Shown here: one piece after another, positions 1 through 64,000 of the stretch
Layout of the letters: each line of letters opens with the position of its first letter
Numbering within the stretch: the first letter of the stretch is position 1
Source of the DNA: Thiomicrospira aerophila AL3
GTDB taxonomy: Bacteria > Pseudomonadota > Gammaproteobacteria > Thiomicrospirales > Thiomicrospiraceae
Assembly (NCBI RefSeq): GCF_000227665.2
Contig: NZ_CP007030.1
Span: 992,001 to 1,056,000 of the forward strand
DNA: 64,000 bases
Reading direction: 5' to 3'
Notes under the pieces: model-generated
Database searches by the model: none
Told to the model about the DNA's origin: nothing
What the model saw: the letters and a program-made list of their open reading frames with translations, nothing else
Program-made: the position numbers and the translations under genes

Positions 1-1
1 A

Positions 2-331
2 TGTTCTTTGTTATATGGTGTACCGTTTCATGGTTATTTCCGCGATAATTCATTGATTAACAAATTTATCCCACACGCAGAAAGACCGGTGCCATTTCCG
101 CAGATGTTGTTTATCGGCGATGGTGAAACCGATATTCCATCGATGCGACTTGTTAAGGATTATGGTGGTCATTCCGTTGCGGTTTATAATCCAAACACCA
201 CAGAAAGAACGGCCGTTTCGCATTTAATCAAAGAAGGGCGGGTAAACGTAGGCATGGCGGCAGATTACCAAAAAGACAGCGAACTGACGCACTATGTTTG
301 TTCGATCATTGATGGTCTTGCTAGAAAGTGA
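2..331 (+). CDS. HAD-family hydrolase, C-terminal part (cut by window edge)
   Basis: The reading frame is open to the first base of the window, so the N-terminus with the nucleophile DxD motif is missing. The visible 110 residues contain the HAD motif IV block FIGDGETDIPSM, whose acidic residues bind the catalytic Mg2+. It belongs to a group of cytoplasmic HAD phosphatases of unknown substrate. No function beyond phosphotransfer or phosphate hydrolysis can be read from this part. It ends about 75 bases before the 3' end of the convergent toxin gene. Confidence 0.7.
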   Translation, partial: CSLLYGVPFHGYFRDNSLINKFIPHAERPVPFPQMLFIGDGETDIPSMRLVKDYGGHSVAVYNPNTTERTAVSHLIKEGRVNVGMAADYQKDSELTHYVCSIIDGLARK

Positions 332-405
332 TGACACGGTATTTGTATGAGTCGTCTAGCTAAACGCTAGATTAGATAGTGGCGGTGTCTTTGGTGTAAC
401 CTCGT

Positions 406-684
406 TTAACGATGCTCTTTAGTATGCCAGATGCGTAATATATAGATGGTGTCTTTTTGAAGTTCGTAACGCATCTCATAGTCACCGACTAAAATGCGGC
501 GCACCTCTCTGTCGATAAATTCATCAAGTCGCTCACCGAGTCTTGGGTGGGTAATAAGATTGTTGGGTGCATGAGCGAGTGATTGTGTGACTTTAGCCGC
601 TATCTGTTTGTTGTGTGGTTCTAAAAACGCATGAAGTCGAACAAGGTCTGACGTTGCCTTGCTTGTCCAGATCAGTTTGATCAT
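406..684 (-). CDS. RelE/ParE-family toxin
   Basis: A 92-residue protein of the RelE/ParE toxin superfamily. The features seen are the N-terminal strand (KLIWTSKATSDL), a central basic helix and the C-terminal strands ending VGDYEMRYELQKD..IYILRIWHTKEHR. These toxins act either as ribosome-dependent mRNA interferases or as gyrase poisons; the sequence alone does not say which. The gene overlaps the upstream antitoxin by 4 bases (ATGA-type junction), the normal arrangement for antitoxin-first type II modules. Confidence 0.85.
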   Translation of the reverse strand: MIKLIWTSKATSDLVRLHAFLEPHNKQIAAKVTQSLAHAPNNLITHPRLGERLDEFIDREVRRILVGDYEMRYELQKDTIYILRIWHTKEHR

Positions 685-950
685 ATTGGAGTGGGCTTGG
701 ATTGATTACTATTTAAACTCATCGCCCAAGCTTGAATGTCATCATGGCTAACAAAGTTGCCTTCGTCAACATCCGCAAGTGCTTCACGGGTTAAGCGTTC
801 TCGTAAGGACTCTTGCTCAATCCAAGAAGCTAATGCTTGTTTGATAATCCAGCTTTTTGAGCGTTCAAGTTTTCCCGCCAGTTGGTCTATTTGATTGGCC
901 ATATCAAGTGGAATGTGTGCGGTTAGTACACGAGTCTCTGTTTGAATCAT
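681..950 (-). CDS. Ribbon-helix-helix antitoxin of the RelE/ParE pair
   Basis: An 89-residue protein with an N-terminal ribbon-helix-helix (CopG/Arc type): strand TRVLTAHIPLDMA, then helices around QIDQLAGKLERSKSWIIKQAL. The C-terminal tail should wrap the toxin. It is the first gene of the toxin-antitoxin operon and overlaps the toxin by 4 bases. A good ribosome site (AGGAG, 6 bases before the ATG) and a strong promoter lie directly upstream. As an RHH protein it probably represses its own promoter. Confidence 0.85.
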   Translation of the reverse strand: MIQTETRVLTAHIPLDMANQIDQLAGKLERSKSWIIKQALASWIEQESLRERLTREALADVDEGNFVSHDDIQAWAMSLNSNQSKPTPI

Positions 951-982
951 GACGAGCTCCTATATAATTTTAATCAGATTCA

Positions 983-1011
983 ATAATAGTTATTCATTTA
1001 GAATAAGTCAA
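983..1011 (-). promoter_or_regulatory. Sigma-70 promoter of the toxin-antitoxin operon
   Basis: On the minus strand TTGACT (1006-1011) and TATTAT (983-988) are separated by exactly 17 bases, a near-consensus sigma-70 promoter. It starts transcription about 30 bases before the antitoxin ATG at 950. The spacer contains the inverted repeat ATTC-N5-GAAT, and AACTAGTT lies at 1010-1017; either could be the RHH operator. The -35 box overlaps the last codons of the upstream ATPase remnant, so the promoter sits on the edge of a decayed gene. Confidence 0.7.
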
Positions 1012-1501
1012 CTAGTTAAGCGTAACTCTATGACGAAACCAATTGTCGCTCTAAAGTTATTTACAAACACAAAGTTTTCCGTTACTGAGCCGCGATAAGG
1101 GCTTTGCCAAAAGCTGTCTAAATTCACTTGTAACATATTGCACAACACCCCGGTATCCATAAAAAACAATTTTGGCATTTTGACATGGCGTTTGGTGATG
1201 TAAGCGCCTATCCAAAGTTTTTGCAAACGTGCGTCGGAGAGGGTTTGCATTTCTGGATAACCACCACTTAGCATCTGTTCAATGACGGGTTTGTCTAACG
1301 TTGGTGTTTGTTGTGTTATTGCGCCATCGAATAAATCATCCAGCAGGTTTTGCGGGTGGTTATTGAGTTCACGCAGGCTAAAGGGAGTGAGTTCGAGCAC
1401 ACCTAAACGCCCAGCCAGCGAGTCTTGTACATTCTTCATGCCAAGCAGATTGGCTGACCCTGTGAGCAGGTAGCGGCCATTCTGACGATTTAAATCAATG
1501 T
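1008..1501 (-). pseudogene. Remnant of an AAA ATPase with DUF4143 domain
   Basis: The frame reads through from about 1501 without a start codon. It contains RQNGRYLLTGSANLL, the sensor-1 region typical of AAA_14/DUF4143 ATPases, then LAGRLGVLELTPFSLREL, also typical. The Walker A half is gone. A later join (AYITKRHVKMPKLFFMDTGVLCNML) brings together parts normally far apart in DUF4143, showing an internal deletion, and the C-terminus is short. Intact relatives have about 380-420 residues; about 160 remain. It is non-functional. Confidence 0.7.
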
Positions 1502-1862
1502 CTTGCTTACTGGAACGAGGCTTGGAAATAAAAAACTCAACATGTCACTGTCAAAATGCAAGGTAAACGGAGAGCGAACTGAATCCTCTAAATCCTTAAT
1601 AACCCCTCGGTTTTTTAACCCCTTAAGGATATCTCTTGCATGACGTTCGGTGCATCCCATCAGGTGGTGCGCTTCACCTTTTTTCATCGAACCCTTAATC
1701 AATAAATGGGGCACGCGCTTCAGATATTCAGGCGAAATCGGGTCATCGGTGGGCACTTTTTATGGCTTTCTCAATATCAGCTGGGTGAGTCCCTTCGCTT
1801 TCAATAAGGTTTGCCTTTTGGGATTTGTTTCTGCGGGCAAAAATGGAGTTAGTTCATTCATA
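1490..1862 (-). pseudogene. Remnant of a Fic-like protein (N-terminal piece and C-terminal winged helix)
   Basis: From the ATG at about 1862 a short peptide MNELTPFLPAET is followed by frame breaks. From 1756 an 88-residue frame encodes a winged-helix-like segment (MKKGEAHHLMGCTERHARDILKGLKNRGVI) and ends SFLFPSLVP. This is the layout of Fic-family AMP-transferase C-termini. The central Fic core with the HPFxxGNGR motif is absent, so the gene is deleted in the middle. Its 3' end runs straight into the ATPase remnant. Assignment to Fic is by the C-terminal pattern only. Confidence 0.45.
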
Positions 1863-1965
1863 TATAAGCGCTCATGTTCCGGTTTGTTTTTCGGTTAACT
1901 TGACTGTTATTTTCGGTATCTTTTATGGTGGCAATCAATTGACTATACAGCGTTTTTTTATTGAA

Positions 1966-2154
1966 TTAGCTTGAACTGTTTTGATTGTAAGTTTGTTTTA
2001 TTTGACAGAACCATTCCGGTTTGACTTCCGGATAATGTTTTTTGTGATAGGTGTCGGTTGCCCATTCAAAAATTTGGCTGGGCGTTTCGGCTCGCAAAAC
2101 GATATAACCGACCGATCCGGCAATTTCTTTGTGTTCTTGGTAGCTTCGTAGCTA
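1966..2154 (-). pseudogene. Headless coding fragment of unknown family
   Basis: Immediately downstream of the yciK-like gene a 62-residue frame without a start codon reads like real protein (EIAGSVGYIVLRAETPSQ, then FEWATDTYHKKHYPEVKPEW) and ends at a TAA at 1966-1968. An in-frame TAG directly precedes it. I do not recognise the family. It is best read as the 3' end of a gene whose front was lost when the present junction formed. The bases between it and the Fic-like remnant (1863-1965) show nothing else. Confidence 0.35.
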
Positions 2155-2156
2155 CG

Positions 2157-2870
2157 TTAAAAGATTGCTATATCTTCTTGTTTTTGTTGCTTAAAACAGG
2201 CGTTAACTATTCGCTCGGCGGCAGACTCGACCGTTTCATTTTGGCAAGGCGGCTCGCCCGGATAAAGTTTGCTTCTAAAATGCCCAGCTAAAGGGGGCAG
2301 TTGGGCAATAACCGCTTTAATTGCCGGGTTTTCAATAGCGGTCAATTTAACCAACTGTTCTAAACCGGCTTTGGCTACGGCATAAGCACCGTAATAGGCT
2401 TGTGGTTGACTGATTGCTTGATCAGAAATAGCCACCAACCAGGCCTGCTTGTCGTTATCGTGGCCGGCTGTTAGTTTAGGCAAACAGCTTTGGATTAGAT
2501 GGAAATTGGCATTCAGGTTAGTTTGCATCACTTCATACCATTGCAGGGGATCAAAGTGCTCTATTGGCGTGAGTGCCGGTAAAATTCCTGCATTTAAAAA
2601 TAGGCCATTTAATTGCTTAAACTCAGCTAAACCTGTTTCAAGCTGCATAAACTCAGCCTGTGCCGAGCCGGCTAAATCCATTGGAAAAAGGTAAACATTG
2701 CCCCAGTTGTCTTCGGCTAATTCATCATAAAGCTTGTTAAGTGCTTTTAGATCCTTATCAAGCAAAATAAGTTGATGATTTTTTTGATGTAATGCTCTCG
2801 CTAGTGCATGGCCTAAACCATGAGCCGCACCGGTGATTAAAAAGGTTTTTTGAGTTGAAATGTCATTCAT
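2157..2870 (-). CDS. yciK: YciK-like short-chain dehydrogenase/reductase
   Basis: A 237-residue classical SDR. It has the nucleotide-binding TGAAHGLG near residue 14, LNAG near 90 and the catalytic YAVAK with an upstream Ser. The substrate is unknown; E. coli YciK is annotated as an oxoacyl-ACP-reductase-like enzyme. It is the third gene after ubiG and mupP, the order seen in Pseudomonas and many gammaproteobacteria, and its start overlaps the mupP stop by 4 bases. A CAGGCCTG palindrome at 2440 encodes Gln-Ala-Trp within it. Confidence 0.8.
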   Translation of the reverse strand: MNDISTQKTFLITGAAHGLGHALARALHQKNHQLILLDKDLKALNKLYDELAEDNWGNVYLFPMDLAGSAQAEFMQLETGLAEFKQLNGLFLNAGILPALTPIEHFDPLQWYEVMQTNLNANFHLIQSCLPKLTAGHDNDKQAWLVAISDQAISQPQAYYGAYAVAKAGLEQLVKLTAIENPAIKAVIAQLPPLAGHFRSKLYPGEPPCQNETVESAAERIVNACFKQQKQEDIAIF

Positions 2871-3553
2871 AACAATGGGTTAGCCTTTTTTGTTAAAAAT
2901 TGCGTAATATCAAATGGGGTTCTGAAAACGTAATCAGCTTGATCGAGATTAGTCATTTTTTCAGGTGGCATATAGCCAAACAACACCGCACCTGTTTGCA
3001 TCCCGGCATTAATACCCGCTTCGATATCACGAGGATGATCGCCAAGATATAAACAGCGTTTAGGATCAACCCCGCATTCTGATGCGGCCAGTAACATAGG
3101 TTCTGGGTGGGGTTTTCTAACCGCCAAGGTGTCGCCACAAATGACCGTTTTCGGTGCGCTTGGAAAACTAAAATGCTCTAATAGGTGTTCGGTGAGACCT
3201 TGCGGTTTGTTGGTCACAATGCCCCAGGGCATATTAACCTTAGCCAAGTGAACCAGGCCTGCTAATAAGCCTGGAAATATTTGGGTATGCAGATGAATAT
3301 GTTGTTTATACAGGGCTAAAAAAGCTTGGCGGTGTTGTTCAAATGCGTCGGTATCGTTAGGATTAAATGCGAGGGCGGTGACCGCCGCGCCGCCTTGCGA
3401 TACGGTATTGCGAACCCGATCATAGCTAGGTGGGGTCAGCTGATGTTGTTCACATAATAGATTTAGCGCATAACTAAAATCATAAGAGGTATCTAGTAGG
3501 GTACCATCTAAATCAAACAGCACACAATCGAAAAGGTTGGACGTTTTGCTCAT
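2867..3553 (-). CDS. mupP: N-acetylmuramic acid 6-phosphate phosphatase (MupP) / Gph-like HAD phosphatase
   Basis: A 228-residue HAD phosphatase with the nucleophile motif FDLDGTLLDT at the N-terminus, the VTNKP block (motif II Thr) and LGDHPRDIEAG (motif IV). By sequence alone it could be a phosphoglycolate phosphatase. Its place between ubiG and yciK is that of Pseudomonas MupP, which dephosphorylates MurNAc-6-P in peptidoglycan recycling, so I prefer that role. It lies 3 bases after ubiG and overlaps yciK. Confidence 0.75.
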   Translation of the reverse strand: MSKTSNLFDCVLFDLDGTLLDTSYDFSYALNLLCEQHQLTPPSYDRVRNTVSQGGAAVTALAFNPNDTDAFEQHRQAFLALYKQHIHLHTQIFPGLLAGLVHLAKVNMPWGIVTNKPQGLTEHLLEHFSFPSAPKTVICGDTLAVRKPHPEPMLLAASECGVDPKRCLYLGDHPRDIEAGINAGMQTGAVLFGYMPPEKMTNLDQADYVFRTPFDITQFLTKKANPLL

Positions 3554-3555
3554 GA

Positions 3556-4260
3556 CTATACTTTTTTAAAGGCTATTAAATAATTGATACTTAAATCATC
3601 ATTAAGTCGATAGCGCTTGAGGATGGGGTTAAATTCCATGCCCGCCGTGCTTTGCATTACCAGGCCTGCTTGTCGTCCCATCTGGGTTAGTTCACTGGGT
3701 TTAATGAATTTGTCATGATGGTGCGTACCACGAGGAACCAAATTTAGAACATACTCAGCGGTAATCACAGCTAACAACAGGGATTTATTGGAGCGATTGA
3801 GTGTTGAACAAATCACCCAGCCACCTGGCTTAACGGCTTTGGCACAGGCGTGCAAAATAGCTTGCGGATCGGGTACATGTTCTAGCATTTCCATACAGGT
3901 CACCAAATCATAGTGTTCAGCGTGCGCCTGCGCATGGTCGGCCACATCTTCTAGCACATAGTTCACCTTGACCCCGCTATCTAGCGCATGCAAACGGGCG
4001 ACTTGTAACAAATCGTCGGCCAGGTCTAATCCGGTTACCTCTGCACCGGCTTGCGCCATGGCTTCGGCTAAAATTCCGCCGCCACAACCCACGTCCAGAA
4101 TTTTTTGTTCCGGAAAGTCTTGGTGTTGTTGGATAAAGGCCATTCGTAATGGATTGAGTTTATGCAGTGCATTAAACTGACCGTTAGGGTCCCACCATTG
4201 ATGGGCCTGTTGGTTAAACAGGTCTATTTGTTGCGCATCGACATTGGCTGACTGTGACAT
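3556..4260 (-). CDS. ubiG: Ubiquinone biosynthesis O-methyltransferase
   Basis: UbiG performs both O-methylations of ubiquinone synthesis using SAM. The sequence shows the SAM-binding LDVGCGGGILAEAMA, acidic motif VTGLDLADDLL and EMLEHVPDP, all typical; length 234 residues matches the family (about 240). I chose the ATG at 4260 rather than the in-frame ATG at 4293. Only the former has an AAGGA ribosome site at the right distance, and the family starts near this Met. It is the first gene of the ubiG-mupP-yciK operon, divergent from gyrA. Confidence 0.92.
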   Translation of the reverse strand: MSQSANVDAQQIDLFNQQAHQWWDPNGQFNALHKLNPLRMAFIQQHQDFPEQKILDVGCGGGILAEAMAQAGAEVTGLDLADDLLQVARLHALDSGVKVNYVLEDVADHAQAHAEHYDLVTCMEMLEHVPDPQAILHACAKAVKPGGWVICSTLNRSNKSLLLAVITAEYVLNLVPRGTHHHDKFIKPSELTQMGRQAGLVMQSTAGMEFNPILKRYRLNDDLSINYLIAFKKV

Positions 4261-4364
4261 ATTCGCATCCTTAGCGGCTAAAAGCGTGCGCATAGTTTAG
4301 CGAAACTCGGCTAACTTGTCTTTTTTTCTACAGGCAGAACTGGGGATATTGAGCTGAAATAGGT

Positions 4365-4370
4365 TATAAT
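4365..4370 (+). promoter_or_regulatory. Probable -10 element of the gyrA promoter
   Basis: A perfect TATAAT lies 38 bases before the gyrA ATG, in the 147-base gap between the divergent ubiG and gyrA genes. The expected -35 position is not a good match, so either an activator or supercoiling sensitivity may matter. In other bacteria gyrA promoters are activated by DNA relaxation, and weak -35 boxes are common there. Only the -10 is supported directly. Confidence 0.45.
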
Positions 4371-4407
4371 TCATATTTATGTCAAATTAAACAAAAGTGG
4401 ATGCGGC

Positions 4408-7035
4408 ATGTCGGAATTTGCACGTGAAATACATCCCATTTCCTTAGAAGAGGAAATGAAACAATCCTATTTAAGTTATGCCATGAGTGTCATCATTGGG
4501 CGCGCCTTACCTGATGTGCGAGATGGTTTAAAACCGGTACATCGTCGTGTGTTGTTTGCGATGAATGAATTGCATAACGATTACAATAAACCTTATAAAA
4601 AATCGGCACGTGTGGTCGGTGACGTAATTGGTAAATATCACCCCCATGGAGATACGGCGGTTTACGACACCATTGTTCGTATGGCGCAACCCTTTTCGTT
4701 ACGCTATATGTTGGTGGATGGTCAAGGTAACTTTGGCTCGATTGATGGCGATAATCCTGCTGCGATGCGTTACACCGAAGTGCGGATGGCCAAAATCGCC
4801 CATGAATTATTGGCAGACCTTGATAAAGAAACTGTTGATTTTACGCCTAACTATGATGGTTCTGAATCTGAACCGAATGTGCTGCCAAGTCGCATCCCTA
4901 ACCTTTTAGTCAATGGTTCAGCTGGTATTGCGGTGGGTATGGCGACTAACATTCCACCGCATAACCTAACTGAAACAATTAATGCCTGCTTAGCCTACAT
5001 TGAAAACCCTGATATTGATGTCGCCGGCTTAATTGAACACATGCCAGGCCCAGATTTTCCAACCTATGGCATTATCAATGGCACGCGGGGCATACGTGAA
5101 GCCTATGAGACCGGGCGTGGTCGGGTGCAAATTCGCGCTAAAACCCAAATTGAAACCGATAAGTCTGGTAAGCAAGCGATCATCGTTAACGAAATCCCTT
5201 ATCAGGTTAACAAGGCCAAGTTGATCGAGCGGATTGCCGAGCTGATTAAAGAAAAGAAAATTGACGGCATCACCGCATTACGTGATGAGTCGGACAAAGA
5301 TGGGATGCGGATTGTGATTGAATTGCGTCGCGGTGAAAACGCTGATGTGATGATTAATAATCTTTATAAGTTAACCGCTATGCAAACCGTGTTTGGTATC
5401 AACATGGTGGCGCTGATTAATGGTCAACCTAAGTTGCTCAATCTGCAACAAATAATTCAAGCCTTTGTGCGCCATCGCCGTGAAGTGGTGACACGCCGGA
5501 CTATTTTCGAACTACGCAAAGCACGTGAAAAAGCCCATTTGCTCGAAGGTTTAGCGGTTGCCTTGAGTAACATCGATGAAATGATCGAACTGATCAAGTC
5601 CTCTGCAACCTCACAAATCGCCAAAGAGCGGATGCTTGAACGTGATTGGCCTGCCGGGCATGTCCTGCAATTATTAGAACGTGTAGAAGCAAATGATACC
5701 CGCCCAGAAGATTTAGCGGCTGGTTTTGGAATGGTCTCGGCAGATAGCTACCGTCTATCACCGGTGCAAGCACAAGCCATCTTGGATATGCGTTTGAATC
5801 GCCTAACCGGGTTAGAGCAAGACAAAATTCTTGAAGAATATAAGGCGCTGATTGCGAAGATTTTTGAATTCCTGGAGATTTTGCGCAATCCGGATCGCTT
5901 AACCGAAGTGGTACGTGAAGAACTGATTGCGGTTAAAGAAGAATATGGCGACGCCCGTCGGACTGAAATTGATCACGCGTATTTAGACTTGGACGAAGAA
6001 GACTTGATTGCGGTTGAAGACCGAATTGTCACGCTTTCTCAAGATGGTTACATTAAAACCCAGCCTTTAAGTGATTATCGCGCCCAAAAACGCGGAGGCC
6101 GCGGTAAGTCGGCCACTGCGATGAAAGAAGAGGATGAAGTGGGTCAGATTTTGGTCGCCAGCACCCACGATATGTTGTTGTGTTTCTCTAATCGCGGCAA
6201 GTTGTATTGGAAAAAAACCTGGCAGCTGCCTTTAGCAGGGCGCGGTGCCCGTGGCAAACCCATAGTGAATGTCTTCCCATTAGAAGCAGGTGAAAGCATT
6301 TCATCCATTTTGCCGGTCAGTGAATTTGATGACAGTCACTTTGTATTTATGGCTACCAAACATGCGATCGTGAAACGAGTCAAGCTAGCCGATTTTTCAC
6401 GTCCTCGTGCTAATGGCATTATTGCACTCGATTTACTCGATGGCGATGAATTAGTTGGCACGGCCTTAACCTATGGTGAACAAGACGTGATGTTGTTTGC
6501 GGATGGTGGCAAAGCAATACGTTTTGATGAAAATGATGTCCGCGTCATGGGACGTCAGGCACGCGGCGTGCGAGGTATGAAGCTGGCTGAAGGCCAAGCC
6601 GTCATGTCGATGCAAATCGCACAGGCTAACACCTTAATTTTAACAGCGACTGAACATGGTTTTGGCAAGTGTACACCTGTTGAAGATTACTCGACGATTA
6701 ATCGCGGTGGCCAAGGGGTTATTTCGATTAAAACCACTGATCGTAATGGTAAGGTAGTAGCGGCCGTAGCGGTCACGCCAGATCAGGAAGTGGTGTTGAT
6801 TACTAATAAAGGCACTTTGGTTAGAACGCGTGTGGCGGAAATATCCGTGGTTGGGCGCAATACCCAAGGGGTGAAACTGATTAATGTCGGGTCCGATGAG
6901 TGGGTGGTTGGGCTTGCTGTGGTCAATATGTCTGATGATGAAGACGAAAACATAGAGCCAACAGATGAAAACCCTGCTCCAACCTTAACCGCAACAGATG
7001 ATGAATCCACGCAACAACAGGAAAATGAACAATAA
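4408..7035 (+). CDS. gyrA: DNA gyrase subunit A
   Basis: The breakage-reunion subunit of gyrase, 875 residues, full length. Visible: the quinolone-resistance region [11 protein letters not shown] (Thr83, Asp87 in E. coli numbering), the catalytic tyrosine in [10 protein letters not shown] (Tyr122) and the GyrA box AQKRGGRGK near residue 560 that wraps DNA, followed by six beta-pinwheel repeats and an acidic tail. Position 83 is Thr, as in Pseudomonas, and 87 is the wild-type Asp, so no classic quinolone-resistance change is present. Its stop codon overlaps the serC start (TAATG). Confidence 0.98.
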
Positions 7036-8108
7036 TGGCGCGTACATTTAACTTTAGTGCGGGTCCGGCGATGCTGCCAGAACCCGTGATGCAGCAAGCA
7101 CAAGCTGAATTTTTAGATTGGCATGGTACCGGCATGTCGGTGATGGAAATGAGCCATCGTTCTCAGGACTACATGGCGATGGCGCATCATGCTGAGCAAA
7201 CCTTGCGTGAAATTATGGCGATTCCAGACAACTACAAGGTGCTGTTTGTTCATGGTGGCGCGTCGTTACAGTTTAGTGCGATTCCGCTGAATCTAGCCGA
7301 CACGGGTGAAGTAGTGGATTACTTTAATACCGGTGTTTGGTCTGCTAAAGCCATTAAAGAAGCCAGTCGTTATGCGCAGGTCAATGTGGTGTGTGACAAC
7401 CATGCGATGATTCCAGATGAAAGCGAATGGAAATTTTCTGCGCAGGCTAAATATATTCACTACACCGCCAATGAAACGATTGGTGGGGTGGAGTTTTTAA
7501 ATCTGCCGAATGTACCAGAAGGCATTCCATTAGTAACGGATATGTCATCGACCATTTTGTCACGTCCGATTGATGTGTCAAAATTTGGCATGATTTACGC
7601 CGGTGCGCAAAAAAACATTGGACCCGCTGGCCTAGCCATTGTCATTGTGCGTGAAGACTTGGTTGGACAAGCACGCGACATTACGCCCACATTACTTAAC
7701 TGGCAAACTTATGCCGATAATGACTCGATGTTTAATACGCCTTCTACCTATTCGTGGTACTTAGCAGGCCTGGTATTTAATTGGATTAAGCAGCAGGGCG
7801 GGTTGGCGGCGATGGCCGAGCATAACCAAACTAAAGCTTATCGCCTCTATCAAGCGATTGATTCTATTGATTTTTATACTAACCCTGTGCCAAAAGAACA
7901 GCGCTCTTGGATGAATGTACCCTTTACATTACAAGACGCCTCGTTAGACAGTACCTTTTTAAAAGAATCGAAAGAAGCAGGCCTGCTCAACCTCAAGGGG
8001 CACAAGTTGGTCGGCGGGATGCGTGCCAGCATTTACAATGCCATGCCACAAGAGGGTGTGGATGCGTTAATCGATTTTATGCGCGATTTTGCAAATCGTT
8101 ACGCTTAG
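7035..8108 (+). CDS. serC: Phosphoserine aminotransferase
   Basis: A PLP enzyme of 357 residues that converts 3-phosphohydroxypyruvate to phosphoserine (serine synthesis) and also serves pyridoxal phosphate synthesis. It begins with FNFSAGPAMLPEPV, the family signature. The PLP lysine lies in YAGAQKNIGPAG near residue 194. It is translationally coupled to gyrA (start overlaps the stop) and is followed after 9 bases by pheA. The gyrA-serC-pheA-hisC-tyrA-aroA-cmk-rpsA order is widespread in gammaproteobacteria outside the enterics. Confidence 0.97.
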   Translation: MARTFNFSAGPAMLPEPVMQQAQAEFLDWHGTGMSVMEMSHRSQDYMAMAHHAEQTLREIMAIPDNYKVLFVHGGASLQFSAIPLNLADTGEVVDYFNTGVWSAKAIKEASRYAQVNVVCDNHAMIPDESEWKFSAQAKYIHYTANETIGGVEFLNLPNVPEGIPLVTDMSSTILSRPIDVSKFGMIYAGAQKNIGPAGLAIVIVREDLVGQARDITPTLLNWQTYADNDSMFNTPSTYSWYLAGLVFNWIKQQGGLAAMAEHNQTKAYRLYQAIDSIDFYTNPVPKEQRSWMNVPFTLQDASLDSTFLKESKEAGLLNLKGHKLVGGMRASIYNAMPQEGVDALIDFMRDFANRYA

Positions 8109-8117
8109 GGGGTATGC

Positions 8118-9212
8118 GTGGCAACGGAAGCAGAACAACTTCTCCAAATTCGGCAGCAAATTGATACCATCGATGAGCAAATTCAGCAATTAATTACTCA
8201 ACGCGCGCTCTGTGCCAAACAAGTCGCTGATATCAAAACCCAAGGTGGACGTGTTGAAGCGGTTTTTTATCGTCCGGAGCGCGAAGCACAGGTATTGCGT
8301 GCGGTTAAAGCACGTAACACGAGTGTATTGTCTGATGATGATATGGCCAGACTGTTTCGCGAAATCATGTCAGTGTGCTTAGCGTTAGAGCAGCCATTGC
8401 GGGTTGCTTATTTGGGGCCAGAGGGTAGTTATACCCATGCCGCGGTCTTAAAGCAATTTGGTAGCTTTGCGCAACCTGTGCCTGTGTCCACGATAGAGGA
8501 TGTATTTAAAGTCGTAGACACAAACCAGGTTGATTATGGCGTCGTTCCGTTAGAGAATTCAACAGAAGGGGCGGTAACGACGACCCAAGATTGTTTAATT
8601 AGCACCCACGCCACCGTGACCGGCGAGGTTGAATTGCCAATCCATCATTGTTTATTGGGTCAATCTAAGCAACTACACACCATCAGTAAAGTATTAGCCC
8701 ATCCTCAAGCCTTGGGTCAGTGTCGTACTTGGTTACGTAACAATTTACCAGGTGTCAAACTCGAGGCCGTTGATTCCAATGCGTTAGCGGCCAAAATGGC
8801 GCAAGAACATGCTGATGTAGCGGCAATTGCGTCTGAACAAGCCGCGTCACTGTATCAATTAAATATCCTTAAATCCCATATCGAAGATGCGCAAAATAAC
8901 ACTACCAAGTTTTGGGTGATTGGGCGGCATGCGCCAACACCCAGTGGTGAAGACAAAACCGCGTTGATTTTATCTCTAGCCAATGAAGCAGGGGCGTTAT
9001 TGCGCATTTTAGACAGTTTTGCCAAACGTAACATTAGCATGACGAGAATTGTGTCGCGTCCAGCCAGTGATCAAAAATGGGATTATATGTTCTATATCGA
9101 TATTACCGGTCATCAACAGGATCCTGCGGTGGCTGAAGCCTTGGCCGAAGTGCAGACGAATGCGCGTTTCTTTAAACTATTGGGTTCTTACCCAGTATCG
9201 CCTCTAAATTAA
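8118..9212 (+). CDS. pheA: Chorismate mutase / prephenate dehydratase (P-protein)
   Basis: A bifunctional enzyme for phenylalanine synthesis, 364 residues. Chorismate mutase occupies about 1-90 (LLQIRQQIDTIDEQI), prephenate dehydratase about 95-275 (VAYLGPEGSYTHAA, VPLENSTEGAV) and a C-terminal ACT domain about 280-364. It starts with GTG preceded by a run of Gs as ribosome site. In the ACT domain the Phe-binding GAL motif is present, but the usual ESRP reads VSRP, so feedback by phenylalanine may be altered. It lies 9 bases after serC and 20 before hisC. Confidence 0.96.
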   Translation: MATEAEQLLQIRQQIDTIDEQIQQLITQRALCAKQVADIKTQGGRVEAVFYRPEREAQVLRAVKARNTSVLSDDDMARLFREIMSVCLALEQPLRVAYLGPEGSYTHAAVLKQFGSFAQPVPVSTIEDVFKVVDTNQVDYGVVPLENSTEGAVTTTQDCLISTHATVTGEVELPIHHCLLGQSKQLHTISKVLAHPQALGQCRTWLRNNLPGVKLEAVDSNALAAKMAQEHADVAAIASEQAASLYQLNILKSHIEDAQNNTTKFWVIGRHAPTPSGEDKTALILSLANEAGALLRILDSFAKRNISMTRIVSRPASDQKWDYMFYIDITGHQQDPAVAEALAEVQTNARFFKLLGSYPVSPLN

Positions 9213-9232
9213 TTGTAGGAGCCTTCAAGATT

Positions 9233-10324
9233 ATGGCTATTGTTGACCAAGCCTTACCCCATGTTGCCAATATTAGTCCTTATATTCCTGGCAAACCGGT
9301 ATCGGAACTACAGCGTGAGCTAGGTTTATCGCGTGTTACTAAACTGGCTTCTAATGAAAACCCATTAGGGGTGAGTCAGAGGGTTGAGCAGGCGGCACAG
9401 GCGGCGTTAAAAACCTTAGGGCGCTATCCAGATGGTAATGCCTATTATCTACGTTCAGCTATTGCCGAGTTTACTCAGCGTACTATGGCTGAGGTCATGG
9501 TAGGCAATGGTTCAAATGAGTTACTTGAGTTTGTTGGACGCGTGTTTGCCGGTCCGGGTGATGAAATTATCTTCTCGCAATATGCGTTTGCGGTGTATGG
9601 CATCACGGCGCAGATCGTTGGTGCGACGCCGGTACAGGTGCCCGCCAAGGATTATGGTCACGATTTAGCTGCGATGGCGGCAGCGATTACGCCAAAAACC
9701 AAAATTATTTATTTGGCAAACCCTAATAATCCGACAGGTAGCTTTTTTAATGCCCAAGCCTTGGATGCGTTTATGCAACAAGTTCCAGCCCATGTCGTGG
9801 TGGTCTATGACGAAGCTTATCTTGAATATGTTGAACGCGATGACGCGCCATCAGGCCTTGCTTTGCTGGACAACTACCCGAATGTGATTGTCACACGCAC
9901 TTTTTCAAAAGCCTATGGTTTAGCAGCGCTACGGGTTGGTTATTTATTAGCACAGCCAGAGGTGGTGGGCTTGCTTAATCGAATTCGAGCTCCATTTAAC
10001 GTTAACGAACTATCCCAAGTCTGTGCCGTGGCAGCATTAGGTGACCAAGACTTTGTATCGGCATCGGTGGCGCTAAATAAGCAAGAACGCTCTAAAGTGA
10101 TCACTGCTTTAACTCAAATGGGTTATCAGCCATTGCCTTCTGAAGGTAACTTTGTCTGTGTCAATATGGGGCCTAATGCAGCCAGCATTAATCAACAATT
10201 GTTGCAACTAGGCGTTATTGTGCGTCCGGTCGCCAATTACGGCATGGCTGATTTTTTACGCATTTCTATTGGTACTGAAGCTGAAAATGCCCACTTGCTT
10301 TCGGCTTTGGCGCAGGTGAGTTAA
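9233..10324 (+). CDS. hisC: Histidinol-phosphate / aromatic aminotransferase
   Basis: A 363-residue fold-type I PLP aminotransferase. Seen: KLASNENPLG at the N-terminus, the NPNNPTG motif, YDEAYLEY and the PLP lysine in TRTFSKAYGLAALRVGY. HisC acts in histidine synthesis; members placed between pheA and tyrA often also transaminate phenylpyruvate and hydroxyphenylpyruvate, which fits the neighbours. An AGGAG site lies 11 bases before the ATG. The tyrA start codon follows the stop without a gap. Confidence 0.93.
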   Translation: MAIVDQALPHVANISPYIPGKPVSELQRELGLSRVTKLASNENPLGVSQRVEQAAQAALKTLGRYPDGNAYYLRSAIAEFTQRTMAEVMVGNGSNELLEFVGRVFAGPGDEIIFSQYAFAVYGITAQIVGATPVQVPAKDYGHDLAAMAAAITPKTKIIYLANPNNPTGSFFNAQALDAFMQQVPAHVVVVYDEAYLEYVERDDAPSGLALLDNYPNVIVTRTFSKAYGLAALRVGYLLAQPEVVGLLNRIRAPFNVNELSQVCAVAALGDQDFVSASVALNKQERSKVITALTQMGYQPLPSEGNFVCVNMGPNAASINQQLLQLGVIVRPVANYGMADFLRISIGTEAENAHLLSALAQVS

Positions 10325-11200
10325 TTGCAACAGGTTCAACGTTTAGCGGTCATTGGAGTTGGGTTAATTGGCGGCTCGTTTGCACTCAAGCTTAAGCAGC
10401 TAGGTTTAGTAAACGAAGTAGTCGGCTGTGGCCGCAACAGCACTAATCTTAACAAAGCACTTGAGCTTGGCGTGATAGATATAGCTTATACTGATCCAAC
10501 CCTGGCGGTAGCCGGAGCTGATTTAGTGGTGTTAGCGGTACCTTTGGGAAGTATTGCGCCGATTTATCAGCAAATTGCACCTTTTTTAGCGCCTGATGCG
10601 GTCGTAACCGATGTGGGCAGCGCGAAGGCAAGTGTTATTGCAGAAATAGCAGGCCTGCTAGGTGAATGTCCAGCGCAATTTGTGCCGGGCCACCCGATTG
10701 CAGGTCGCGAACAAAGTGGTGTCGAGGCCGCGGATAGCGAACTCTATCAACGTCATCGGGTGATTTTAACCCCACTCAGTCATACTAATGAAGCGGCTAT
10801 AGCTTGGGTGCATGCTTTATGGCAAGCCGTTGGTGCGCAGGTGTCTAGTATGTCTGCCACTTATCATGACGAAGTTTTTGCTGCGACGAGTCATTTACCG
10901 CATTTATTAGCCTTTGCCCTTGTTGATATGCTCAATGAGCATCCTGAACTAGGTAATGTATTTCAGTACACCGCAGGTGGGTTTCGTGACTTTACCCGTA
11001 TTGCGTCAAGTGATGCCAGCATGTGGCGCGATATTGCACTACAAAATCATAGCGCCATTCTCAAGTGGTTAGACGCTTACCAGGCTGAATTAGCAAAATT
11101 AGCCCAGTTATTGCAAACCCAAAACGGTGCTGCATTGCAGCAATTATTTGCGACGGCGAAAGCGGCTCGCGATGCGCATATAGTTAATCGCACCTCATAA
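10325..11200 (+). CDS. tyrA: Prephenate (arogenate) dehydrogenase
   Basis: A monofunctional TyrA of 291 residues for tyrosine synthesis, with the N-terminal NAD(P) motif GVGLIGGSFAL and the family block PGHPIAGREQSGVEAA. It lacks the fused chorismate mutase of enteric TyrA; that activity is supplied by PheA. The likely start is TTG directly abutting the hisC stop, suggesting coupling and modest expression. Whether the substrate is prephenate or arogenate cannot be told from sequence. Confidence 0.93.
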   Translation: MQQVQRLAVIGVGLIGGSFALKLKQLGLVNEVVGCGRNSTNLNKALELGVIDIAYTDPTLAVAGADLVVLAVPLGSIAPIYQQIAPFLAPDAVVTDVGSAKASVIAEIAGLLGECPAQFVPGHPIAGREQSGVEAADSELYQRHRVILTPLSHTNEAAIAWVHALWQAVGAQVSSMSATYHDEVFAATSHLPHLLAFALVDMLNEHPELGNVFQYTAGGFRDFTRIASSDASMWRDIALQNHSAILKWLDAYQAELAKLAQLLQTQNGAALQQLFATAKAARDAHIVNRTS

Positions 11201-11238
11201 TATTTCTCAATTTAATTTTAAAAGTATAGATTAAGACT

Positions 11239-12573
11239 ATGAAAAATTTACGTTTTATTGTTCAACCAGGCGGAAAATTAACCGGTCGCATTCGTGTGCC
11301 TGGCGATAAATCTATTTCTCACCGCAGTATTATGCTGGGTTCTCTGGCCGAAGGGGTTACTGAGGTCACGGGCTTTTTGGAAGGTGAAGACGCCTTGGCC
11401 ACATTGAAAGCCTTTCAGGCAATGGGTGTTGAGATAACAGGTCCTACTAATGGCAAAGTGACCATTAAGGGTGTTGGTATGAAGGGGTTAAAACAACCTG
11501 TTGAGTCTTTGAATATGGGTAATTCCGGCACATCAATGCGGTTGTTGAGCGGTATTGTAGCCGGTCAGGAATTTAGTTGCACCCTGACGGGCGATGCCTC
11601 GCTAAGCAAGCGCCCAATGAAACGGGTTATTGATCCATTGAGCTTAATGGGCGCGAAGATTAGTAGTCAAGATAAGGGTTTACCCCCTTTAACAATTCAG
11701 GGTTCAAGCCAACTAAAAGCCATTGATTACACGCTTCCTATGGCAAGTGCCCAGGTTAAATCCTGCGTGCTACTGGCCGGTTTGTATGCTGAAGGTGAAA
11801 CCCGAGTTGTTGAGCCCGCGCCCACACGTGATCATACCGAACGTATGCTGCGTGGTTTTGGCTACCAGGTTGAATCGACTAAGTTAGATGACCTCGCCAC
11901 TGAAATTCGTTTAAGCGGCGGTGGTAAATTAACCGCAACACATATTGATGTACCATCTGATATTTCATCAGCGGCCTTTTTTATGGTGGCCGCATCGATT
12001 GCACCGGGTTCGGATTTGGTTATTGAACACGTAGGAATCAACCCCACTCGCACCGGTATTATCGATATCCTGAAGCTAATGGGTGCCGACATTCTGCTCG
12101 AAAACGAGCGAGAGGTCGGCGGCGAACCTGTAGCAGACATTCATGTTCGTGCCGCTCAACTTGAAGGTATTGTGATTCCTGAGCATTTGGTTCCATTAGC
12201 GATAGATGAATTCCCGGTGCTGTTTGTAGCTGCATCAGCAGCGCAAGGGCAAACTATCTTGACGGGAGCAGAGGAGCTGCGGGTCAAGGAATCCGATCGC
12301 ATTCAAGTCATGGCAGATGCATTACAAGCCGTAGGGATTGATGCGCAACCAACTGAAGACGGCATGATTGTGAATGGTGGTAGCCAGCTAGCTCAGTCGG
12401 CTGCTATTATCAGTCACCATGACCACCGCATTTCAATGGCGATGACAGTAGCGGGCCTTAGAGCTGTAGCGCCGATAACGATTGATGATTGTGCAAACGT
12501 TAATACCTCATTTCCGGGCTTTGTAAAACTAGCTCAATCTGTTGGTTTAATGGTGGCGGCCGAGGAGGCGTAA
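11239..12573 (+). CDS. aroA: 5-enolpyruvylshikimate-3-phosphate synthase
   Basis: The sixth shikimate-pathway enzyme, 444 residues. Seen: VPGDKSISHRSIMLGSLAEG, NMGNSGTSMRLLSG, SLSKRPMKRVIDPL, DEFPVLFVAA and LRVKESDRI, which together form both substrate sites. The NSGTSMR block with Ala/Gly context resembles class II glyphosate-tolerant enzymes more than E. coli AroA (NAGTAMR). The stop overlaps the cmk start (TAATG). Confidence 0.97.
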   Translation: MKNLRFIVQPGGKLTGRIRVPGDKSISHRSIMLGSLAEGVTEVTGFLEGEDALATLKAFQAMGVEITGPTNGKVTIKGVGMKGLKQPVESLNMGNSGTSMRLLSGIVAGQEFSCTLTGDASLSKRPMKRVIDPLSLMGAKISSQDKGLPPLTIQGSSQLKAIDYTLPMASAQVKSCVLLAGLYAEGETRVVEPAPTRDHTERMLRGFGYQVESTKLDDLATEIRLSGGGKLTATHIDVPSDISSAAFFMVAASIAPGSDLVIEHVGINPTRTGIIDILKLMGADILLENEREVGGEPVADIHVRAAQLEGIVIPEHLVPLAIDEFPVLFVAASAAQGQTILTGAEELRVKESDRIQVMADALQAVGIDAQPTEDGMIVNGGSQLAQSAAIISHHDHRISMAMTVAGLRAVAPITIDDCANVNTSFPGFVKLAQSVGLMVAAEEA

Positions 12574-13241
12574 TGCTCAAGATCATTACTGTAGATGGAC
12601 CCAGTGGCGTAGGTAAGGGGACTTTATGCCAACGTTTGTGCGACATAACTGGGTTTCATTTTTTGGATAGCGGTGCAATCTACCGAAGTCTGGCTTATGG
12701 TGTGATGGCTCAGCAACTCGATGCTGACAATGAATTAGCACTGAATGACATTATAGCCCTAGCGGCATCCTTGCCGGTTAACTTTAGGGCAGGCCAAATT
12801 TTTTATGAGCAACAAGACATTACCTTAGCAATCCGCAATGAAGATGTGGCTGCGATCGCATCAAAAGTAGCCGCTATTCCTGCGGTCCGCACGGCTTTAT
12901 TACAGCGACAAAAAGCCTTTGCCCAAGCACCAGGCCTGGTTGCGGATGGCCGTGATATGGGCACGGTGGTATTCCCGCAAGCCGATTTAAAACTCTTTCT
13001 AACGGCATCGGCAAAAATACGTGCAGAAAGACGTGTTAATCAGTTGAAAAATCAAGGTGTTATTGCTAACATAGATCAGATAATTTCTGACATTGAGGCT
13101 CGAGATGAGCGTGATCGCAATCGTAGTGTTGCGCCACTCTTACCCGCTGAAGATGCTATTGTCATTGATACCAGCCTGTTAACTATCGAACAAGTGGTTG
13201 ATAATGCAGTGAAAATTATGCAGGAACGCGCAGTACTTTAA
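12573..13241 (+). CDS. cmk: Cytidylate kinase
   Basis: Phosphorylates CMP and dCMP. The 222 residues begin with the P-loop VDGPSGVGKGTL, then FLDSGAIYRSLAY and VADGRDMGTVVFP, which bind the nucleotide monophosphate, and the lid RDERDRNRSVAPL. It is coupled to aroA by start/stop overlap and stands before rpsA, a conserved pairing in proteobacteria. A CAGGCCTG palindrome at 12931 encodes Pro-Gly-Leu; it is the last one before a gap of 8.6 kb. Confidence 0.97.
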   Translation: MLKIITVDGPSGVGKGTLCQRLCDITGFHFLDSGAIYRSLAYGVMAQQLDADNELALNDIIALAASLPVNFRAGQIFYEQQDITLAIRNEDVAAIASKVAAIPAVRTALLQRQKAFAQAPGLVADGRDMGTVVFPQADLKLFLTASAKIRAERRVNQLKNQGVIANIDQIISDIEARDERDRNRSVAPLLPAEDAIVIDTSLLTIEQVVDNAVKIMQERAVL

Positions 13242-13244
13242 TAG

Positions 13245-13312
13245 GATTGATTGTTGGGGAATCAATCTAGTCTAACTGACCCGAGTAAACAAATTTGTCC
13301 CCAATTGATTGT
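13245..13312 (+). promoter_or_regulatory. Structured 5' leader of rpsA with alternative hairpins
   Basis: Between cmk and rpsA a perfect 8-bp stem (GATTGATT at 13245-13252, AATCAATC at 13260-13267) closes the loop GTTGGGG. The loop bases TTGGGG (13254-13259) are complementary to CCCCAA (13299-13304), so a pseudoknot can form. A second ATTGATT copy (13304-13310) can replace the first as partner of the middle AATCAAT. The rpsA start has no good Shine-Dalgarno sequence. Together this fits a leader for S1 autoregulation; the mechanism is inferred. Confidence 0.45.
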
Positions 13313-13351
13313 TTAATCGGCTATGTAAATTAAAATTTTGGTAATCCACTA

Positions 13352-15010
13352 ATGAGCGAAACTTTTGCACAATTATTTGAAGAATCCCTTCAACTTGACC
13401 GCTTCCAATCGGGTGCGTTAATTATTGGTACAGTTGTTGGCATCGATAAAGAAACCGTTATGGTTGATGCTGGCATGAAATCTGAATCAGCTATTCCAAG
13501 AAAACAATTTGAAGATGCGCAAGGCAATCTAGAAGTGGCAGTAGGCGACGAGGTTGAAGTTTGCTTAGAGTCACTAGAAGATGGCTTTGGTGAAACCCGT
13601 TTATCACGCGAAAAAGCTAAGCGTGCTAAAACTTGGGATCGCTTGGAAGCAGCTGTTGAGAAAAACGAAACCGTATTGGGTCTTATCACTGGCAAGGTCA
13701 AAGGTGGTCTTACAGTTGATGTTGAAGGTGTGCGTGGTTTCTTACCGGGTTCATTAGTGGATACACGTCCAATTCGTGATTTTGGCTTCCTTGAAGGCAA
13801 GGAAGTTGAGTTGAAGTTGGTTAAAATCGACCGTAAACGTAACAACGTGGTTGTTTCACGTCGTGCGGTTATTGAGCAAGAAAGCAGTGCAGAGCGTGAA
13901 GCGCTTCTTGCTAATATGGAAGAAGGTTCAGTACTTAAAGGTATCGTTAAGAACCTTACTGACTACGGCGCATTCATCGACTTGGGCGGCGTAGACGGTC
14001 TATTGCATATCACTGACATGGCATGGCGCCGTGTAAACCACCCATCTGAAATCGTTCAGGTTGGTGATGAAATCGAAGTTAAAGTATTAAAATTCGATAA
14101 AGAGCGTAATCGCGTATCGCTAGGCTTGAAGCAAATGGAAGAAGATCCATGGGCTGACATGGTTGCACGCTACCCAATCGGTTCTGAAACTGGTGGTAAA
14201 GTGGCTAACATCACTGACTACGGCGCATTTATTGAAATTGAAGACGGTATTGAAGGCCTAGTTCATACTTCAGAATTGGATTGGACTAACCGTAATATTC
14301 ACCCATCAAAAGTGGTTCACTTGGGTCAGGAAGTACGCGTAAAAATCCTTGATGTTGATCAAGATCGTCGTCGTATCTCTTTAAGTATTAAGCAATGTAC
14401 TGTTAATCCATGGGAAGGCTTTGCGGCGACCCACAATAAAGGTGACAAGATTTCTGGTAATATCAAATCTATCACTGATTTCGGTATCTTTATCGGTCTA
14501 GACGGTGGTATTGATGGTTTGGTTCACTTGACTGACATTTCTTGGGCACAAAATGGTGAAGAAGCCATCCGTGACTTCAAAAAAGGTGATGAGCTAGAAA
14601 CGATCATTCTATCTATCGACCCAGAAAGAGAGCGTATTTCATTAGGTCTTAAGCAGTTAGAGCAAGATCCCTTCTCACAGTATGTAGCGACTAATGGCAA
14701 GAACAGCATCGTGATCGGCACAGTTAAATCAGTTGATGAAAAAGGTGCTGTTATCGATTTAGCGGATGAAGTAGAAGGTTACCTTCGCGCATCTGAACTA
14801 AATGAAGATACGCGTGATGCATCAAGCGTTCTTAAAGTCGGTGAAAAAGTTGAAGCTAAAATCACCAACATTGATCGTAAGAGCCGCAGCTTGTCACTTT
14901 CTGTGAAAGCAAAAGATGCGCAAGAAGAAGCTGATGCGATTAAAGGTTATACCTCTAATCAAGAAACAGCGTCTAACACCTTAGGTGACTTGTTGAAAGG
15001 TCAGTTGTAA
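13352..15010 (+). CDS. rpsA: 30S ribosomal protein S1
   Basis: Ribosomal protein S1, 552 residues (E. coli 557), the mRNA-binding protein needed to start translation on structured or weak-SD messages. Six S1/OB repeats run through it, the last four with the typical [10 protein letters not shown] / LVHTSELDW / ISLSIKQ pattern. The first two are the divergent ribosome-binding repeats. It follows cmk and precedes ihfB as usual. The start ATG has no clear ribosome site, as in E. coli rpsA, and a structured leader lies upstream. The gene is free of CAGGCCTG palindromes. Confidence 0.98.
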
Positions 15011-15032
15011 TAGTCTGACATTGTTCGCGAAT

Positions 15033-15062
15033 AAGCCAGCCCTTTTGGGCTGGTTTGTTTTT
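15033..15062 (+). terminator. Intrinsic terminator after rpsA
   Basis: The inverted repeat CCAGCCC-TTTT-GGGCTGG followed by TTTGTTTTT lies 25 bases after the rpsA stop. It is a strong GC-rich hairpin with a U-tract and should end the cmk-rpsA transcript before ihfB. Confidence 0.85.
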
Positions 15063-15107
15063 AAAAGCAGATTACTGCAATAATGAACTGTCCGGAATGT
15101 TTGTAAC

Positions 15108-15413
15108 ATGACCAAATCAGAATTAATAGAACTCATTTCCCGTAAACAAACGCAACTCAGTCACAATGATGTAGAATTAGCTGTTAACCATATAGTTGAT
15201 GCGATGATTTCAGCCATGGCTACCGGTGATCGTATTGAAATTCGTGGCTTTGGCAGTTTTAGTTTGCATCACCGCCAAGCAAGACTGGGGCGAAACCCTA
15301 AAACCGGTGAAACGGTTGCGCTACCTGAAAAGCGAGTGCCACATTTCAAACCGGGGAAAGAATTGCGTGAAAGGGTAGATGAGTCTAAATTCCATGCTGA
15401 TATACTTTGTTGA
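15108..15413 (+). CDS. ihfB: Integration host factor subunit beta
   Basis: A 101-residue DNA-bending protein of the HU/IHF family that pairs with IHF-alpha. Seen: [10 protein letters not shown] at the N-terminus, [23 protein letters not shown] forming the start of the beta arm, and [14 protein letters not shown] at the C-terminus. IHF commonly loops DNA at sigma-54 promoters, relevant to the nas promoters in this window. It is followed after 12 bases by lapA. Confidence 0.96.
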
Positions 15414-15425
15414 TTAGGGAGCGCC

Positions 15426-15785
15426 ATGAAACGTCTAGTAAGTTTAATTAGCTTCGCTTTTTTTTTGTTATTAGGCGTTATCTTGGCCTTACTTAATCCA
15501 CAAGCTGTGATGTTTGATTACTTTTTTAAACAAGCATCACTTCCCTTATCAATACTCATGACCTTAAGTTTTTTAGTCGGTTTATTTGTGGCCGGTTTAC
15601 TATTGAGCACACGTATGTGGTCAATGCAATGGCAGATAAGTAAGTCGACTAAAAAGCTCAAACTTCAAGAAGCTGAAATCCTCCAGCTTAAAAAGAATCT
15701 TAATCACCTTGAAGCTCAAGCTGAACTTCACCAGTCTACGGCAGCTAAATCGACTCAGGCCAACCCTTTGGTCTCGATTAATTAA
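15426..15785 (+). CDS. lapA: LapA-family inner-membrane protein
   Basis: A 119-residue protein with two transmembrane segments (about 4-22 and 38-60) and a cytoplasmic coiled coil (KLKLQEAEILQLKKNLNHLEAQ), the LapA/YciS pattern. In E. coli LapA works with LapB to control LPS synthesis through FtsH-dependent LpxC turnover. Unusually, lapB, which normally follows lapA, is missing here and pyrF comes next. The gene follows ihfB as in relatives. Confidence 0.85.
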   Translation: MKRLVSLISFAFFLLLGVILALLNPQAVMFDYFFKQASLPLSILMTLSFLVGLFVAGLLLSTRMWSMQWQISKSTKKLKLQEAEILQLKKNLNHLEAQAELHQSTAAKSTQANPLVSIN

Positions 15786-15809
15786 CCCTATCAAGAGTGC
15801 CACTTTATT

Positions 15810-16520
15810 ATGACCTCAAAAACAGCTTCCCCTATTATTGTTGCGCTGGACTTTCCAACTACGCAAGCGGCTTATTCACTGGTTGACCAATTAGACCCGG
15901 CACAATGTCGTCTGAAAGTGGGTAAAGAGTTATTCGCACTGGGTGGTCCTGAGTTGGTCATAGCACTTCAACAACGTGGTTTTGATATTTTTGTTGATCT
16001 AAAGTATCACGATATTCCCACAACAGTTGCCAAAGCCTGTCGGGCACTCTGTGATATGGGGGTTTGGATGTTGAATGTTCATAGTTTAGGTGGGCCTAAA
16101 ATGATCACTGCCGCGCGCGAGGCGATTATTGCATCGGGTCACCCAACCTGGCTTATTGCGGTGACCATTTTGACTAGTTTTGATGAACAGCAGCTTAATG
16201 CAGTAGGTTTATCGGGTTCGATTGCTGATAATGTAAATCGTCTTGCTAAATTAGCAGAATCAGCAGGCGCTCATGGGGTGGTTTGCTCAGCACTGGAAGC
16301 ACCGATGCTCCGTCAGCAAATTAATAATAGTGACTTCCAATTAGTTACCCCCGGTATTCGCTTAAAAGACTCGGCCGCTGATGATCAACATCGCATTATG
16401 ACACCTGAAGATGCTATGCAGGCGGGTGCCAACTATTTAGTTATCGGGCGTCCTATTACTCAGGCTAATGACCCACTAACCGTTTTAACTCAGATTAACC
16501 AACAACTTCAAATGGCATAA
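15810..16520 (+). CDS. pyrF: Orotidine 5'-phosphate decarboxylase
   Basis: The last step of UMP synthesis. The 236 residues form the TIM barrel with VALDFPT at strand 1, LKVGKELF, the catalytic Asp-Lys-Asp set in FVDLKYHDIPTTVAKA and the phosphate-binding TPGIRL and YLVIGRPIT near the C-terminus. It lies 24 bases after lapA in the position that lapA-lapB-pyrF occupies elsewhere. Confidence 0.96.
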   Translation: MTSKTASPIIVALDFPTTQAAYSLVDQLDPAQCRLKVGKELFALGGPELVIALQQRGFDIFVDLKYHDIPTTVAKACRALCDMGVWMLNVHSLGGPKMITAAREAIIASGHPTWLIAVTILTSFDEQQLNAVGLSGSIADNVNRLAKLAESAGAHGVVCSALEAPMLRQQINNSDFQLVTPGIRLKDSAADDQHRIMTPEDAMQAGANYLVIGRPITQANDPLTVLTQINQQLQMA

Positions 16521-16564
16521 CCTACTAAGCCTAATAATAAGGTGAAGCTTCGCTGGCTTTTATC

Positions 16565-16593
16565 TTGCAAAAGACACCTTATCCTTTTATAAT
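16565..16593 (+). promoter_or_regulatory. Sigma-70 promoter of the rpsF operon
   Basis: TTGCAA (16565-16570) and a perfect TATAAT (16588-16593) are 17 bases apart, a strong sigma-70 promoter. It starts an RNA with a leader of about 80 bases before rpsF. An 8-bp inverted repeat (ATAAGGTG at 16537-16544, CACCTTAT at 16575-16582) spans the -35 and could terminate pyrF transcripts or regulate this promoter. The ribosome site AAGGAGAGACC precedes the rpsF ATG. Confidence 0.75.
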
Positions 16594-16682
16594 TTCGCCT
16601 TTCAAGTTTTAATGCTTGAATTCCTTGCTTCACTCAAATTTATTTGGTTTGAGGAGGCTCTTTAGACCCATAAGGAGAGACC

Positions 16683-17030
16683 ATGCGTCATTATGAAGTA
16701 GTATTTTTAGTTCATCCAGATCAAAGTGAACAAGTACCTGCAATGATTGAGCGTTACCGCGCGATCATTGAACAAGATGGTGGCAAAATTCACCGTCTAG
16801 AAGACTGGGGTCGTCGCCAGTTAGCCTACACCATTGAAAAAGCCCATAAAGCCCATTACATTCTAATGAATATTGAATGTACCCAAGCGGCTTTAGACGA
16901 GCTTGATAGTGCGTTCTACTATAACGATGCTGTATTACGCAATATGTTTATTAAGCGTAATGAAGCGGTTACTGAGCCTTCAGTAATGGCAGGTAGAAAA
17001 GAAGACCGCAATGAAGCGGTTAGCGCTTAA
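16683..17030 (+). CDS. rpsF: 30S ribosomal protein S6
   Basis: Ribosomal protein S6, 115 residues, with the family start [19 protein letters not shown] and the [25 protein letters not shown] core that contacts S18 and 16S rRNA. The C-terminal tail is short and variable, with no long polyglutamate tail as found in E. coli. First gene of the rpsF-rpsR-DUF2232-rplI operon, behind a strong promoter. Confidence 0.97.
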
Positions 17031-17048
17031 TAATTAAGGAGTTGTAAC

Positions 17049-17276
17049 ATGGCTAGAAATTTTGGACGTAAAAAGTTTTGTCGCTTTTCAGCGGAAAACG
17101 TAAAAGAAATTGATTACAAAGATTTAGATACCTTGAAAGCGTATATTACTGAGACAGGTAAAATTGTACCAAGCCGTATTACTGGTACCAGTGCAAAATA
17201 CCAGCGCCAGTTAGCGACCGCTATCAAGCGCGCACGTGTATTAGCATTATTGCCTTACACCGATCAGCATAAGTAA
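17049..17276 (+). CDS. rpsR: 30S ribosomal protein S18
   Basis: Ribosomal protein S18, 75 residues, full length: [35 protein letters not shown] and the basic [20 protein letters not shown] helix. It binds 16S rRNA as a heterodimer with S6, encoded 18 bases upstream. There is only a single Cys at the N-terminus, so no zinc motif. Confidence 0.98.
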
Positions 17277-17287
17277 ACGTTAGTCCC

Positions 17288-18184
17288 ATGATTGCCTTAG
17301 CCAATTTCATCATGCGAGGACCGCTACAAGCCTATGGCGTAGCGACTATTGCAGCGATTTTGGCGATATTTTTTACGCCAATTGGCGTATTAGCAGGCAT
17401 TGTAATTGCACTGATCACCTTGCGAGTAGGCAATGTTGAAGGTGCAAAAACTATGGCCGCTGCGGCTGTTGTGCATTTAGCGCTCACGTTCCTAATGAGT
17501 GGCAGTTATGCACCAGGCTTGGTTGTCATTATTCAGTTCATGCTCCCGGTTTGGATTATTGCGCTGGTATTGCGCAACACTAATTCGCTTGGACTAGCAC
17601 TGCAAGCGACAGCCTTATTGGCTGGTGCCGGTCTAGTGTTGGCTCACCTATTAATAGGTGATTTAGCACAATGGTGGTTCAATCTATTCAACCAAGTAGC
17701 TTTGCCTTTGCTTGAAGATGCAGGTGTAAGCTATCCAGTGGAAACGATTGAGCAGATGACTAAGATGATCACAATGTTGCTCGCTATGTTTGCGGCTTTG
17801 TTGTGGTACGGGCAGGTACTCATTGCGCGCTGGTTACAAGCCGCCTTGTATTACCCAGGCCAGTTTCAAAAGGATTTCCACCGTTTGACACTGCCAAAGC
17901 CCGTGGCTTGGACTACTTTTGCTATTGCAACGGCCAGTTTGTTTATGAACGAATGGTCAGGCGGATTACTAGGCAATCTGTTTGGATTATTAACGATTAT
18001 TTTAATGTTTCAGGGTATTGCAATTATTCACCATGCGGTGTCAGTTAAACAGGCATCGAAGGGTTGGTTAATTGCTATGTATATTTTATTGTTTGTGTTT
18101 CCACAAGCGGTTTTAGTTTTAGCAATCATCGGGATGGCGGATACATTTAGTGATTTTCGCAGCCGATGGGAGCCGAGTAATTAA
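17288..18184 (+). CDS. DUF2232-family polytopic membrane protein
   Basis: A 298-residue, very hydrophobic protein with about eight predicted membrane segments, matching DUF2232 (YybS-like) proteins that many gammaproteobacteria carry between rpsR and rplI. Its biochemical role is not known. The fold resembles substrate-binding S components of ECF-type importers, but no energising subunits are nearby. It is placed 11 bases after rpsR and 11 before rplI, so it is made with the ribosomal proteins. Confidence 0.75.
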
Positions 18185-18195
18185 AGGATTTCAGA

Positions 18196-18642
18196 ATGAA
18201 CGTTATTCTGCTAGAAAAAGTACAAAACTTAGGTGGTTTAGGTGAGCAAGTAACTGTTAAATCAGGTTATGCGCGTAATTTCTTAATTCCACAGGGCAAG
18301 GCCAAACCAGCTACCAAAGACAACGTTGCTGAATTTGAAGCACGTCGTGCTGAGTTAGAAAAACAAGCAACAGAAGCACTTGCTTCAGCGCAAGCCGTTT
18401 ATGAAAAAATGAATGGTATGGTTGTAAAGGTTGAGGCCAGTGCGGGTGACGAAGGTAAGCTATTTGGTTCGGTAGGAACGCAAGACATTGCTGATGCTTT
18501 AAGTGCCGTAGGCTTTAGTGTTGAACGTCGTCAAGTTCGCTTACCACAAGGCCCAATGCGCACCACAGGCACGTTTGAAATTGACATTCAATTGCACACA
18601 GATGTTGTGGCTGCAATTAATGTTGAGATTTCAGCTGCCTAA
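18196..18642 (+). CDS. rplI: 50S ribosomal protein L9
   Basis: Ribosomal protein L9, 148 residues: the N-terminal 23S-binding domain ([32 protein letters not shown]), the long connecting helix rich in Ala, Glu and Lys, and the C-terminal domain with [16 protein letters not shown]. Last gene of the operon; a strong terminator follows. Confidence 0.98.
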
Positions 18643-18690
18643 TTCTGCTGCCTAATGAGGTTTTAACCTTTGATAGGTTTTGCCTGATGA

Positions 18691-18719
18691 AAAAACCGAG
18701 CTTTGCTCGGTTTTTTTTT
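18691..18719 (+). terminator. Intrinsic terminator after rplI
   Basis: AAAAAACCGAGC-TTT-GCTCGG followed by nine Ts, 49 bases after the rplI stop. The A-run on the left also gives a U-tract on the other strand, so it could work in both directions. It separates the ribosomal operon from dnaB. Confidence 0.9.
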
Positions 18720-18769
18720 GCCAGGTCTTTATAATGGTGGTTTCAAATTAAGATGTTAAAAAATTACTC

Positions 18770-20203
18770 ATGAAATCTACGCCTGCGAACGAACTCTTTA
18801 AAATACCACCTCACTCTGAAGAAGCAGAGCAGTCAGTATTGGGGGCATTAATGCTCTCAAGTGATATTTTTGACGATATTTTCGGTTTGATTAATGAGCA
18901 GGATTTCTATACTCAACAACATCAACGTATATTTAATGCTATTTATACCCTCGCTCACCGGAATACGGCAGTTGATTTAGTCACCCTTACCAGTCATTTA
19001 GAAGCACAGCATCAACTCACTGATTGCGGAGGTCGTGACTATTTAATCGACTTAGCCACCAATACGCCAGGGCCTAGTAACGCCATTTTTTATGCGCGAA
19101 TCGTCAGAGAAAAATCGATCTTACGCCAACTTATTGCGACATCTAATCAAATTGCGAGTAGTTGCTACAATAGCCAGGGTGCGACTACCCGTGATATTTT
19201 GGATCAAGCTGAAGCCGCTATACTTGCGATTGCAGAACATGGTGCTGGCAAACAGCGCCAATATATGACCATTGATGATTTGCTTGGTAGCGCCATGATT
19301 CGATTGGACGAAATTTTTAATACCGATGGCAATATAACTGGCATTGCAACCCACTTAACTGCATTTGATGATATGACGGCAGGCTTGCAGCGCGGGGATT
19401 TATTAATTGTAGCGGGGCGTCCGTCAATGGGTAAAACGACCTTTTCGATGAACATTGCCGAAAATGTTGCCACAAAAACCAAAGAACCTGTCGCCGTATT
19501 CAGTTTGGAAATGCCAGGTGAACAGCTCGCGTTAAGAATGTTAAGTTCTATTGGGCGCATTGATTCAAAAAAAATGCGTACGGGTGATCTAGGACCTGAA
19601 GACTGGAGCAATCTTAATGCGGCGGTGGCTAAACTTTCATCAGCTGATATCTTTATTGATGATACACCCGCCTTATCGATTAATGAGCTGCGGGCTCGAG
19701 CTAGGCGCATTGATAAAGATGTACGCGAAAAACAACGACGTGACGCTATCGCAGCAGGCTTGCCTGACGATGCCATTAAGGTAAAAGGGCTAGGGTTGAT
19801 CGTAATTGACTATTTGCAACTAATGCGGGGGTCAACTCAAACTGATAACCGAGTAAACGAAATTTCTGAAATTTCACGTGGCTTAAAAGCCCTGGCCAAA
19901 GAACTCAATATTCCAGTGATTGCCTTGTCACAGTTAAACCGTAGTTTGGAGCAACGTCCTAATAAGCGTCCCGTTATGTCGGACTTGCGTGAATCTGGCG
20001 CTATTGAGCAGGATGCGGATTTAATTATCTTTATATACCGTGATGAGGTTTACAACCCGGATAGTGAAGATAAAGGCACTGCCGAAATCATTATTGGCAA
20101 GCATCGTAATGGTTCGATTGGTACGCTGAGACTTACCTTTATTGGCCAATACACGCGTTTTGAAAATTTTGTTAACTTACAAAATCAAGATAATCATTTT
20201 TAA
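18770..20203 (+). CDS. dnaB: Replicative DNA helicase DnaB
   Basis: The hexameric replication-fork helicase, 477 residues. The N-terminal domain (about 10-170, PPHSEEAEQSVLGALML) is followed by a linker and the RecA-like motor with Walker A VAGRPSMGKTTFSMN near 225, Walker B LIVIDYLQLM and the SDLRESGAIEQDADLIIFIYRDE block. No intein interrupts the P-loop. It follows a terminator and is co-oriented with alr, the standard order. Confidence 0.98.
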   Translation: MKSTPANELFKIPPHSEEAEQSVLGALMLSSDIFDDIFGLINEQDFYTQQHQRIFNAIYTLAHRNTAVDLVTLTSHLEAQHQLTDCGGRDYLIDLATNTPGPSNAIFYARIVREKSILRQLIATSNQIASSCYNSQGATTRDILDQAEAAILAIAEHGAGKQRQYMTIDDLLGSAMIRLDEIFNTDGNITGIATHLTAFDDMTAGLQRGDLLIVAGRPSMGKTTFSMNIAENVATKTKEPVAVFSLEMPGEQLALRMLSSIGRIDSKKMRTGDLGPEDWSNLNAAVAKLSSADIFIDDTPALSINELRARARRIDKDVREKQRRDAIAAGLPDDAIKVKGLGLIVIDYLQLMRGSTQTDNRVNEISEISRGLKALAKELNIPVIALSQLNRSLEQRPNKRPVMSDLRESGAIEQDADLIIFIYRDEVYNPDSEDKGTAEIIIGKHRNGSIGTLRLTFIGQYTRFENFVNLQNQDNHF

Positions 20204-20214
20204 AGAATCAATTT

Positions 20215-21294
20215 ATGTCTCGACCTATTCAAGCCCTTATTAACCTTAGCGCACTTCAGCATAATTTGATCCAAACAAAAGCCATGGTTGGAGCAGCAAG
20301 AGTGTGGGCGGTGATTAAAGCCAATGGCTATGGCCATGGATTATTACGTGTGGCCAAGGCGCTTAATCAGGCCGATGGCTTTGCCGTCGCCTCTGTTGAA
20401 GAAGCCATCCTGCTAAGGCAGGCGGGGTTCTTGCATCCTATTTTATTGCTGGAAGGGCTATTTGATGAAGCCGAGTTACAGGTGGTGTTACAGCATCGCT
20501 TAGACCTGGTTGTACACAGTCACCACCAAGTTGACTGGTTGTTGGCTCATAGCGTCAAAGAGCCTTTGCATCTTTGGCTCAAACTAGACACAGGCATGCA
20601 TCGCTTAGGCTTTAATGAAGAGGGCTTACATCAAGCCTTATTCCGTCTAAAACATCATGCGCCTCATTTTAAGTGTCATTTGATGTCCCATCTTGCTTGC
20701 GCGGAGGATGACCATCCGCTGAATCAACAGCAATATCAACGCCTGTTGGCAGCGAATCAAACTTATCAGTTTAAATTAAGTTTAGCCAATTCTGCGGCGA
20801 TACAACTGGCCCCAACCATGCATTTAAATTGGGTAAGACCCGGCATTATGCTGTATGGTGCAGGTATTGCGCCACAGCACATAACGCACTTTAAACCGGT
20901 GATGAGTTTAGTCAGCCGTGTTATTGCGATTAAATGGCTAGCGGCGGGCGAAGGCGTAGGCTATGGTCAAACTTGGTTTGCAACACGACCCACCTGCTTA
21001 GCCGTCGTGGCTGTAGGCTATGGTGATGGTTATCCACGTCATGCAGAAAATGGCACACCGGTCATTATCAATAATCTGCGCGTGCCACTAGTCGGTCGCG
21101 TGTCTATGGATATGATTACAGTTGATATTACTGATCATGCCAATCAAATTAAATTAAATGATCCTGTTGAGCTTTGGGGCGAGCAATTGTCAGTGGATGA
21201 AGTAGCGCAACACGCCAACACCATCGGTTATGAATTGCTCTGCGGCATTACCCAGCGGGTCAAAATTAAAGAGTTAACGCAAAATGAAGTATGA
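20215..21294 (+). CDS. alr: Alanine racemase
   Basis: Makes D-alanine for peptidoglycan. The 359 residues contain the PLP lysine in WAVIKANGYGHG near residue 35, the second catalytic base Tyr in GVGYGQTW near 255, and SMDMITVD near 300. It follows dnaB by 11 bases and its 3' end overlaps the Nudix gene by 11 bases, so the two are probably co-translated. Confidence 0.97.
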   Translation: MSRPIQALINLSALQHNLIQTKAMVGAARVWAVIKANGYGHGLLRVAKALNQADGFAVASVEEAILLRQAGFLHPILLLEGLFDEAELQVVLQHRLDLVVHSHHQVDWLLAHSVKEPLHLWLKLDTGMHRLGFNEEGLHQALFRLKHHAPHFKCHLMSHLACAEDDHPLNQQQYQRLLAANQTYQFKLSLANSAAIQLAPTMHLNWVRPGIMLYGAGIAPQHITHFKPVMSLVSRVIAIKWLAAGEGVGYGQTWFATRPTCLAVVAVGYGDGYPRHAENGTPVIINNLRVPLVGRVSMDMITVDITDHANQIKLNDPVELWGEQLSVDEVAQHANTIGYELLCGITQRVKIKELTQNEV

Positions 21295-21877
21295 GGTGAC
21301 CCTAGTCAATAGCGAGCGAGTCTATGACGGTTTTTTCCACCTAGATCGCATTAGTTATAGCCATAGTTTGTATGCTGGTGGTATGAGTCCAGACATCACT
21401 CGCGAATTGTTTCAACGCGGTGAAGCGGTAGTCGTGTTGCTTTATGATCTTGCAGCTGAACAATTGCTACTAGTTGAGCAATGTCGCGCCGGTGCTTTAG
21501 CGCATTTTCAAGATCAGCAGGCCTGGTTACTTGAACCTGTCGCCGGTATGATTGATCCACAAGAAACGGCGTTAGATGCAGCGGTAAGAGAAGTTCTTGA
21601 GGAAGCCGGTGTGGCATTAAAACCGGAGTCATTTCAATATATTGGTCAGTTTTTTCCTAGTCCTGGCGGTTCAAGTGAAATATTGCATTTATTTGCCGCG
21701 CCAGTCGATATTCATAGCCTGCCGGCTTTTGCTGGCAACCTGCATGAAGTTGAAGATATTAAGTTAGTGAGCTTAGATTTTGTACAAGCAAAACAAGCGC
21801 TTGAGCAAACTCGCTTCAATGTGGCCAGCACCTGGATTGCCGTACAGTGGTTTATTTACCAAAAGTGGGGGCAGTAA
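21284..21877 (+). CDS. nudF: ADP-ribose pyrophosphatase (Nudix hydrolase)
   Basis: A 197-residue Nudix enzyme of the ADP-ribose pyrophosphatase type. The Nudix box runs G-x5-E-x7-REVLEEAGV (GMIDPQETALDAAVREVLEE) near residues 97-119, and PSPGGSSEILHLF follows as in NudF/YqiE proteins. It cleaves ADP-ribose to AMP and ribose-5-phosphate. It starts within the end of alr. A CAGGCCTG palindrome at 21518 encodes Gln-Ala-Trp. Confidence 0.9.
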   Translation: MKYEVTLVNSERVYDGFFHLDRISYSHSLYAGGMSPDITRELFQRGEAVVVLLYDLAAEQLLLVEQCRAGALAHFQDQQAWLLEPVAGMIDPQETALDAAVREVLEEAGVALKPESFQYIGQFFPSPGGSSEILHLFAAPVDIHSLPAFAGNLHEVEDIKLVSLDFVQAKQALEQTRFNVASTWIAVQWFIYQKWGQ

Positions 21878-21880
21878 TTT

Positions 21881-22261
21881 ATGTTGGAACGTTTTCGCTA
21901 TGCCAAACCAGGTCCCACTCTACACAAACTCATGTCTATCTTCGCATGGTTGGCGGCCATTGCCTGGCTGTATTTCACGCTAATTAACCATGCGTTTATT
22001 GCGCGAATCTTGACCGGGCAAACTGATTTATTAGATTTAATCTTAGGTTTGCCATTGATTTTATCGCTCGCTGTCGTGATTTATGCCATGGCGTATTGGG
22101 CAGCGAAACTGGTGATTATTTTTTGGAAACCACACTGGTTAGCCTTTCCAGATGATCACTATGATGAATATTGGCCTGACCCTAATGCACCTGCACCCGA
22201 TGAAACAGATGCGTCAGAACAACAGTCATCAAACCCATCTAATAAAAGCCCTAAAAAATAA
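21881..22261 (+). CDS. Small membrane protein of unknown function
   Basis: 126 residues with two hydrophobic segments (about 18-40 and 50-78) and a hydrophilic acidic, Pro/Ser/Asn-rich C-terminal tail (DDHYDEYWPDPNAPAPDETD). I do not recognise a family. It begins 3 bases after nudF and its stop overlaps the MATE exporter start (TAATG), so it belongs to the alr-nudF-exporter transcript. Confidence 0.65.
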   Translation: MLERFRYAKPGPTLHKLMSIFAWLAAIAWLYFTLINHAFIARILTGQTDLLDLILGLPLILSLAVVIYAMAYWAAKLVIIFWKPHWLAFPDDHYDEYWPDPNAPAPDETDASEQQSSNPSNKSPKK

Positions 22262-23610
22262 TGGTTTCAATGACTTACCTGCTGGAATTAAAAATAATTC
22301 TTCGTTTGGCCTGGCCTATCCTAATTGCGCAATTAGCACTAACCGGTCTGGGTGTGGTCGATACACTGATGTCTGGTTGGGTAGGAGTTGAAGACTTAGC
22401 CGCAATTGGCTTAGGGACCAGTATTTTGCTGCCGGTTTTTATGTTTGCCACTGGGGTACTACTTGCTATGACCCCGCTCACGGCCAAAGCACTAGGACAG
22501 CAGCAACCCAGTAAAATTGCCTCTCAACTGCACCAAGGCCTATGGATTGCGCTACCTATTGGATGGCTCGCAGCGCTCATTATGTGGTTTCCACACCCAC
22601 TATTAAATCTGCTTCAACTCGATCCGCGCGTATATGAATTAACCGTTGGTTATTTGTTTTGGGCAGCATTTGGGTTACCTGGTGTAGCACTCTATCAAGT
22701 CTATCGTTTCTACTGGGAAGGCCTAGGCAAAACCTTACCTACCTTGGGGTTTAGCCTGGCTGCACTTGTTTTAAATATTCCACTCAATGCGCTATTTATT
22801 TTTGGCTGGGGACCCATTGAAGGCATGGGCGCTGTCGGGGCAGGTGTGGCGACAGCAATTGTTATGTGGTCTATGTTTGTGGCAGCATTTATTTATGTAC
22901 GATTGCATCGAGATTTTACGCCCTACCGGCTTAATAAAATCCTTGCGCCTAACTGGCAGCAGGGTATTAAACCGATTTTGTGGCTAGGCGTTCCAATGGC
23001 ATTTGCTTTGCTATTTGAAGTAGGGATGTTTACCTTTATTGTGTTTTTTATTGCGCCACTTGGCACAGTGATTATTGGTGCCCATCAAATAGCCATTAGC
23101 TTCACGTCATTGTTGTTTATGTTTCCGCTGAGTTTTGCCATGGCACTCACTATTCGAATCGGTTATGCCTATGGGCAACAGGATATCAATTTATTACGGG
23201 TATTGTTACGGGTTGGGATTATCGGTGCGCTGGTATTAGGGGTGCTTCTCTCTATTTTTACCTTAGCGAGCAGTCAATTCGTGGTCCGTGCCTATACTCA
23301 AAATCCAGACGTGATGGCGATTGCTTTAAGCTTATTTATTTTCGCCGCGGCCTATCAAATTTTTGATGCTATTCAAGTCGCCGCAGCAGGCGTATTACGG
23401 GGCCTGCAGGATACGCAGGTAACCATGTGGGTGACGCTATTTAGTTATTGGATGATTGGCCTAGGCTTAGGCTACTGGCTAGCATTTCATGCTGTTGGGT
23501 TTGAACCTATGGGCGTATTTGGTTTTTGGACAGGCATAGTAGTCGGACTCCTGATTGCAGCAGTCCTATTGTTTTGGCGTCTTAAATGGTTATTTCGACG
23601 GATTATTTAG
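22261..23610 (+). CDS. MATE-family multidrug/Na+ antiporter (NorM-like)
   Basis: A 449-residue protein with about 12 membrane segments in two homologous halves, the MATE fold. Early residues AWPILIAQLALTGLGVVDTLMSGWVG match the NorM TM1 signature. MATE proteins export cationic drugs or metabolites in exchange for Na+ or H+. Translation may begin at 22261, which overlaps the previous stop, or at the next ATG at 22270; family alignments favour a start near the latter. Its last 8 bases overlap the convergent 3' end of the next gene. Confidence 0.9.
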   Translation: MVSMTYLLELKIILRLAWPILIAQLALTGLGVVDTLMSGWVGVEDLAAIGLGTSILLPVFMFATGVLLAMTPLTAKALGQQQPSKIASQLHQGLWIALPIGWLAALIMWFPHPLLNLLQLDPRVYELTVGYLFWAAFGLPGVALYQVYRFYWEGLGKTLPTLGFSLAALVLNIPLNALFIFGWGPIEGMGAVGAGVATAIVMWSMFVAAFIYVRLHRDFTPYRLNKILAPNWQQGIKPILWLGVPMAFALLFEVGMFTFIVFFIAPLGTVIIGAHQIAISFTSLLFMFPLSFAMALTIRIGYAYGQQDINLLRVLLRVGIIGALVLGVLLSIFTLASSQFVVRAYTQNPDVMAIALSLFIFAAAYQIFDAIQVAAAGVLRGLQDTQVTMWVTLFSYWMIGLGLGYWLAFHAVGFEPMGVFGFWTGIVVGLLIAAVLLFWRLKWLFRRII

Positions 23611-23824
23611 GCTGCACGGGGGAATCAATGTCTGCCTCTGCCTCCTGAAGTTCAGTCTCCTGATGCGTTGTTTTCTCACTGGCATCATTTTTAAAGAAGC
23701 GATATAAGCCTAGCATGACTAAGGTGACAATCGTTATGGCGATGATCGTGCCAATCAGCATGATGCCCATCGCTTCAAAAACATTATTTAGTGTAATAGA
23801 CGTACCCATATTAACTTTACTCAT
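23603..23824 (-). CDS. Small single-pass membrane protein (OadG-like)
   Basis: 73 residues with one membrane helix (about 18-42, IMLIGTIIAITIVTLVMLGLY) followed by a charged, acidic tail. Size and layout resemble OadG, the gamma subunit that anchors oxaloacetate decarboxylase Na+ pumps. No oadA or oadB is in the window, so this is a structural resemblance only. It converges on the MATE gene with an 8-base overlap. Confidence 0.5.
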   Translation of the reverse strand: MSKVNMGTSITLNNVFEAMGIMLIGTIIAITIVTLVMLGLYRFFKNDASEKTTHQETELQEAEADIDSPVQPK

Positions 23825-23959
23825 TTCCAGTTAAACGTTTCAATAGTTACTATTTTACAATAAAATACAGGCTAAGATTTTTAGAAAGGCACCGAAGTCA
23901 TAATTAACTTCTTCAGTAAGTGTGCCAAATATTCGGGATCAACTTAACAGAGAGCCGCT

Positions 23960-25267
23960 ATGTCAAAAAGCATTTCGCAACTGGCAGAACAAGAACGCGC
24001 TAAACTTTTAGAAGCCATTGAAGCGCAAGCCAATCGCATCTCCACTAAACGTGATCCACGCCAGGCCGAAGTCAGTTTATCTGATTGGCTCAATGCGGCT
24101 GAAAAAATTATCCCCACGAATAAAGAACCGTCTAACCCCGGTGCAAAAGCCTATCAGATCAACCAGCTAGATGAAACACTCCTAAACAATAAGGCTGAAC
24201 CTAGCTGGGATGAATTATTCGCACAAGAACCACGTGCCCCAATCCAATCAGAGGTTAAGGCGAGCCGTGCAGCAGTAAAATCCACCACCAATCAGGCACC
24301 TTCAAACAGACTAGGGCGTAACCGCAAGGCTAATCCTGCAAAAACGGGGCCTTATTTTGGCGTAGTGGTGATGCTTAGTCTGTTATTGGCGATGACCGGC
24401 ATTTTGTATTTAGCCTATATGCTGGTTACAGATGAATTTGAGCGCCTTGAAACCCTGGTTATAGACCAAGAAGCCCAAATACTTCAACTTGAAACGCTGG
24501 TTATGGATACCCAAATGCTACTTGAGCAACATGAAGATGCGCCGATTGTAGTCAGTTTAATGCAGCGTCTAACTGAATTGGAAGCAGCCCAATTAGACGC
24601 ACAGCGAGCGACATCATCGCAAGATAATGTCTCTGAGCAGGTTTCTCAAGCACAAATTGATGCCCTTGCCGCTGCTCAACAAACGTTACAGCAGCAAGTA
24701 GAACGTACAATCGCTTTGCAAAACCAGCAACCTAATCCCGAATTTATCGCGCAATTAGAGCAGCAAATTCTGCAGCGTTTACAGCAGTCAAGTCAGTTAT
24801 TAGCACAACAAGCTGCACCATCAAGCCTTAATGAACCAGAAGTGAGGGTAACGACACCGGCGGTGACTGCGCCAACTGTGCCAACACCACCAGCAGAACC
24901 TGCCGTTGCTGCGGTAGAGGAGATTACCGAAATCGCTGTGGTAGCAGAAACGCCTAGTTCACCAATGTATTCATCACGTGTAATGAATGATATCAATTGG
25001 TTAGCGCAACAAGCTGATCAACATTTCATTATTCAGTTAGCCGCAATGGTGCAAGTGGAACGGCTTGAGCAAATGGTTAGCCAACACAACTTAACCGATG
25101 CACGGATTCTGCCTCAAGTGCGTAATGGACAGACTCGCTATATCCTCGTCATGGGCACGCACGCACAACGGCCACAAGCGGTTGAACAGGCTAATCGCAT
25201 TAAGGAACAAACGGGTATCACGCCTTGGGTGCGACGCGTCAATGATATTAATGGTTCTGTGCGTTAA
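23960..25267 (+). CDS. SPOR-domain membrane protein (DamX-like)
   Basis: 435 residues: a hydrophilic, charged cytoplasmic part (1-130), one membrane helix (about 132-155, FGVVVMLSLLLAMTGILYLAY), a long Gln-rich coiled coil (about 160-290), a Pro/Val/Ala linker and a C-terminal SPOR-like domain (about 350-435, HFIIQLAAMVQVERLEQMV and TRYILVMGTH). SPOR domains bind glycan strands lacking stem peptides at the division septum. The layout matches DamX-type division proteins. It is a lone gene. Confidence 0.7.
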   Translation: MSKSISQLAEQERAKLLEAIEAQANRISTKRDPRQAEVSLSDWLNAAEKIIPTNKEPSNPGAKAYQINQLDETLLNNKAEPSWDELFAQEPRAPIQSEVKASRAAVKSTTNQAPSNRLGRNRKANPAKTGPYFGVVVMLSLLLAMTGILYLAYMLVTDEFERLETLVIDQEAQILQLETLVMDTQMLLEQHEDAPIVVSLMQRLTELEAAQLDAQRATSSQDNVSEQVSQAQIDALAAAQQTLQQQVERTIALQNQQPNPEFIAQLEQQILQRLQQSSQLLAQQAAPSSLNEPEVRVTTPAVTAPTVPTPPAEPAVAAVEEITEIAVVAETPSSPMYSSRVMNDINWLAQQADQHFIIQLAAMVQVERLEQMVSQHNLTDARILPQVRNGQTRYILVMGTHAQRPQAVEQANRIKEQTGITPWVRRVNDINGSVR

Positions 25268-25279
25268 ACCACTAAATCA

Positions 25280-26854
25280 TTAAACTGCTAAACATGGCAA
25301 AATAACGGTTACGCAGACACCGGTTGGCGCCCAAACAGCATCCGTATCACAGCGTTGAAATTTTGATAATTTCAACTCGCCTTGATGACGTTTAGCGATT
25401 AAATCGGCTAAATGCAAACCCAAACCAAGGTGAGGTGAGCTATCTATCTTACCGTCTGGATTTTGTAGTTGTTGATGGCCTTGACTGAAAAACTCATTGC
25501 GCGGATCTACCCCTGTTGGCCAATTAGGTCCTGTGTTACAAATATGGATTGCTATCGTTTTAACCTCTGTTTGATCATTCAGCTGACAACAAATTTGTAT
25601 AGGGCATTGGCCATTATCAAAGGCAAGCGCATTGTCTATTAGCTTGTCAAAAAGTTGCTCAAGTAAAAAACCATCTGCCATAACCGGTATCTCGGCTTGT
25701 TTAAAGGGCTGATAATTAACCCGATTAACGCCTATGTAATCAATCACCTGAGCAAAATACGCATCCAGCCGTTGTGCGATATTCAGCGGTTGTAACGCCG
25801 TATTGACCATACCTGATTTAAGATTTTGCGCTTCAGTAAGTCGTTGGGTGATGTGTGTGATTTGCGCAATAGCTTGTTGTAGCGGTTTTTTTTCATCTTG
25901 GGTAATGGGTAAACGTGCCAGCGCTAAATTAAGTCGATTGAGCGGGTTATGTAGTTCATGATTTAAGGTGCTAGGTAAGGCATTTAAGTAGCGCTGATAG
26001 CTAGATAGCTGGTCAAATAATTGTGATATGCCATCATTAAGTTGTTGAATTTCATCATTAATTGAAAGTTTAGGTGCGCTGTAGCAGGCCTGGTTATAAG
26101 CACTTAGGTGGTTTACCCCCTCTTTAACCGCACGTTGAACCCGCTGAATTCGCCAGGATACATGCGCGGCCAGAGCAATAACTAGCAAGCTCCAGGTCAC
26201 TAACAATAACATTAAGCCCAATATAAAAGGGTACAAACCACCGACCGAGCGGTCGAGCAGGGTGGTCAATGTTTGTTCAAATATAATGACACCTTGATGC
26301 TGTGCACCCGTGGCAGGGTCCTGTAGTCTAATAGGCGCACTGGTCATTAAACTCGCTGGAAACAATCCTTCTTGGCGAATCGCTTGCCCCGTTTGTCCAG
26401 CTAAACTTTTGGCCACCAGTCGTCTCACTGGGTCGGTATCCGTTTGTACCTTTTGTCGATAGGTTGCATTAGCACTAAATAACAACCTTTGCCAAAGAGA
26501 TTGAATGCCTTTGGTAGGTTGAGGGTTAAGCCAGCCATAGACATAAAATACCTGTCCATCATGATTGAGCAACCAAATTGCCTGGCGGTCAGGATCAAGC
26601 CCTAAGTCACGATGTAAGCGCGCTAAGTTAGCCGCCCATAATTCAATCGGATCGGCGTCATAATCAGCTTGGGCTTGATTAGCCGACAAGAGTAAACTCA
26701 GTGTTTTAGCGCGTTGCAAATCATCTGATATTTGATTACTAAGCTGTTGATTTTGAATATCTAAACTAAACTTAATGACCAATAAAGGTAGCAGGGCTAA
26801 CAAAATAACGACCAGCATAAATTGCTGTTTTAGCGAAATATTTAGGGACGCCAC
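25280..26854 (-). CDS. Sensor histidine kinase
   Basis: 524 residues: membrane helix 1 at about 12-30, a periplasmic sensor of about 170 residues, membrane helix 2 at about 205-230 and a cytoplasmic kinase. The H-box is STLNHELHNPLNRLNLAL (His phosphoacceptor), the N-box LIDNALAFDN and the G-box LGLGLHLADLIAKRHQG. The signal is unknown. Its start overlaps the response-regulator gene by 13 bases, so the two form an operon. Confidence 0.9.
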   Translation of the reverse strand: MASLNISLKQQFMLVVILLALLPLLVIKFSLDIQNQQLSNQISDDLQRAKTLSLLLSANQAQADYDADPIELWAANLARLHRDLGLDPDRQAIWLLNHDGQVFYVYGWLNPQPTKGIQSLWQRLLFSANATYRQKVQTDTDPVRRLVAKSLAGQTGQAIRQEGLFPASLMTSAPIRLQDPATGAQHQGVIIFEQTLTTLLDRSVGGLYPFILGLMLLLVTWSLLVIALAAHVSWRIQRVQRAVKEGVNHLSAYNQACYSAPKLSINDEIQQLNDGISQLFDQLSSYQRYLNALPSTLNHELHNPLNRLNLALARLPITQDEKKPLQQAIAQITHITQRLTEAQNLKSGMVNTALQPLNIAQRLDAYFAQVIDYIGVNRVNYQPFKQAEIPVMADGFLLEQLFDKLIDNALAFDNGQCPIQICCQLNDQTEVKTIAIHICNTGPNWPTGVDPRNEFFSQGHQQLQNPDGKIDSSPHLGLGLHLADLIAKRHQGELKLSKFQRCDTDAVWAPTGVCVTVILPCLAV

Positions 26855-27558
26855 TTATAGCCTCGACCATAAACATTTTGGATGTGATCAAACTGCGGGT
26901 CTTGTTTGCGAAACGCTTGTCTAATCCGACAAATATGAGTATTGATAGTATTGCGCTCAACCACGCCTTGCGTTGCTTTGGTAAGTGCATCGTAGCTGAT
27001 CAAGGTGTCGGCAGGGTGTCGGGCAAATTCATTGAGCATTTCAAATTCGGTGAGAGTGAGCTGAACAGGTTGATGACGCCAACTGATTTGAGCTTGGTTA
27101 GGCTGAATCTGTAACTGAGCATCCACCAACGCGGTGATAAAATCTTGCTGGTAGGTTTTGCGTCCCTGGGTAATCCGCAATAGATTATGGAGTTTTTGAA
27201 TCAGTAGCGGGGTATGTAAAGGTTTGGCTAAATAATCAACTGCACCGAGTTGATGGCCTTGCCAGATATCATCTGCTTCACGTCGTTCAGACAGAAAGAT
27301 GATAGGCAATTGAGCATAATGCTCGCGCACATAATTAGCTAGCTTAAAACCAGCATCAAAATCACCATCCAAAATAATATCACTGACTAAAATATCTAGG
27401 TCAGCGTCTTTGAGTTGGGTGATAGCTTCATCTTGATTACTGGCTTCAAGCACAGAAAATTCTGCCACTTTCAAAGCATGGGATAGATCAGCAAGCTGGT
27501 CGGGGTCGTCTTCAACGAGCAATACCCGACCGGCTATTAAACACGTATCAGCCTGCAC
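26842..27558 (-). CDS. OmpR-family response regulator
   Basis: 238 residues: receiver domain (about 10-125) with LLVEDD, the phosphoacceptor Asp in ILVSDIILDG and Lys in YLAKPL, then an OmpR-type winged helix (about 140-238) ending HICRIRQAFRKQ..IQNVYGRGYKW. The start is GTG at 27558, 6 bases after the bicupin stop. It is the partner of the overlapping histidine kinase. Confidence 0.92.
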   Translation of the reverse strand: MQADTCLIAGRVLLVEDDPDQLADLSHALKVAEFSVLEASNQDEAITQLKDADLDILVSDIILDGDFDAGFKLANYVREHYAQLPIIFLSERREADDIWQGHQLGAVDYLAKPLHTPLLIQKLHNLLRITQGRKTYQQDFITALVDAQLQIQPNQAQISWRHQPVQLTLTEFEMLNEFARHPADTLISYDALTKATQGVVERNTINTHICRIRQAFRKQDPQFDHIQNVYGRGYKWRP

Positions 27559-27563
27559 ACGCG

Positions 27564-28496
27564 TTATTTAACATATTGGAAATCTAATATTTGCATATTC
27601 ATTATCAAGCCTGCGTCTTGGATAGGAAGCACCACCGCATCCAAATCTGACAAATTATGATGAGAATGCCACCAACCTGGAGGCGTAATAAAGACTGAAC
27701 CTGCCACCCAAGGTGCTTTAATAGGATCAACAATTTGTCCATTATCATCTAATGACTTGCCAATGAGTGTGTAGGTATTAGGGCCCGCAGACACGACATA
27801 ATCAACCGCAATCGAATTATGACGATGAGGCTTTTGCACAATACCTGCCGGCAATGCATTGTAAAGTGACCACAAGGTATGGGTTAAGGTCATGGTCAAT
27901 GGAAAATTCGGATTGGATAATAACACCCCAGTGCGGTTACGCCCGGTACCTTCTGCACGTACTTTAGCCAATTCATTGTTAAGCACATCCTTGGTATAGA
28001 GTACCGGTTCAAAACGCTGCTGTTTAGGCATCACCCCTAAATAATCTAGTAAGGGCTGATCATGCACCCAGTAGAGTGCGGAATCGCAACTGGCGCTGTG
28101 CAATGCATCAGGAACCGCTGGCAAGGTAAATAAATCGCCTTCTTGCCATTCAATGGTGCCGTTTTGCATCTGCGTGCGTCCAGAGCCTTTAATCACATAA
28201 AACATCTGTGAGGTGGCTTGCGCGTCAGTGCGCAAAGAGGTGCCTTCAAGAATCCGGATAAAGTTTGCCATTAAATTAGGCGTGCTGGCCGGATAAGTCG
28301 TTTCAAGTTGCGCACTTAAATCAAAGGGGATAACGCGGGTTGCGCCTTGTTCATGCAGGGTATGATCAAAAAAGTTAACATCAATTTTAGGCATGGGCGG
28401 GTTAACAGCAGACATATATTCTTTAAATTCTGCATGACGCTGCCATTGCTGCTGGGCTTGTTGTTGAATTTGTTCAATCGGTTGACGACTTAGCAT
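27564..28496 (-). CDS. Bicupin protein, gentisate dioxygenase-like
   Basis: 310 residues with two cupin barrels. The first (about 85-150) has QMFYVIKGSGRT, EGDLFTLPAVPDALHSA; the second (about 215-300) has HRHNSIAVDYVVSAG and ITPPGWWHSHHN with several His that could bind Fe2+. The overall plan is that of gentisate/1-hydroxy-2-naphthoate ring-cleaving dioxygenases, but no aromatic catabolism genes are near, so the substrate is open. It sits 38 bases after rpoN and 6 before the response regulator. Confidence 0.7.
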   Translation of the reverse strand: MLSRQPIEQIQQQAQQQWQRHAEFKEYMSAVNPPMPKIDVNFFDHTLHEQGATRVIPFDLSAQLETTYPASTPNLMANFIRILEGTSLRTDAQATSQMFYVIKGSGRTQMQNGTIEWQEGDLFTLPAVPDALHSASCDSALYWVHDQPLLDYLGVMPKQQRFEPVLYTKDVLNNELAKVRAEGTGRNRTGVLLSNPNFPLTMTLTHTLWSLYNALPAGIVQKPHRHNSIAVDYVVSAGPNTYTLIGKSLDDNGQIVDPIKAPWVAGSVFITPPGWWHSHHNLSDLDAVVLPIQDAGLIMNMQILDFQYVK

Positions 28497-28533
28497 ATTT
28501 GGGTCCTCTGGGTCTATGGCGTTTAATATTGTT

Positions 28534-30048
28534 TTAACGTAATCCTACGCGTTTTTTTCGATCACTGGAAGAGGGGATACCGAGCGCTTCACGATATTTT
28601 GCAATGGTACGACGCGCGACATTGATATCTTTTTCACTCAATAGCGCCATTAATTTATTATCACTAATGGGTTTTTTGGGGTCTTCTTGGCTAATCAATT
28701 CTTTAATATGCGCCTTAATCGCGACCGATGACTGATCCTCATTACCAAACTGGCTGACGCCACTGGAAAAGAAATATTTCAGTTCAAATACCCCGCGAGG
28801 GGTTTGAATATACTTTTGGCTGGTGGCACGTGAGATGGTCGATTCATGGAGTTCCAGTACCTCCGCAACTTCACGCAACACCAGCGGTTGCATCGCTTGT
28901 TCGCCTTCATCAAAAAACCGTTTTTGGCGCTCTACAATAAAATGGCCGACGCGCAATAGCGTCTCACCGCGATGATGGACGCTCTTAATTAAATTACGGG
29001 CTTCATTAAGCTGCTCTTTGATTTGTTTAATCGCATCTTGATCTTTTATATTGTCACTGAGATCAATGTAGGCTTGATTAACTTGCAAGTTAGGGAAGGC
29101 TTTCGTATTCAGCTCAACTAACCAGCCTTGTCCACGACGCTTTAAAATGAGGTCAGGCACAATCACTTCAGTTTCAGTATTAGCAAATTGGCGCCCAGGT
29201 CGGGGGTTAAGTGATTGAATTAAATTAAGTAAGGTTTCTAGCTGGTCATCTTCTAAACCATAGCTCTTTTTAATGCGTTTAAAGTCATGATAGGTCAACC
29301 AATCAAAATGACGTTGAATAAGTTGTGCAGCGGTCACGTGAAAAGGGGTCTGCTTTTGGGCTTTAAGCTGCAATAGTAAACATTCAGCCAGATCACGTGC
29401 GCCAACACCCGTGGGCTCAAATTGTTGGATAACGTTTAACACCGAATCTAAATCAGCCACCGTCAGCTGAGGTTCTTCTAATTGTGTTTGTAAGTTTAGC
29501 AACATGTCAGACAGGGGAGTGCGCAAATAACCTTCTTCATCAATTTCATCAATAAGATAAGACCCAATATAGGCAAGGGTGTCTGAGGGCCATTTATAAA
29601 TATCGGCTTGCCAAGTGAGATGGTCATGCAAGCTGGTATGCGCCGCGGTATAGTTTTCAGGCGCACTAAACTCATCCTGATCACGCGAGGCTTGACCAGT
29701 TGATTCGTGCGCTAATTGCCGGTCAGCATAAATATCTTCCCAAGCATAGTCGGTACCGAAAGCCTCTTCAGTTAGGGTGATATTATCTTGTAAATCAAGA
29801 TCAGCTGGCTCACCTTGCTCGGTTTCGTGCTGAGCTATGTCATCGTCATTTTCATGCTGATCTAGTACTTCGAAATCAATCGGTTCTTCCTCAGCTACCT
29901 CAAGCATAAAATTAGTCTCAAGTGTTGCTGCGATGGTTTGTTGCACTTCCAAAGCTGAATACTGCAAAATTTTAATTGATTGTTGCAACTGTGGCGTTAA
30001 CTTGAGCTGTTGGCCAATGTTTATTTGTAAACCTGGCATCATGGCCAT
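28534..30048 (-). CDS. rpoN: RNA polymerase sigma-54 factor
   Basis: The alternative sigma factor that reads GG-N10-GC promoters with AAA+ activators. 504 residues: the Gln-rich region I (INIGQQLKLTPQLQQSIKILQY), an acidic region II, the core-binding region, the HTH (LREVAEVLELHESTISRAT) and the C-terminal RpoN box ARRTIAKYREALGIPSSSDRKK. The usual ptsN/hpf neighbours are absent; a bicupin and a two-component system follow instead. A sigma-54 promoter occurs before the nas genes in this window. Confidence 0.97.
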   Translation of the reverse strand: MAMMPGLQINIGQQLKLTPQLQQSIKILQYSALEVQQTIAATLETNFMLEVAEEEPIDFEVLDQHENDDDIAQHETEQGEPADLDLQDNITLTEEAFGTDYAWEDIYADRQLAHESTGQASRDQDEFSAPENYTAAHTSLHDHLTWQADIYKWPSDTLAYIGSYLIDEIDEEGYLRTPLSDMLLNLQTQLEEPQLTVADLDSVLNVIQQFEPTGVGARDLAECLLLQLKAQKQTPFHVTAAQLIQRHFDWLTYHDFKRIKKSYGLEDDQLETLLNLIQSLNPRPGRQFANTETEVIVPDLILKRRGQGWLVELNTKAFPNLQVNQAYIDLSDNIKDQDAIKQIKEQLNEARNLIKSVHHRGETLLRVGHFIVERQKRFFDEGEQAMQPLVLREVAEVLELHESTISRATSQKYIQTPRGVFELKYFFSSGVSQFGNEDQSSVAIKAHIKELISQEDPKKPISDNKLMALLSEKDINVARRTIAKYREALGIPSSSDRKKRVGLR

Positions 30049-30203
30049 CTAATCGGTCTCCTCAGCAGAAGGTCAAACATTAAAATTTTTTGAACATTTT
30101 ACCAAGAACTGACCCAGTTTAGTTAAACTCGAAGGCAATTTAACGCAAGGGCCAAATTTAGAGCTATAATAAGTATTAAGTTGCAAACAATAAGGAGACC
30201 GCG

Positions 30204-30653
30204 ATGAGTGTAACCACGAAACAACAAGCTGCTGAGATGATCAACAATCTACCTGATAATGCCAATTGGGATGATGTGGTTAAAACGCTAATTAAACACC
30301 GTAAATTGAGCTTTGGTATGTCAGACGCGGAATTGTTAGCCGATGGTCAACTGACCGATGCCGAGGTTAGCGCGGTAGTGTCTAGACTAGAAACCAGTCG
30401 TAACTTGCAAGATGACATGCGCAGTACTAAGAGCTATAAACCGGGTAATGCGACGACTTTAGGGATGATTGCCGGTATTATTGCAATATTTTTTGCGTTT
30501 GTTATGCCACCGATATCTTGGATTGGTGCGGTATTGGCCGTTGTTGCCGGTGGTGTAGGCTTGTCACGCGGTGAGGACAAGGCTTGGATTCCATTATTGA
30601 TGGCATTTATTTCAGTCTTTGCCTACTTTGTTGTATTTAACCAGATGGGTTAG
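30204..30653 (+). CDS. Membrane protein of unknown function
   Basis: 149 residues: a soluble N-terminal half (1-75, KQQAAEMINNLPDNANWDDV reminiscent of short regulatory helices) and two or three membrane helices (about 82-105, 108-122 and 130-147). I do not recognise the family. A TATAAT at 30165-30170 and a strong AAGGAGA ribosome site precede the ATG. It is transcribed away from rpoN and ends at an intrinsic terminator. Confidence 0.65.
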   Translation: MSVTTKQQAAEMINNLPDNANWDDVVKTLIKHRKLSFGMSDAELLADGQLTDAEVSAVVSRLETSRNLQDDMRSTKSYKPGNATTLGMIAGIIAIFFAFVMPPISWIGAVLAVVAGGVGLSRGEDKAWIPLLMAFISVFAYFVVFNQMG

Positions 30654-30681
30654 TTGTTTAACAAAGCTAGTATTAAATTGT

Positions 30682-30713
30682 AAGCGGTTGTTGGTGTCAG
30701 CAACCGCTTTTTT
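30682..30713 (+). terminator. Intrinsic terminator, probably bidirectional
   Basis: AAGCGGTTG and CAACCGCTT flank a short loop, followed by a T-run on the plus strand. It lies between the convergent ends of the membrane-protein gene and xseB. Confidence 0.8.
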
Positions 30714-30781
30714 AAAACCAATCAATGTTCGCATAATGTATATTATGTTAAATTCAATATTTTATAATTGCATTCGCTATA

Positions 30782-31000
30782 TTACAGCTTGTCCTCTTGC
30801 TCAATTCGCTGACTGAGTGCCGCTTCTACGGCATCTAAGCGTGACTTACATAATTGATAAGCCTTACTCGCCTCATCGACCATCGGCACCAATTGATCAA
30901 TATCAACCGCATCTGACTGACTCAACTGCTGCGCAATCTCCTGTAAACGTGCATAGTTAGCTTTAAAACTTTGCGATTCGCTATTCGCTTTCATGGTCAT
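30782..31000 (-). CDS. xseB: Exodeoxyribonuclease VII small subunit
   Basis: 72 residues with the XseB pattern FKANYARLQEIAQQLSQSDAVDIDQLVPMVDEAS and a short C-terminal helix. Several XseB copies join one XseA to make exonuclease VII, which degrades single-stranded DNA from both ends. The start overlaps the xseA stop by 4 bases, so the stoichiometry may be set by coupling. Confidence 0.92.
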   Translation of the reverse strand: MTMKANSESQSFKANYARLQEIAQQLSQSDAVDIDQLVPMVDEASKAYQLCKSRLDAVEAALSQRIEQEDKL

Positions 31001-32571
31001 GATGACTCCTGATTATTGTGTGTGGTAATAACGCTGACGGCTCCATCAGCAAACTCAAGATTAAATTGACCGGCTTGCTGAGCGGCCTGTGCCGACAAAA
31101 TCGGCGCCCCCTGGATGGTTTTTGCCAACGCAAAACCTCGTTTAAGTTGTGTTTGTGGTCCCGCACTTAAAATAAACCCGATCCATTGCTGGCACGCTTG
31201 GCGCTGCAGGTTAATTTGCTGTTTCGCACCCTTAGTCACCTGTTGATTGAGTTCACTAAGGTGGGTTTTTAGTGGCTGAATCGGTCGCCAGGCCTGCTGA
31301 TGGATTTGGGTTATCTGGTAATCCAGCTGAATCCGTGCCGCGTTAATTTGACGCAAACTGGTGTGCTGAATTTGCTGATATAACGGACTTAATTGTTGTT
31401 GCCAATAACCGAGTTGTTGGGTTTGTTGAAATCGAAGTTGTTGTTTTAATTGCGCTAAATTTGCTTTTGCCTGCTGAAGTTGTAATAAGCTGGTTTGTTG
31501 AATCACTTGCCAGGCCTGGTTAGCCTGTTTGGCGGCCTGCACAAGTTGTTGGCTAATAGCTGCAATCACCTTACTAGGCGTATCAAAGCGGCGATTTGCC
31601 ACTTCATCTAAAATGGTGTTATCCCGCTCATGACCTATCCCCGTTAATACCGGCAAAGGCGCTTGTGCAATCAGACTGGCGAGTTTGAGGTGATTGAGTG
31701 GATTTAAATCCAATTTGGCCCCACCACCACGAATAATCACCAAAGCATCAAAGGCTTGAACATTATGTCGCGCGATGACGGCTTCAAAGGCAATCGCGAT
31801 TTCATCAGCGGCATTATCCCCTTGAAAGCCACTATAAAAATACACAAACTCACACAGCTGATGTTTGGCAAGATGATCCGCCTCAGCACGAAAATCTCCC
31901 AAACCTGCCGCTTTTGGCGGCGCAATCACCGCTACTCGAAAAAAATCACCAGGCCAAGCAAATCGCTTGTTTTGTTGATAGATGCCCTGCTTGATTAAGG
32001 CTTGTCTAATCGCAATCAAGTTGGCTTCGATGGCGCCTAGTGTAAAGCTGGGGTCAATGCCCACAATCACCAGCGAAAAACCAAAGCGCTCATGAAAATT
32101 CACCTGCACCTGCACCAAGACTTGTTGACCATCCGCTAAGGCACTGCCGGTGACCTGTTCAAAGGACGCCAGTAATGATTCAGCTTGCGATGCCCAAATC
32201 ATCGCGCGACAACTGGCTAGGGTTTGTCCTTGGTCATTATTTTCACTTAGCTCCAGATACCAATGCCCTCTTCGCTCAGACAAATTGGCAATTTCTGCTT
32301 TGACCCAAAGCGTCTGACTAAAGGCTTGCAGCAATCGTTGCTGCACTTGACGCAACAGCTCACTGAGACTCAGTGCGGATTGCTCACCTGCATCACTAGT
32401 TGCATCAACCTGTGCAACAGCGTGCAGTTCTGCAGGCAACCAAGCTTGAAAGGGGGTTAAATCAAGCTGATCGGCATCAGGCAGATACCACTTTTTTTTC
32501 AATGGGTCCCAGCGCGCACCCAGGGCTTTCGCTTGTTCTTTTTGGGCAAAAGGCACTTCAAGATACTGCAC
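30997..32571 (-). CDS. xseA: Exodeoxyribonuclease VII large subunit with N-terminal DUF5710 domain
   Basis: Catalytic subunit of exonuclease VII. After an N-terminal block of about 45 residues (YLEVPFAQKEQAKALGARWD, then KKKWYLP) that matches DUF5710, the normal XseA starts: OB fold (LWVKAEIANLSERRGHWYLEL), catalytic core (VIIRGGGAKLDL, GIGHERDNTILDEVANRRFDTPSKV) and a long coiled coil. Total length about 524 residues against about 450 usual. I place the start at the GTG at 32571: an AGGAGG site lies 6 bases before it, inside the end of dusA, giving a 14-base overlap. Confidence 0.92.
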   Translation of the reverse strand: MQYLEVPFAQKEQAKALGARWDPLKKKWYLPDADQLDLTPFQAWLPAELHAVAQVDATSDAGEQSALSLSELLRQVQQRLLQAFSQTLWVKAEIANLSERRGHWYLELSENNDQGQTLASCRAMIWASQAESLLASFEQVTGSALADGQQVLVQVQVNFHERFGFSLVIVGIDPSFTLGAIEANLIAIRQALIKQGIYQQNKRFAWPGDFFRVAVIAPPKAAGLGDFRAEADHLAKHQLCEFVYFYSGFQGDNAADEIAIAFEAVIARHNVQAFDALVIIRGGGAKLDLNPLNHLKLASLIAQAPLPVLTGIGHERDNTILDEVANRRFDTPSKVIAAISQQLVQAAKQANQAWQVIQQTSLLQLQQAKANLAQLKQQLRFQQTQQLGYWQQQLSPLYQQIQHTSLRQINAARIQLDYQITQIHQQAWRPIQPLKTHLSELNQQVTKGAKQQINLQRQACQQWIGFILSAGPQTQLKRGFALAKTIQGAPILSAQAAQQAGQFNLEFADGAVSVITTHNNQESS

Positions 32572-33613
32572 GACGTGCCTCCTGCTCAGCCATACGCTGG
32601 GTTTCAATCAGCACGCGTTGATACGCGTTTTGCAATACTTCAATGCCGGCTTCCGCTAAGCAGGCCTGCTCAGATAAGGCACGTCGCCATAAACGCCCTC
32701 CCGGACAGCCATGAAACAAGCCCATCATGTGGCGGGTAATATGGCTTAAACGCCCACCCGCTTGCAAATGTGCTTCAATGTAGGGATAGATGGCCTCTAA
32801 CACCTCAGCGCGACTAATCGCGGGTTTGGGATCAGCATAAAATAGCCCATCAACCTCGGCTAATAAGTAGGGGTTTTCATAAATAGCGCGTCCCATCATT
32901 ACCCCATCCACTGCCGGCAAATTGTCATAGGTCGATAAATGGCTTTTGGCATCAACGAGGGTTTTTAAGCCACCATTAATGCTAATGGCTAAATCAGCAA
33001 AATCGGCTTTAATTTGATGCACCCACGCATAATTAAGCGGCGGCACATCTCGGTTTTCCTTTGGTGACAAACCTTGCAGCCAGGCTTTACGCGCATGGAT
33101 CACCACGCCATCGACCCCCGCTTTCACCAGGCCTGCTATAAAGTCAGCGAGGGTTTGATAATCCTCTTGATCATCAATACCAATGCGACATTTTACCGTT
33201 ACAGGAATGGTAACCGCGGCTTTCATCGCGGCAACACTATCCGCAACGAGTTGTGGGTGCGCCATTAAGCAGGCACCAATTAAATTATTTTGCACGCGAT
33301 CACTCGGGCAGCCAACATTAAGATTAATTTCATTATAGCCCCACTCCTCGCCAAGCCTCGCGCACTGCGCCAATTCAGTGGCTTTAGACCCGCCCAGCTG
33401 CAACACCACCGGACTATCCGCTGGATCACGGCCAATAAACCGAGGTAGGTTGTTGCCATACATCATCGCACCGGTCGTGACCATTTCAGAATAGAGCCAG
33501 GCCTGCTGAGTCATTAAACGATGAAAATACCGACAATGTCGGTCAGTCCAATCTAGCATCGGCGCCACTGAAAAACCGCTGGCACTGTTTAAATATAAAG
33601 ATGATGAATCCAA
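32558..33613 (-). CDS. dusA: tRNA-dihydrouridine(20/20a) synthase
   Basis: An FMN enzyme that reduces U20/U20a in tRNA D-loops. 351 residues (E. coli 345): FSVAPMLDWTDRHCRYFHR, LQLGGSKATELAQCA, NLNVGCPSDRVQNN with the catalytic Cys, VTVKCRIGID and SINGGLKTL. DusA features such as LSPKENRDVPPL are present. The AGGAGG ribosome site of xseA lies within its last codons. Three CAGGCCTG palindromes fall inside (32661, 33128, 33498). Confidence 0.95.
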   Translation of the reverse strand: MDSSSLYLNSASGFSVAPMLDWTDRHCRYFHRLMTQQAWLYSEMVTTGAMMYGNNLPRFIGRDPADSPVVLQLGGSKATELAQCARLGEEWGYNEINLNVGCPSDRVQNNLIGACLMAHPQLVADSVAAMKAAVTIPVTVKCRIGIDDQEDYQTLADFIAGLVKAGVDGVVIHARKAWLQGLSPKENRDVPPLNYAWVHQIKADFADLAISINGGLKTLVDAKSHLSTYDNLPAVDGVMMGRAIYENPYLLAEVDGLFYADPKPAISRAEVLEAIYPYIEAHLQAGGRLSHITRHMMGLFHGCPGGRLWRRALSEQACLAEAGIEVLQNAYQRVLIETQRMAEQEARRAVS

Positions 33614-33765
33614 AAATCTCTCACATTTTATATGTCTTAAAAATTAGCTTTATTATAAACAACTTAAACGAGCATAAAAGACGACTATTACGCGTTTTTG
33701 TCGCCATTGCTGGCTGGGAGTTCGTATAATAACGACAATTTAAACCCGAGTAATTGAGTAGGTTA

Positions 33766-34062
33766 ATGCGACCACACCGTTTTGACAGCATTCAATACGA
33801 CTTTAGCCAGCTGGCCAACCAACTCACTTTTGACGAATTAATGGCGCAGCTGCCAGAAATTCTGACCCGTGATTTGAACGATAACCTCTGCGTATGCAAT
33901 AGCATTGCCAAAAAACGCGTCATTCAAGCCATGTACGAAGGCGCCGGCTCCATGGCGCAAATTCGTGAAGCCTGTATGGCTGGCGACGGCACAGGCTGCT
34001 GCAAATTACAGCTTAAACACCTACTCGATGCGATTCAAAAAATTGACAAAAGTAACCCATAA
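33766..34062 (+). CDS. BFD-like [2Fe-2S] protein
   Basis: 98 residues ending in a BFD-like fold: LCVCNSIAKKRVIQAMYEGAGS and REACMAGDGTGCCKLQLKHLL. Canonical BFD domains use CxC plus CxxC; here Cys42 and Cys44 are present but the second pair reads Cys78-Cys79 and the usual fourth Cys is Leu81, so cluster ligation must differ or be lost. It is the first gene of an operon with an RNase J-like protein (3 bases apart) and a flavodoxin. A TTG 12 bases upstream could also start translation. Confidence 0.65.
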   Translation: MRPHRFDSIQYDFSQLANQLTFDELMAQLPEILTRDLNDNLCVCNSIAKKRVIQAMYEGAGSMAQIREACMAGDGTGCCKLQLKHLLDAIQKIDKSNP

Positions 34063-34065
34063 CCC

Positions 34066-35436
34066 ATGAACAATAGCACACCCTTGCTGCAACTACCGAT
34101 TCCCAACTCACGCGATTTTTGGTGTCTACCGCTAGGCGGTGTCGGTGAAATTGGTCAAAATATGATGCTTTATGCCCATGATGGCCAGTATTTAATGGTC
34201 GATTGCGGCCTGGGTTTTGAGCCCATTCCCGGTTCCACGATGCAGTTTCAGCGCGTCATAGCCAACCCTGCCCCGCTGATGCCGTTTGTGAGCAAACTCA
34301 GCGCCATTGTGATTACCCATGGTCATGAAGACCATATTGGCGCCTTGGTACATTTGTGGCCTAAGCTGCGCAAGCCTATCTATGCCAGCCCGTTTGCGAT
34401 GGCACTGATTCGCCGCAAATTTGCCGAAGCCGAGTTACTTGATAAGGTAGAACTTATTACGGTATTACCACATCAGCTGTATCAAATCGGCTCCTTTCAA
34501 GTTAATTGGATTCAGGTGACCCACTCTATTCCGCAATCGCACAGTTTGTTGATTAGTACGTCGCTGGGCTATGTGCTTCATACCGGCGACTGGAAAATCG
34601 ATACCCAACCCTTGGTAGATAAACCCTTTAATTTAAGCGCATTTAAAGACCTAGCCGGTGAACACTTATTAGCGGTGGTAGCCGACTCGACCAATGCCAT
34701 CAAACCCGGCCATACCCCCTCAGAAAGTGCCTGTTACCCGGACTTATTAAAACTGGTTCAAAACCAACCAGGACGCGTAGTGGTCAGTTGTTTTAGTAGC
34801 AACATTGCGCGATTAATCACCCTCGCCCGCGTAGCCAAAGCCAGTGGTCGCTATTTAGCCTTGGCTGGACGCGCATTAGAAAATATGGTCGCCACCGCGC
34901 GTCAACTCGGTTATTGGCCGAGTGACTATCAACCGATTGCGCTCAAAGATTTAGGCTATTTACCCAAGGATGAGGTGTTGTTGGTGACCACGGGGTCGCA
35001 AGGTGAGCCTAATGCGGGTTTATGGCGATTAGCCAAGCAGCAACATCGTTTTTTAGAGTTAGATCCAGGCGACACGGTCATTTTTAGCGCGATACGCATT
35101 CCGGATAACCTCACCCGAATTCGTCAGTTGGAGCGGGCACTGATTCGTTTACAACTGACCGTGATTCATGCCGAAGATCATCCTGAGCTGCATCTACATG
35201 TTTCGGGTCATCCACGCCAAGGCGATATCATTAAGCTTTACGAAGCGCTGCAACCACCGTTATTAATTCCTGTGCACGGTGAGCCAGCACATTTAGCCGC
35301 TCATACCGACTTAGCGACCAATATGGGCATCAAGGTGTTATCCGGTGAAAATGGGGATCTGTTTCGCTTCAAACCTTTTGTCAGTTTAGAGAAACACAAG
35401 GTCAATACCGGTGTGCTTATTATGGATGATGACTAA
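34066..35436 (+). CDS. Ribonuclease J-like metallo-beta-lactamase/beta-CASP protein
   Basis: 456 residues with RNase J landmarks: LPLGGVGEIGQNMMLY, the metal motif VITHGHEDHIGALVHL, HTGDWKID, GSQGEPNAG, VIFSAIRIPDN, and VSGHPRQGDI with IPVHGEPAHL at the end. RNase J degrades and matures RNA from 5' ends and is patchy in gammaproteobacteria. The protein is about 100 residues shorter than Bacillus RNase J and lacks its C-terminal domain. It is coupled to the flavodoxin gene (stop/start overlap TAATG). Confidence 0.8.
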   Translation: MNNSTPLLQLPIPNSRDFWCLPLGGVGEIGQNMMLYAHDGQYLMVDCGLGFEPIPGSTMQFQRVIANPAPLMPFVSKLSAIVITHGHEDHIGALVHLWPKLRKPIYASPFAMALIRRKFAEAELLDKVELITVLPHQLYQIGSFQVNWIQVTHSIPQSHSLLISTSLGYVLHTGDWKIDTQPLVDKPFNLSAFKDLAGEHLLAVVADSTNAIKPGHTPSESACYPDLLKLVQNQPGRVVVSCFSSNIARLITLARVAKASGRYLALAGRALENMVATARQLGYWPSDYQPIALKDLGYLPKDEVLLVTTGSQGEPNAGLWRLAKQQHRFLELDPGDTVIFSAIRIPDNLTRIRQLERALIRLQLTVIHAEDHPELHLHVSGHPRQGDIIKLYEALQPPLLIPVHGEPAHLAAHTDLATNMGIKVLSGENGDLFRFKPFVSLEKHKVNTGVLIMDDD

Positions 35437-35936
35437 TGTTTAATTGGCTAAAAGCCCCTTTTCAGTCAACCACGCCGGTTTTAAAACCGGCTTTAGCAGG
35501 TCTGCAACAAGCGGATTGGCTCATCCTCTACGCTTCGCAATCGGGTAAAGCCAAACGCCTCGCCCATCAAACGGCAGAACAGCTCGCGCCCGCCCAAGTT
35601 AAGGTACTAAGTTTAGGTGAGCTAAATCCAGCTGACTTGGTATTTTTTAAACAGATATTATTTGTGGTCGCCACCTTTGGTGATGGCCGCGCCCCTGATG
35701 CCGCCTTATCCTTTGCCAAAAAAATGTCGAAAACAAAAGTTGATTTAACCCAGCTAAACTTTGGCTTATTAGGTCTAGGCAATCGTCAATATGACGTATT
35801 TTGTGCATTCGGCAAAGCGCTGAATCAATGGCTTTTAGACCATCACGCCCAACCCCTGTTTGATGCGGTTTGGGTCGACCAAATGGATCAAGCGGCGATC
35901 ACGACATGGTACAAATTGGTGCAAAGTGCGATTTAA
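35436..35936 (+). CDS. Flavodoxin-domain protein
   Basis: 166 residues. A flavodoxin-like domain starts near residue 28: ILYASQSGKAKRLAHQTAEQL (FMN phosphate loop), VVATFGDGRAPDAA (first ring loop) and LLGLGNRQYDVFCAFGKAL (second). The pattern is that of the FMN domains of sulfite reductase and P450 reductases rather than long-chain flavodoxins. Its start overlaps the RNase J-like gene. The partner of electron transfer is not evident; the BFD-like protein of the same operon is a candidate. Confidence 0.8.
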   Translation: MFNWLKAPFQSTTPVLKPALAGLQQADWLILYASQSGKAKRLAHQTAEQLAPAQVKVLSLGELNPADLVFFKQILFVVATFGDGRAPDAALSFAKKMSKTKVDLTQLNFGLLGLGNRQYDVFCAFGKALNQWLLDHHAQPLFDAVWVDQMDQAAITTWYKLVQSAI

Positions 35937-36068
35937 TTTAAAAAATTCTGAACTAAAAGCCAACTAGATCTAAAGAATGCAAAATAAGATTATGAAATAT
36001 AATATTAATTACATACCATGCTCAATTATTGCTTCTAATTAACTTATTTTTTGTAGACAACTATTAAT

Positions 36069-37253
36069 ATGAAAATCAACTCCCATTACCAACCCATTGT
36101 AAGTCTTGCTCATCAACGCGTTGTCGGTTATGAAGCACTCCTTAGAGCACAGAATAATCAGGGACAAACCTGCTCCCCTCTAGAAGCCTTTCTTTTAGCT
36201 GAAACCGAAAACAGGGTAGCCAAATTTGACCGCGAATGTCTTATTAATCATGTTAATAAATTTAAAAAACTCCACACAATGGATCAATGGTTATTCGTCA
36301 ACCTAAACAGTGTCTCGATTAATCCTAAAAACCTTAGAGAAAAGCTGGTTTTAGAACATCTAAAAACGCTTAATATGCAGCCACAAAATATTGTGTTAGA
36401 AATCCTAGAGGATGCCGCTAAGAGTACCAGTCAACTTAAAGAATTTGTCGATTTTTATCGCTCACTGGGTTTTTTGATCGCCATTGATGATTTTGGCACG
36501 GGCCATTCAAATTTTGACCGGATTTGGGAGCTCAAACCTAATATAGTCAAGCTTGATCGTTCGATGTTAGCAAATGCAAGAGGCGATAACGCTCGCTTAC
36601 GTTGGCTTGGTCGCTGTGTAGATCTGCTCCGAGAAACGGGCGCACTCATAACAATTGAAGGTGTCGAAACCCAGGCTGATGCGTTAATTGCATTAGATGC
36701 AGATGTTGACTTAGCCCAAGGGTATTTCTTTGCCAAACCCAATCCTCATGGCGAGTACGATTCATCTTGGTTACGCAATGAATTACAAATGCTGCACCAT
36801 CGTAGCTTGTTTGACCAAACCGAACGCAACCGCGGACAAACACAAAAAAAACTCGTTCTAAAAAACATGCTTATTGAAGCGTCAAAAGCCATCGCACAAG
36901 GCATTGATTTTAAACAAGCGACCCATGAGCTGTTGCAACACCATGCTGTTGAAAGAATCTATTTGTTAAATAGTGATGGTGTTCAAATTGTAGAAAGCTT
37001 AATACCTGAGCACCTAGCAAGTATGGTGAAAGCTTACGCGCCTTTAAGTCGCAGCGATGGTGCATTATGGGCGCGACGCGCTTATTTTCGTAATGCGATG
37101 GAACATCCTGACCAGGTGCAAATATCTACTGCTTACATAGGTCTACCTAATGCCAGTCTTAACATTACCTTTTCAAAGGTGTTAACGCGGATTTTTTCAG
37201 CCGAAAAAAATGTGTTATGCGTAGATGTGTCTGCGAGCTTTTTAAACTCATAA
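36069..37253 (+). CDS. EAL-domain cyclic-di-GMP phosphodiesterase with C-terminal sensory domain
   Basis: 394 residues. The EAL domain (about 1-240) keeps the metal and catalytic residues: YEALLR, the Glu in VLEILED, IDDFGTGHSN, IVKLDRSML, IEGVET and LAQGYFFAKP. A linking helix and a C-terminal domain of about 120 residues (AVERIYLLNSDGVQIVESL, then ISTAYIGLP) look like a PAS/Cache-type sensor, the plan of Bacillus YkuI. It should degrade c-di-GMP. A lone gene after a 132-base gap; a TATAAT lies at 35998-36003. Confidence 0.85.
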   Translation: MKINSHYQPIVSLAHQRVVGYEALLRAQNNQGQTCSPLEAFLLAETENRVAKFDRECLINHVNKFKKLHTMDQWLFVNLNSVSINPKNLREKLVLEHLKTLNMQPQNIVLEILEDAAKSTSQLKEFVDFYRSLGFLIAIDDFGTGHSNFDRIWELKPNIVKLDRSMLANARGDNARLRWLGRCVDLLRETGALITIEGVETQADALIALDADVDLAQGYFFAKPNPHGEYDSSWLRNELQMLHHRSLFDQTERNRGQTQKKLVLKNMLIEASKAIAQGIDFKQATHELLQHHAVERIYLLNSDGVQIVESLIPEHLASMVKAYAPLSRSDGALWARRAYFRNAMEHPDQVQISTAYIGLPNASLNITFSKVLTRIFSAEKNVLCVDVSASFLNS

Positions 37254-37258
37254 AAATA

Positions 37259-37888
37259 TTACTTCGCACCTTGTTGATAATTAAACCAATCTTGAGGTGT
37301 ATTAAGATTGAAAACACCTTGCTGAAAATGAATACTTTCAGCAAGGTGGCTTGGATAATGTCTTTTAACATCTTCACACCATTCTCCTACGGAGCGTTGA
37401 CCCGACTTTAGATAGTCTATTAAGTGACTTTTTAAGCAGGTATCCACACCTATATGCAGGGGCTCACGGTGACTGTTTTGATAAGATTCTACTAGCCAGT
37501 TATTAGGATCATTAAATTTGTTAGCAAACTCGTTAAAGTACCAGTTAGGAAGCCTGGGGGCATCAACAGGCCAGGTGAGCCACTTTTCAGCCAATTCTGT
37601 CTGCATAGCTGCCAGTATTCCTACTAAAGGACCTTGATATGGCCTAGTTGAATCACCCATAGGCACTGATTCATCTGTTACAACCAAGCAACCTAATGCT
37701 TGGTAATCTGCTAAATTTCGGTTTGCACTAATAACAATTGGCCCTGCAAAACTTTGGCGCCACTGGCTGAGCAAGTGAGTAATGATCGGTTGATCATTTA
37801 AGTTCAACCAACCCTTATCCTGTCCACCCATCCGCTGACCACGGCCACCGGCTAAAATAACCACCCCGAGCGGCGCGGGTTTTTTCAT
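37259..37888 (-). CDS. mobA: Molybdenum cofactor guanylyltransferase
   Basis: Attaches GMP to molybdopterin to form MGD, needed by the nitrate reductase encoded upstream. 209 residues with the nucleotide-binding VILAGGRGQRMGGQDKGWL and the Mg2+ Asp in TWPVDAPRLP. Last gene of the nas/moe run; its start overlaps the moeA stop by 4 bases. It converges on the EAL gene with only 5 bases between. Confidence 0.95.
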   Translation of the reverse strand: MKKPAPLGVVILAGGRGQRMGGQDKGWLNLNDQPIITHLLSQWRQSFAGPIVISANRNLADYQALGCLVVTDESVPMGDSTRPYQGPLVGILAAMQTELAEKWLTWPVDAPRLPNWYFNEFANKFNDPNNWLVESYQNSHREPLHIGVDTCLKSHLIDYLKSGQRSVGEWCEDVKRHYPSHLAESIHFQQGVFNLNTPQDWFNYQQGAK

Positions 37889-39186
37889 CGTAAACCTAAA
37901 CCACGAAAAGAGAGATACTTTACCTCACTGCCTATCTTAAAGGTATGACGAGGTGGAATCTGCACCCAGCCATCTGCTAAATTGAAACTCGCTAAATGAC
38001 TTGCGCTTTGCTCTGTCAAAGGCACTAACCCCATTCTTGTTTCTTGTACTAGCAGCCACTGCATTTTATGCTGAGGCACCGTCCATTCAAAAAAAACCGG
38101 TTGTTTTTGGAAGGCTAAACGTCTTGCTGACACATGTGTATTCATTAGGTTATGAATTACCTGGCGAGCGACTAAAACCATCGAAGCCATCGCGGCAACC
38201 GGATTGCCCGGTAACGCCATTAACCAGGCCTGGTGTTCTTCACTGACCTGTTGAAGCGCTAAACTAAATGGCTTAGCGGGTTTCATATTAATCTGCCACG
38301 CATAGGCTGCCGTCCAATCGGCTAGCGCAGGTCGAATCCAATCTCGCTTACCTACTGACGCCCCACCACTGGTGATAATCAGATCATAGACTTGGGCTTG
38401 TGCCTTTAAAAAATCGGCCAATTGCGTCGGATTATCCGGCAAACAGGCCTGGTCACTTTGAATCCCCAACTCGCTGTACAGCCAAGCCGCCAAGGTAATC
38501 GCGTTCACATCATACTGTTGCCCTTGCTGGCAAGCTTCGCCAAGCGGTACCAGTTCATTGCCATTCGATAGAATTAACACCTTGAGCGGTTTTACAACCC
38601 TTACTGTACTCACACCGGCTGATGCCAACAGCCCAAGTGTTCTCGCGTTTAACACTTGACCTTTTGGGGCTAATAATTGACCTAATTTTAAATCACTACC
38701 GACTGATTTAACGTTCCACCCTTCTGGCCAATCCTCAATTAAAAATTGTTTATTGGCATCGAATTTTGCCTGCTCAATCGGCACCACGGCATTAGCGCCT
38801 AAGGGCATTAATGCGCCCGTGGCAATCGACATGACACACCCTTCTGCCAAGTTCTGTAATCGATCACCGGCCCAGCAAGCCCCCACTACTTTAAGGCTGT
38901 TAAATTTATTGAATGATAGGGTGTTGATCGCAAAACCATCCATCGCACTGGTCGCGTGTGCAGGTAATGCATAATTGGCAAAATAATCTTGTGCCAGGAT
39001 GCGTTTATTGGCGCTAGCTAAGGGAATCGTTTCAGTTCTAAGGGTGGGTTTGACCAGCTGATCAATTTGTGCAATCAGTTCGTCATAGTCTATCGATTCA
39101 AAGCCAGAGGGCTTAGCATCTTTTTTATTTACAGCCATACTAGGCTGACTAGCTTTAAGGGTTTGTTTTTGGGCTAGACTAGACAT
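37885..39186 (-). CDS. moeA: Molybdopterin molybdenumtransferase
   Basis: Inserts molybdate into adenylated molybdopterin. 433 residues: an N-terminal extension of about 30, then DYFANYALPAHATSAMDGFA, GALMPLGANAVVPIEQ, the active-site ITSGGASVGKRDW and ALPGNPVAAMASM. It lies between the YbiB-like gene and mobA with 8- and 4-base overlaps. With mobA and cysG it supplies cofactors to NasA and NirB. Confidence 0.95.
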   Translation of the reverse strand: MSSLAQKQTLKASQPSMAVNKKDAKPSGFESIDYDELIAQIDQLVKPTLRTETIPLASANKRILAQDYFANYALPAHATSAMDGFAINTLSFNKFNSLKVVGACWAGDRLQNLAEGCVMSIATGALMPLGANAVVPIEQAKFDANKQFLIEDWPEGWNVKSVGSDLKLGQLLAPKGQVLNARTLGLLASAGVSTVRVVKPLKVLILSNGNELVPLGEACQQGQQYDVNAITLAAWLYSELGIQSDQACLPDNPTQLADFLKAQAQVYDLIITSGGASVGKRDWIRPALADWTAAYAWQINMKPAKPFSLALQQVSEEHQAWLMALPGNPVAAMASMVLVARQVIHNLMNTHVSARRLAFQKQPVFFEWTVPQHKMQWLLVQETRMGLVPLTEQSASHLASFNLADGWVQIPPRHTFKIGSEVKYLSFRGLGLR

Positions 39187-40156
39187 AGCGCTGCGCCCAG
39201 GCCTGCTTCACGCGTGCCACTGCTGTTGCATAATCTATCGTCGCCAAACCCATTAACGCCACCGCAGCGGTCGCCATCACAGCCGCTTCGCCATAAATAT
39301 CTTGTTTTTTGCCTTGCCACAAGGCCACTAAATCTGCTCGATCCCAGTGTTCGGGGCGTTGTTGGCGTTCAATCAGCGCCGTCATTTTCTGTTCTGTTTG
39401 TGTATTGTTTTGCCAAGCGTACACTGTGCTTAATGCATCGGGGCGCATTTCCGCTTCACCACCCTCACCTTTAAACACTAAATTCGTCTTGTAACCCAAG
39501 GCTTGAGCCGTTTGCAAGTGTAACTGCTCCACGCCCTTGTGAAAAATACCCTGTACTGAAACTGGCGCGTTCAAGGGGTTTAACAACTTCACCGCGGTGT
39601 TAAACACAGTGCGTACCCCAATTTCTTCTTTTAAATGCAAAATCTCGCGCAAAGGTTCGGCAAACTGGGTGAGCGGTAAATAAACCAATTGAGGAGTAAC
39701 CAGCATGGCACGCGCCGCTGGCAGTGAATCAGCAATCGGCACATTTAACTCGGCTAAAAACGCTTGAGCATACTGACGCTGGGCAAACTGCCCTTGATCG
39801 CCATGCAACAAAATACCAAACCCCATTTGCGCCAAGAGTTTTAAACTCAATAGATAATAGGGCGGATAGCGCCATTTACCGGCATAGGCCGCCCAATCCA
39901 AATGCAAGCCTGCTGGGCAGGCCTGGTTATCCAACCCAAAAGACTGGCGCGCGCCCTTCACAAACCCAATTAATTCATCCGGCGTTTCGCCATTGGCACG
40001 CATCAACAACAAAAATGCGCCGAGTTGTTTCTCCGTCACCTCGCCGGCTAAAATCATCGCCAAGGCCTGACTCGCTTCGTCTTGCGTCAGCGGACGGCGG
40101 GTTTTGGGTCCTTTACCGAGGATGCGTAAGAATTCGGCAAACGGGTGATCAGCCAT
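39179..40156 (-). CDS. ybiB: YbiB-like (TrpD2) glycosyltransferase-family protein
   Basis: 325 residues related to anthranilate phosphoribosyltransferase: GPKTRRPLTQDEASQALAMILAGEVTEKQLGAFLLLMRANGETPDEL. The TrpD glycine-rich PRPP loop is not conserved (LHGDQGQFAQRQY instead), as in YbiB/TrpD2, which binds nucleic acid and makes no tryptophan. It overlaps both cysG and moeA by 8 bases, so it is translated with the nitrate-assimilation genes; its part there is unknown. Confidence 0.8.
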   Translation of the reverse strand: MADHPFAEFLRILGKGPKTRRPLTQDEASQALAMILAGEVTEKQLGAFLLLMRANGETPDELIGFVKGARQSFGLDNQACPAGLHLDWAAYAGKWRYPPYYLLSLKLLAQMGFGILLHGDQGQFAQRQYAQAFLAELNVPIADSLPAARAMLVTPQLVYLPLTQFAEPLREILHLKEEIGVRTVFNTAVKLLNPLNAPVSVQGIFHKGVEQLHLQTAQALGYKTNLVFKGEGGEAEMRPDALSTVYAWQNNTQTEQKMTALIERQQRPEHWDRADLVALWQGKKQDIYGEAAVMATAAVALMGLATIDYATAVARVKQAWAQRYV

Positions 40157-41549
40157 AGCGCACCTCTGTACTCACCGCTAAATCAATACACACACTCGGC
40201 TCAACACATTGCACTACCTTGCCAATCATCATTAACGCCGGTGCTTGAATCTGCGCCTGCGCCACCTGCTCGGTCGCTTGGGCTAAATCCGTCACCAACA
40301 CGCGTTGGTTAGCGCGCGTGCCGTTTTCAATCACCGCCATCGGTGTGCTTGGATCCATGCCATGTTCGATGAGCTGGCGGGTAATAATCTCGACATTACT
40401 CAACCCCATATAAATCACCAGCGTTTGATTCGGATCAACCAAGCAATCCCAATCCAAGTCCACGATGCCTTGACGCGTGTGGCCGGTCACTAGCTTGACC
40501 GATTGGGCATACTCTCGATGGGTCAACGGAATCCCGGTTGAAGCGGCAATGCCTGATGCGGATGAGATGCCCGGTATCACGGTACACGCAACACCGTGCT
40601 CTCTAAGTAGCGCCTGTTCTTCAGCACCGCGGCCAAAAATATACGGGTCGCCGCCTTTTAACCGAATCACTTTTTTACCCTGCTTCGCCAAATCCACCAG
40701 CAATTGATTAATCTGGTCTTGCGGCAGGGTATGGTTCGACATGGATTTGCCAACGTAAATCCGTTCCGCTTCCCGACGGGTCAGGTTAATAATCTCTTCC
40801 GATACCAACCTGTCATAAACAATCACATCCGCCGTTTGCAAAATCCGCAAGGCTTTAATCGTCAGTAAATCCGGATCACCCGGGCCTGCACCGACTAAAA
40901 ATACTTCACCCGTCGGTGTTTGATGACCCGCAAAGGCTTTGGCACAAATCTGTCTGGCCTCATCCCAACGGCCTTCTAACGCGGTTTGATAAAAGGCACT
41001 GTTGAGCAGATTTTGCCAAAAATGTTTGCGCTCGTCTTCTTCGATCAGCGGATTGTATTGCTGACGCAATTGGCGCAACAGTAAAGCGACTTCACCTAAA
41101 CCTGTTGGCAGGGCTTGTTCTAACTGCACCCGCAAATGCCGTGCAAAGGTCGGCGAACGTCCACCGGTAGACACCGCTATGGTGATCGGGCCACGCTGTA
41201 AAATACTTGGCAAAATGTAATCACACAACTCGGTTTGGTCAGCGATATTGACCGCAATGCCCATCTCGGTGGCGGCTTGATGCACCGCTTCATTGACCGC
41301 TTGATCATCGGTGGCGGCCAATACCAATTTGGATCCGGTAATCAAACTGGGTTCAAATGCCGTCGGTTGCCAACTGACCAGGCCTGCTTGGTGCATTCTG
41401 GCCATTTCACCTTTTAACTCAGGTGAAATAATTTCCACTTTGGCCCCCGCTTGAATAAACAAATCCGATTTGCGGGCGGCAATCGTGCCGCCACCAATCA
41501 CACAGACGCGTTCACCCTTGAGTCGCATAAAAATCGGTAAATAATCCAT
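40149..41549 (-). CDS. cysG: Siroheme synthase (CysG)
   Basis: A fused enzyme making siroheme for NirB. The N-terminal part (about 1-205) is the precorrin-2 dehydrogenase/ferrochelatase with MDYLPIFMRLKGERVCVIGGG; the C-terminal part is uroporphyrinogen III methyltransferase with VGAGPGDPDLLTIKALRIL and VIPGISSASG. I chose the ATG at 41549: it has AAGGAGG 6 bases ahead and begins at the conserved MDYLPIF, 20 bases after the nasA stop. About 467 residues, full length. Confidence 0.96.
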   Translation of the reverse strand: MDYLPIFMRLKGERVCVIGGGTIAARKSDLFIQAGAKVEIISPELKGEMARMHQAGLVSWQPTAFEPSLITGSKLVLAATDDQAVNEAVHQAATEMGIAVNIADQTELCDYILPSILQRGPITIAVSTGGRSPTFARHLRVQLEQALPTGLGEVALLLRQLRQQYNPLIEEDERKHFWQNLLNSAFYQTALEGRWDEARQICAKAFAGHQTPTGEVFLVGAGPGDPDLLTIKALRILQTADVIVYDRLVSEEIINLTRREAERIYVGKSMSNHTLPQDQINQLLVDLAKQGKKVIRLKGGDPYIFGRGAEEQALLREHGVACTVIPGISSASGIAASTGIPLTHREYAQSVKLVTGHTRQGIVDLDWDCLVDPNQTLVIYMGLSNVEIITRQLIEHGMDPSTPMAVIENGTRANQRVLVTDLAQATEQVAQAQIQAPALMMIGKVVQCVEPSVCIDLAVSTEVRYG

Positions 41550-41568
41550 CTCAGCCTCCTTGGGCCAT

Positions 41569-44262
41569 CTACAGGGCAAGCAACGCTTTTAATTCAGGAA
41601 TACACGAACCGCAATTGGTACCGGCGCAGGTTTTCTCACCAAGTTTCTGCACCGTATCGCAACCCTGCGCCATCGCGGCACGCAAGGTTTTATCCCCCAC
41701 TTGAAAGCAACTGCAAATAATCGCTCCGACATCTTCTTGCTCAATCGCCATGCCACTGAGCAGACTGTAGCGCTCGTTTTGACTAAGACTGAGCTGGTCA
41801 AACAACCCAGATACCCAATCATAGGGCGCTTGCAAATCAACACTGGGCGCTACAAACAGCACCGCTTTTAAACCCCCTTGCGCATCCAGCCAAACGAAGC
41901 GCGCCGTACCTAATGCGCTATCTTCTAAACGCAGATCCGGTTCACCCAGTTGCGGATTCGCCGATTGCCAATGCGCTAAATCAAAGGCTTTCTTATCCGC
42001 CAAATGCCAAAAAACGGCGTTTGCTTTTGGCACTTTCACCCAATAGCCTATGGAATCATCAGGCTGCCAAGCAGTGTCTTTAGTCCAAAAACCAGCGCGA
42101 TAAGCCGCTGACCAGACCTGAATATTCACCACCGCGTGTTTACTTTCCGGCTGACCCGATAAGGGGTCGGTGTGCGATGGAATCAAACTGTCAATCCGCC
42201 CGTGTTTGGCATAGACGCCGGTCCAATGAATCGGTGCAAACACCTGCCCTTTAACCAAGCCTGCATCCAGCTCAACCGGCATCATCACCTGCCCCAATCG
42301 CGAGGAAACCTTCGCCAAATCGCCTTGCGCCAAACCCAAACTTTTCGCATCATCGGGATGCAGGCTCAAACGCGGCTCATCGCGATGCTGCAATAAACGG
42401 GGTGTTTTAGCAGTGCGCGTCATGCTGTGCCATTGATCGCGATAACGCCCGGTATTCAACACAAACGGATAGTCCGGTGAAGGCTTTTCTTTGGGCGATT
42501 GAGGTGTAATCGGAATCAATTTGGCACGGCGATTCGCGGTAAAAAACTGGCCGTCTGCAAACAGTCTGGCTTGACCGTGTGGATGCTGAGCATTAACCGG
42601 CCAAGGTGTCGGGGCAAACTGCTGATAGGCCTGTTCACTGAGCGAGAACAAACCCGATAAATCAAAGTCACGCCGACTGATCACGCCATCATTCTCAAAC
42701 GCCGATAACGCCACGTGTTCCATAAAAATCTGATAAGGCGTTTGATAATTAAACGCCTCGGCAAAGCCCATTTCTTGCGCCACTTGGCAGATCCACCACC
42801 AATCGGCTTGTGCCAGACCTGGTGCTTTACAAAACGCGCGTTGGCGTGAAATATGCCGATCCGAATTGGTCACTGTGCCGTCTTTTTCCCCCCAAGAGGC
42901 GGCGGGCAATAAAATATTCGCACAACGAGTGGTATCCGTGTCGGCCATATTGTCCGACACAATCACCAACTCACAAGCTTGCAAGGCTTCGCGCACAAAA
43001 TCCGCATCCGGCATCGACACCACCGGGTTGGTGTGCATAATCCAAATCGCCTTAATCTCGCCACGATGCACCGCCTCAAACATCTCGACCGCTTTTAGGC
43101 CGTTTTGTTGGGCCATCTTCGGTGCGCGCCAAAATCGGGCAACCCGCTCAATCGCTTCGGGTTGATGAAAATCCATGTGCGCTGCTAATTGATTCGCCAA
43201 ACCGCCGACTTCGCGCCCGCCCATTGCATTCGGCTGACCGGTAATCGAAAAGGGCCCCGCCCCCAACTTGCCAATCCGACCGGTGGCAAGATGGACATTG
43301 ATAATCGCATTCGACTTATCAACACCCGAAGTTGATTGATTGACGCCTTGCGAGTAAAAACTCACCGTGCGCGGCCTATTGGCAAACCAATCAAAAAACT
43401 GGGTTAAATCGGCTTCATCCACGCCACAGGACTGCGCCAACTGTGTTAAATCATGACCGGCGGTTTGCTCGGCCTGATCCAACGCCAGCACCAACCCTTC
43501 GGTATGCTCGATAATAAATTCAGCATCTAAATGATTATGCTTGGCAAGATAGGCCAGTAACCCATTGAATAACAAGGCATCAGTGCCGGGCTTGATCGCC
43601 AAATGCAAATCCGCCAAGTCGCAGCTGGCGGTGCGTCTTGGGTCAATCACCACCACTTTTTTATCTGGCTGCTCACGTTTGGCTTGCGCCATGCGTTGAT
43701 ACAAAATCGGATGCGCCCAAGCGGCATTCGAGCCGACCAACACCAGCAAATCGGCTTGCTCTAAATCCTCGTAACTGCACGGCACCGCATCGGCACCGAA
43801 GGCGCGCTTATACCCCACGACCGCAGAGGCCATACACAAACGTGAATTGGTATCAATATTCGCCGTGCCAATAAAGCCCTTAATCAGTTTATTGGCCACG
43901 TAATAGTCTTCAGTTAACAACTGCCCTGACACATAAAACGCCACCGCATCGGGGCCATGTTGTTCAATCACTCGGCTTAGACCCTCTGCCACTGCTTGGC
44001 AGGCCTGCTCAACTGATACGGCTTGGCCGTTAATTTTCGGCTCAAGTAGTCGCCCGGTTAAATCAAGCGTTTCGCCTAACGCACTGCCTTTCACACACAA
44101 CTTGCCAAAATTGGCCGGATGGCTGGCATCGCCAAGCGCCTGCCAGCTTTCACCCCCAGACTTCGGTTGCATCGCTACGCCACATCCGACCCCGCAATAG
44201 GGGCAGGTAGTTTTCACTGGCGCCAATTCATTAGGCCTGCTGGCTATGGCTGTGCGACCCAT
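41569..44262 (-). CDS. nasA: Assimilatory nitrate reductase, catalytic subunit
   Basis: Cytoplasmic Mo-bis-MGD enzyme reducing nitrate to nitrite, 897 residues. The N-terminal [4Fe-4S] motif is CPYCGVGCGV..CVKG near residue 20; the molybdopterin domains follow (NSRLCMASAVVGYKRAFGAD with the Mo-ligand Cys; SFYSQGVNQSTSG). The C-terminus carries a BFD-like [2Fe-2S] domain (CSCFQVGDKTL, CAGTNCGSC), as in Klebsiella NasA. It has no Tat signal, consistent with assimilation. Start overlaps nirD by 19 bases. Confidence 0.96.
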   Translation of the reverse strand: MGRTAIASRPNELAPVKTTCPYCGVGCGVAMQPKSGGESWQALGDASHPANFGKLCVKGSALGETLDLTGRLLEPKINGQAVSVEQACQAVAEGLSRVIEQHGPDAVAFYVSGQLLTEDYYVANKLIKGFIGTANIDTNSRLCMASAVVGYKRAFGADAVPCSYEDLEQADLLVLVGSNAAWAHPILYQRMAQAKREQPDKKVVVIDPRRTASCDLADLHLAIKPGTDALLFNGLLAYLAKHNHLDAEFIIEHTEGLVLALDQAEQTAGHDLTQLAQSCGVDEADLTQFFDWFANRPRTVSFYSQGVNQSTSGVDKSNAIINVHLATGRIGKLGAGPFSITGQPNAMGGREVGGLANQLAAHMDFHQPEAIERVARFWRAPKMAQQNGLKAVEMFEAVHRGEIKAIWIMHTNPVVSMPDADFVREALQACELVIVSDNMADTDTTRCANILLPAASWGEKDGTVTNSDRHISRQRAFCKAPGLAQADWWWICQVAQEMGFAEAFNYQTPYQIFMEHVALSAFENDGVISRRDFDLSGLFSLSEQAYQQFAPTPWPVNAQHPHGQARLFADGQFFTANRRAKLIPITPQSPKEKPSPDYPFVLNTGRYRDQWHSMTRTAKTPRLLQHRDEPRLSLHPDDAKSLGLAQGDLAKVSSRLGQVMMPVELDAGLVKGQVFAPIHWTGVYAKHGRIDSLIPSHTDPLSGQPESKHAVVNIQVWSAAYRAGFWTKDTAWQPDDSIGYWVKVPKANAVFWHLADKKAFDLAHWQSANPQLGEPDLRLEDSALGTARFVWLDAQGGLKAVLFVAPSVDLQAPYDWVSGLFDQLSLSQNERYSLLSGMAIEQEDVGAIICSCFQVGDKTLRAAMAQGCDTVQKLGEKTCAGTNCGSCIPELKALLAL

Positions 44263-44579
44263 ACCGCCTCCTCACCTGTCGCACCACGCACCTGAACAGG
44301 AAACACCGTCAGTTTCATCTCTGGGTTTTCAAGGCATTGACCGTTGGCCAAATCGTAATGCTCTTTGTAAAGCGGTGAGGCCACCACCAACTGGCCTTTG
44401 ATACTGCCAACGATGCCGCGCGACATCACACTGGCTTGCCCAATCGGATCAAAGTTATCCAACGCATAGACCTTGCCTTTGACATAAAACAGCGCAATCG
44501 GTGTGGTGTCCAATAAGGCAGGGATACCTGCATTATCAATTAAATCAGAAACTTGGCATACTTTTTTAAACTCGCCCAT
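44244..44579 (-). CDS. nirD: Nitrite reductase small subunit
   Basis: 111-residue Rieske-like NirD partner of NirB. The family pattern is present (VSDLIDNAGIPALLDTTPIALFYV, GSIKGQLVVASPLYKEHYDLANGQCL), while the Rieske cluster Cys/His are absent as normal for NirD. It lies 10 bases after nirB and overlaps nasA. Confidence 0.95.
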   Translation of the reverse strand: MGEFKKVCQVSDLIDNAGIPALLDTTPIALFYVKGKVYALDNFDPIGQASVMSRGIVGSIKGQLVVASPLYKEHYDLANGQCLENPEMKLTVFPVQVRGATGEEAVWVAQP

Positions 44580-44588
44580 AACCTTCTC

Positions 44589-47120
44589 CTACACCACTTC
44601 CAGTTCAATCGATTCCAACCGTTCTTGCGCGGTCGCCGGGCGCAACTGACCGCGTTCTCGCACATAGACCTGATTTGGATCACGCACATCCGCATTAACA
44701 AAGTTATAGAACAACTTGGTTTTTTCCGGATCGTCCACTGCGCGTTGCCAATCACAGGCATAACTGTCCACCAAGGCTTGCATCTGCTGTTCTAGCTGTT
44801 CGGCAATGCCTAATGAGTCTTCAATCACTACTTGACGGACATAATCCAAGCCACCTTCAAGGTTTTCTAACCAGGTCGATGTACGGTGCAAACGATCAGC
44901 GGTTTGGATATAAAACATAATAAAACGGTCGATGTACTTGAACAGGGTCTCGCGGTCTAAACCCACCGCGAATAAATCGGCATGGCGCGGCTTCATACCG
45001 CCATTGCCACAAACAAAAAGATTCCAGCCGTTTTCCGTGGCAATCACGCCAACGTCTTTCGCTTGCGCTTCAGCACATTCACGGGTACAACCGGATACCC
45101 CCATTTTCATTTTGTGTGGTGAGCGCACGCCTTTATAACGATTTTCCAAATCAATCGCTAACTGCACCGAATCATCAATGCCATAACGACACCAGGTTGA
45201 GCCGACGCAGGATTTCACCGTGCGCAAGGCTTTAGCATAGGCTTGGCCGGATTCAAATCCACCGTCAATCAAGCGCGACCAGATGGTCGGTAGATCGCTC
45301 AATTGTGCGCCAAACAACACAATCCGCTGACCACCGTTGATCTTGGTATAGAGTTGATAGTCCTTCGCCACCTCACCCAATAAAATCAGCTTGTCCGGGG
45401 TTATCTCGCCGCCCGGAACACGCGGAATGACCGAATAGGTGCCGTCCTTTTGCATATTGCCCAAATAACGGTCATTGGTGTCTTGCAGTGGGATGTTCTT
45501 TTTGTCAAACGCATAGGCATTCCACACCGAGCCTAAAATCGAGGCCACCGCTGGTTTACAAATATCACAGCCATCACCTTCGCCATGCGCCGCCAGCAAT
45601 TCATCAAAGGTTTGATAACCATTCACCCGCACCAAGTGATACAGCTCTTGGCGGGTATAGGGAAAATGCTCACAAATCGCTTTCGAGACTGCCACACCGC
45701 GTTTTTCCAGTTCAAAATTCATCACACTGGTGACCAACTGAGTGCAACCGCCGCAACCGGTGCAGGCTTGGGTGCAGGCTTTAATATCCGCCAAACAGCT
45801 CGCGCCCTCATCCAATGCGCTAATCAGATCTTGCTTGGATACGTCGTAACAGGAACAAAGTTGGGCCGTTAATGGCAAAGCATCCGGACCCAAACCCACC
45901 TTTTCACCGGAAAATGACGGCAAAATCAATTGTTCCGGATGCTCGGGTAACGCCATGTCATTCAATTTCAATTGCAACAAGCTGCCGTAGTCTTCAGTAT
46001 CGCCAACCAGCACCGCACCGAGCAATTTTTTGCCGTCCGCCGACACCACTAGTTTTTTGTAAATCTCTTTTGGACCGTTTTCATAGATATAGGATTTGGC
46101 GTCTTCATCCGTGCCATGCGGGTCGCCAATCGAGGCGACATCCACCCCCATCAGTTTTAATTTGGTGGACATATCTGCGCCAACAAACTGTGCCGGCTTG
46201 TGATTCAACTGATCGACCACCGCTTGCGCCATCGCATAACCCGGCGCAACCAAACCGTAAATCATGCCCTCATGCAAAGCACATTCGCCAATCGCATAGA
46301 TATGCGGATCGGAGGTTAAACATTGATCATTAATCACAATCCCGCCGCGTGGTCCTTTAACCAGGCCTGCTAGATCGGCCAATTCATCTCTGGGGCGAAT
46401 ACCGGCGGAAAACAGCACAAAATCGGTTTCCAGCGATTCACCGTCAGCAAACACCAAGCGATGACGTGCCTGCTCACCGTCTTCAATCACTTGGGTGGCT
46501 TTGGAGGTATGCACCCCAACACCAAGTTGTTGGATTTTGCGCTTGAGTACCGCTGCACCGCCTTCATCCAATTGCACCGGCATTAATCTTGGTGCAAATT
46601 CGACCACATGGCTTTCTAACCCCAAGTCCACCAAGGCTTTCGCCGCTTCTAACCCCAATAAACCACCGCCAATCACCACGCCGATTTTTGAGGTTTGTGC
46701 GGCATCTTTCATTGCCTCCAAATCTTCAATGGTGCGATACACCAAACAGGCTTCGCGGTCATTCCCTGGAATCGGCGGCACAAATGGATAAGAGCCAGTA
46801 GCCAACACCAACAGGTCGTAGTTGACGACCAGGCCTGCTTGTGTGGTCACGGTTTTCGCGTGTTTATCAATCGCCACGACTTTTTGATTCAGACGAATAT
46901 CTATGCCATGCTCGGCATAAAAACCCGCCGGCACCAGCGACAAGTCTTCAGCGGTTTTACCCGAAAAATAGGACGACAAATGCACACGGTCATAGGCCAC
47001 CCGCGATTCTTCACCAAACACGGTAATGTCAAAGTCGTGAAACCCGCTCGATTTCACCAAGCGTTCCAAAAATGCATGACCGACCATGCCATTGCCCACG
47101 ACGATTAATTTTGTTTTCAT
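44589..47120 (-). CDS. nirB: NAD(P)H-dependent nitrite reductase large subunit
   Basis: Reduces nitrite to ammonium in the cytoplasm. 843 residues: FAD/NAD(P) domains (VVGNGMVGHAFLERL; GVVIGGGLLGLEAAKAL), BFD-like [2Fe-2S] near 430-480 (CSCYDVSKQDL, CTQACTGCGGCTQL) and the siroheme/[4Fe-4S] half with Cys-x5-Cys (CVGSTWC) and Cys-x3-Cys (CTREC). All four iron-sulfur/siroheme cysteines are present. Its start overlaps the preceding flavoprotein gene by 4 bases. Confidence 0.96.
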   Translation of the reverse strand: MKTKLIVVGNGMVGHAFLERLVKSSGFHDFDITVFGEESRVAYDRVHLSSYFSGKTAEDLSLVPAGFYAEHGIDIRLNQKVVAIDKHAKTVTTQAGLVVNYDLLVLATGSYPFVPPIPGNDREACLVYRTIEDLEAMKDAAQTSKIGVVIGGGLLGLEAAKALVDLGLESHVVEFAPRLMPVQLDEGGAAVLKRKIQQLGVGVHTSKATQVIEDGEQARHRLVFADGESLETDFVLFSAGIRPRDELADLAGLVKGPRGGIVINDQCLTSDPHIYAIGECALHEGMIYGLVAPGYAMAQAVVDQLNHKPAQFVGADMSTKLKLMGVDVASIGDPHGTDEDAKSYIYENGPKEIYKKLVVSADGKKLLGAVLVGDTEDYGSLLQLKLNDMALPEHPEQLILPSFSGEKVGLGPDALPLTAQLCSCYDVSKQDLISALDEGASCLADIKACTQACTGCGGCTQLVTSVMNFELEKRGVAVSKAICEHFPYTRQELYHLVRVNGYQTFDELLAAHGEGDGCDICKPAVASILGSVWNAYAFDKKNIPLQDTNDRYLGNMQKDGTYSVIPRVPGGEITPDKLILLGEVAKDYQLYTKINGGQRIVLFGAQLSDLPTIWSRLIDGGFESGQAYAKALRTVKSCVGSTWCRYGIDDSVQLAIDLENRYKGVRSPHKMKMGVSGCTRECAEAQAKDVGVIATENGWNLFVCGNGGMKPRHADLFAVGLDRETLFKYIDRFIMFYIQTADRLHRTSTWLENLEGGLDYVRQVVIEDSLGIAEQLEQQMQALVDSYACDWQRAVDDPEKTKLFYNFVNADVRDPNQVYVRERGQLRPATAQERLESIELEVV

Positions 47121-48346
47121 GCTGCAGCCCTCTCGTAATATGCCTCGCCAAACAGCAACGCACTGCGTTGACTGTTATCAATTTTTATTTGTTGTTGATG
47201 CAATTCAAACAACCAATTGGCGTCTTGGGTATTGCCCAACAAAATCGCCGACTGAATCACGCCATCCACCAGCACCACCTTGCGATACAGCCCTAAACTC
47301 GGATCTTGCAACACCAATTGATCACCCAGTTGATTCGGATCACCAAACGAAAACACCTCGATACCAGACACTTTTAATCGCGTCGCACTCAATTGGTGTT
47401 CAAACGGACGCGTCGGCAGCTGCATTAAACTCGCTGCCAAAATCGTCGCTTGACGATAGATCGGCGCAACCAAGCCAAAGGTTTGCTGCTCAAACTCACA
47501 ACACTCCCCTAGCGCATAAATCGCCGGTTGTGAAGTTTCTAAAGCGTTATTAACCACAATCCCTCTATTCACCAGCAGGCCTGCTTGTTTGGCTAATTCA
47601 CTATTCGGTTGAATCCCCACCGCCGTAATCAAGGCCTTTACTTCAAACACTTCACCTTGATTTAAGCGAACGGCTTCGATTTGATGCGAGCCTTGAATCT
47701 CAGCAAGCTGGCGTTGCAACACAAATTCGATGCCCTGCTGTTCCATGGATTTTTGCAACAATCTGCCCGCCATCGCATCAAGCTGTTGACTCAAAATACG
47801 GTCGGAACGATGCACCACGATCACCCGATGGCCTTTGCCAGCCAAACCGTAGGCCGCTTCTAAACCCAGCAGACCTGCACCCAACACCATCACCGGACGC
47901 GCATCTGTTAGATCCAAATCATTCAGCTGTGCCACATCCTGCAGATCACGAAAACAATGCACGCCGGCTAAATCGGCACCGGGCAATGCAATTCGGCTGG
48001 CATTCGAGCCGGTAGCCAACACCAAGCGGTCATAGCCAAACACCTCGCCTGTTTCCGTGGTAAAGCTTTGCTGAATCGGATCCATCGCGGTGACTTTAGT
48101 CCCCAAATGCAACACCACACCCTGTTGCGCAAACCATTCCGGCGTATGGCTGGTAACACTGGCAAGGGTTTGTTCACCGGTCAATAAATAGGACAACATA
48201 ATGCGGTTATAACCGGCTGGTGCTTCCGCGCTAAACACCGCAATGTCATACTGCTCAGTAGCACGGTGTTTAACCAACTCGTCCAATAGCCGCATACTGG
48301 CCATACCAAGACCGATAATGCAGAGTTTGGGCTTAATGGCGTTCAT
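47117..48346 (-). CDS. Nitrate reductase electron-transfer flavoprotein (NasC-like)
   Basis: About 409 residues, an FAD/NAD(P)H oxidoreductase similar to the N-terminal half of NirB: CIIGLGMASMRLLDEL, VMVLGAGLLGLEAAYGLAGKGH, YALGECCEF. By position between the transporter and nirB it corresponds to Klebsiella nasC, the NADH-oxidising subunit of nitrate reductase; it has no iron-sulfur tail. I chose the ATG at 48346, which has AAGGAGG upstream, rather than an upstream in-frame start within the terminator leader. First gene of the nas/nir operon. Confidence 0.85.
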   Translation of the reverse strand: MNAIKPKLCIIGLGMASMRLLDELVKHRATEQYDIAVFSAEAPAGYNRIMLSYLLTGEQTLASVTSHTPEWFAQQGVVLHLGTKVTAMDPIQQSFTTETGEVFGYDRLVLATGSNASRIALPGADLAGVHCFRDLQDVAQLNDLDLTDARPVMVLGAGLLGLEAAYGLAGKGHRVIVVHRSDRILSQQLDAMAGRLLQKSMEQQGIEFVLQRQLAEIQGSHQIEAVRLNQGEVFEVKALITAVGIQPNSELAKQAGLLVNRGIVVNNALETSQPAIYALGECCEFEQQTFGLVAPIYRQATILAASLMQLPTRPFEHQLSATRLKVSGIEVFSFGDPNQLGDQLVLQDPSLGLYRKVVLVDGVIQSAILLGNTQDANWLFELHQQQIKIDNSQRSALLFGEAYYERAAA

Positions 48347-48369
48347 TGCGTACGCCCTCCTTTTTTCAA

Positions 48370-48426
48370 AAACAAAAAAGGCGTCCATTCATCCCGCTAA
48401 TGCGAAACAAATGGACGCCTTTGTCC
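48370..48426 (-). promoter_or_regulatory. ANTAR-type leader of the nas/nir operon: antiterminator hairpin and terminator
   Basis: On the minus strand TTGGACAAAGGCGTCCATT folds as GGAC-AAAGGC-GTCC (48413-48426), a hexaloop with A at loop position 1 and G at 4, the hallmark of ANTAR target RNAs. Its 3' arm also forms a terminator, pairing GGCGTCCATT with AATGGACGCC (48380-48419), followed by TTTTTTGTTTTTG. The two folds exclude each other. NasR, encoded in this window, has the matching ANTAR domain. The second upstream hairpin of the motif is not clear; an AT-rich stem at 48441-48459 is the only candidate. Confidence 0.8.
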
Positions 48427-48471
48427 AAAATTAAAATTGTATTTTAAAAACGCTAAAATTTAATATGTTTG

Positions 48472-48488
48472 AGCACTTAACGTGCCAA
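48472..48488 (-). promoter_or_regulatory. Sigma-54 promoter of the nas/nir operon
   Basis: TTGGCACG-TTAA-GTGCT on the minus strand has GG (48486-48485) and GC (48474-48473) exactly 10 bases apart and matches the -24 TGGCACG consensus fully. Transcription would start near 48461, leaving a leader of about 115 bases containing the ANTAR/terminator element. RpoN is encoded at 28534-30048. Confidence 0.8.
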
Positions 48489-48560
48489 TTGATCAAACAT
48501 AAAAATCATTTAAAATTCAACAGGTTAATTATTGTAAACCCACTATCCGCCCTTATCATG

Positions 48561-48593
48561 ACTTATATTGGTGCTAATAGCACCAATATAAGT
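48561..48593 (-). promoter_or_regulatory. Perfect 14-bp inverted repeat, probable activator site upstream of the sigma-54 promoter
   Basis: ACTTATATTGGTGC and GCACCAATATAAGT flank the 5-base spacer TAATA. It begins at the nrtD stop codon and its centre lies about 91 bases upstream of the -24 GG of the nas/nir promoter, the usual distance for an enhancer-bound sigma-54 activator. It lacks a U-tract on either side, so it is a poor intrinsic terminator, though an RNA hairpin could protect the nrt mRNA end. The half-site GCACCAA recurs before nrtA. Confidence 0.5.
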
Positions 48594-49381
48594 TAATGTT
48601 TACGCTGTTTTTCATGTAAGAAATGTAGCACTTCATGACGATAATGATTGTATTCAGCATTGTCTGCCATTTCGATTCGGTTACGTGGTCTTGGCAATTT
48701 AATATCTAAAATCTCACCAATCGTCGCTTCAGGTCCATTAGTCATCATTACAATACGGTCAGACAGCAGCACGGCCTCATCCACATCATGGGTGATCATT
48801 AATACGGTACTGTTCAGATTTTCTTGAATACGCATCACTTCATCTTGCAAGTGAGAGCGTGTTAAAGCATCCAAGGCACCGAAAGGCTCATCCAAAAGTA
48901 ACACTTTTGGCTCAAGTGATAAAGCGCGAGCAATCCCGACCCGCTGCTTCATGCCGCCGGAAATTTGTGAGGGCAATTTATCCATGGCATGATCCATATG
49001 AACCATTTTTAAACTTTCTAAAATCCACTCATGACGCTCTTTCGCCGTCATTTTTTCTTTAAATGCCTTGTTCACAGCTAGTGCCACATTTTCATAAACC
49101 GTCAGCCATGGCAATAAAGAATGGTTCTGGAACACGACGCTACGATCAGGTCCAGGCCCCTTCACCTCTTTACCATCTAAAATGACATCACCGTTTGTAG
49201 CATCTAACAAACCAGCTACAATGTTGAGTACCGTGGATTTACCACATCCTGAGTGACCGATAATCGCAATAAACTCACCTTTTTTAACTTCAAGATTAAT
49301 ATCACTTAATACGCGTGATTCTTTCTTGCCACTGCCAAACACCATGTTGACATGTTCGATATCTAAAAATTGTTCTTTCAT
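48593..49381 (-). CDS. nrtD: Nitrate ABC transporter ATPase (NrtD/NasD)
   Basis: 262-residue ABC ATPase: Walker A IIGHSGCGKSTVLN, Q-loop VVFQNHSLLPWLTVYENV, signature ISGGMKQRVGIARAL, Walker B VLLLDEPFGALDALT and the H-loop MITHDVDEAV. The type is NrtD/SsuB/TauB. No NrtC-like fused regulatory solute domain is present. It energises nitrate uptake with NrtB, encoded 28 bases upstream. Confidence 0.93.
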   Translation of the reverse strand: MKEQFLDIEHVNMVFGSGKKESRVLSDINLEVKKGEFIAIIGHSGCGKSTVLNIVAGLLDATNGDVILDGKEVKGPGPDRSVVFQNHSLLPWLTVYENVALAVNKAFKEKMTAKERHEWILESLKMVHMDHAMDKLPSQISGGMKQRVGIARALSLEPKVLLLDEPFGALDALTRSHLQDEVMRIQENLNSTVLMITHDVDEAVLLSDRIVMMTNGPEATIGEILDIKLPRPRNRIEMADNAEYNHYRHEVLHFLHEKQRKH

Positions 49382-49409
49382 GATTGCCTCCTAATCTCCT
49401 GGCTATTTA

Positions 49410-50228
49410 TTAGCTTGCTGATGTGCCGCGGGTTACTTTATTGCCCACAAAGGCCACCATTCGATCCAAAATAAACCCAACTATACCCACATAGATCAGT
49501 GCCAATACAATTTCACTAATTTGCGATGAGTTCCAAGCATCCCAGATAAAGAAGCCAATCCCTACGCCACCAATCAACATTTCAGCTGCAACAATCGCTA
49601 ACCAAGACAAACCAACACCGATCCGCAACCCAGAGAAAATATAGGGTGCAGCAGCAGGAAGCATGATTTTAGTGAAATACTCATAACCATTTAGATTAAG
49701 CACACGTGCGACATTGCGATAATCTTCGGAAATATTTCGAACCCCTACCGATGTGTTGATAATAATGGGCCAAATCGCGGTGATAAAGATTACAAAAATG
49801 GCTGATGGATCACTATGCTGAAAACCAGCCAAGGATAGTGGCAACCAAGCCAAAGGCGGTACAGTGCGCAATACTTGAAAGATAGGATCAAGACCGCGCA
49901 TAGCTAGGGTAGACTGACCCACCAGAACGCCCAAACTGACCCCTACAATCACCGCTAGGGTAAAACCATAGGCTACACGTTCAAGACTGGCTAAGATTTG
50001 CCAACCCATCCCTACATCATTACCACCATGATCATAAAAAGGGTTGATGATTAACTCCCAGGTTTCCGACAATACTCGGGTCGGGGATGGCAGTGTTGCA
50101 GTTGCTCCCGAAGTTAGCCATTCCCAAAGTAGTAATAAAACGATAAGAACCAGTAATGGTGGTGCTACATGGTTTTTAGCATACTGGCCATAATTTTTGA
50201 TGCGCTCTTGCGATGCGATATTACTCAT
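49410..50228 (-). CDS. nrtB: Nitrate ABC transporter permease (NrtB/NasE)
   Basis: 272 residues with about six membrane segments and the BPD_transp_1 EAA-like loop (NLNGYEYFTKIMLPAAAPYIFSGLRIGVGLSW). The NrtB/SsuC family start LLLLWEWLTSGATATLPSPTRVL is recognisable. It forms the channel for nitrate with NrtA and NrtD. It follows nrtA by 23 bases. Confidence 0.92.
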   Translation of the reverse strand: MSNIASQERIKNYGQYAKNHVAPPLLVLIVLLLLWEWLTSGATATLPSPTRVLSETWELIINPFYDHGGNDVGMGWQILASLERVAYGFTLAVIVGVSLGVLVGQSTLAMRGLDPIFQVLRTVPPLAWLPLSLAGFQHSDPSAIFVIFITAIWPIIINTSVGVRNISEDYRNVARVLNLNGYEYFTKIMLPAAAPYIFSGLRIGVGLSWLAIVAAEMLIGGVGIGFFIWDAWNSSQISEIVLALIYVGIVGFILDRMVAFVGNKVTRGTSAS

Positions 50229-50251
50229 TACTTACTCCTTTCCCAGACCCA

Positions 50252-51559
50252 TTAAATACGCTTAATAACCAGACTATCTAAATAAGCCTGTGGGTTTTGC
50301 GGATCAAACACTTTGCCATCAAAGAAGGTTTCAATACCACGTGATGTAGACTCTGGAATAGCTGACTTATCAATCCCCAAACGATCCGCGGCTTGTCGCC
50401 ACAAATCTTCACGATTTACTTGATTGATTAATGCTTCACTGTCCAGGTCAACCGGCAAATAACCCCAACGTTTGTTTTCGGTTAAGAACCATAGATCATG
50501 ACTCTTAAATGGATAAGAAGCTTGATTATTCCAGTAATACATTTGCTCTGGATGGTTTTCAACCACGCGACCGGTACCATAATCAAAGTTCCCTTGCATA
50601 CGATCAATAATGTCAGCAAAAGGTGCATTGATCCAACGACGGCGTGAACAAATTCTTGCCACTTCCTCTTTATTGGCTGGCTCTTCACAGAACATTTGCG
50701 CTTCCATAACCGCCATAATTAACGCTTGCGTTGCATTGGGGTTCGCATCGACGTAGTCGGCACGCATACCTAAGGCTTTTTCTGGATGTTTACTCCAAAG
50801 CTCGCCGGTGGTATTCGCGGTATAACCAATATTTTGATTGATTAATTGCTGATTCCAAGGTTCACAGACACAGAAAGTATCCATGCTACCAACACGCATA
50901 TTGGCGACCATTTGAGCAGGCGGAACAGTGATGGTATTAATATCAGCATCTGGATTAATGCCACCTGCAGATAACCAGTAACGCATCCACATATCATGAG
51001 TGCCGCCAGGGAAGGTCATAGCCGCATTAACCGTTGCTCCACCACTGCGTTTAGCAGCCAATGCCGTTTTAAACGCAGTGGTATCCACTCCAACCTTTAA
51101 GTCGGCATATTCACGACCTACCGAAATACACTGGCCACCCAAATTTAAACGCGCAACGATATACATAGGCACAGGAATATTATTAGGCGTAACTGCACCT
51201 GAACTAATTAGATAAGGCATGGGCGTTAAAATGTGCGCACCATCAATACCACCACGTCCCGAACCTAACACCAAATTATCGCGAGTAGTGCCCCAAGATG
51301 ATTGCTTTAGTACTTCGACATTAGTCATGCCATGTTTTGCAAAAAAACCTTTTTCCAATGCCACAAACAAGGGCGCAGCATCCGTTAAAGCAATAAACCC
51401 TAATTTGGCTGAGGTTGTTTCAAGCTTACCTAGTGGACTAGCCATAAGATGTGCAGGACCTGCACCTAATACTGATGCAGCCATTGCGGCCCCTGCACCT
51501 TTAAATAAAGCACGTCTTGATAGGGTGTTTTTTGAGTTAAATTCAGTCATGTTTTTCAT
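50252..51559 (-). CDS. nrtA: Nitrate-binding protein (NrtA/NasF), Tat-exported
   Basis: 435-residue periplasmic solute-binding protein of the NrtA/CmpA family. A twin-arginine signal is seen (LSRRALFKGAGAAMAASVLG, ending near AHLMA). The mature part has KLGFIALTDAAPLFVALEKGFFAKHG and CVCEPWNQQLI. Nitrate rather than bicarbonate is inferred from the neighbours. I chose the ATG at 51559, which has GGAG 9 bases upstream; the terminator leader lies just before it. Confidence 0.9.
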   Translation of the reverse strand: MKNMTEFNSKNTLSRRALFKGAGAAMAASVLGAGPAHLMASPLGKLETTSAKLGFIALTDAAPLFVALEKGFFAKHGMTNVEVLKQSSWGTTRDNLVLGSGRGGIDGAHILTPMPYLISSGAVTPNNIPVPMYIVARLNLGGQCISVGREYADLKVGVDTTAFKTALAAKRSGGATVNAAMTFPGGTHDMWMRYWLSAGGINPDADINTITVPPAQMVANMRVGSMDTFCVCEPWNQQLINQNIGYTANTTGELWSKHPEKALGMRADYVDANPNATQALIMAVMEAQMFCEEPANKEEVARICSRRRWINAPFADIIDRMQGNFDYGTGRVVENHPEQMYYWNNQASYPFKSHDLWFLTENKRWGYLPVDLDSEALINQVNREDLWRQAADRLGIDKSAIPESTSRGIETFFDGKVFDPQNPQAYLDSLVIKRI

Positions 51560-51583
51560 GTCGATAGTCTCCAAGGTTGAGGC

Positions 51584-51640
51584 AAAAAAAAACGCCCATT
51601 CCTTTCAGCAACTTACTGAAGGGAATGGACGCCTTTGTCC
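51584..51640 (-). promoter_or_regulatory. ANTAR-type leader of the nrt operon: antiterminator hairpin and terminator
   Basis: The same 19-base sequence as in the nas leader, TTGGACAAAGGCGTCCATT, forms GGAC-AAAGGC-GTCC (51627-51640). Downstream the terminator pairs GGCGTCCATTCCCTTCAG with CTGAAAGGAATGGGCG (51593-51633) followed by nine Us. The outer loops differ from those of the nas leader, so only the antiterminator core and the closing stem are conserved. A short hairpin AATTG-CTTCG-CAATT (51646-51660) precedes it in the place of the first ANTAR stem, without the usual hexaloop. Confidence 0.8.
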
Positions 51641-51675
51641 AAGATAATTGCGAAGCAATTCTAATTAAAATATTA

Positions 51676-51692
51676 ACACATTCTATGCCAAT
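51676..51692 (-). promoter_or_regulatory. Probable sigma-54 promoter of nrtA (weak -12)
   Basis: TTGGCATAGAATGTGTT on the minus strand has a good -24 TTGGCA element but GT instead of GC at -12, with the correct 10-base spacing. It lies at the right distance to start a leader of about 105 bases containing the ANTAR element. Weaker than the nas/nir promoter; a sigma-70 promoter is not obvious here. Confidence 0.45.
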
Positions 51693-51786
51693 TCAAGTTT
51701 TATAAAAAAATAATAAATAATTTCAATAACTTAAATTAATGAACCTGTGTAAATGAAATATTGTTCTTTTACCACTTACCTTTTAA

Positions 51787-51826
51787 TGCACCAAAGTAAT
51801 ATAATAATTTACTAGATTTGCACCAG
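51787..51826 (-). promoter_or_regulatory. Paired TGCACCA half-sites upstream of the nrt promoter
   Basis: TGCACCA occurs at 51787-51793 and TTGCACCA at 51818-51825, 32 bases (three helical turns) apart and 100-135 bases upstream of the nrtA -24 element. The half-site equals the arm of the inverted repeat before the nas promoter and resembles NtrC half-sites (TGCACC). The first copies lie in the gap after nasR, just past its stop. Confidence 0.4.
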
Positions 51827-51827
51827 T

Positions 51828-53057
51828 TTAGAATTTTTCAGTCTGCTTGAGTAGCCGCTTGGCTAAATCCACCATCTTCATCCCGGTCTTCATGGCTTGA
51901 TCCCGTAAAAATTGATGCGCTTGCTGTTCTGAATACTTATGCTCAACCATCAGCACCGCCTTGGCGCGCTCTATAAAGCGACGGTCTAGCAGGGTTTGTT
52001 TGGCCACTATTAATTCCGCTTCAATCGTGCCTAATTGCATAGCTTGATCATGGAGTTGCGCCAACAATAAATGCGATACGCCCTTCATCCGCATCACTTT
52101 TTCATCAACTTGAGTTTTAATTTGTGAATCTATTTCTTCAACAATAGGCTCAGCAAGTGACCGATCATCCTCGACCGCCATTTTTTTGGCACTGATAATC
52201 TGTAAGTAGCTTATCAAGTCATCTTCTAATGCTTGAAAGCCATCAATCCGCTCGGTCATCAAATCAAACCAGCCCTCAGCTAATGGCAAACTTGCGGGTG
52301 TATTGCTCGCACAATGCTGAGCAATCCGTTTACGCCAGTTGTCTAGGTCGGCACGATAAGGTCGCGTTTTTAATTGCTCCAACTGATCGAGTTGTCTTGC
52401 GGTGGCAAAGCTTCGCACCAACTGAAAGGCTTGTTGTTGCTGATCAACACGCGCTTTAATCGCGTCTGTTAAGGTGGCCAATTTATTGGGTTCAGAAAGC
52501 CCCAAAGCGACGACCCCTAGCGCACGTTCTTGCCCTGCCAATTCTTTGGCCTGCATAAAGTTAAATAGCGCTAACATCGCTCGCGCAATCTCGGCATCCA
52601 AGGCCTGCTCCGCTAACTCAAATACAAAACTTAATGCGGCGCTAATAATCTGCGAAAAGGCCTCAATAGCTTGATCGGCTTGAATGGTTTGCGTATCAAT
52701 TTGTTCACGCAATGACTGCAAGTGATTCAATCGCTCCAAAAAATGGGCTAAACGCACATAAACCCCACTCGGCAGCGCGTGCTGTTCCATCTTGAGCTGC
52801 CATTGATTAACGGCGGTTAAAAACTGGGCTTCATCCGCTAAAAACTGTGCCCGATAGCTGTTAACTTTTGTGGCATAGCGATCGGCATGGTGATTGATAA
52901 GTAATAGACTGGTTGAACCACGCTCTAACTGCAAATCATGCACCAATTTACGCAGCGGACGCACTATATCCATGCTTGAAAATAAAAAAGACAGGGCTAA
53001 GTGTTGCGATGCTTGCGCTTTGGCAATAAGGGTTTGAATGTGTGCTAGCATCATCAA
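51828..53057 (-). CDS. nasR: Nitrate-responsive antitermination protein NasR (NIT-ANTAR)
   Basis: 409 residues. The NIT nitrate/nitrite-sensing domain fills about 25-300 and shows the family motif LQLERGSTSLLL, whose Arg corresponds to the nitrate ligand known from Klebsiella NasR. The C-terminal ANTAR domain (about 340-406, LIVAKQTLLDRRFIERAKAVLM and AHQFLRDQAMKTGMKM) binds RNA. On sensing nitrate it should melt the terminators of the two leaders in this window. It is transcribed just upstream of the nrt operon, the same order as Klebsiella nasR-nasF. Confidence 0.92.
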   Translation of the reverse strand: MMMLAHIQTLIAKAQASQHLALSFLFSSMDIVRPLRKLVHDLQLERGSTSLLLINHHADRYATKVNSYRAQFLADEAQFLTAVNQWQLKMEQHALPSGVYVRLAHFLERLNHLQSLREQIDTQTIQADQAIEAFSQIISAALSFVFELAEQALDAEIARAMLALFNFMQAKELAGQERALGVVALGLSEPNKLATLTDAIKARVDQQQQAFQLVRSFATARQLDQLEQLKTRPYRADLDNWRKRIAQHCASNTPASLPLAEGWFDLMTERIDGFQALEDDLISYLQIISAKKMAVEDDRSLAEPIVEEIDSQIKTQVDEKVMRMKGVSHLLLAQLHDQAMQLGTIEAELIVAKQTLLDRRFIERAKAVLMVEHKYSEQQAHQFLRDQAMKTGMKMVDLAKRLLKQTEKF

Positions 53058-53131
53058 TGTCGGCTCAAATAAAAGAGGTTTATCCTAATTCAATTTGATT
53101 AATCAAGCAAAATTTATACCGACTAGCACAC

Positions 53132-56100
53132 TCATAACCCAACCAGTTTAATTTGGCTACCTTGTGCACTGGCGACAACATCAATCCGCAAGGCCATTTG
53201 CTCTTTAAGCTCCTGTACATGCGAGATAATCCCGATAGTACGCCCGCTCATTTGCAGACTTTTCAGCGTATCTATCGCCAACTCTAAGGAGTCAGGGTCT
53301 AAACTGCCAAAGCCTTCATCAATAAACAAGGTGTCTAATTTAATCCCGCCGGCATAAGCCTGCACCACATCGGACAAGGCTAGGGCCAACGCCAGCGCGG
53401 CTAAAAACGACTCCCCGCCTGATAAGGTCGCCACCGGACGACTTTGCCCGGTATAGCTATCAAACACCTCTAAATCCAACCCAGATGCTTTGGTACCCTT
53501 ATTGCGGGCATCTTTTCGCAGCAACTCATAACGACCTTTAGTCATCGCGCGCAAACGCAGGGTTGCCGTCGCTAACACATCATCCAGCAATACCCCCAGC
53601 ACAAAGCGCTGCAAACTAATTTTGGCCTGATTATCGCCACTTAACACTTCACTCAGCGTGCCGATGACCTGATACTCTGCCTCCAAAGCCTGACTTTTTT
53701 GCTCTAGGCGCTGCAGTTGTTGTTGCGCACTGTGCAGTTTTGCTTGGTTAAGCTGTAAATCATCCCATTGTTTTTTATGCTGATTAAAAATCTGTTGCTG
53801 ATGAGCTAGCTGCTCGGTCAATTGATTTAGATCAGGCACGCTCATGCCTGCTAACTCAAGATTCAACTGCTCAATGCCCCCGCAATATTTGGCTTCAGCT
53901 TGCTCAAAACGATGGATCTCAGCTAACCAGGCCTGGTAAGTGCTTTCCGCTACCCGAGCGGCTAACAATTCTGCTTCATCGCTAAACTCGCTCGCTGCCA
54001 CCGCAGCCAGCCAATCGGCTTGCGCTTGTTGATGCTGGGTAACTAAGGTTTGCTGATGCGCGTGCTGCGATGCTAAGCGCTGGGTCAGCATGGTGACCGT
54101 TTTTTGCTGTTGGGCTTGCTGAGTTTGGGCGTTGTTTAAATCCTGTTGCAGTTGCTCTCGTTGCTGGTGCAACTGGGCTATTTGTGCTGTTAGCAGGCCT
54201 GGCGCGCGATAGTCATCGGGAATCTGTTGCTGCAAACTGGTTAAGCTTTGTTGTGCCAAGGCCAGCTCAGTTTGGGTTTGATGCCAGGCCTGGTTAGCCG
54301 AATCAACCGCACGCTGTGCCGGTTGCACTTGGGCAACCAGCGTTGGCAATTGCTGCTTAAACTCATGGAGATGTTGCTGTAGGGTTTCGGCGTCTTCTAA
54401 CGCCTGGGTTAGCTGCTGCTGTTGTGCGATGAGTTGCGCATTATCGAGGCTCGGCAGTTGGGGGCTCAAGGCGAGCAACTCAGCGAGTTGTTCATCCAAC
54501 GCCGTGATGGCTGTTTGGCAATCGGTTAACGCGATTTCGGCTGCGGAGCAGGCCTGCAGCGCCCTGCTCAATTGATCTTTGGCTTGAGTTAAATCCGCTT
54601 GTTCAACTGGTGTAATGTCCTGCTGCCATTGTGCCGGTTGCGGATGGGTCACGCTTCCACAGACTGGGCAAGCCTGCTGAGGCTGTAGCGTTTGCGCTAA
54701 AATCGCCGCCTGCCCCAAATGCCAAGCGTATTCAAGCTGATTAAGTCGGTGTTGTGCCTGCTGCAGGGCTGCTTTCGCGTCATTGAGTAATTGTTGTTTG
54801 TCAGTCGAGTCGGCCACGCGTTGCTGGCGTTTTTGCGTTAACTTAGACCAGGCCTGGTATTGCGTCATCAAGGCCTGCAAATTATGGTGTTGTTGGGTTA
54901 AGGCTACTTGATCAGGCAGGCTTTGATTAAGCTGTGTAATGCGTTTCTCAAGCATTTGCTGCCGCTCAAGCAAGGCCTCAAGCTGGTTTTTCGATTGATC
55001 ACGGGCTTGCCGTTCCTGCTGCGCCTGGCGCTCTAATTGAGTGAGTTGTGCCGTCGCCTCATCCAATTGGGTGATTTTAGGCCGCAGTTGTTCAAGTTGA
55101 TGCAGTTGCTGAGTTAAGCCATCACGCGCTTGGTAGGCGGTTTCCGCTTGCCGCAAAGCCGTATTTGCGGTGACTAAATCGGCTTGTGCCTGCGCTAATG
55201 CCTGATCATCCTGGCTCATTTTAAGCTGGCTATCGTTCAGCGCCTGCTTAACCTGCTGGAGCGCACTATAAAAAGGATAAGCTTTCTCTACCGCTTGCGC
55301 TTGGCGACTTTGTCGTCTTAATTGCGCTATACCCGGTTCACCTTGCAGATGCTGCTGATACTGTGCAACCAACTCATCACGCTGCGCAAAACGTTTGCCT
55401 AAGGCTTGCGCCGCCTCGAGCGCCTGCTCATGATGTTTTAAAGCCTGCGCCGCTTGATCATATTCGGGCTGAAACGTAACAATCGCCTGCTCAATCTGCT
55501 GGCTTTGCTGCACTAACTCTTCTTTATCGCGACAATCCACCGTCTGCAAAATCCCCATCAGTTGTTGGCGTTGCGCGTCTTTTTGTTGACGCACCTGGGC
55601 CGCCTGCGCCTTGATGCTGTCTTCTAACTGTTTGTATAAATGGGTTTGAAACAACTTACTTAAAATAGGTTCGCGGTCTTTTGATTCCGCCAATAACAGT
55701 TTGCGAAACAAGCCTTGCGGCAACACCATTACTTGACGAAATTGCTCTGAATCTAACCCGATCAACGCCACGACCCGCTCGGTCAATTCTTTAACCTTTT
55801 TATCGACTAACAAGCGGGTTTGCCCGCTGGCATCGGTAGCATATAAAAAACCTTCTGCGGCCTGTTCGGTAAAGCCCTCGCCGCGAGATTTTGGCCGGCG
55901 TTGTACCGGTTTGCGCATAACCCGATAGTGCGTATTTCCCAGCTCAAAACTAAACTCCACCTCGGTAGGTAAATCAGCCGCTGCGTATTGGCAGCGCATA
56001 TCACTGGCATCACGCTCTTTGCCAGTGGTATCGCCATAAAGCGCAAAAGTCATGGCATCTAACAGCGTGCTTTTACCCGAACCGGTCGTGCCGTTAATTA

Positions 56101-56194
56101 AAAATAATGGATTATGACCTAAACGGCTAAAGTCGATTGTTTCAGTCTGGGCAAAGGGACCAAAGGCTTGAATTTTTAAGTAACGAGGTTTCAT
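53132..56194 (-). CDS. sbcC: Exonuclease SbcC
   Basis: SMC-like ATPase of the SbcCD (Mre11-Rad50) nuclease that cuts DNA hairpins and ends. 1020 residues: Walker A NGTTGSGKSTLLDA near 35, two long Gln-rich coiled coils, the zinc hook CPVCGS near 515, the signature LSGGESFLAALALALALSD and Walker B LFIDEGFGSLDPDSL. It overlaps sbcD by 4 bases. Five CAGGCCTG palindromes lie inside it, four of them within about 700 bases. An enzyme that cuts palindromic hairpins carrying a cluster of palindromes is notable but may be chance. Confidence 0.97.
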   Translation of the reverse strand: MKPRYLKIQAFGPFAQTETIDFSRLGHNPLFLINGTTGSGKSTLLDAMTFALYGDTTGKERDASDMRCQYAAADLPTEVEFSFELGNTHYRVMRKPVQRRPKSRGEGFTEQAAEGFLYATDASGQTRLLVDKKVKELTERVVALIGLDSEQFRQVMVLPQGLFRKLLLAESKDREPILSKLFQTHLYKQLEDSIKAQAAQVRQQKDAQRQQLMGILQTVDCRDKEELVQQSQQIEQAIVTFQPEYDQAAQALKHHEQALEAAQALGKRFAQRDELVAQYQQHLQGEPGIAQLRRQSRQAQAVEKAYPFYSALQQVKQALNDSQLKMSQDDQALAQAQADLVTANTALRQAETAYQARDGLTQQLHQLEQLRPKITQLDEATAQLTQLERQAQQERQARDQSKNQLEALLERQQMLEKRITQLNQSLPDQVALTQQHHNLQALMTQYQAWSKLTQKRQQRVADSTDKQQLLNDAKAALQQAQHRLNQLEYAWHLGQAAILAQTLQPQQACPVCGSVTHPQPAQWQQDITPVEQADLTQAKDQLSRALQACSAAEIALTDCQTAITALDEQLAELLALSPQLPSLDNAQLIAQQQQLTQALEDAETLQQHLHEFKQQLPTLVAQVQPAQRAVDSANQAWHQTQTELALAQQSLTSLQQQIPDDYRAPGLLTAQIAQLHQQREQLQQDLNNAQTQQAQQQKTVTMLTQRLASQHAHQQTLVTQHQQAQADWLAAVAASEFSDEAELLAARVAESTYQAWLAEIHRFEQAEAKYCGGIEQLNLELAGMSVPDLNQLTEQLAHQQQIFNQHKKQWDDLQLNQAKLHSAQQQLQRLEQKSQALEAEYQVIGTLSEVLSGDNQAKISLQRFVLGVLLDDVLATATLRLRAMTKGRYELLRKDARNKGTKASGLDLEVFDSYTGQSRPVATLSGGESFLAALALALALSDVVQAYAGGIKLDTLFIDEGFGSLDPDSLELAIDTLKSLQMSGRTIGIISHVQELKEQMALRIDVVASAQGSQIKLVGL

Positions 56195-57339
56195 AGCGAG
56201 TTATCTTGATTGGGTTGCAAGAGTTTAGTCAGCGTGGCATTAATAATGTCGGACTGCGCGTCCGTCAGCGGTTCGCCTTGAATTTGGGCGTAAAAGTCGC
56301 GAACGAGTTGCGCGGCATCAAGTTTGATATGGTTGGGGTTAGCCTGCGCTAATGGCTCGGTTTGCAACAAGCGTTTTTCCAGATGCAGCACATTGGGATA
56401 GACTTCGCGTAAGCGCCCCATCGGATCAAGCAAGGCTGTCGTATCGGTTAAGCGCACCATAATGTAATCGTCGCGTTGCGGATCCTGCTGACCTTGCGCC
56501 AATAAAACATTTAAGGTGCCTTCGAGCACGCGCATTTCACGCAAGGGCTGTAACGGCAAATGCGCCTGTGCCACCAGGCCTGCTGAATTAAAGGACAGCA
56601 AGGTAACGCCTTTTTTATGTAAATGCTCGGAAAAGCTGTATTTAAGCGGTGAACCCGCATAACGAATGTGAGACGCCCCCTTTGACTGCGGACTGTGTAA
56701 ATGCCCCAAAGCCACATAATCAAACGCGAGCATCGGCTCATAAGACACCCGATCCGATCCTCCGACCGATAGGGTTTTTTCCGACTCAGAGGTATCCGCG
56801 CCATCAACAAAACAATGCGACATGAGCAGCGCCGGAAAATGGGGGTCACGCGCGGCTTTCACCTGGTCTAGCAGCAGATTGTGGGCGGCATCATAATCCG
56901 TAACCGACTGATTAAACACATGCCGAACTCGCTCGGGGTCGGCAAAAGGAATGCCAAAGATTTGCAGCGCGGTGTCGGCCTTGCGCAGCCATACCGGCTC
57001 GGCTACATGTTGGATATCAGTGAGGATATGTAAGCCGGTTTTATGCAATTGTGTGGCGGCAAAGCCTAAGCGCTCGGCACTATCATGGTTACCGCTAATC
57101 ATAATCAGCGGAATCGCCAACTCGGCAAAACGGTTAATGGTTTGATTAAGCAAGCGCACCGCATCAGCGAGCGGCATCGAGCGGTCATAAATATCACCCG
57201 CCACCAGTACCGCATCGACCTGATGCGCAACGGCATAATCCATAATCTGGTTTAAAACATGCGCCTGATCAGCCAATAACGAATGATGATGAAGCACGCG
57301 GCCTAAATGCCAATCTGCAGTGTGAAGAAGTTTAATCAT
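56191..57339 (-). CDS. sbcD: Exonuclease SbcD
   Basis: Mre11-type nuclease subunit, 382 residues. The metallophosphoesterase motifs are DWHLGR, VAGDIYDRSMP, ISGNHDSAERLGF and LGHLHSPQ, all intact. It works with SbcC, whose start overlaps its stop. It follows the large unknown membrane-protein gene by 20 bases, so all three may be one transcript. Confidence 0.96.
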   Translation of the reverse strand: MIKLLHTADWHLGRVLHHHSLLADQAHVLNQIMDYAVAHQVDAVLVAGDIYDRSMPLADAVRLLNQTINRFAELAIPLIMISGNHDSAERLGFAATQLHKTGLHILTDIQHVAEPVWLRKADTALQIFGIPFADPERVRHVFNQSVTDYDAAHNLLLDQVKAARDPHFPALLMSHCFVDGADTSESEKTLSVGGSDRVSYEPMLAFDYVALGHLHSPQSKGASHIRYAGSPLKYSFSEHLHKKGVTLLSFNSAGLVAQAHLPLQPLREMRVLEGTLNVLLAQGQQDPQRDDYIMVRLTDTTALLDPMGRLREVYPNVLHLEKRLLQTEPLAQANPNHIKLDAAQLVRDFYAQIQGEPLTDAQSDIINATLTKLLQPNQDNSL

Positions 57340-57359
57340 GGTGATATTCTAAGCTATTG

Positions 57360-59237
57360 TTACCGCACCAACTCCAAAACCCGAAAGCTTTCCTGTTCAA
57401 TCTCGGTTACCAGGCCTGCTAATTGGCTGGCATAGCTGTCTTTTAGTTCTGTTGTGAGTAGGGTTTGTTGTGCTTGTAAGGTGGCATAAATAAAGTCACG
57501 CATGTCATCGCGGTTCATCAGCTCATCGACCCGCACCACCGCAAGATCCACCGCTAACCAGGATGCAATACCCACGCCAATTCCAACCGCACCTGCACAC
57601 AAACCTACGCCCGGCCCTGTTGCCGCACAAGGCCCCAAAGCAATGGCGGCAGCGCCAGCCCCTGCGCCAATACTCGCCGTGCGCCCCGCTGTTTTGGCAG
57701 CGGTTTTTGCGGCGACCCGTGCCGCCAATTGAGAGGCCATACGCGTGCCCACTTGGGCGGCAATCCGTGCAGATAATCGCGCGGTAATCATCGCCGCAAT
57801 GCCGCCGCCTCCGGCATAACCCGAGGTCAATTGATCAACATTTAGCTCGAATCCATCTAGGTTAAAACAGCGACTTTGGCGCGTGTTGGCCGACAACTCA
57901 ATCTCAGTGACTAGCTGAGTCGCGCGGGCTAAAAACAATTGATCGAGCTGACTTAATTCATCATTCACCACCCGTTCGATAGCCAGGCCTGCGGTGTCGT
58001 TAAACTTGCTAGCGATAAAATCTTCTAAGCCCGCTTGATCAACCAACTCCGCACCTTTGAAAAATAACTGCACATAGGAACCGGCAATACTAAAATTCCA
58101 ATCCAAAAACTGCTCAACCCCTGCCTTAATCTCAGGATGATCAAACAAGGTCGTCACAATGCGGTCGATTTCTGCATCTAATTCAGCCTGAATCATTTGC
58201 TGTTGTTCAGTCAGTTGCACATTTATGTCAGCTTGAATGTTATCGCGTTGGACAGTTTGGCGCGCGTCTGAGCAAGCGGGTTCTAAAGCAGGGATAACTT
58301 TTTGCAGTGGTGACATAATGGTTTGTATCACACCACCCGCATTAAACTGATTTAACATAAAATAAACTGCAAACAAGCTTGCTAAGGTTAAACTAAAGCC
58401 TAAAGCAAAGCCTTTTGCTGTTGCACTTTTAACAGTTTGATCACTTTGTACTTGGGCAATATAGGTCACCAACCCCAGCAACACGGACCAAACCAAGGCA
58501 AATTTAAGCCCATTCCACACCAACAAGGCTAACCAAAACAGGCCTTGCACACCAAATGAAATAGCCTGTGCATCATCCGCTGCGGCTAAACTGGCGCGTT
58601 GCACTATGCCATAGAGATATTGACTGGTTGCGCTATCGAACGCTAACAACCAAGCCAAACTTGTAATCTCAGTATTGATGCCAACTTGGGCTTGTGCAAA
58701 CAAACTTGACCAACTTTGTGTGGTATAGTTAGGTATCTCAGCAAAACAAACAAAAACAACGACATAGAGCAACAACATCACAAGCAAGTTCAACCAAAAA
58801 GTCGGCCAAAGTAGCACAAAATTAAAGCCCGTTTTAAGATGCACACGACTCTTATTATTTAACCAGGCATAAATAGCCATAAAGCTAAACACACTGCTAA
58901 TGAGCACACCCCAGTCTATGAATACCAAATTACCGACGCGGCCCAAGCCTGTGACCACCCAAAGCCCACCGAATGCGCCTGTCACACTGAGAATTAAGGC
59001 TACCGCTTTGAGCAATAGACTATTAACAAAAACCTGCCAACCACTCGTGGCATGAACGGTAAGAGTTAAAATAGCCTGACGCCGCAAGCGTAGCCAAGAA
59101 TAGTTGAATGAGTAGGCTAACCAAGCCAGTAACGCGAGGCTGAATAGTAACGAGGGATAGGTGGCGGAATCTAGCGGGAACAACGCCATTAACATCAGTA
59201 ACAGCAAGAGTGCTAACAACAGATAGGCTTTATTCAT
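57360..59237 (-). CDS. Large membrane protein of unknown function
   Basis: 625 residues, no family recognised. The first half has about eight hydrophobic segments (near 4-22, 28-45, 72-97, 105-125, 145-168, 230-258, 270-300). Residues 305-480 are helical and charged. Residues 495-580 are a low-complexity Ala/Gly region of short amphipathic and hydrophobic stretches (AARVAAKTAAKTAGRTASIG, then GAGAAAIALGPCAATGPGVG), followed by a charged helical tail. Such Ala/Gly segments can insert in membranes. It is upstream of and probably co-transcribed with sbcDC. Confidence 0.7.
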   Translation of the reverse strand: MNKAYLLLALLLLLMLMALFPLDSATYPSLLFSLALLAWLAYSFNYSWLRLRRQAILTLTVHATSGWQVFVNSLLLKAVALILSVTGAFGGLWVVTGLGRVGNLVFIDWGVLISSVFSFMAIYAWLNNKSRVHLKTGFNFVLLWPTFWLNLLVMLLLYVVVFVCFAEIPNYTTQSWSSLFAQAQVGINTEITSLAWLLAFDSATSQYLYGIVQRASLAAADDAQAISFGVQGLFWLALLVWNGLKFALVWSVLLGLVTYIAQVQSDQTVKSATAKGFALGFSLTLASLFAVYFMLNQFNAGGVIQTIMSPLQKVIPALEPACSDARQTVQRDNIQADINVQLTEQQQMIQAELDAEIDRIVTTLFDHPEIKAGVEQFLDWNFSIAGSYVQLFFKGAELVDQAGLEDFIASKFNDTAGLAIERVVNDELSQLDQLFLARATQLVTEIELSANTRQSRCFNLDGFELNVDQLTSGYAGGGGIAAMITARLSARIAAQVGTRMASQLAARVAAKTAAKTAGRTASIGAGAGAAAIALGPCAATGPGVGLCAGAVGIGVGIASWLAVDLAVVRVDELMNRDDMRDFIYATLQAQQTLLTTELKDSYASQLAGLVTEIEQESFRVLELVR

Positions 59238-59397
59238 TAATAGTAAATTCCCTTATTCTGTTATTTATAGCACAAACAGCGGTGAGTTTTTAGGCTTTTA
59301 AGAATAAGAGAATGAGCAGGCCTGCTGGCCGTTTGTTGTGTGTCTGTTGTGTTAAAGCAGCAGACCGAAAACAGTGATCATGTATGTTGTAACTCGA

Positions 59398-59796
59398 CTA
59401 GTGCATTTCATCCGCTTTGCGCTGCACACGAGCCAAAAAATGCGGATCATTTTCCATCAGGTTCAACATTTCTGAATACACAGGCAGTGTTAAACCCTGG
59501 GCCTTGATAATATCGGTCGCTTCTTCATTAAAAGCGTCATGCACCTCCGCTAACAACTGCTCGGTAATCTCCTCAACCGGCTTTTCCGCAAGAGTTTGTT
59601 GATAGTGATTATGCAGGTCTTCAATCTTAAACAAGCTTGTTAAAAATTGCTCCAGTTGCAGATCCGTTGGCGCGGCTGTAGGGGTTTGGCTTGGAATTTG
59701 TTCGGGCACATCAGTTAAAGCAGCATTAGCCAAGGACTTGATCGGAAAAACGGTAATTAAACTTAAAGCGATAACGGTAAACAATCGATGAATCAT
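59398..59796 (-). CDS. Secreted DUF4168-like protein
   Basis: 132 residues with an N-terminal signal peptide (about 1-24, FTVIALSLITVFPIKSLANA). A mature domain of alternating helices ends ATDIIKAQGLTLPVYSEMLN and DPHFLARVQRKADEM, which resembles DUF4168. The family is periplasmic and of unknown function. It stands alone between the large membrane protein and the lipoprotein gene. Confidence 0.6.
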   Translation of the reverse strand: MIHRLFTVIALSLITVFPIKSLANAALTDVPEQIPSQTPTAAPTDLQLEQFLTSLFKIEDLHNHYQQTLAEKPVEEITEQLLAEVHDAFNEEATDIIKAQGLTLPVYSEMLNLMENDPHFLARVQRKADEMH

Positions 59797-59901
59797 AGGT
59801 CTCCTTAATTATTAATCGTTGCATGTACATGACAACATATCTTAAAAAGACCTGCAAATCAGATCGGTACATTACAAAAAAACTGCACAATTAAGCTGAT
59901 A

Positions 59902-60504
59902 TTAGCGGCGCTTGGGCACAAACTGGCAGCGTGCTGAACCTTTTAACCAGTTAGGTTGGTTAAACGCCTGTTCAAAGCCGCGATGATAATCACTAAAATT
60001 GCCTAACACACGAACACAGTCTAAACCATGCGCTGATGAGCATAGACTTAGGGTCTGACCGTCAAACTGTGCTTGCGCTCGATGGCTGCGACTGCGCCGA
60101 TCATCCCGAAACTCATCTAAATTAATGTCTGCGCGCTCGCCAATCAATAAGTCCAGAGCAAAAGGATGAATGCGTTGCCAGTTATCACCGTTACGCAGTT
60201 GCACATCGCTGATCACGCATTGCAAATGATCACCATAACGGGCTTCTTGACGACGTACCTCCCAGGCAATACGTTCTTTTTCAATTTCCTGCTCGCGCGC
60301 TCTCGCTTCGGCGGTTCGCTGCTCGGCACGAGCCTGATCCAACAAGGCTTGCTGCTCTCGCGCTTGTAATTGCTGAGCGGGAGTTAATGCCTCCCACTCA
60401 GCTTTATTCATGTTCAATGGATAGGTGGCACAACCGACTAAAAAAACCAACAACATGCTGGCAAGTAACGGCTTAAACATAGTGTTCTTTTTTATAGTGT
60501 TCAT
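59902..60504 (-). CDS. Outer- or inner-membrane lipoprotein of unknown function
   Basis: About 200 residues. A lipoprotein signal is visible: LLASMLLVFLVGCATYP with the lipidated Cys in L-V-G-C. A highly charged helix follows (about 45-85, rich in Ala, Arg, Glu and Gln), then a C-terminal domain with four Cys that may form disulfides. The +2 residue is Ala, which suggests outer-membrane sorting. I chose the ATG at 60504 because it follows the YchJ-like stop directly (TAAAATG); an ATG at 60480 is also possible. Confidence 0.6.
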   Translation of the reverse strand: MNTIKKNTMFKPLLASMLLVFLVGCATYPLNMNKAEWEALTPAQQLQAREQQALLDQARAEQRTAEARAREQEIEKERIAWEVRRQEARYGDHLQCVISDVQLRNGDNWQRIHPFALDLLIGERADINLDEFRDDRRSRSHRAQAQFDGQTLSLCSSAHGLDCVRVLGNFSDYHRGFEQAFNQPNWLKGSARCQFVPKRR

Positions 60505-60505
60505 T

Positions 60506-60889
60506 TTATGCCCCACAACATTTTTTAAATTTCTTACCCGATTGACAGATACAAGGATCATTACGCCCTATAGTCAACTTGATCCTTTCAACTTCACCTT
60601 TATCATACAACCACTGCCCTTGTGCATTTTGCACGAAGTCACTGCGCTCATGCAAACAATAAGGCACGCCCTGTTCAAGGTGATAGGCGTTAAATTCAAC
60701 CTGCTGACCCTGGGCACTGATAATCTCCAGCCGACACCAGGTCAGACTAGCCAACCAAACTTTTGTGTCTGCATCCATAGGCTCGGGGTTGGTTTCAGTC
60801 ATTACTAAATAATCAAAGTCCTTACGCTCAAACGCCGCATAACGCGAACGCATTAATTCTTCAGGCGTAGTGGCCGTGTTAGGGTTCAT
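60506..60889 (-). CDS. YchJ-family protein with SEC-C motif
   Basis: 127 residues. An NTF2-like domain (ELMRSRYAAFERKDFDYLVMT) is followed by a C-terminal SEC-C zinc motif GRNDPCICQSGKKFKKCCG. YchJ proteins have unknown function; the SEC-C motif (as at the SecA C-terminus) binds zinc and can contact ribosomes or SecB. The N-terminal SEC-C found in many YchJ proteins is absent. Start at 60889 with AGGA 6 bases upstream; the in-frame ATG further up overlaps the toxin gene. Confidence 0.8.
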   Translation of the reverse strand: MNPNTATTPEELMRSRYAAFERKDFDYLVMTETNPEPMDADTKVWLASLTWCRLEIISAQGQQVEFNAYHLEQGVPYCLHERSDFVQNAQGQWLYDKGEVERIKLTIGRNDPCICQSGKKFKKCCGA

Positions 60890-60902
60890 AGTGTTCCTAT
60901 TT

Positions 60903-61244
60903 TTAGTCCAAAATCGCATGAAGCCTAGCTAGGCATTCGTCAATAATGACTTGATTAGCGGTTTCAATATATTTCGCTTGGCGCGTGCTTAGATCGAGGC
61001 TTTTTATCCCATTCACCAGCACAACCCCTTGCGTCTGCATACCGGATAGCGGCACGGCAAACCCTTGGTGGCGAGCAAAGTTTCCAACTTGGGTAGTCGG
61101 GGCAACCATAGCGAGGCCGAGTGCATTAAAGGCTTTGGGTGAAAGGACAATACAGGGGAAGAAGTCACCTTGGGTTTCGTTTCCTACCATCGGGTTGAGG
61201 CAAACACGGACAATGTCACCGCGATCATAAATACGCTTTACCAA
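60903..61244 (-). CDS. MazF/ChpB-like toxin, probably inactive
   Basis: 113 residues aligned along the whole ChpB/MazF family: DRGDIVRVCLNPMVGNETQG, LSPKAFNALGLAMVAPTTQVGNFAR and GVVLVNGIKSLDLSTRQAKYI. The family's catalytic Arg before Pro in the GxExxGxxRP loop is replaced here: the loop ends GDFFP. This predicts loss of RNA cleavage. The start codon is TTG overlapping the stop of a broken antitoxin, and the next gene is YchJ-like. Confidence 0.75.
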   Translation of the reverse strand: MVKRIYDRGDIVRVCLNPMVGNETQGDFFPCIVLSPKAFNALGLAMVAPTTQVGNFARHQGFAVPLSGMQTQGVVLVNGIKSLDLSTRQAKYIETANQVIIDECLARLHAILD

Positions 61245-61381
61245 ACCTCATTGCCCACTTCTTCATTGGCTTCCCAGACTTTTAACGTGTCATCTTGTGG
61301 GGCTTTGAGATCACATTGCACTATCAATTCACTCAACTGTTATTTTGGCTTGGCGGCGACTTTTCTAACCGACGTTTGCAT
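61238..61381 (-). pseudogene. Broken MazE/ChpS-like antitoxin
   Basis: From the ATG at 61381 the frame starts MQTSVRKV, the first strand of an AbrB-type antitoxin, but jumps directly to AAKPK followed by an in-frame TAA. After it come QLSELIVQCDLKAPQDD and EVGNEVW, the typical toxin-binding tail ending at the toxin start. About 35 central codons (the DNA-binding core) are missing and one codon is now a stop. The tail might still be made by reinitiation. The 230 bases up to the tRNA genes show nothing recognisable. Confidence 0.65.
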
Positions 61382-61613
61382 AATAAACCACTTGCAAATG
61401 TAATACATTGCATATGCTAGCAAACCCCTACCAGGGTAACAATATGTATTACAATAAAGTGAGTGGCGTAGTGGCTTTATTTGAGGCAAGGAGCTTTGAT
61501 ATAGGGGGAGGGATTGCAACTGAAGTGCATACCAAAAAACTTAAACGAATATGGAGATAAAGAAGAACAAATAAATATATCAGAAAAAAAATAAGAAAAT
61601 CATAAATATAAGA

Positions 61614-61700
61614 TGGTGCCCAGGGCCGGAGTCGAACCGGCACGCCCTTTCGGGCGAGGGATTTTAAGTCCCTTGCGTCTACCAATTTCGCCACCTGGGC
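61614..61700 (-). tRNA. tRNA-Leu (anticodon TAA)
   Basis: A complete cloverleaf on the minus strand, 87 bases with encoded CCA. Acceptor stem GCCCAGG/CCTGGGC, anticodon loop CTTAAAA between AGGGA and TCCCT, a long variable arm (CGCCCGAAAGGGCG) as in class II leucine tRNAs, and the T-loop GGTTCGACTCC. Third of a Gly-Cys-Leu cluster downstream of pgsA, the same as E. coli glyW-cysT-leuZ. Confidence 0.97.
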
Positions 61701-61743
61701 AGATGACTTGCTTTGCAGCATGTTTTTGAAGCTGTTGTGGCTA

Positions 61744-61817
61744 TGGAGGCTGAGCCCGGAATCGAACCGAGATCCACGGATTTGCAATCCGCTGTATAGC
61801 CATTCTACCACTCAGCC
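61744..61817 (-). tRNA. tRNA-Cys (anticodon GCA)
   Basis: 74 bases on the minus strand with encoded CCA. Acceptor GGCTGAG/CTCAGCC, anticodon loop TTGCAAA, T-arm GGTTCGATTCC. U discriminator base as required for cysteine identity. Middle tRNA of the cluster. Confidence 0.97.
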
Positions 61818-61822
61818 ATATT

Positions 61823-61898
<76 letters not shown>

Positions 61899-62034
61899 GC
61901 TATGGGTGCGTATTATAGGGGCTGGCCATTAAAGGTCAAGCGTTATTTTGCAGCTTTATGACAAAATTTTGTCTTCTGATAGTTCAAGATCGATCGACGA
62001 TTTACAAGCTATTGTTTTATCGTCAATTTGCCTG

Positions 62035-62589
62035 TTAACGTAGCTTAGGCCAGGCCGCAATGCTGTATTGTACAAACGACCACAAGGTCAATAATGCGGC
62101 CAACATTAACAATCCAAAACCCATTGTTGGCCAAGGCACCCCGAATAGATTACCACCATAAATCAGCATAGCTAGGGCAACCAGTTGAAAGGTTGTTTTG
62201 TATTTGCCGATTTTTGATACCGCCACGACATCACTGAGTTTTTGCTGCGCCATCCACTCACGTAAGGCCGATACCGCTACTTCTCGCATAATAATCACAA
62301 TAGCAGCAAGGGTAATCAGTAAGTCTTGGTACTCTACCGCCACCATAACCAGGGCGACAGCGACTATCAGTTTATCGGCAACCGGGTCTAAAAACGCACC
62401 AAATTTTGACGTGGCATCCAAGCGACGCGCCAAATAGCCGTCTAACCAGTCAGTCAACGCTGCGATGACAAACACCAACATCGCGACAAATCGGGCAGTT
62501 TCAAATGGTAAATAATAAATTAATATAAATAGCGGAATGAGCGCAACCCGTAGCCAGGTAATGCTCATTGGAAGGTCTTGCAGTTTCAT
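62035..62589 (-). CDS. pgsA: CDP-diacylglycerol-glycerol-3-phosphate 3-phosphatidyltransferase
   Basis: Makes phosphatidylglycerophosphate for anionic membrane lipids. About 184 residues with four to five membrane segments and the CDP-alcohol phosphatidyltransferase motif DWLDGYLARRLDATSKFGAFLDPVADK (split here over its D-x2-DG-x2-AR-x8-G-x3-D-x3-D pattern). I chose the ATG at 62589 (MKLQDLPMSITWLRV), matching the family start. It leads into the Gly-Cys-Leu tRNA cluster as in E. coli. Confidence 0.95.
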   Translation of the reverse strand: MKLQDLPMSITWLRVALIPLFILIYYLPFETARFVAMLVFVIAALTDWLDGYLARRLDATSKFGAFLDPVADKLIVAVALVMVAVEYQDLLITLAAIVIIMREVAVSALREWMAQQKLSDVVAVSKIGKYKTTFQLVALAMLIYGGNLFGVPWPTMGFGLLMLAALLTLWSFVQYSIAAWPKLR

Positions 62590-62697
62590 ACCCATCTCTA
62601 TGTTCAATGCTAATGCGCAAAATTTTAGCACCATCGCGCGCTAGGCGCACTGAAGAATCCCTTAAAGTGGCGTATATATTAAATATGAATAGCCTGC

Positions 62698-63627
62698 TTA
62701 AATCAGTCGCGCCCTAGTTCCAACGCTGATTTGTTGTGGATGTTGTTGCACTGCATTTAATAAATCTTGGCCTAATAATAGATTTTGGCCAAAATAAATT
62801 TGCTGATTAGTCGCATCGCGACGATAGGTTTTGAGCGTACGAGTCGGCTCGTCTTCAAACTGCCCGGTTGCAAGGTTAATGGACGGAATGACACAACGTG
62901 CACAGGGTTTCACGAGGTCGAATGACTGCTCGCCCTGCTCACCCATCACGACCAATTGTTTGGCTTGGTCTTCTGCATAGGCATCACAGCCCGATAGCAC
63001 TAAATTGGGTCGAAAAGCCGCCATAGCGATGGGGGCAACAGGCTGAGTTTTGCTAGCTAATTTGTGATTTAAATCATCTAAGCTCGCTTGAGAAATTAGT
63101 AACAAAGGAAAGCCATCGCTAAAGGCAACTTGCTGAGGGGCACCTGATGGCGTCAAGTCTGCATAATCAGGATCAATCGGTCGCAACATGGTTGAGGGCT
63201 GCTGAACTAACCAGATCGGCTGATTTAGGTAATCACTAAACCATTGATGGCAGGTGTTATCTGCTAACCAGGCCTGGCAACGGTCTTGCCAAATGCCAAC
63301 CTCACGATAGCGCAGCCCCTTCGCTTGCTCATCCAATGGCGTAATAGTTAATTCACTCATGCCCGGTGCATTAACGCGCAGCGGCAGCAGGCCTGGTATC
63401 AAATCCTCTGGCAAGGCTTGATGCGATGCTTGTTCAAACTCAAGTTCCCTAACCTGCACTAAAGCGAGTTTAGGTGCCTGGCGCTGGGTCACCATGCGCC
63501 CATTGGCATTAATCAGCATCCAACGACGATCGCCCACCAAACCTCGACTATCTAACCAGGCCTGCTGCACCTTAAATCCGCCACAGGATTTAAGGGGGTA
63601 ACGCCAAATTTCACTTAGCTTAAACAT
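62698..63627 (-). CDS. MOSC-domain protein (YcbX/mARC-like)
   Basis: 309 residues: N-terminal MOSC_N beta barrel (SEIWRYPLKSCGGF, GDRRWMLINANGRMVTQR) and a C-terminal MOSC domain with the Mo-ligand Cys in VKPCARCVIPSINLATGQ. YcbX enzymes are molybdenum-cofactor N-hydroxylated-base reductases. The C-terminal ferredoxin domain of E. coli YcbX (369 residues) is missing, so a separate electron donor is needed. It would draw on the cofactor made by moeA/mobA. Start overlaps the DUF1415 stop by 13 bases. Three CAGGCCTG palindromes lie inside. Confidence 0.85.
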   Translation of the reverse strand: MFKLSEIWRYPLKSCGGFKVQQAWLDSRGLVGDRRWMLINANGRMVTQRQAPKLALVQVRELEFEQASHQALPEDLIPGLLPLRVNAPGMSELTITPLDEQAKGLRYREVGIWQDRCQAWLADNTCHQWFSDYLNQPIWLVQQPSTMLRPIDPDYADLTPSGAPQQVAFSDGFPLLLISQASLDDLNHKLASKTQPVAPIAMAAFRPNLVLSGCDAYAEDQAKQLVVMGEQGEQSFDLVKPCARCVIPSINLATGQFEDEPTRTLKTYRRDATNQQIYFGQNLLLGQDLLNAVQQHPQQISVGTRARLI

Positions 63628-64000
63628 GCCGCGCGCAGTGCTTCAAGTTGTTGATAGCCCATGGCTCTGGCTTTGTCGATATTGGTTTGCGGGATAGCTT
63701 CTGGATCAGGATGATGGTCTAGCGCTTGGCTAAGTTGGGCCTCGCGCAAAATATGCAGCATCGGATAAGGTGATCGATTGGTAAAATTGGCTGGATCTTG
63801 TTCATCGGCATCCGCAAAGCAATAATCGGGATGAAAGCTAGCGACTTGATAAATCCCTTCATAACCTTCCATGACTAATAGCTGTTCAGCCAGATCCACC
63901 AATTCCAAATAATCCCAAAACCCTTCAAAGCCATAGGGCAAGATTAGCAAGGTGGTGGCGATGTCTGGTTGTTGATCAAGTCGTTGCCATTCAGCTTGCA
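63615..64000 (-). CDS. DUF1415-family protein (5' end outside window)
   Basis: The frame is open to the last base, so the N-terminus is cut. Visible are 128 residues with the DUF1415 pattern LLILPYGFEGFWDYLELVDL, YEGIYQVASFHPDYCFAD and FTNRSPYPMLHILREAQL. The family is about 180-190 residues and of unknown function. It overlaps the MOSC-protein gene by 13 bases, implying a shared transcript. Confidence 0.85.
   Translation of the reverse strand, partial: QAEWQRLDQQPDIATTLLILPYGFEGFWDYLELVDLAEQLLVMEGYEGIYQVASFHPDYCFADADEQDPANFTNRSPYPMLHILREAQLSQALDHHPDPEAIPQTNIDKARAMGYQQLEALRAACLS

Follow-up and report, generated by a model that had tools for sequence, protein, structure and literature searches.

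Why do the genes of a small iron-sulfur-like protein, an RNase J-like nuclease and a flavodoxin lie end to end, and does their packing couple the redox state to RNA decay? This question is raised by a locus in the window (the whole stretch of 64,000 nucleotides that was analysed), which is part of a 2.16 Mb genome on a single contig. The sequence-only reading had proposed either a redox control of RNA decay or an MBL protein with a function other than that of a nuclease. After a survey of relatives we regard it as likely that the locus is a young, lineage-specific operon, in which three separately useful genes came under common expression without direct redox control.

Gene layout and protein families

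The gene of the BFD-like protein (98 aa) runs on the plus strand from an ATG at 33766 to a stop at 34062 and is followed, after a 3-nt gap, by the gene of a 456-aa RNase J (34066..35436, plus strand). The flavodoxin gene (166 aa; 35436..35936, plus strand) overlaps the RNase J gene by 1 nt, the RNase J stop and the flavodoxin start being joined in the sequence TAATG at 35434..35438. Coordinates, strand and spacing of the three tightly spaced genes were thereby borne out, and the same head-to-tail packing was found in two relatives, G060 and G053. Judging from these junctions, at which the genes abut or overlap, co-transcription and translational coupling of the trio are probable. The trio is flanked by a divergent dusA and by an EAL-domain gene. 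A weak candidate promoter with TATAAT lies at 33701..33730 on the plus strand and its TATAAT stretch is present again in G060; the combined promoter and terminator scan stayed at chance level, with 4 found against 4.7 expected. Also in the window (30997-32607), the large subunit of exonuclease VII, XseA, has a DUF5710 domain (60 bits) at its N-terminus. We know of no earlier instance of such an XseA-DUF5710 fusion.

The MBL/beta-CASP protein was identified as being of RNase J type, with 108.9 bits for RNase_J_b_CASP (PF22505) and 43.5 bits for RMMBL (PF07521). It matched the RNase J structures 8cgl and 7pcr, and its best match to a solved RNase J covered query residues 17-437 with an E-value of 4.7e-75. 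The 470-aa RNase J chains 5haa and 5ws2, also among the structure matches, are presumably archaeal. The motifs HxHxDH, His153, Asp175, SGH and PVHGE are present; the metal and SGH positions did not vary in any of the 13 family members and agreed residue by residue with solved RNase J chains. For the suggestion that the MBL protein is not a nuclease, one can point to the TIGR00649 match of 330 bits, below the cut-off of 400, though this match covers the model to 434 of 546 and stops where the C-terminal domain is missing. With the catalytic motifs kept intact, we consider that suggestion extremely improbable.

The MBL protein lacks the C-terminal domain, about 100 aa long, that bacterial RNase J possesses. 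Counted from the PxHG motif, its tail comprises 55 aa, compared to 162-165 aa in seven alphaproteobacterial rows. This length was 54-75 aa in 80 of 87 rows and 162-165 aa in the other seven, all titled Alphaproteobacteria; one short-tail row titled Thalassobium (L153; taxonomy: Paracoccaceae) grouped with Thalassolituus. In a tree of 96 rows, calculated by a quick method and leaving out L122 (same genome as L013), L162, L166 and the loci without a clustered frame, the 13 family rows formed one clade (SH-aLRT 99) nested in a short-form clade of 87 rows (99). The class rows L247 and L248 (f171), which have longer frames, fell outside this short clade. Judged by these sequences, the RNase J clade without C-terminal domain spans many Gammaproteobacteria. 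A short RNase J with 45% identity was also present on a contig titled as a Klebsiella pneumoniae MAG (L166), probably by a binning or naming error.

RNase J had been called patchy in Gammaproteobacteria, and so it proved: it was found in 13 of 369 genomes of the class sample (E 1e-30) and in 13 of 62 genomes of the family. The genome of the window also holds genes of RNase E and RNase G type. In the available parts of PMC8406224 and PMC3997798, Gammaproteobacteria are described as largely without RNase J or as relying almost exclusively on RNase E/G. A wide gammaproteobacterial clade with an RNase J reduced to the catalytic core stands in contrast to these accounts, as far as those parts go.

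The FMN domain noticed earlier belongs to the Flavodoxin_1 family (74.7 bits, cut-off 25). Closest models were CysJ (72.5 bits) and MioC (65.4 bits), both scores being under the whole-protein cut-offs, and the best solved match was 1ykg, the flavodoxin domain of CysJ. Relatives with at most 40% identity in the family were mostly domains of larger frames. A second flavodoxin, of FldA type, is encoded elsewhere in the same genome. A close flavodoxin (at least 45% identity) was found in 5 of 62 family genomes, and all five also contain RNase J, which overall occurs in the 13 of 62 (Fisher 0.0002). Since the genomes with the close flavodoxin are related, and the genes lie apart in two of the five, this association represents about three events at most.

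A BFD-like protein with adjacent cysteines

The match of the BFD-like protein to Fer2_BFD (PF04324) was borderline, with 25.7 bits and 26.3 bits at a cut-off of 26. Residues 42-88 aligned without gaps to positions 3-49 of the Pfam profile, and residues 41-84 likewise to residues 3-46 of solved Bfd. The protein has a CxC at residues 42/44 and the residues C78, C79, K80 and L81. The sequence-only reading had described Cys-Cys and Leu in place of the normal CxxC; the residues are there, but the register was wrong. In the ungapped alignment C79 occupies the position of the fourth Cys ligand of Bfd and T76 that of the third; it is thus the third Cys that is displaced, with C78 as an additional Cys between these two positions. 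The protein hence departs from the canonical four-ligand pattern (CxC and CxxC) in that the CxC is kept and xxCC is found instead of CxxC, with four Cys remaining. C78 could stand in for the lost third ligand, and the protein is probably a small [2Fe-2S] electron carrier with C42, C44, C78 and C79 as ligands. An AlphaFold2 model of the BFD protein alone was poor, with a mean pLDDT of 54.3 and a pTM of 0.37.

In 50 of the 51 relatives that were read the pattern CxC-X33-CC is conserved, and the adjacent cysteines of the BFD-like protein are therefore no chance match. The 51 rows consist of 47 (46 of CC type and L214, with a canonical CGGC) plus L042, L043, L097 and L098, all of CC type; in all 46 core sequences the spacing from CxC to CC was 33. 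Family rows had been extracted by a pattern (a Gly before a Cys 26-36 residues after the CxC) that both the canonical and the CC type can fit. In NirB and NasA, encoded by the same genome, the pattern is CxC-X31-CxxC. Within the window (41569-47120), a BFD domain lies at the end of NasA and another within NirB, each with the canonical CxxC, and the NirB frame contains a second, weak BFD match.

Within the family, 54 of 62 genomes have a stand-alone BFD frame (an open frame of at most 149 aa), of which those of 36 genomes were read; any BFD match, domains of larger proteins included, was found in 58 of 62. In the class sample the CC type occurred in 18 of 369 genomes (17 intact, 1 interrupted) from 11 family groups, and the remaining BFD matches were one canonical small protein and NirB-sized frames. 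Clustering of the neighbours of the BFD genes gave no constant partner gene. With its spacing the BFD-like protein is no isolated case; it belongs to a conserved CC-type BFD family of Gammaproteobacteria. The accessible parts of the literature on Fer2_BFD and on bacterioferritin-associated ferredoxin (cysteine, 2Fe-2S), including PMC12363616, do not name a CC variant, and the family may thus be undescribed. Small BFD proteins with a constant CxC-X33-CC form a separate family, whose putative cluster is open to direct test, and we find this by-product the more interesting one.

Two further observations were made among the CC-type sequences. In the single-contig genome G095 a CC-type BFD gene (L213:1218-1503), counted apart from the 51 rows, is broken directly after the CxC by an unrelated stretch of about 286 bp, which contains one 12-nt inverted repeat and gave no match in an Rfam search. 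In a subgroup (L096, L097, L098, L100, L076, L201, L212) the CxC is followed by Tyr, and a further Cys stands a few residues ahead of the CC, as in TYACQGxGCC and similar sequences; this Cys is a possible alternative ligand.

The similarity to Fer2_BFD could also mean that the protein acts as a Bfd that releases iron from ferritin and is fed by the flavodoxin. Three genes of the ferritin superfamily are present in the genome; they encode, however, an FtnA-type ferritin, a Dps and an unclassified ferritin-like protein, and none of these three matches corresponds to a bacterioferritin model. We consider a role in ferritin iron release very unlikely. A 180-aa ferritin-superfamily protein of this genome (L253; 1997814-1998185, minus strand) matched no NCBIfam model at 1e-5.

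Conservation and origin of the trio

The three genes were adjacent only in the genome of the window (G000), G060 and G053, i.e. in 3 of 62 family genomes and in one subclade of one genus. The trio thus extends beyond this strain, but to only two further species. A gene order common to more than one lineage was not found (3 of 62 family genomes, none of 80 named loci), and no relative of the BFD protein or the flavodoxin occurred within 6 kb of RNase J in any of the 80 named loci. Neighbour clustering around RNase J gave varied neighbours and no common partner; the neighbour table left out 6 of the 80 loci, for which the RNase J cluster contained no frame, while the 6-kb scan covered all 80. 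A stand-alone BFD without RNase J was present in 41 family genomes, and in the class sample outside the family the CC-type BFD occurred in 15 genomes and RNase J in 11, with no genome having both. A general link between redox proteins and the nuclease is not supported by these numbers.

Inside the subclade the arrangement has been kept. The TAATG overlap between RNase J and flavodoxin genes was identical in all three genomes; the BFD-RNase J junction was tight but variable, the genes being 3 nt apart in the window, overlapping by 4 nt in G060 and joined by TAATG in G053. Between G000 and G053 dS was 1.0-1.7, and hence the order of the trio has outlived near-saturation of synonymous sites. The dN/dS values for this pair were 0.07 (BFD), 0.05 (RNase J) and 0.12 (flavodoxin); all three genes are under purifying selection. 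The EAL gene beside the trio was not at that position in G053, so the trio was retained and the neighbour was not.

In the same genus, the BFD gene of G054, G055, G056, G058 and G059 lies behind ilvBHC-like genes, and RNase J of G054, G055 and G059 beside a thiD-like gene (gene names assigned by eye). No other stand-alone BFD match was found in the three trio genomes, and the gene therefore seems to have moved rather than doubled.

The BFD protein changed quickly on the branch to the trio. Its mean identity to CC-type BFDs of other genera was 42%, as against 58-63% for six congeners, and in the BFD tree the branch to the trio clade had a length of 0.57 changes per column with a support of 100/100, on 62 columns only. 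Unique changes were more numerous on the trio side in 40 of 40 comparisons (e.g. 13 to 0 and 13 to 1) and significantly so (p <0.05) in 23; the comparisons are not independent of each other, and significance was mostly absent where more distant outgroups were used. Of 15 comparisons for RNase J, 12 showed no rate excess on the trio side. The remaining three, all with G061 as outgroup, gave significant counts (59 to 26, 54 to 27 and 55 to 31), but G061 was placed with the congeners in the 96-row tree and is thus no valid outgroup. The acceleration of the BFD protein is a sign of a new role, which may be tied to its new neighbours.

This acceleration is one of the points in favour of redox-controlled RNA decay, in which the BFD protein (and the flavodoxin) would bind or modify RNase J and the state of the cluster or the electron supply would set its activity. 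The tight junctions kept across saturated synonymous divergence, the close flavodoxin and RNase J occurring together in 5 of 5 genomes, and the missing C-terminal domain, with which the oligomer contacts of RNase J may differ, fit such a control as well. Against it stand the restriction of the trio to three species, the 41 family genomes with stand-alone BFD and without RNase J, the class sample, where none of the 15 and 11 genomes from outside the family had both genes, and the rate of RNase J, which was not raised. We know of no redox cofactor of RNase J, and the parts available of the literature on RNase J with iron-sulfur showed no such redox link. Taken together, we consider this control unlikely. 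In its most specific form, an undescribed CC-type BFD with adjacent Cys ligands would have been recruited with a burst of change and would, with the flavodoxin, set the activity of a trimmed, redox-wired RNase J; we regard this as a long shot. If a redox link were true, RNA turnover would answer directly to electron supply.

Another partner for the redox proteins is offered by the nas/nir cluster with moeA and mobA downstream of the trio. The BFD protein and the flavodoxin could feed the assimilatory nitrate and nitrite reductases (NasA, NirBD), with RNase J as a bystander; NasA and NirB of this cluster carry BFD domains, and moeA, mobA and nasA lie near the trio also in G060 and G053. However, these BFD domains are the reductases' own and have the canonical CxxC, the cluster already contains a reductase-like protein and lies on the opposite strand, and NirB/NasA-sized frames with BFD matches are likewise present in the trio-less congeners G054, G055 and G058. 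We consider a supply of these reductases quite improbable.

A young operon is supported by the adjacency in 3 of 62 genomes, the different gene locations in the congeners, the tight junctions, the low dN/dS, the varied neighbours of RNase J and BFD, the 80 RNase J loci without either partner, the presence of RNase E and G and the placement of the family's RNase J as one clade among the gammaproteobacterial forms without C-terminal domain. In the ancestor of the three species, the BFD gene would have moved next to RNase J and flavodoxin genes. The BFD-like protein, as a CC-type BFD, would serve as a small [2Fe-2S] electron carrier. RNase J without its C-terminal domain, predicted to be active from its intact motifs, may take part, along with RNase E and G, in the decay or maturation of RNA, and the flavodoxin, as a CysJ/MioC-type FMN protein, may pass electrons to or from the BFD protein or another reductase. 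Two observations count against the plain operon and would be compatible with a functional link within the trio clade, namely the rapid change of the BFD protein and the joint occurrence of flavodoxin and RNase J; co-expression without direct redox control is nevertheless the most likely state.

Comparison with known systems

With bacterial RNase J (TIGR00649) the MBL protein shares the MBL, beta-CASP and RMMBL parts and the catalytic motifs, but its C-terminal domain is missing. The trio flavodoxin is of the same Flavodoxin_1 family as the CysJ flavodoxin domain and MioC; it differs in being a stand-alone protein, without the FAD/NADPH part and with about 25 extra N-terminal residues.

For adjacent cysteines in iron-sulfur proteins there is precedent in complex I N2 and in Dph1-Dph2, according to the parts available of PMC8042128 and PMC11048331. 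The tandem Cys of these proteins resemble those of the CC-type BFD, whereas the folds are unrelated and the cluster of the CC-type BFD is putative. Bfd and the Fer2_BFD domains, including those of NirB and NasA, are the nearer relatives: the BFD-like protein has in common with them the CxC, the fourth Cys in register and the domain length, and differs by CxC-X33-CC in place of CxC-X31-CxxC, the third Cys being lost and a new one adjoining the fourth.
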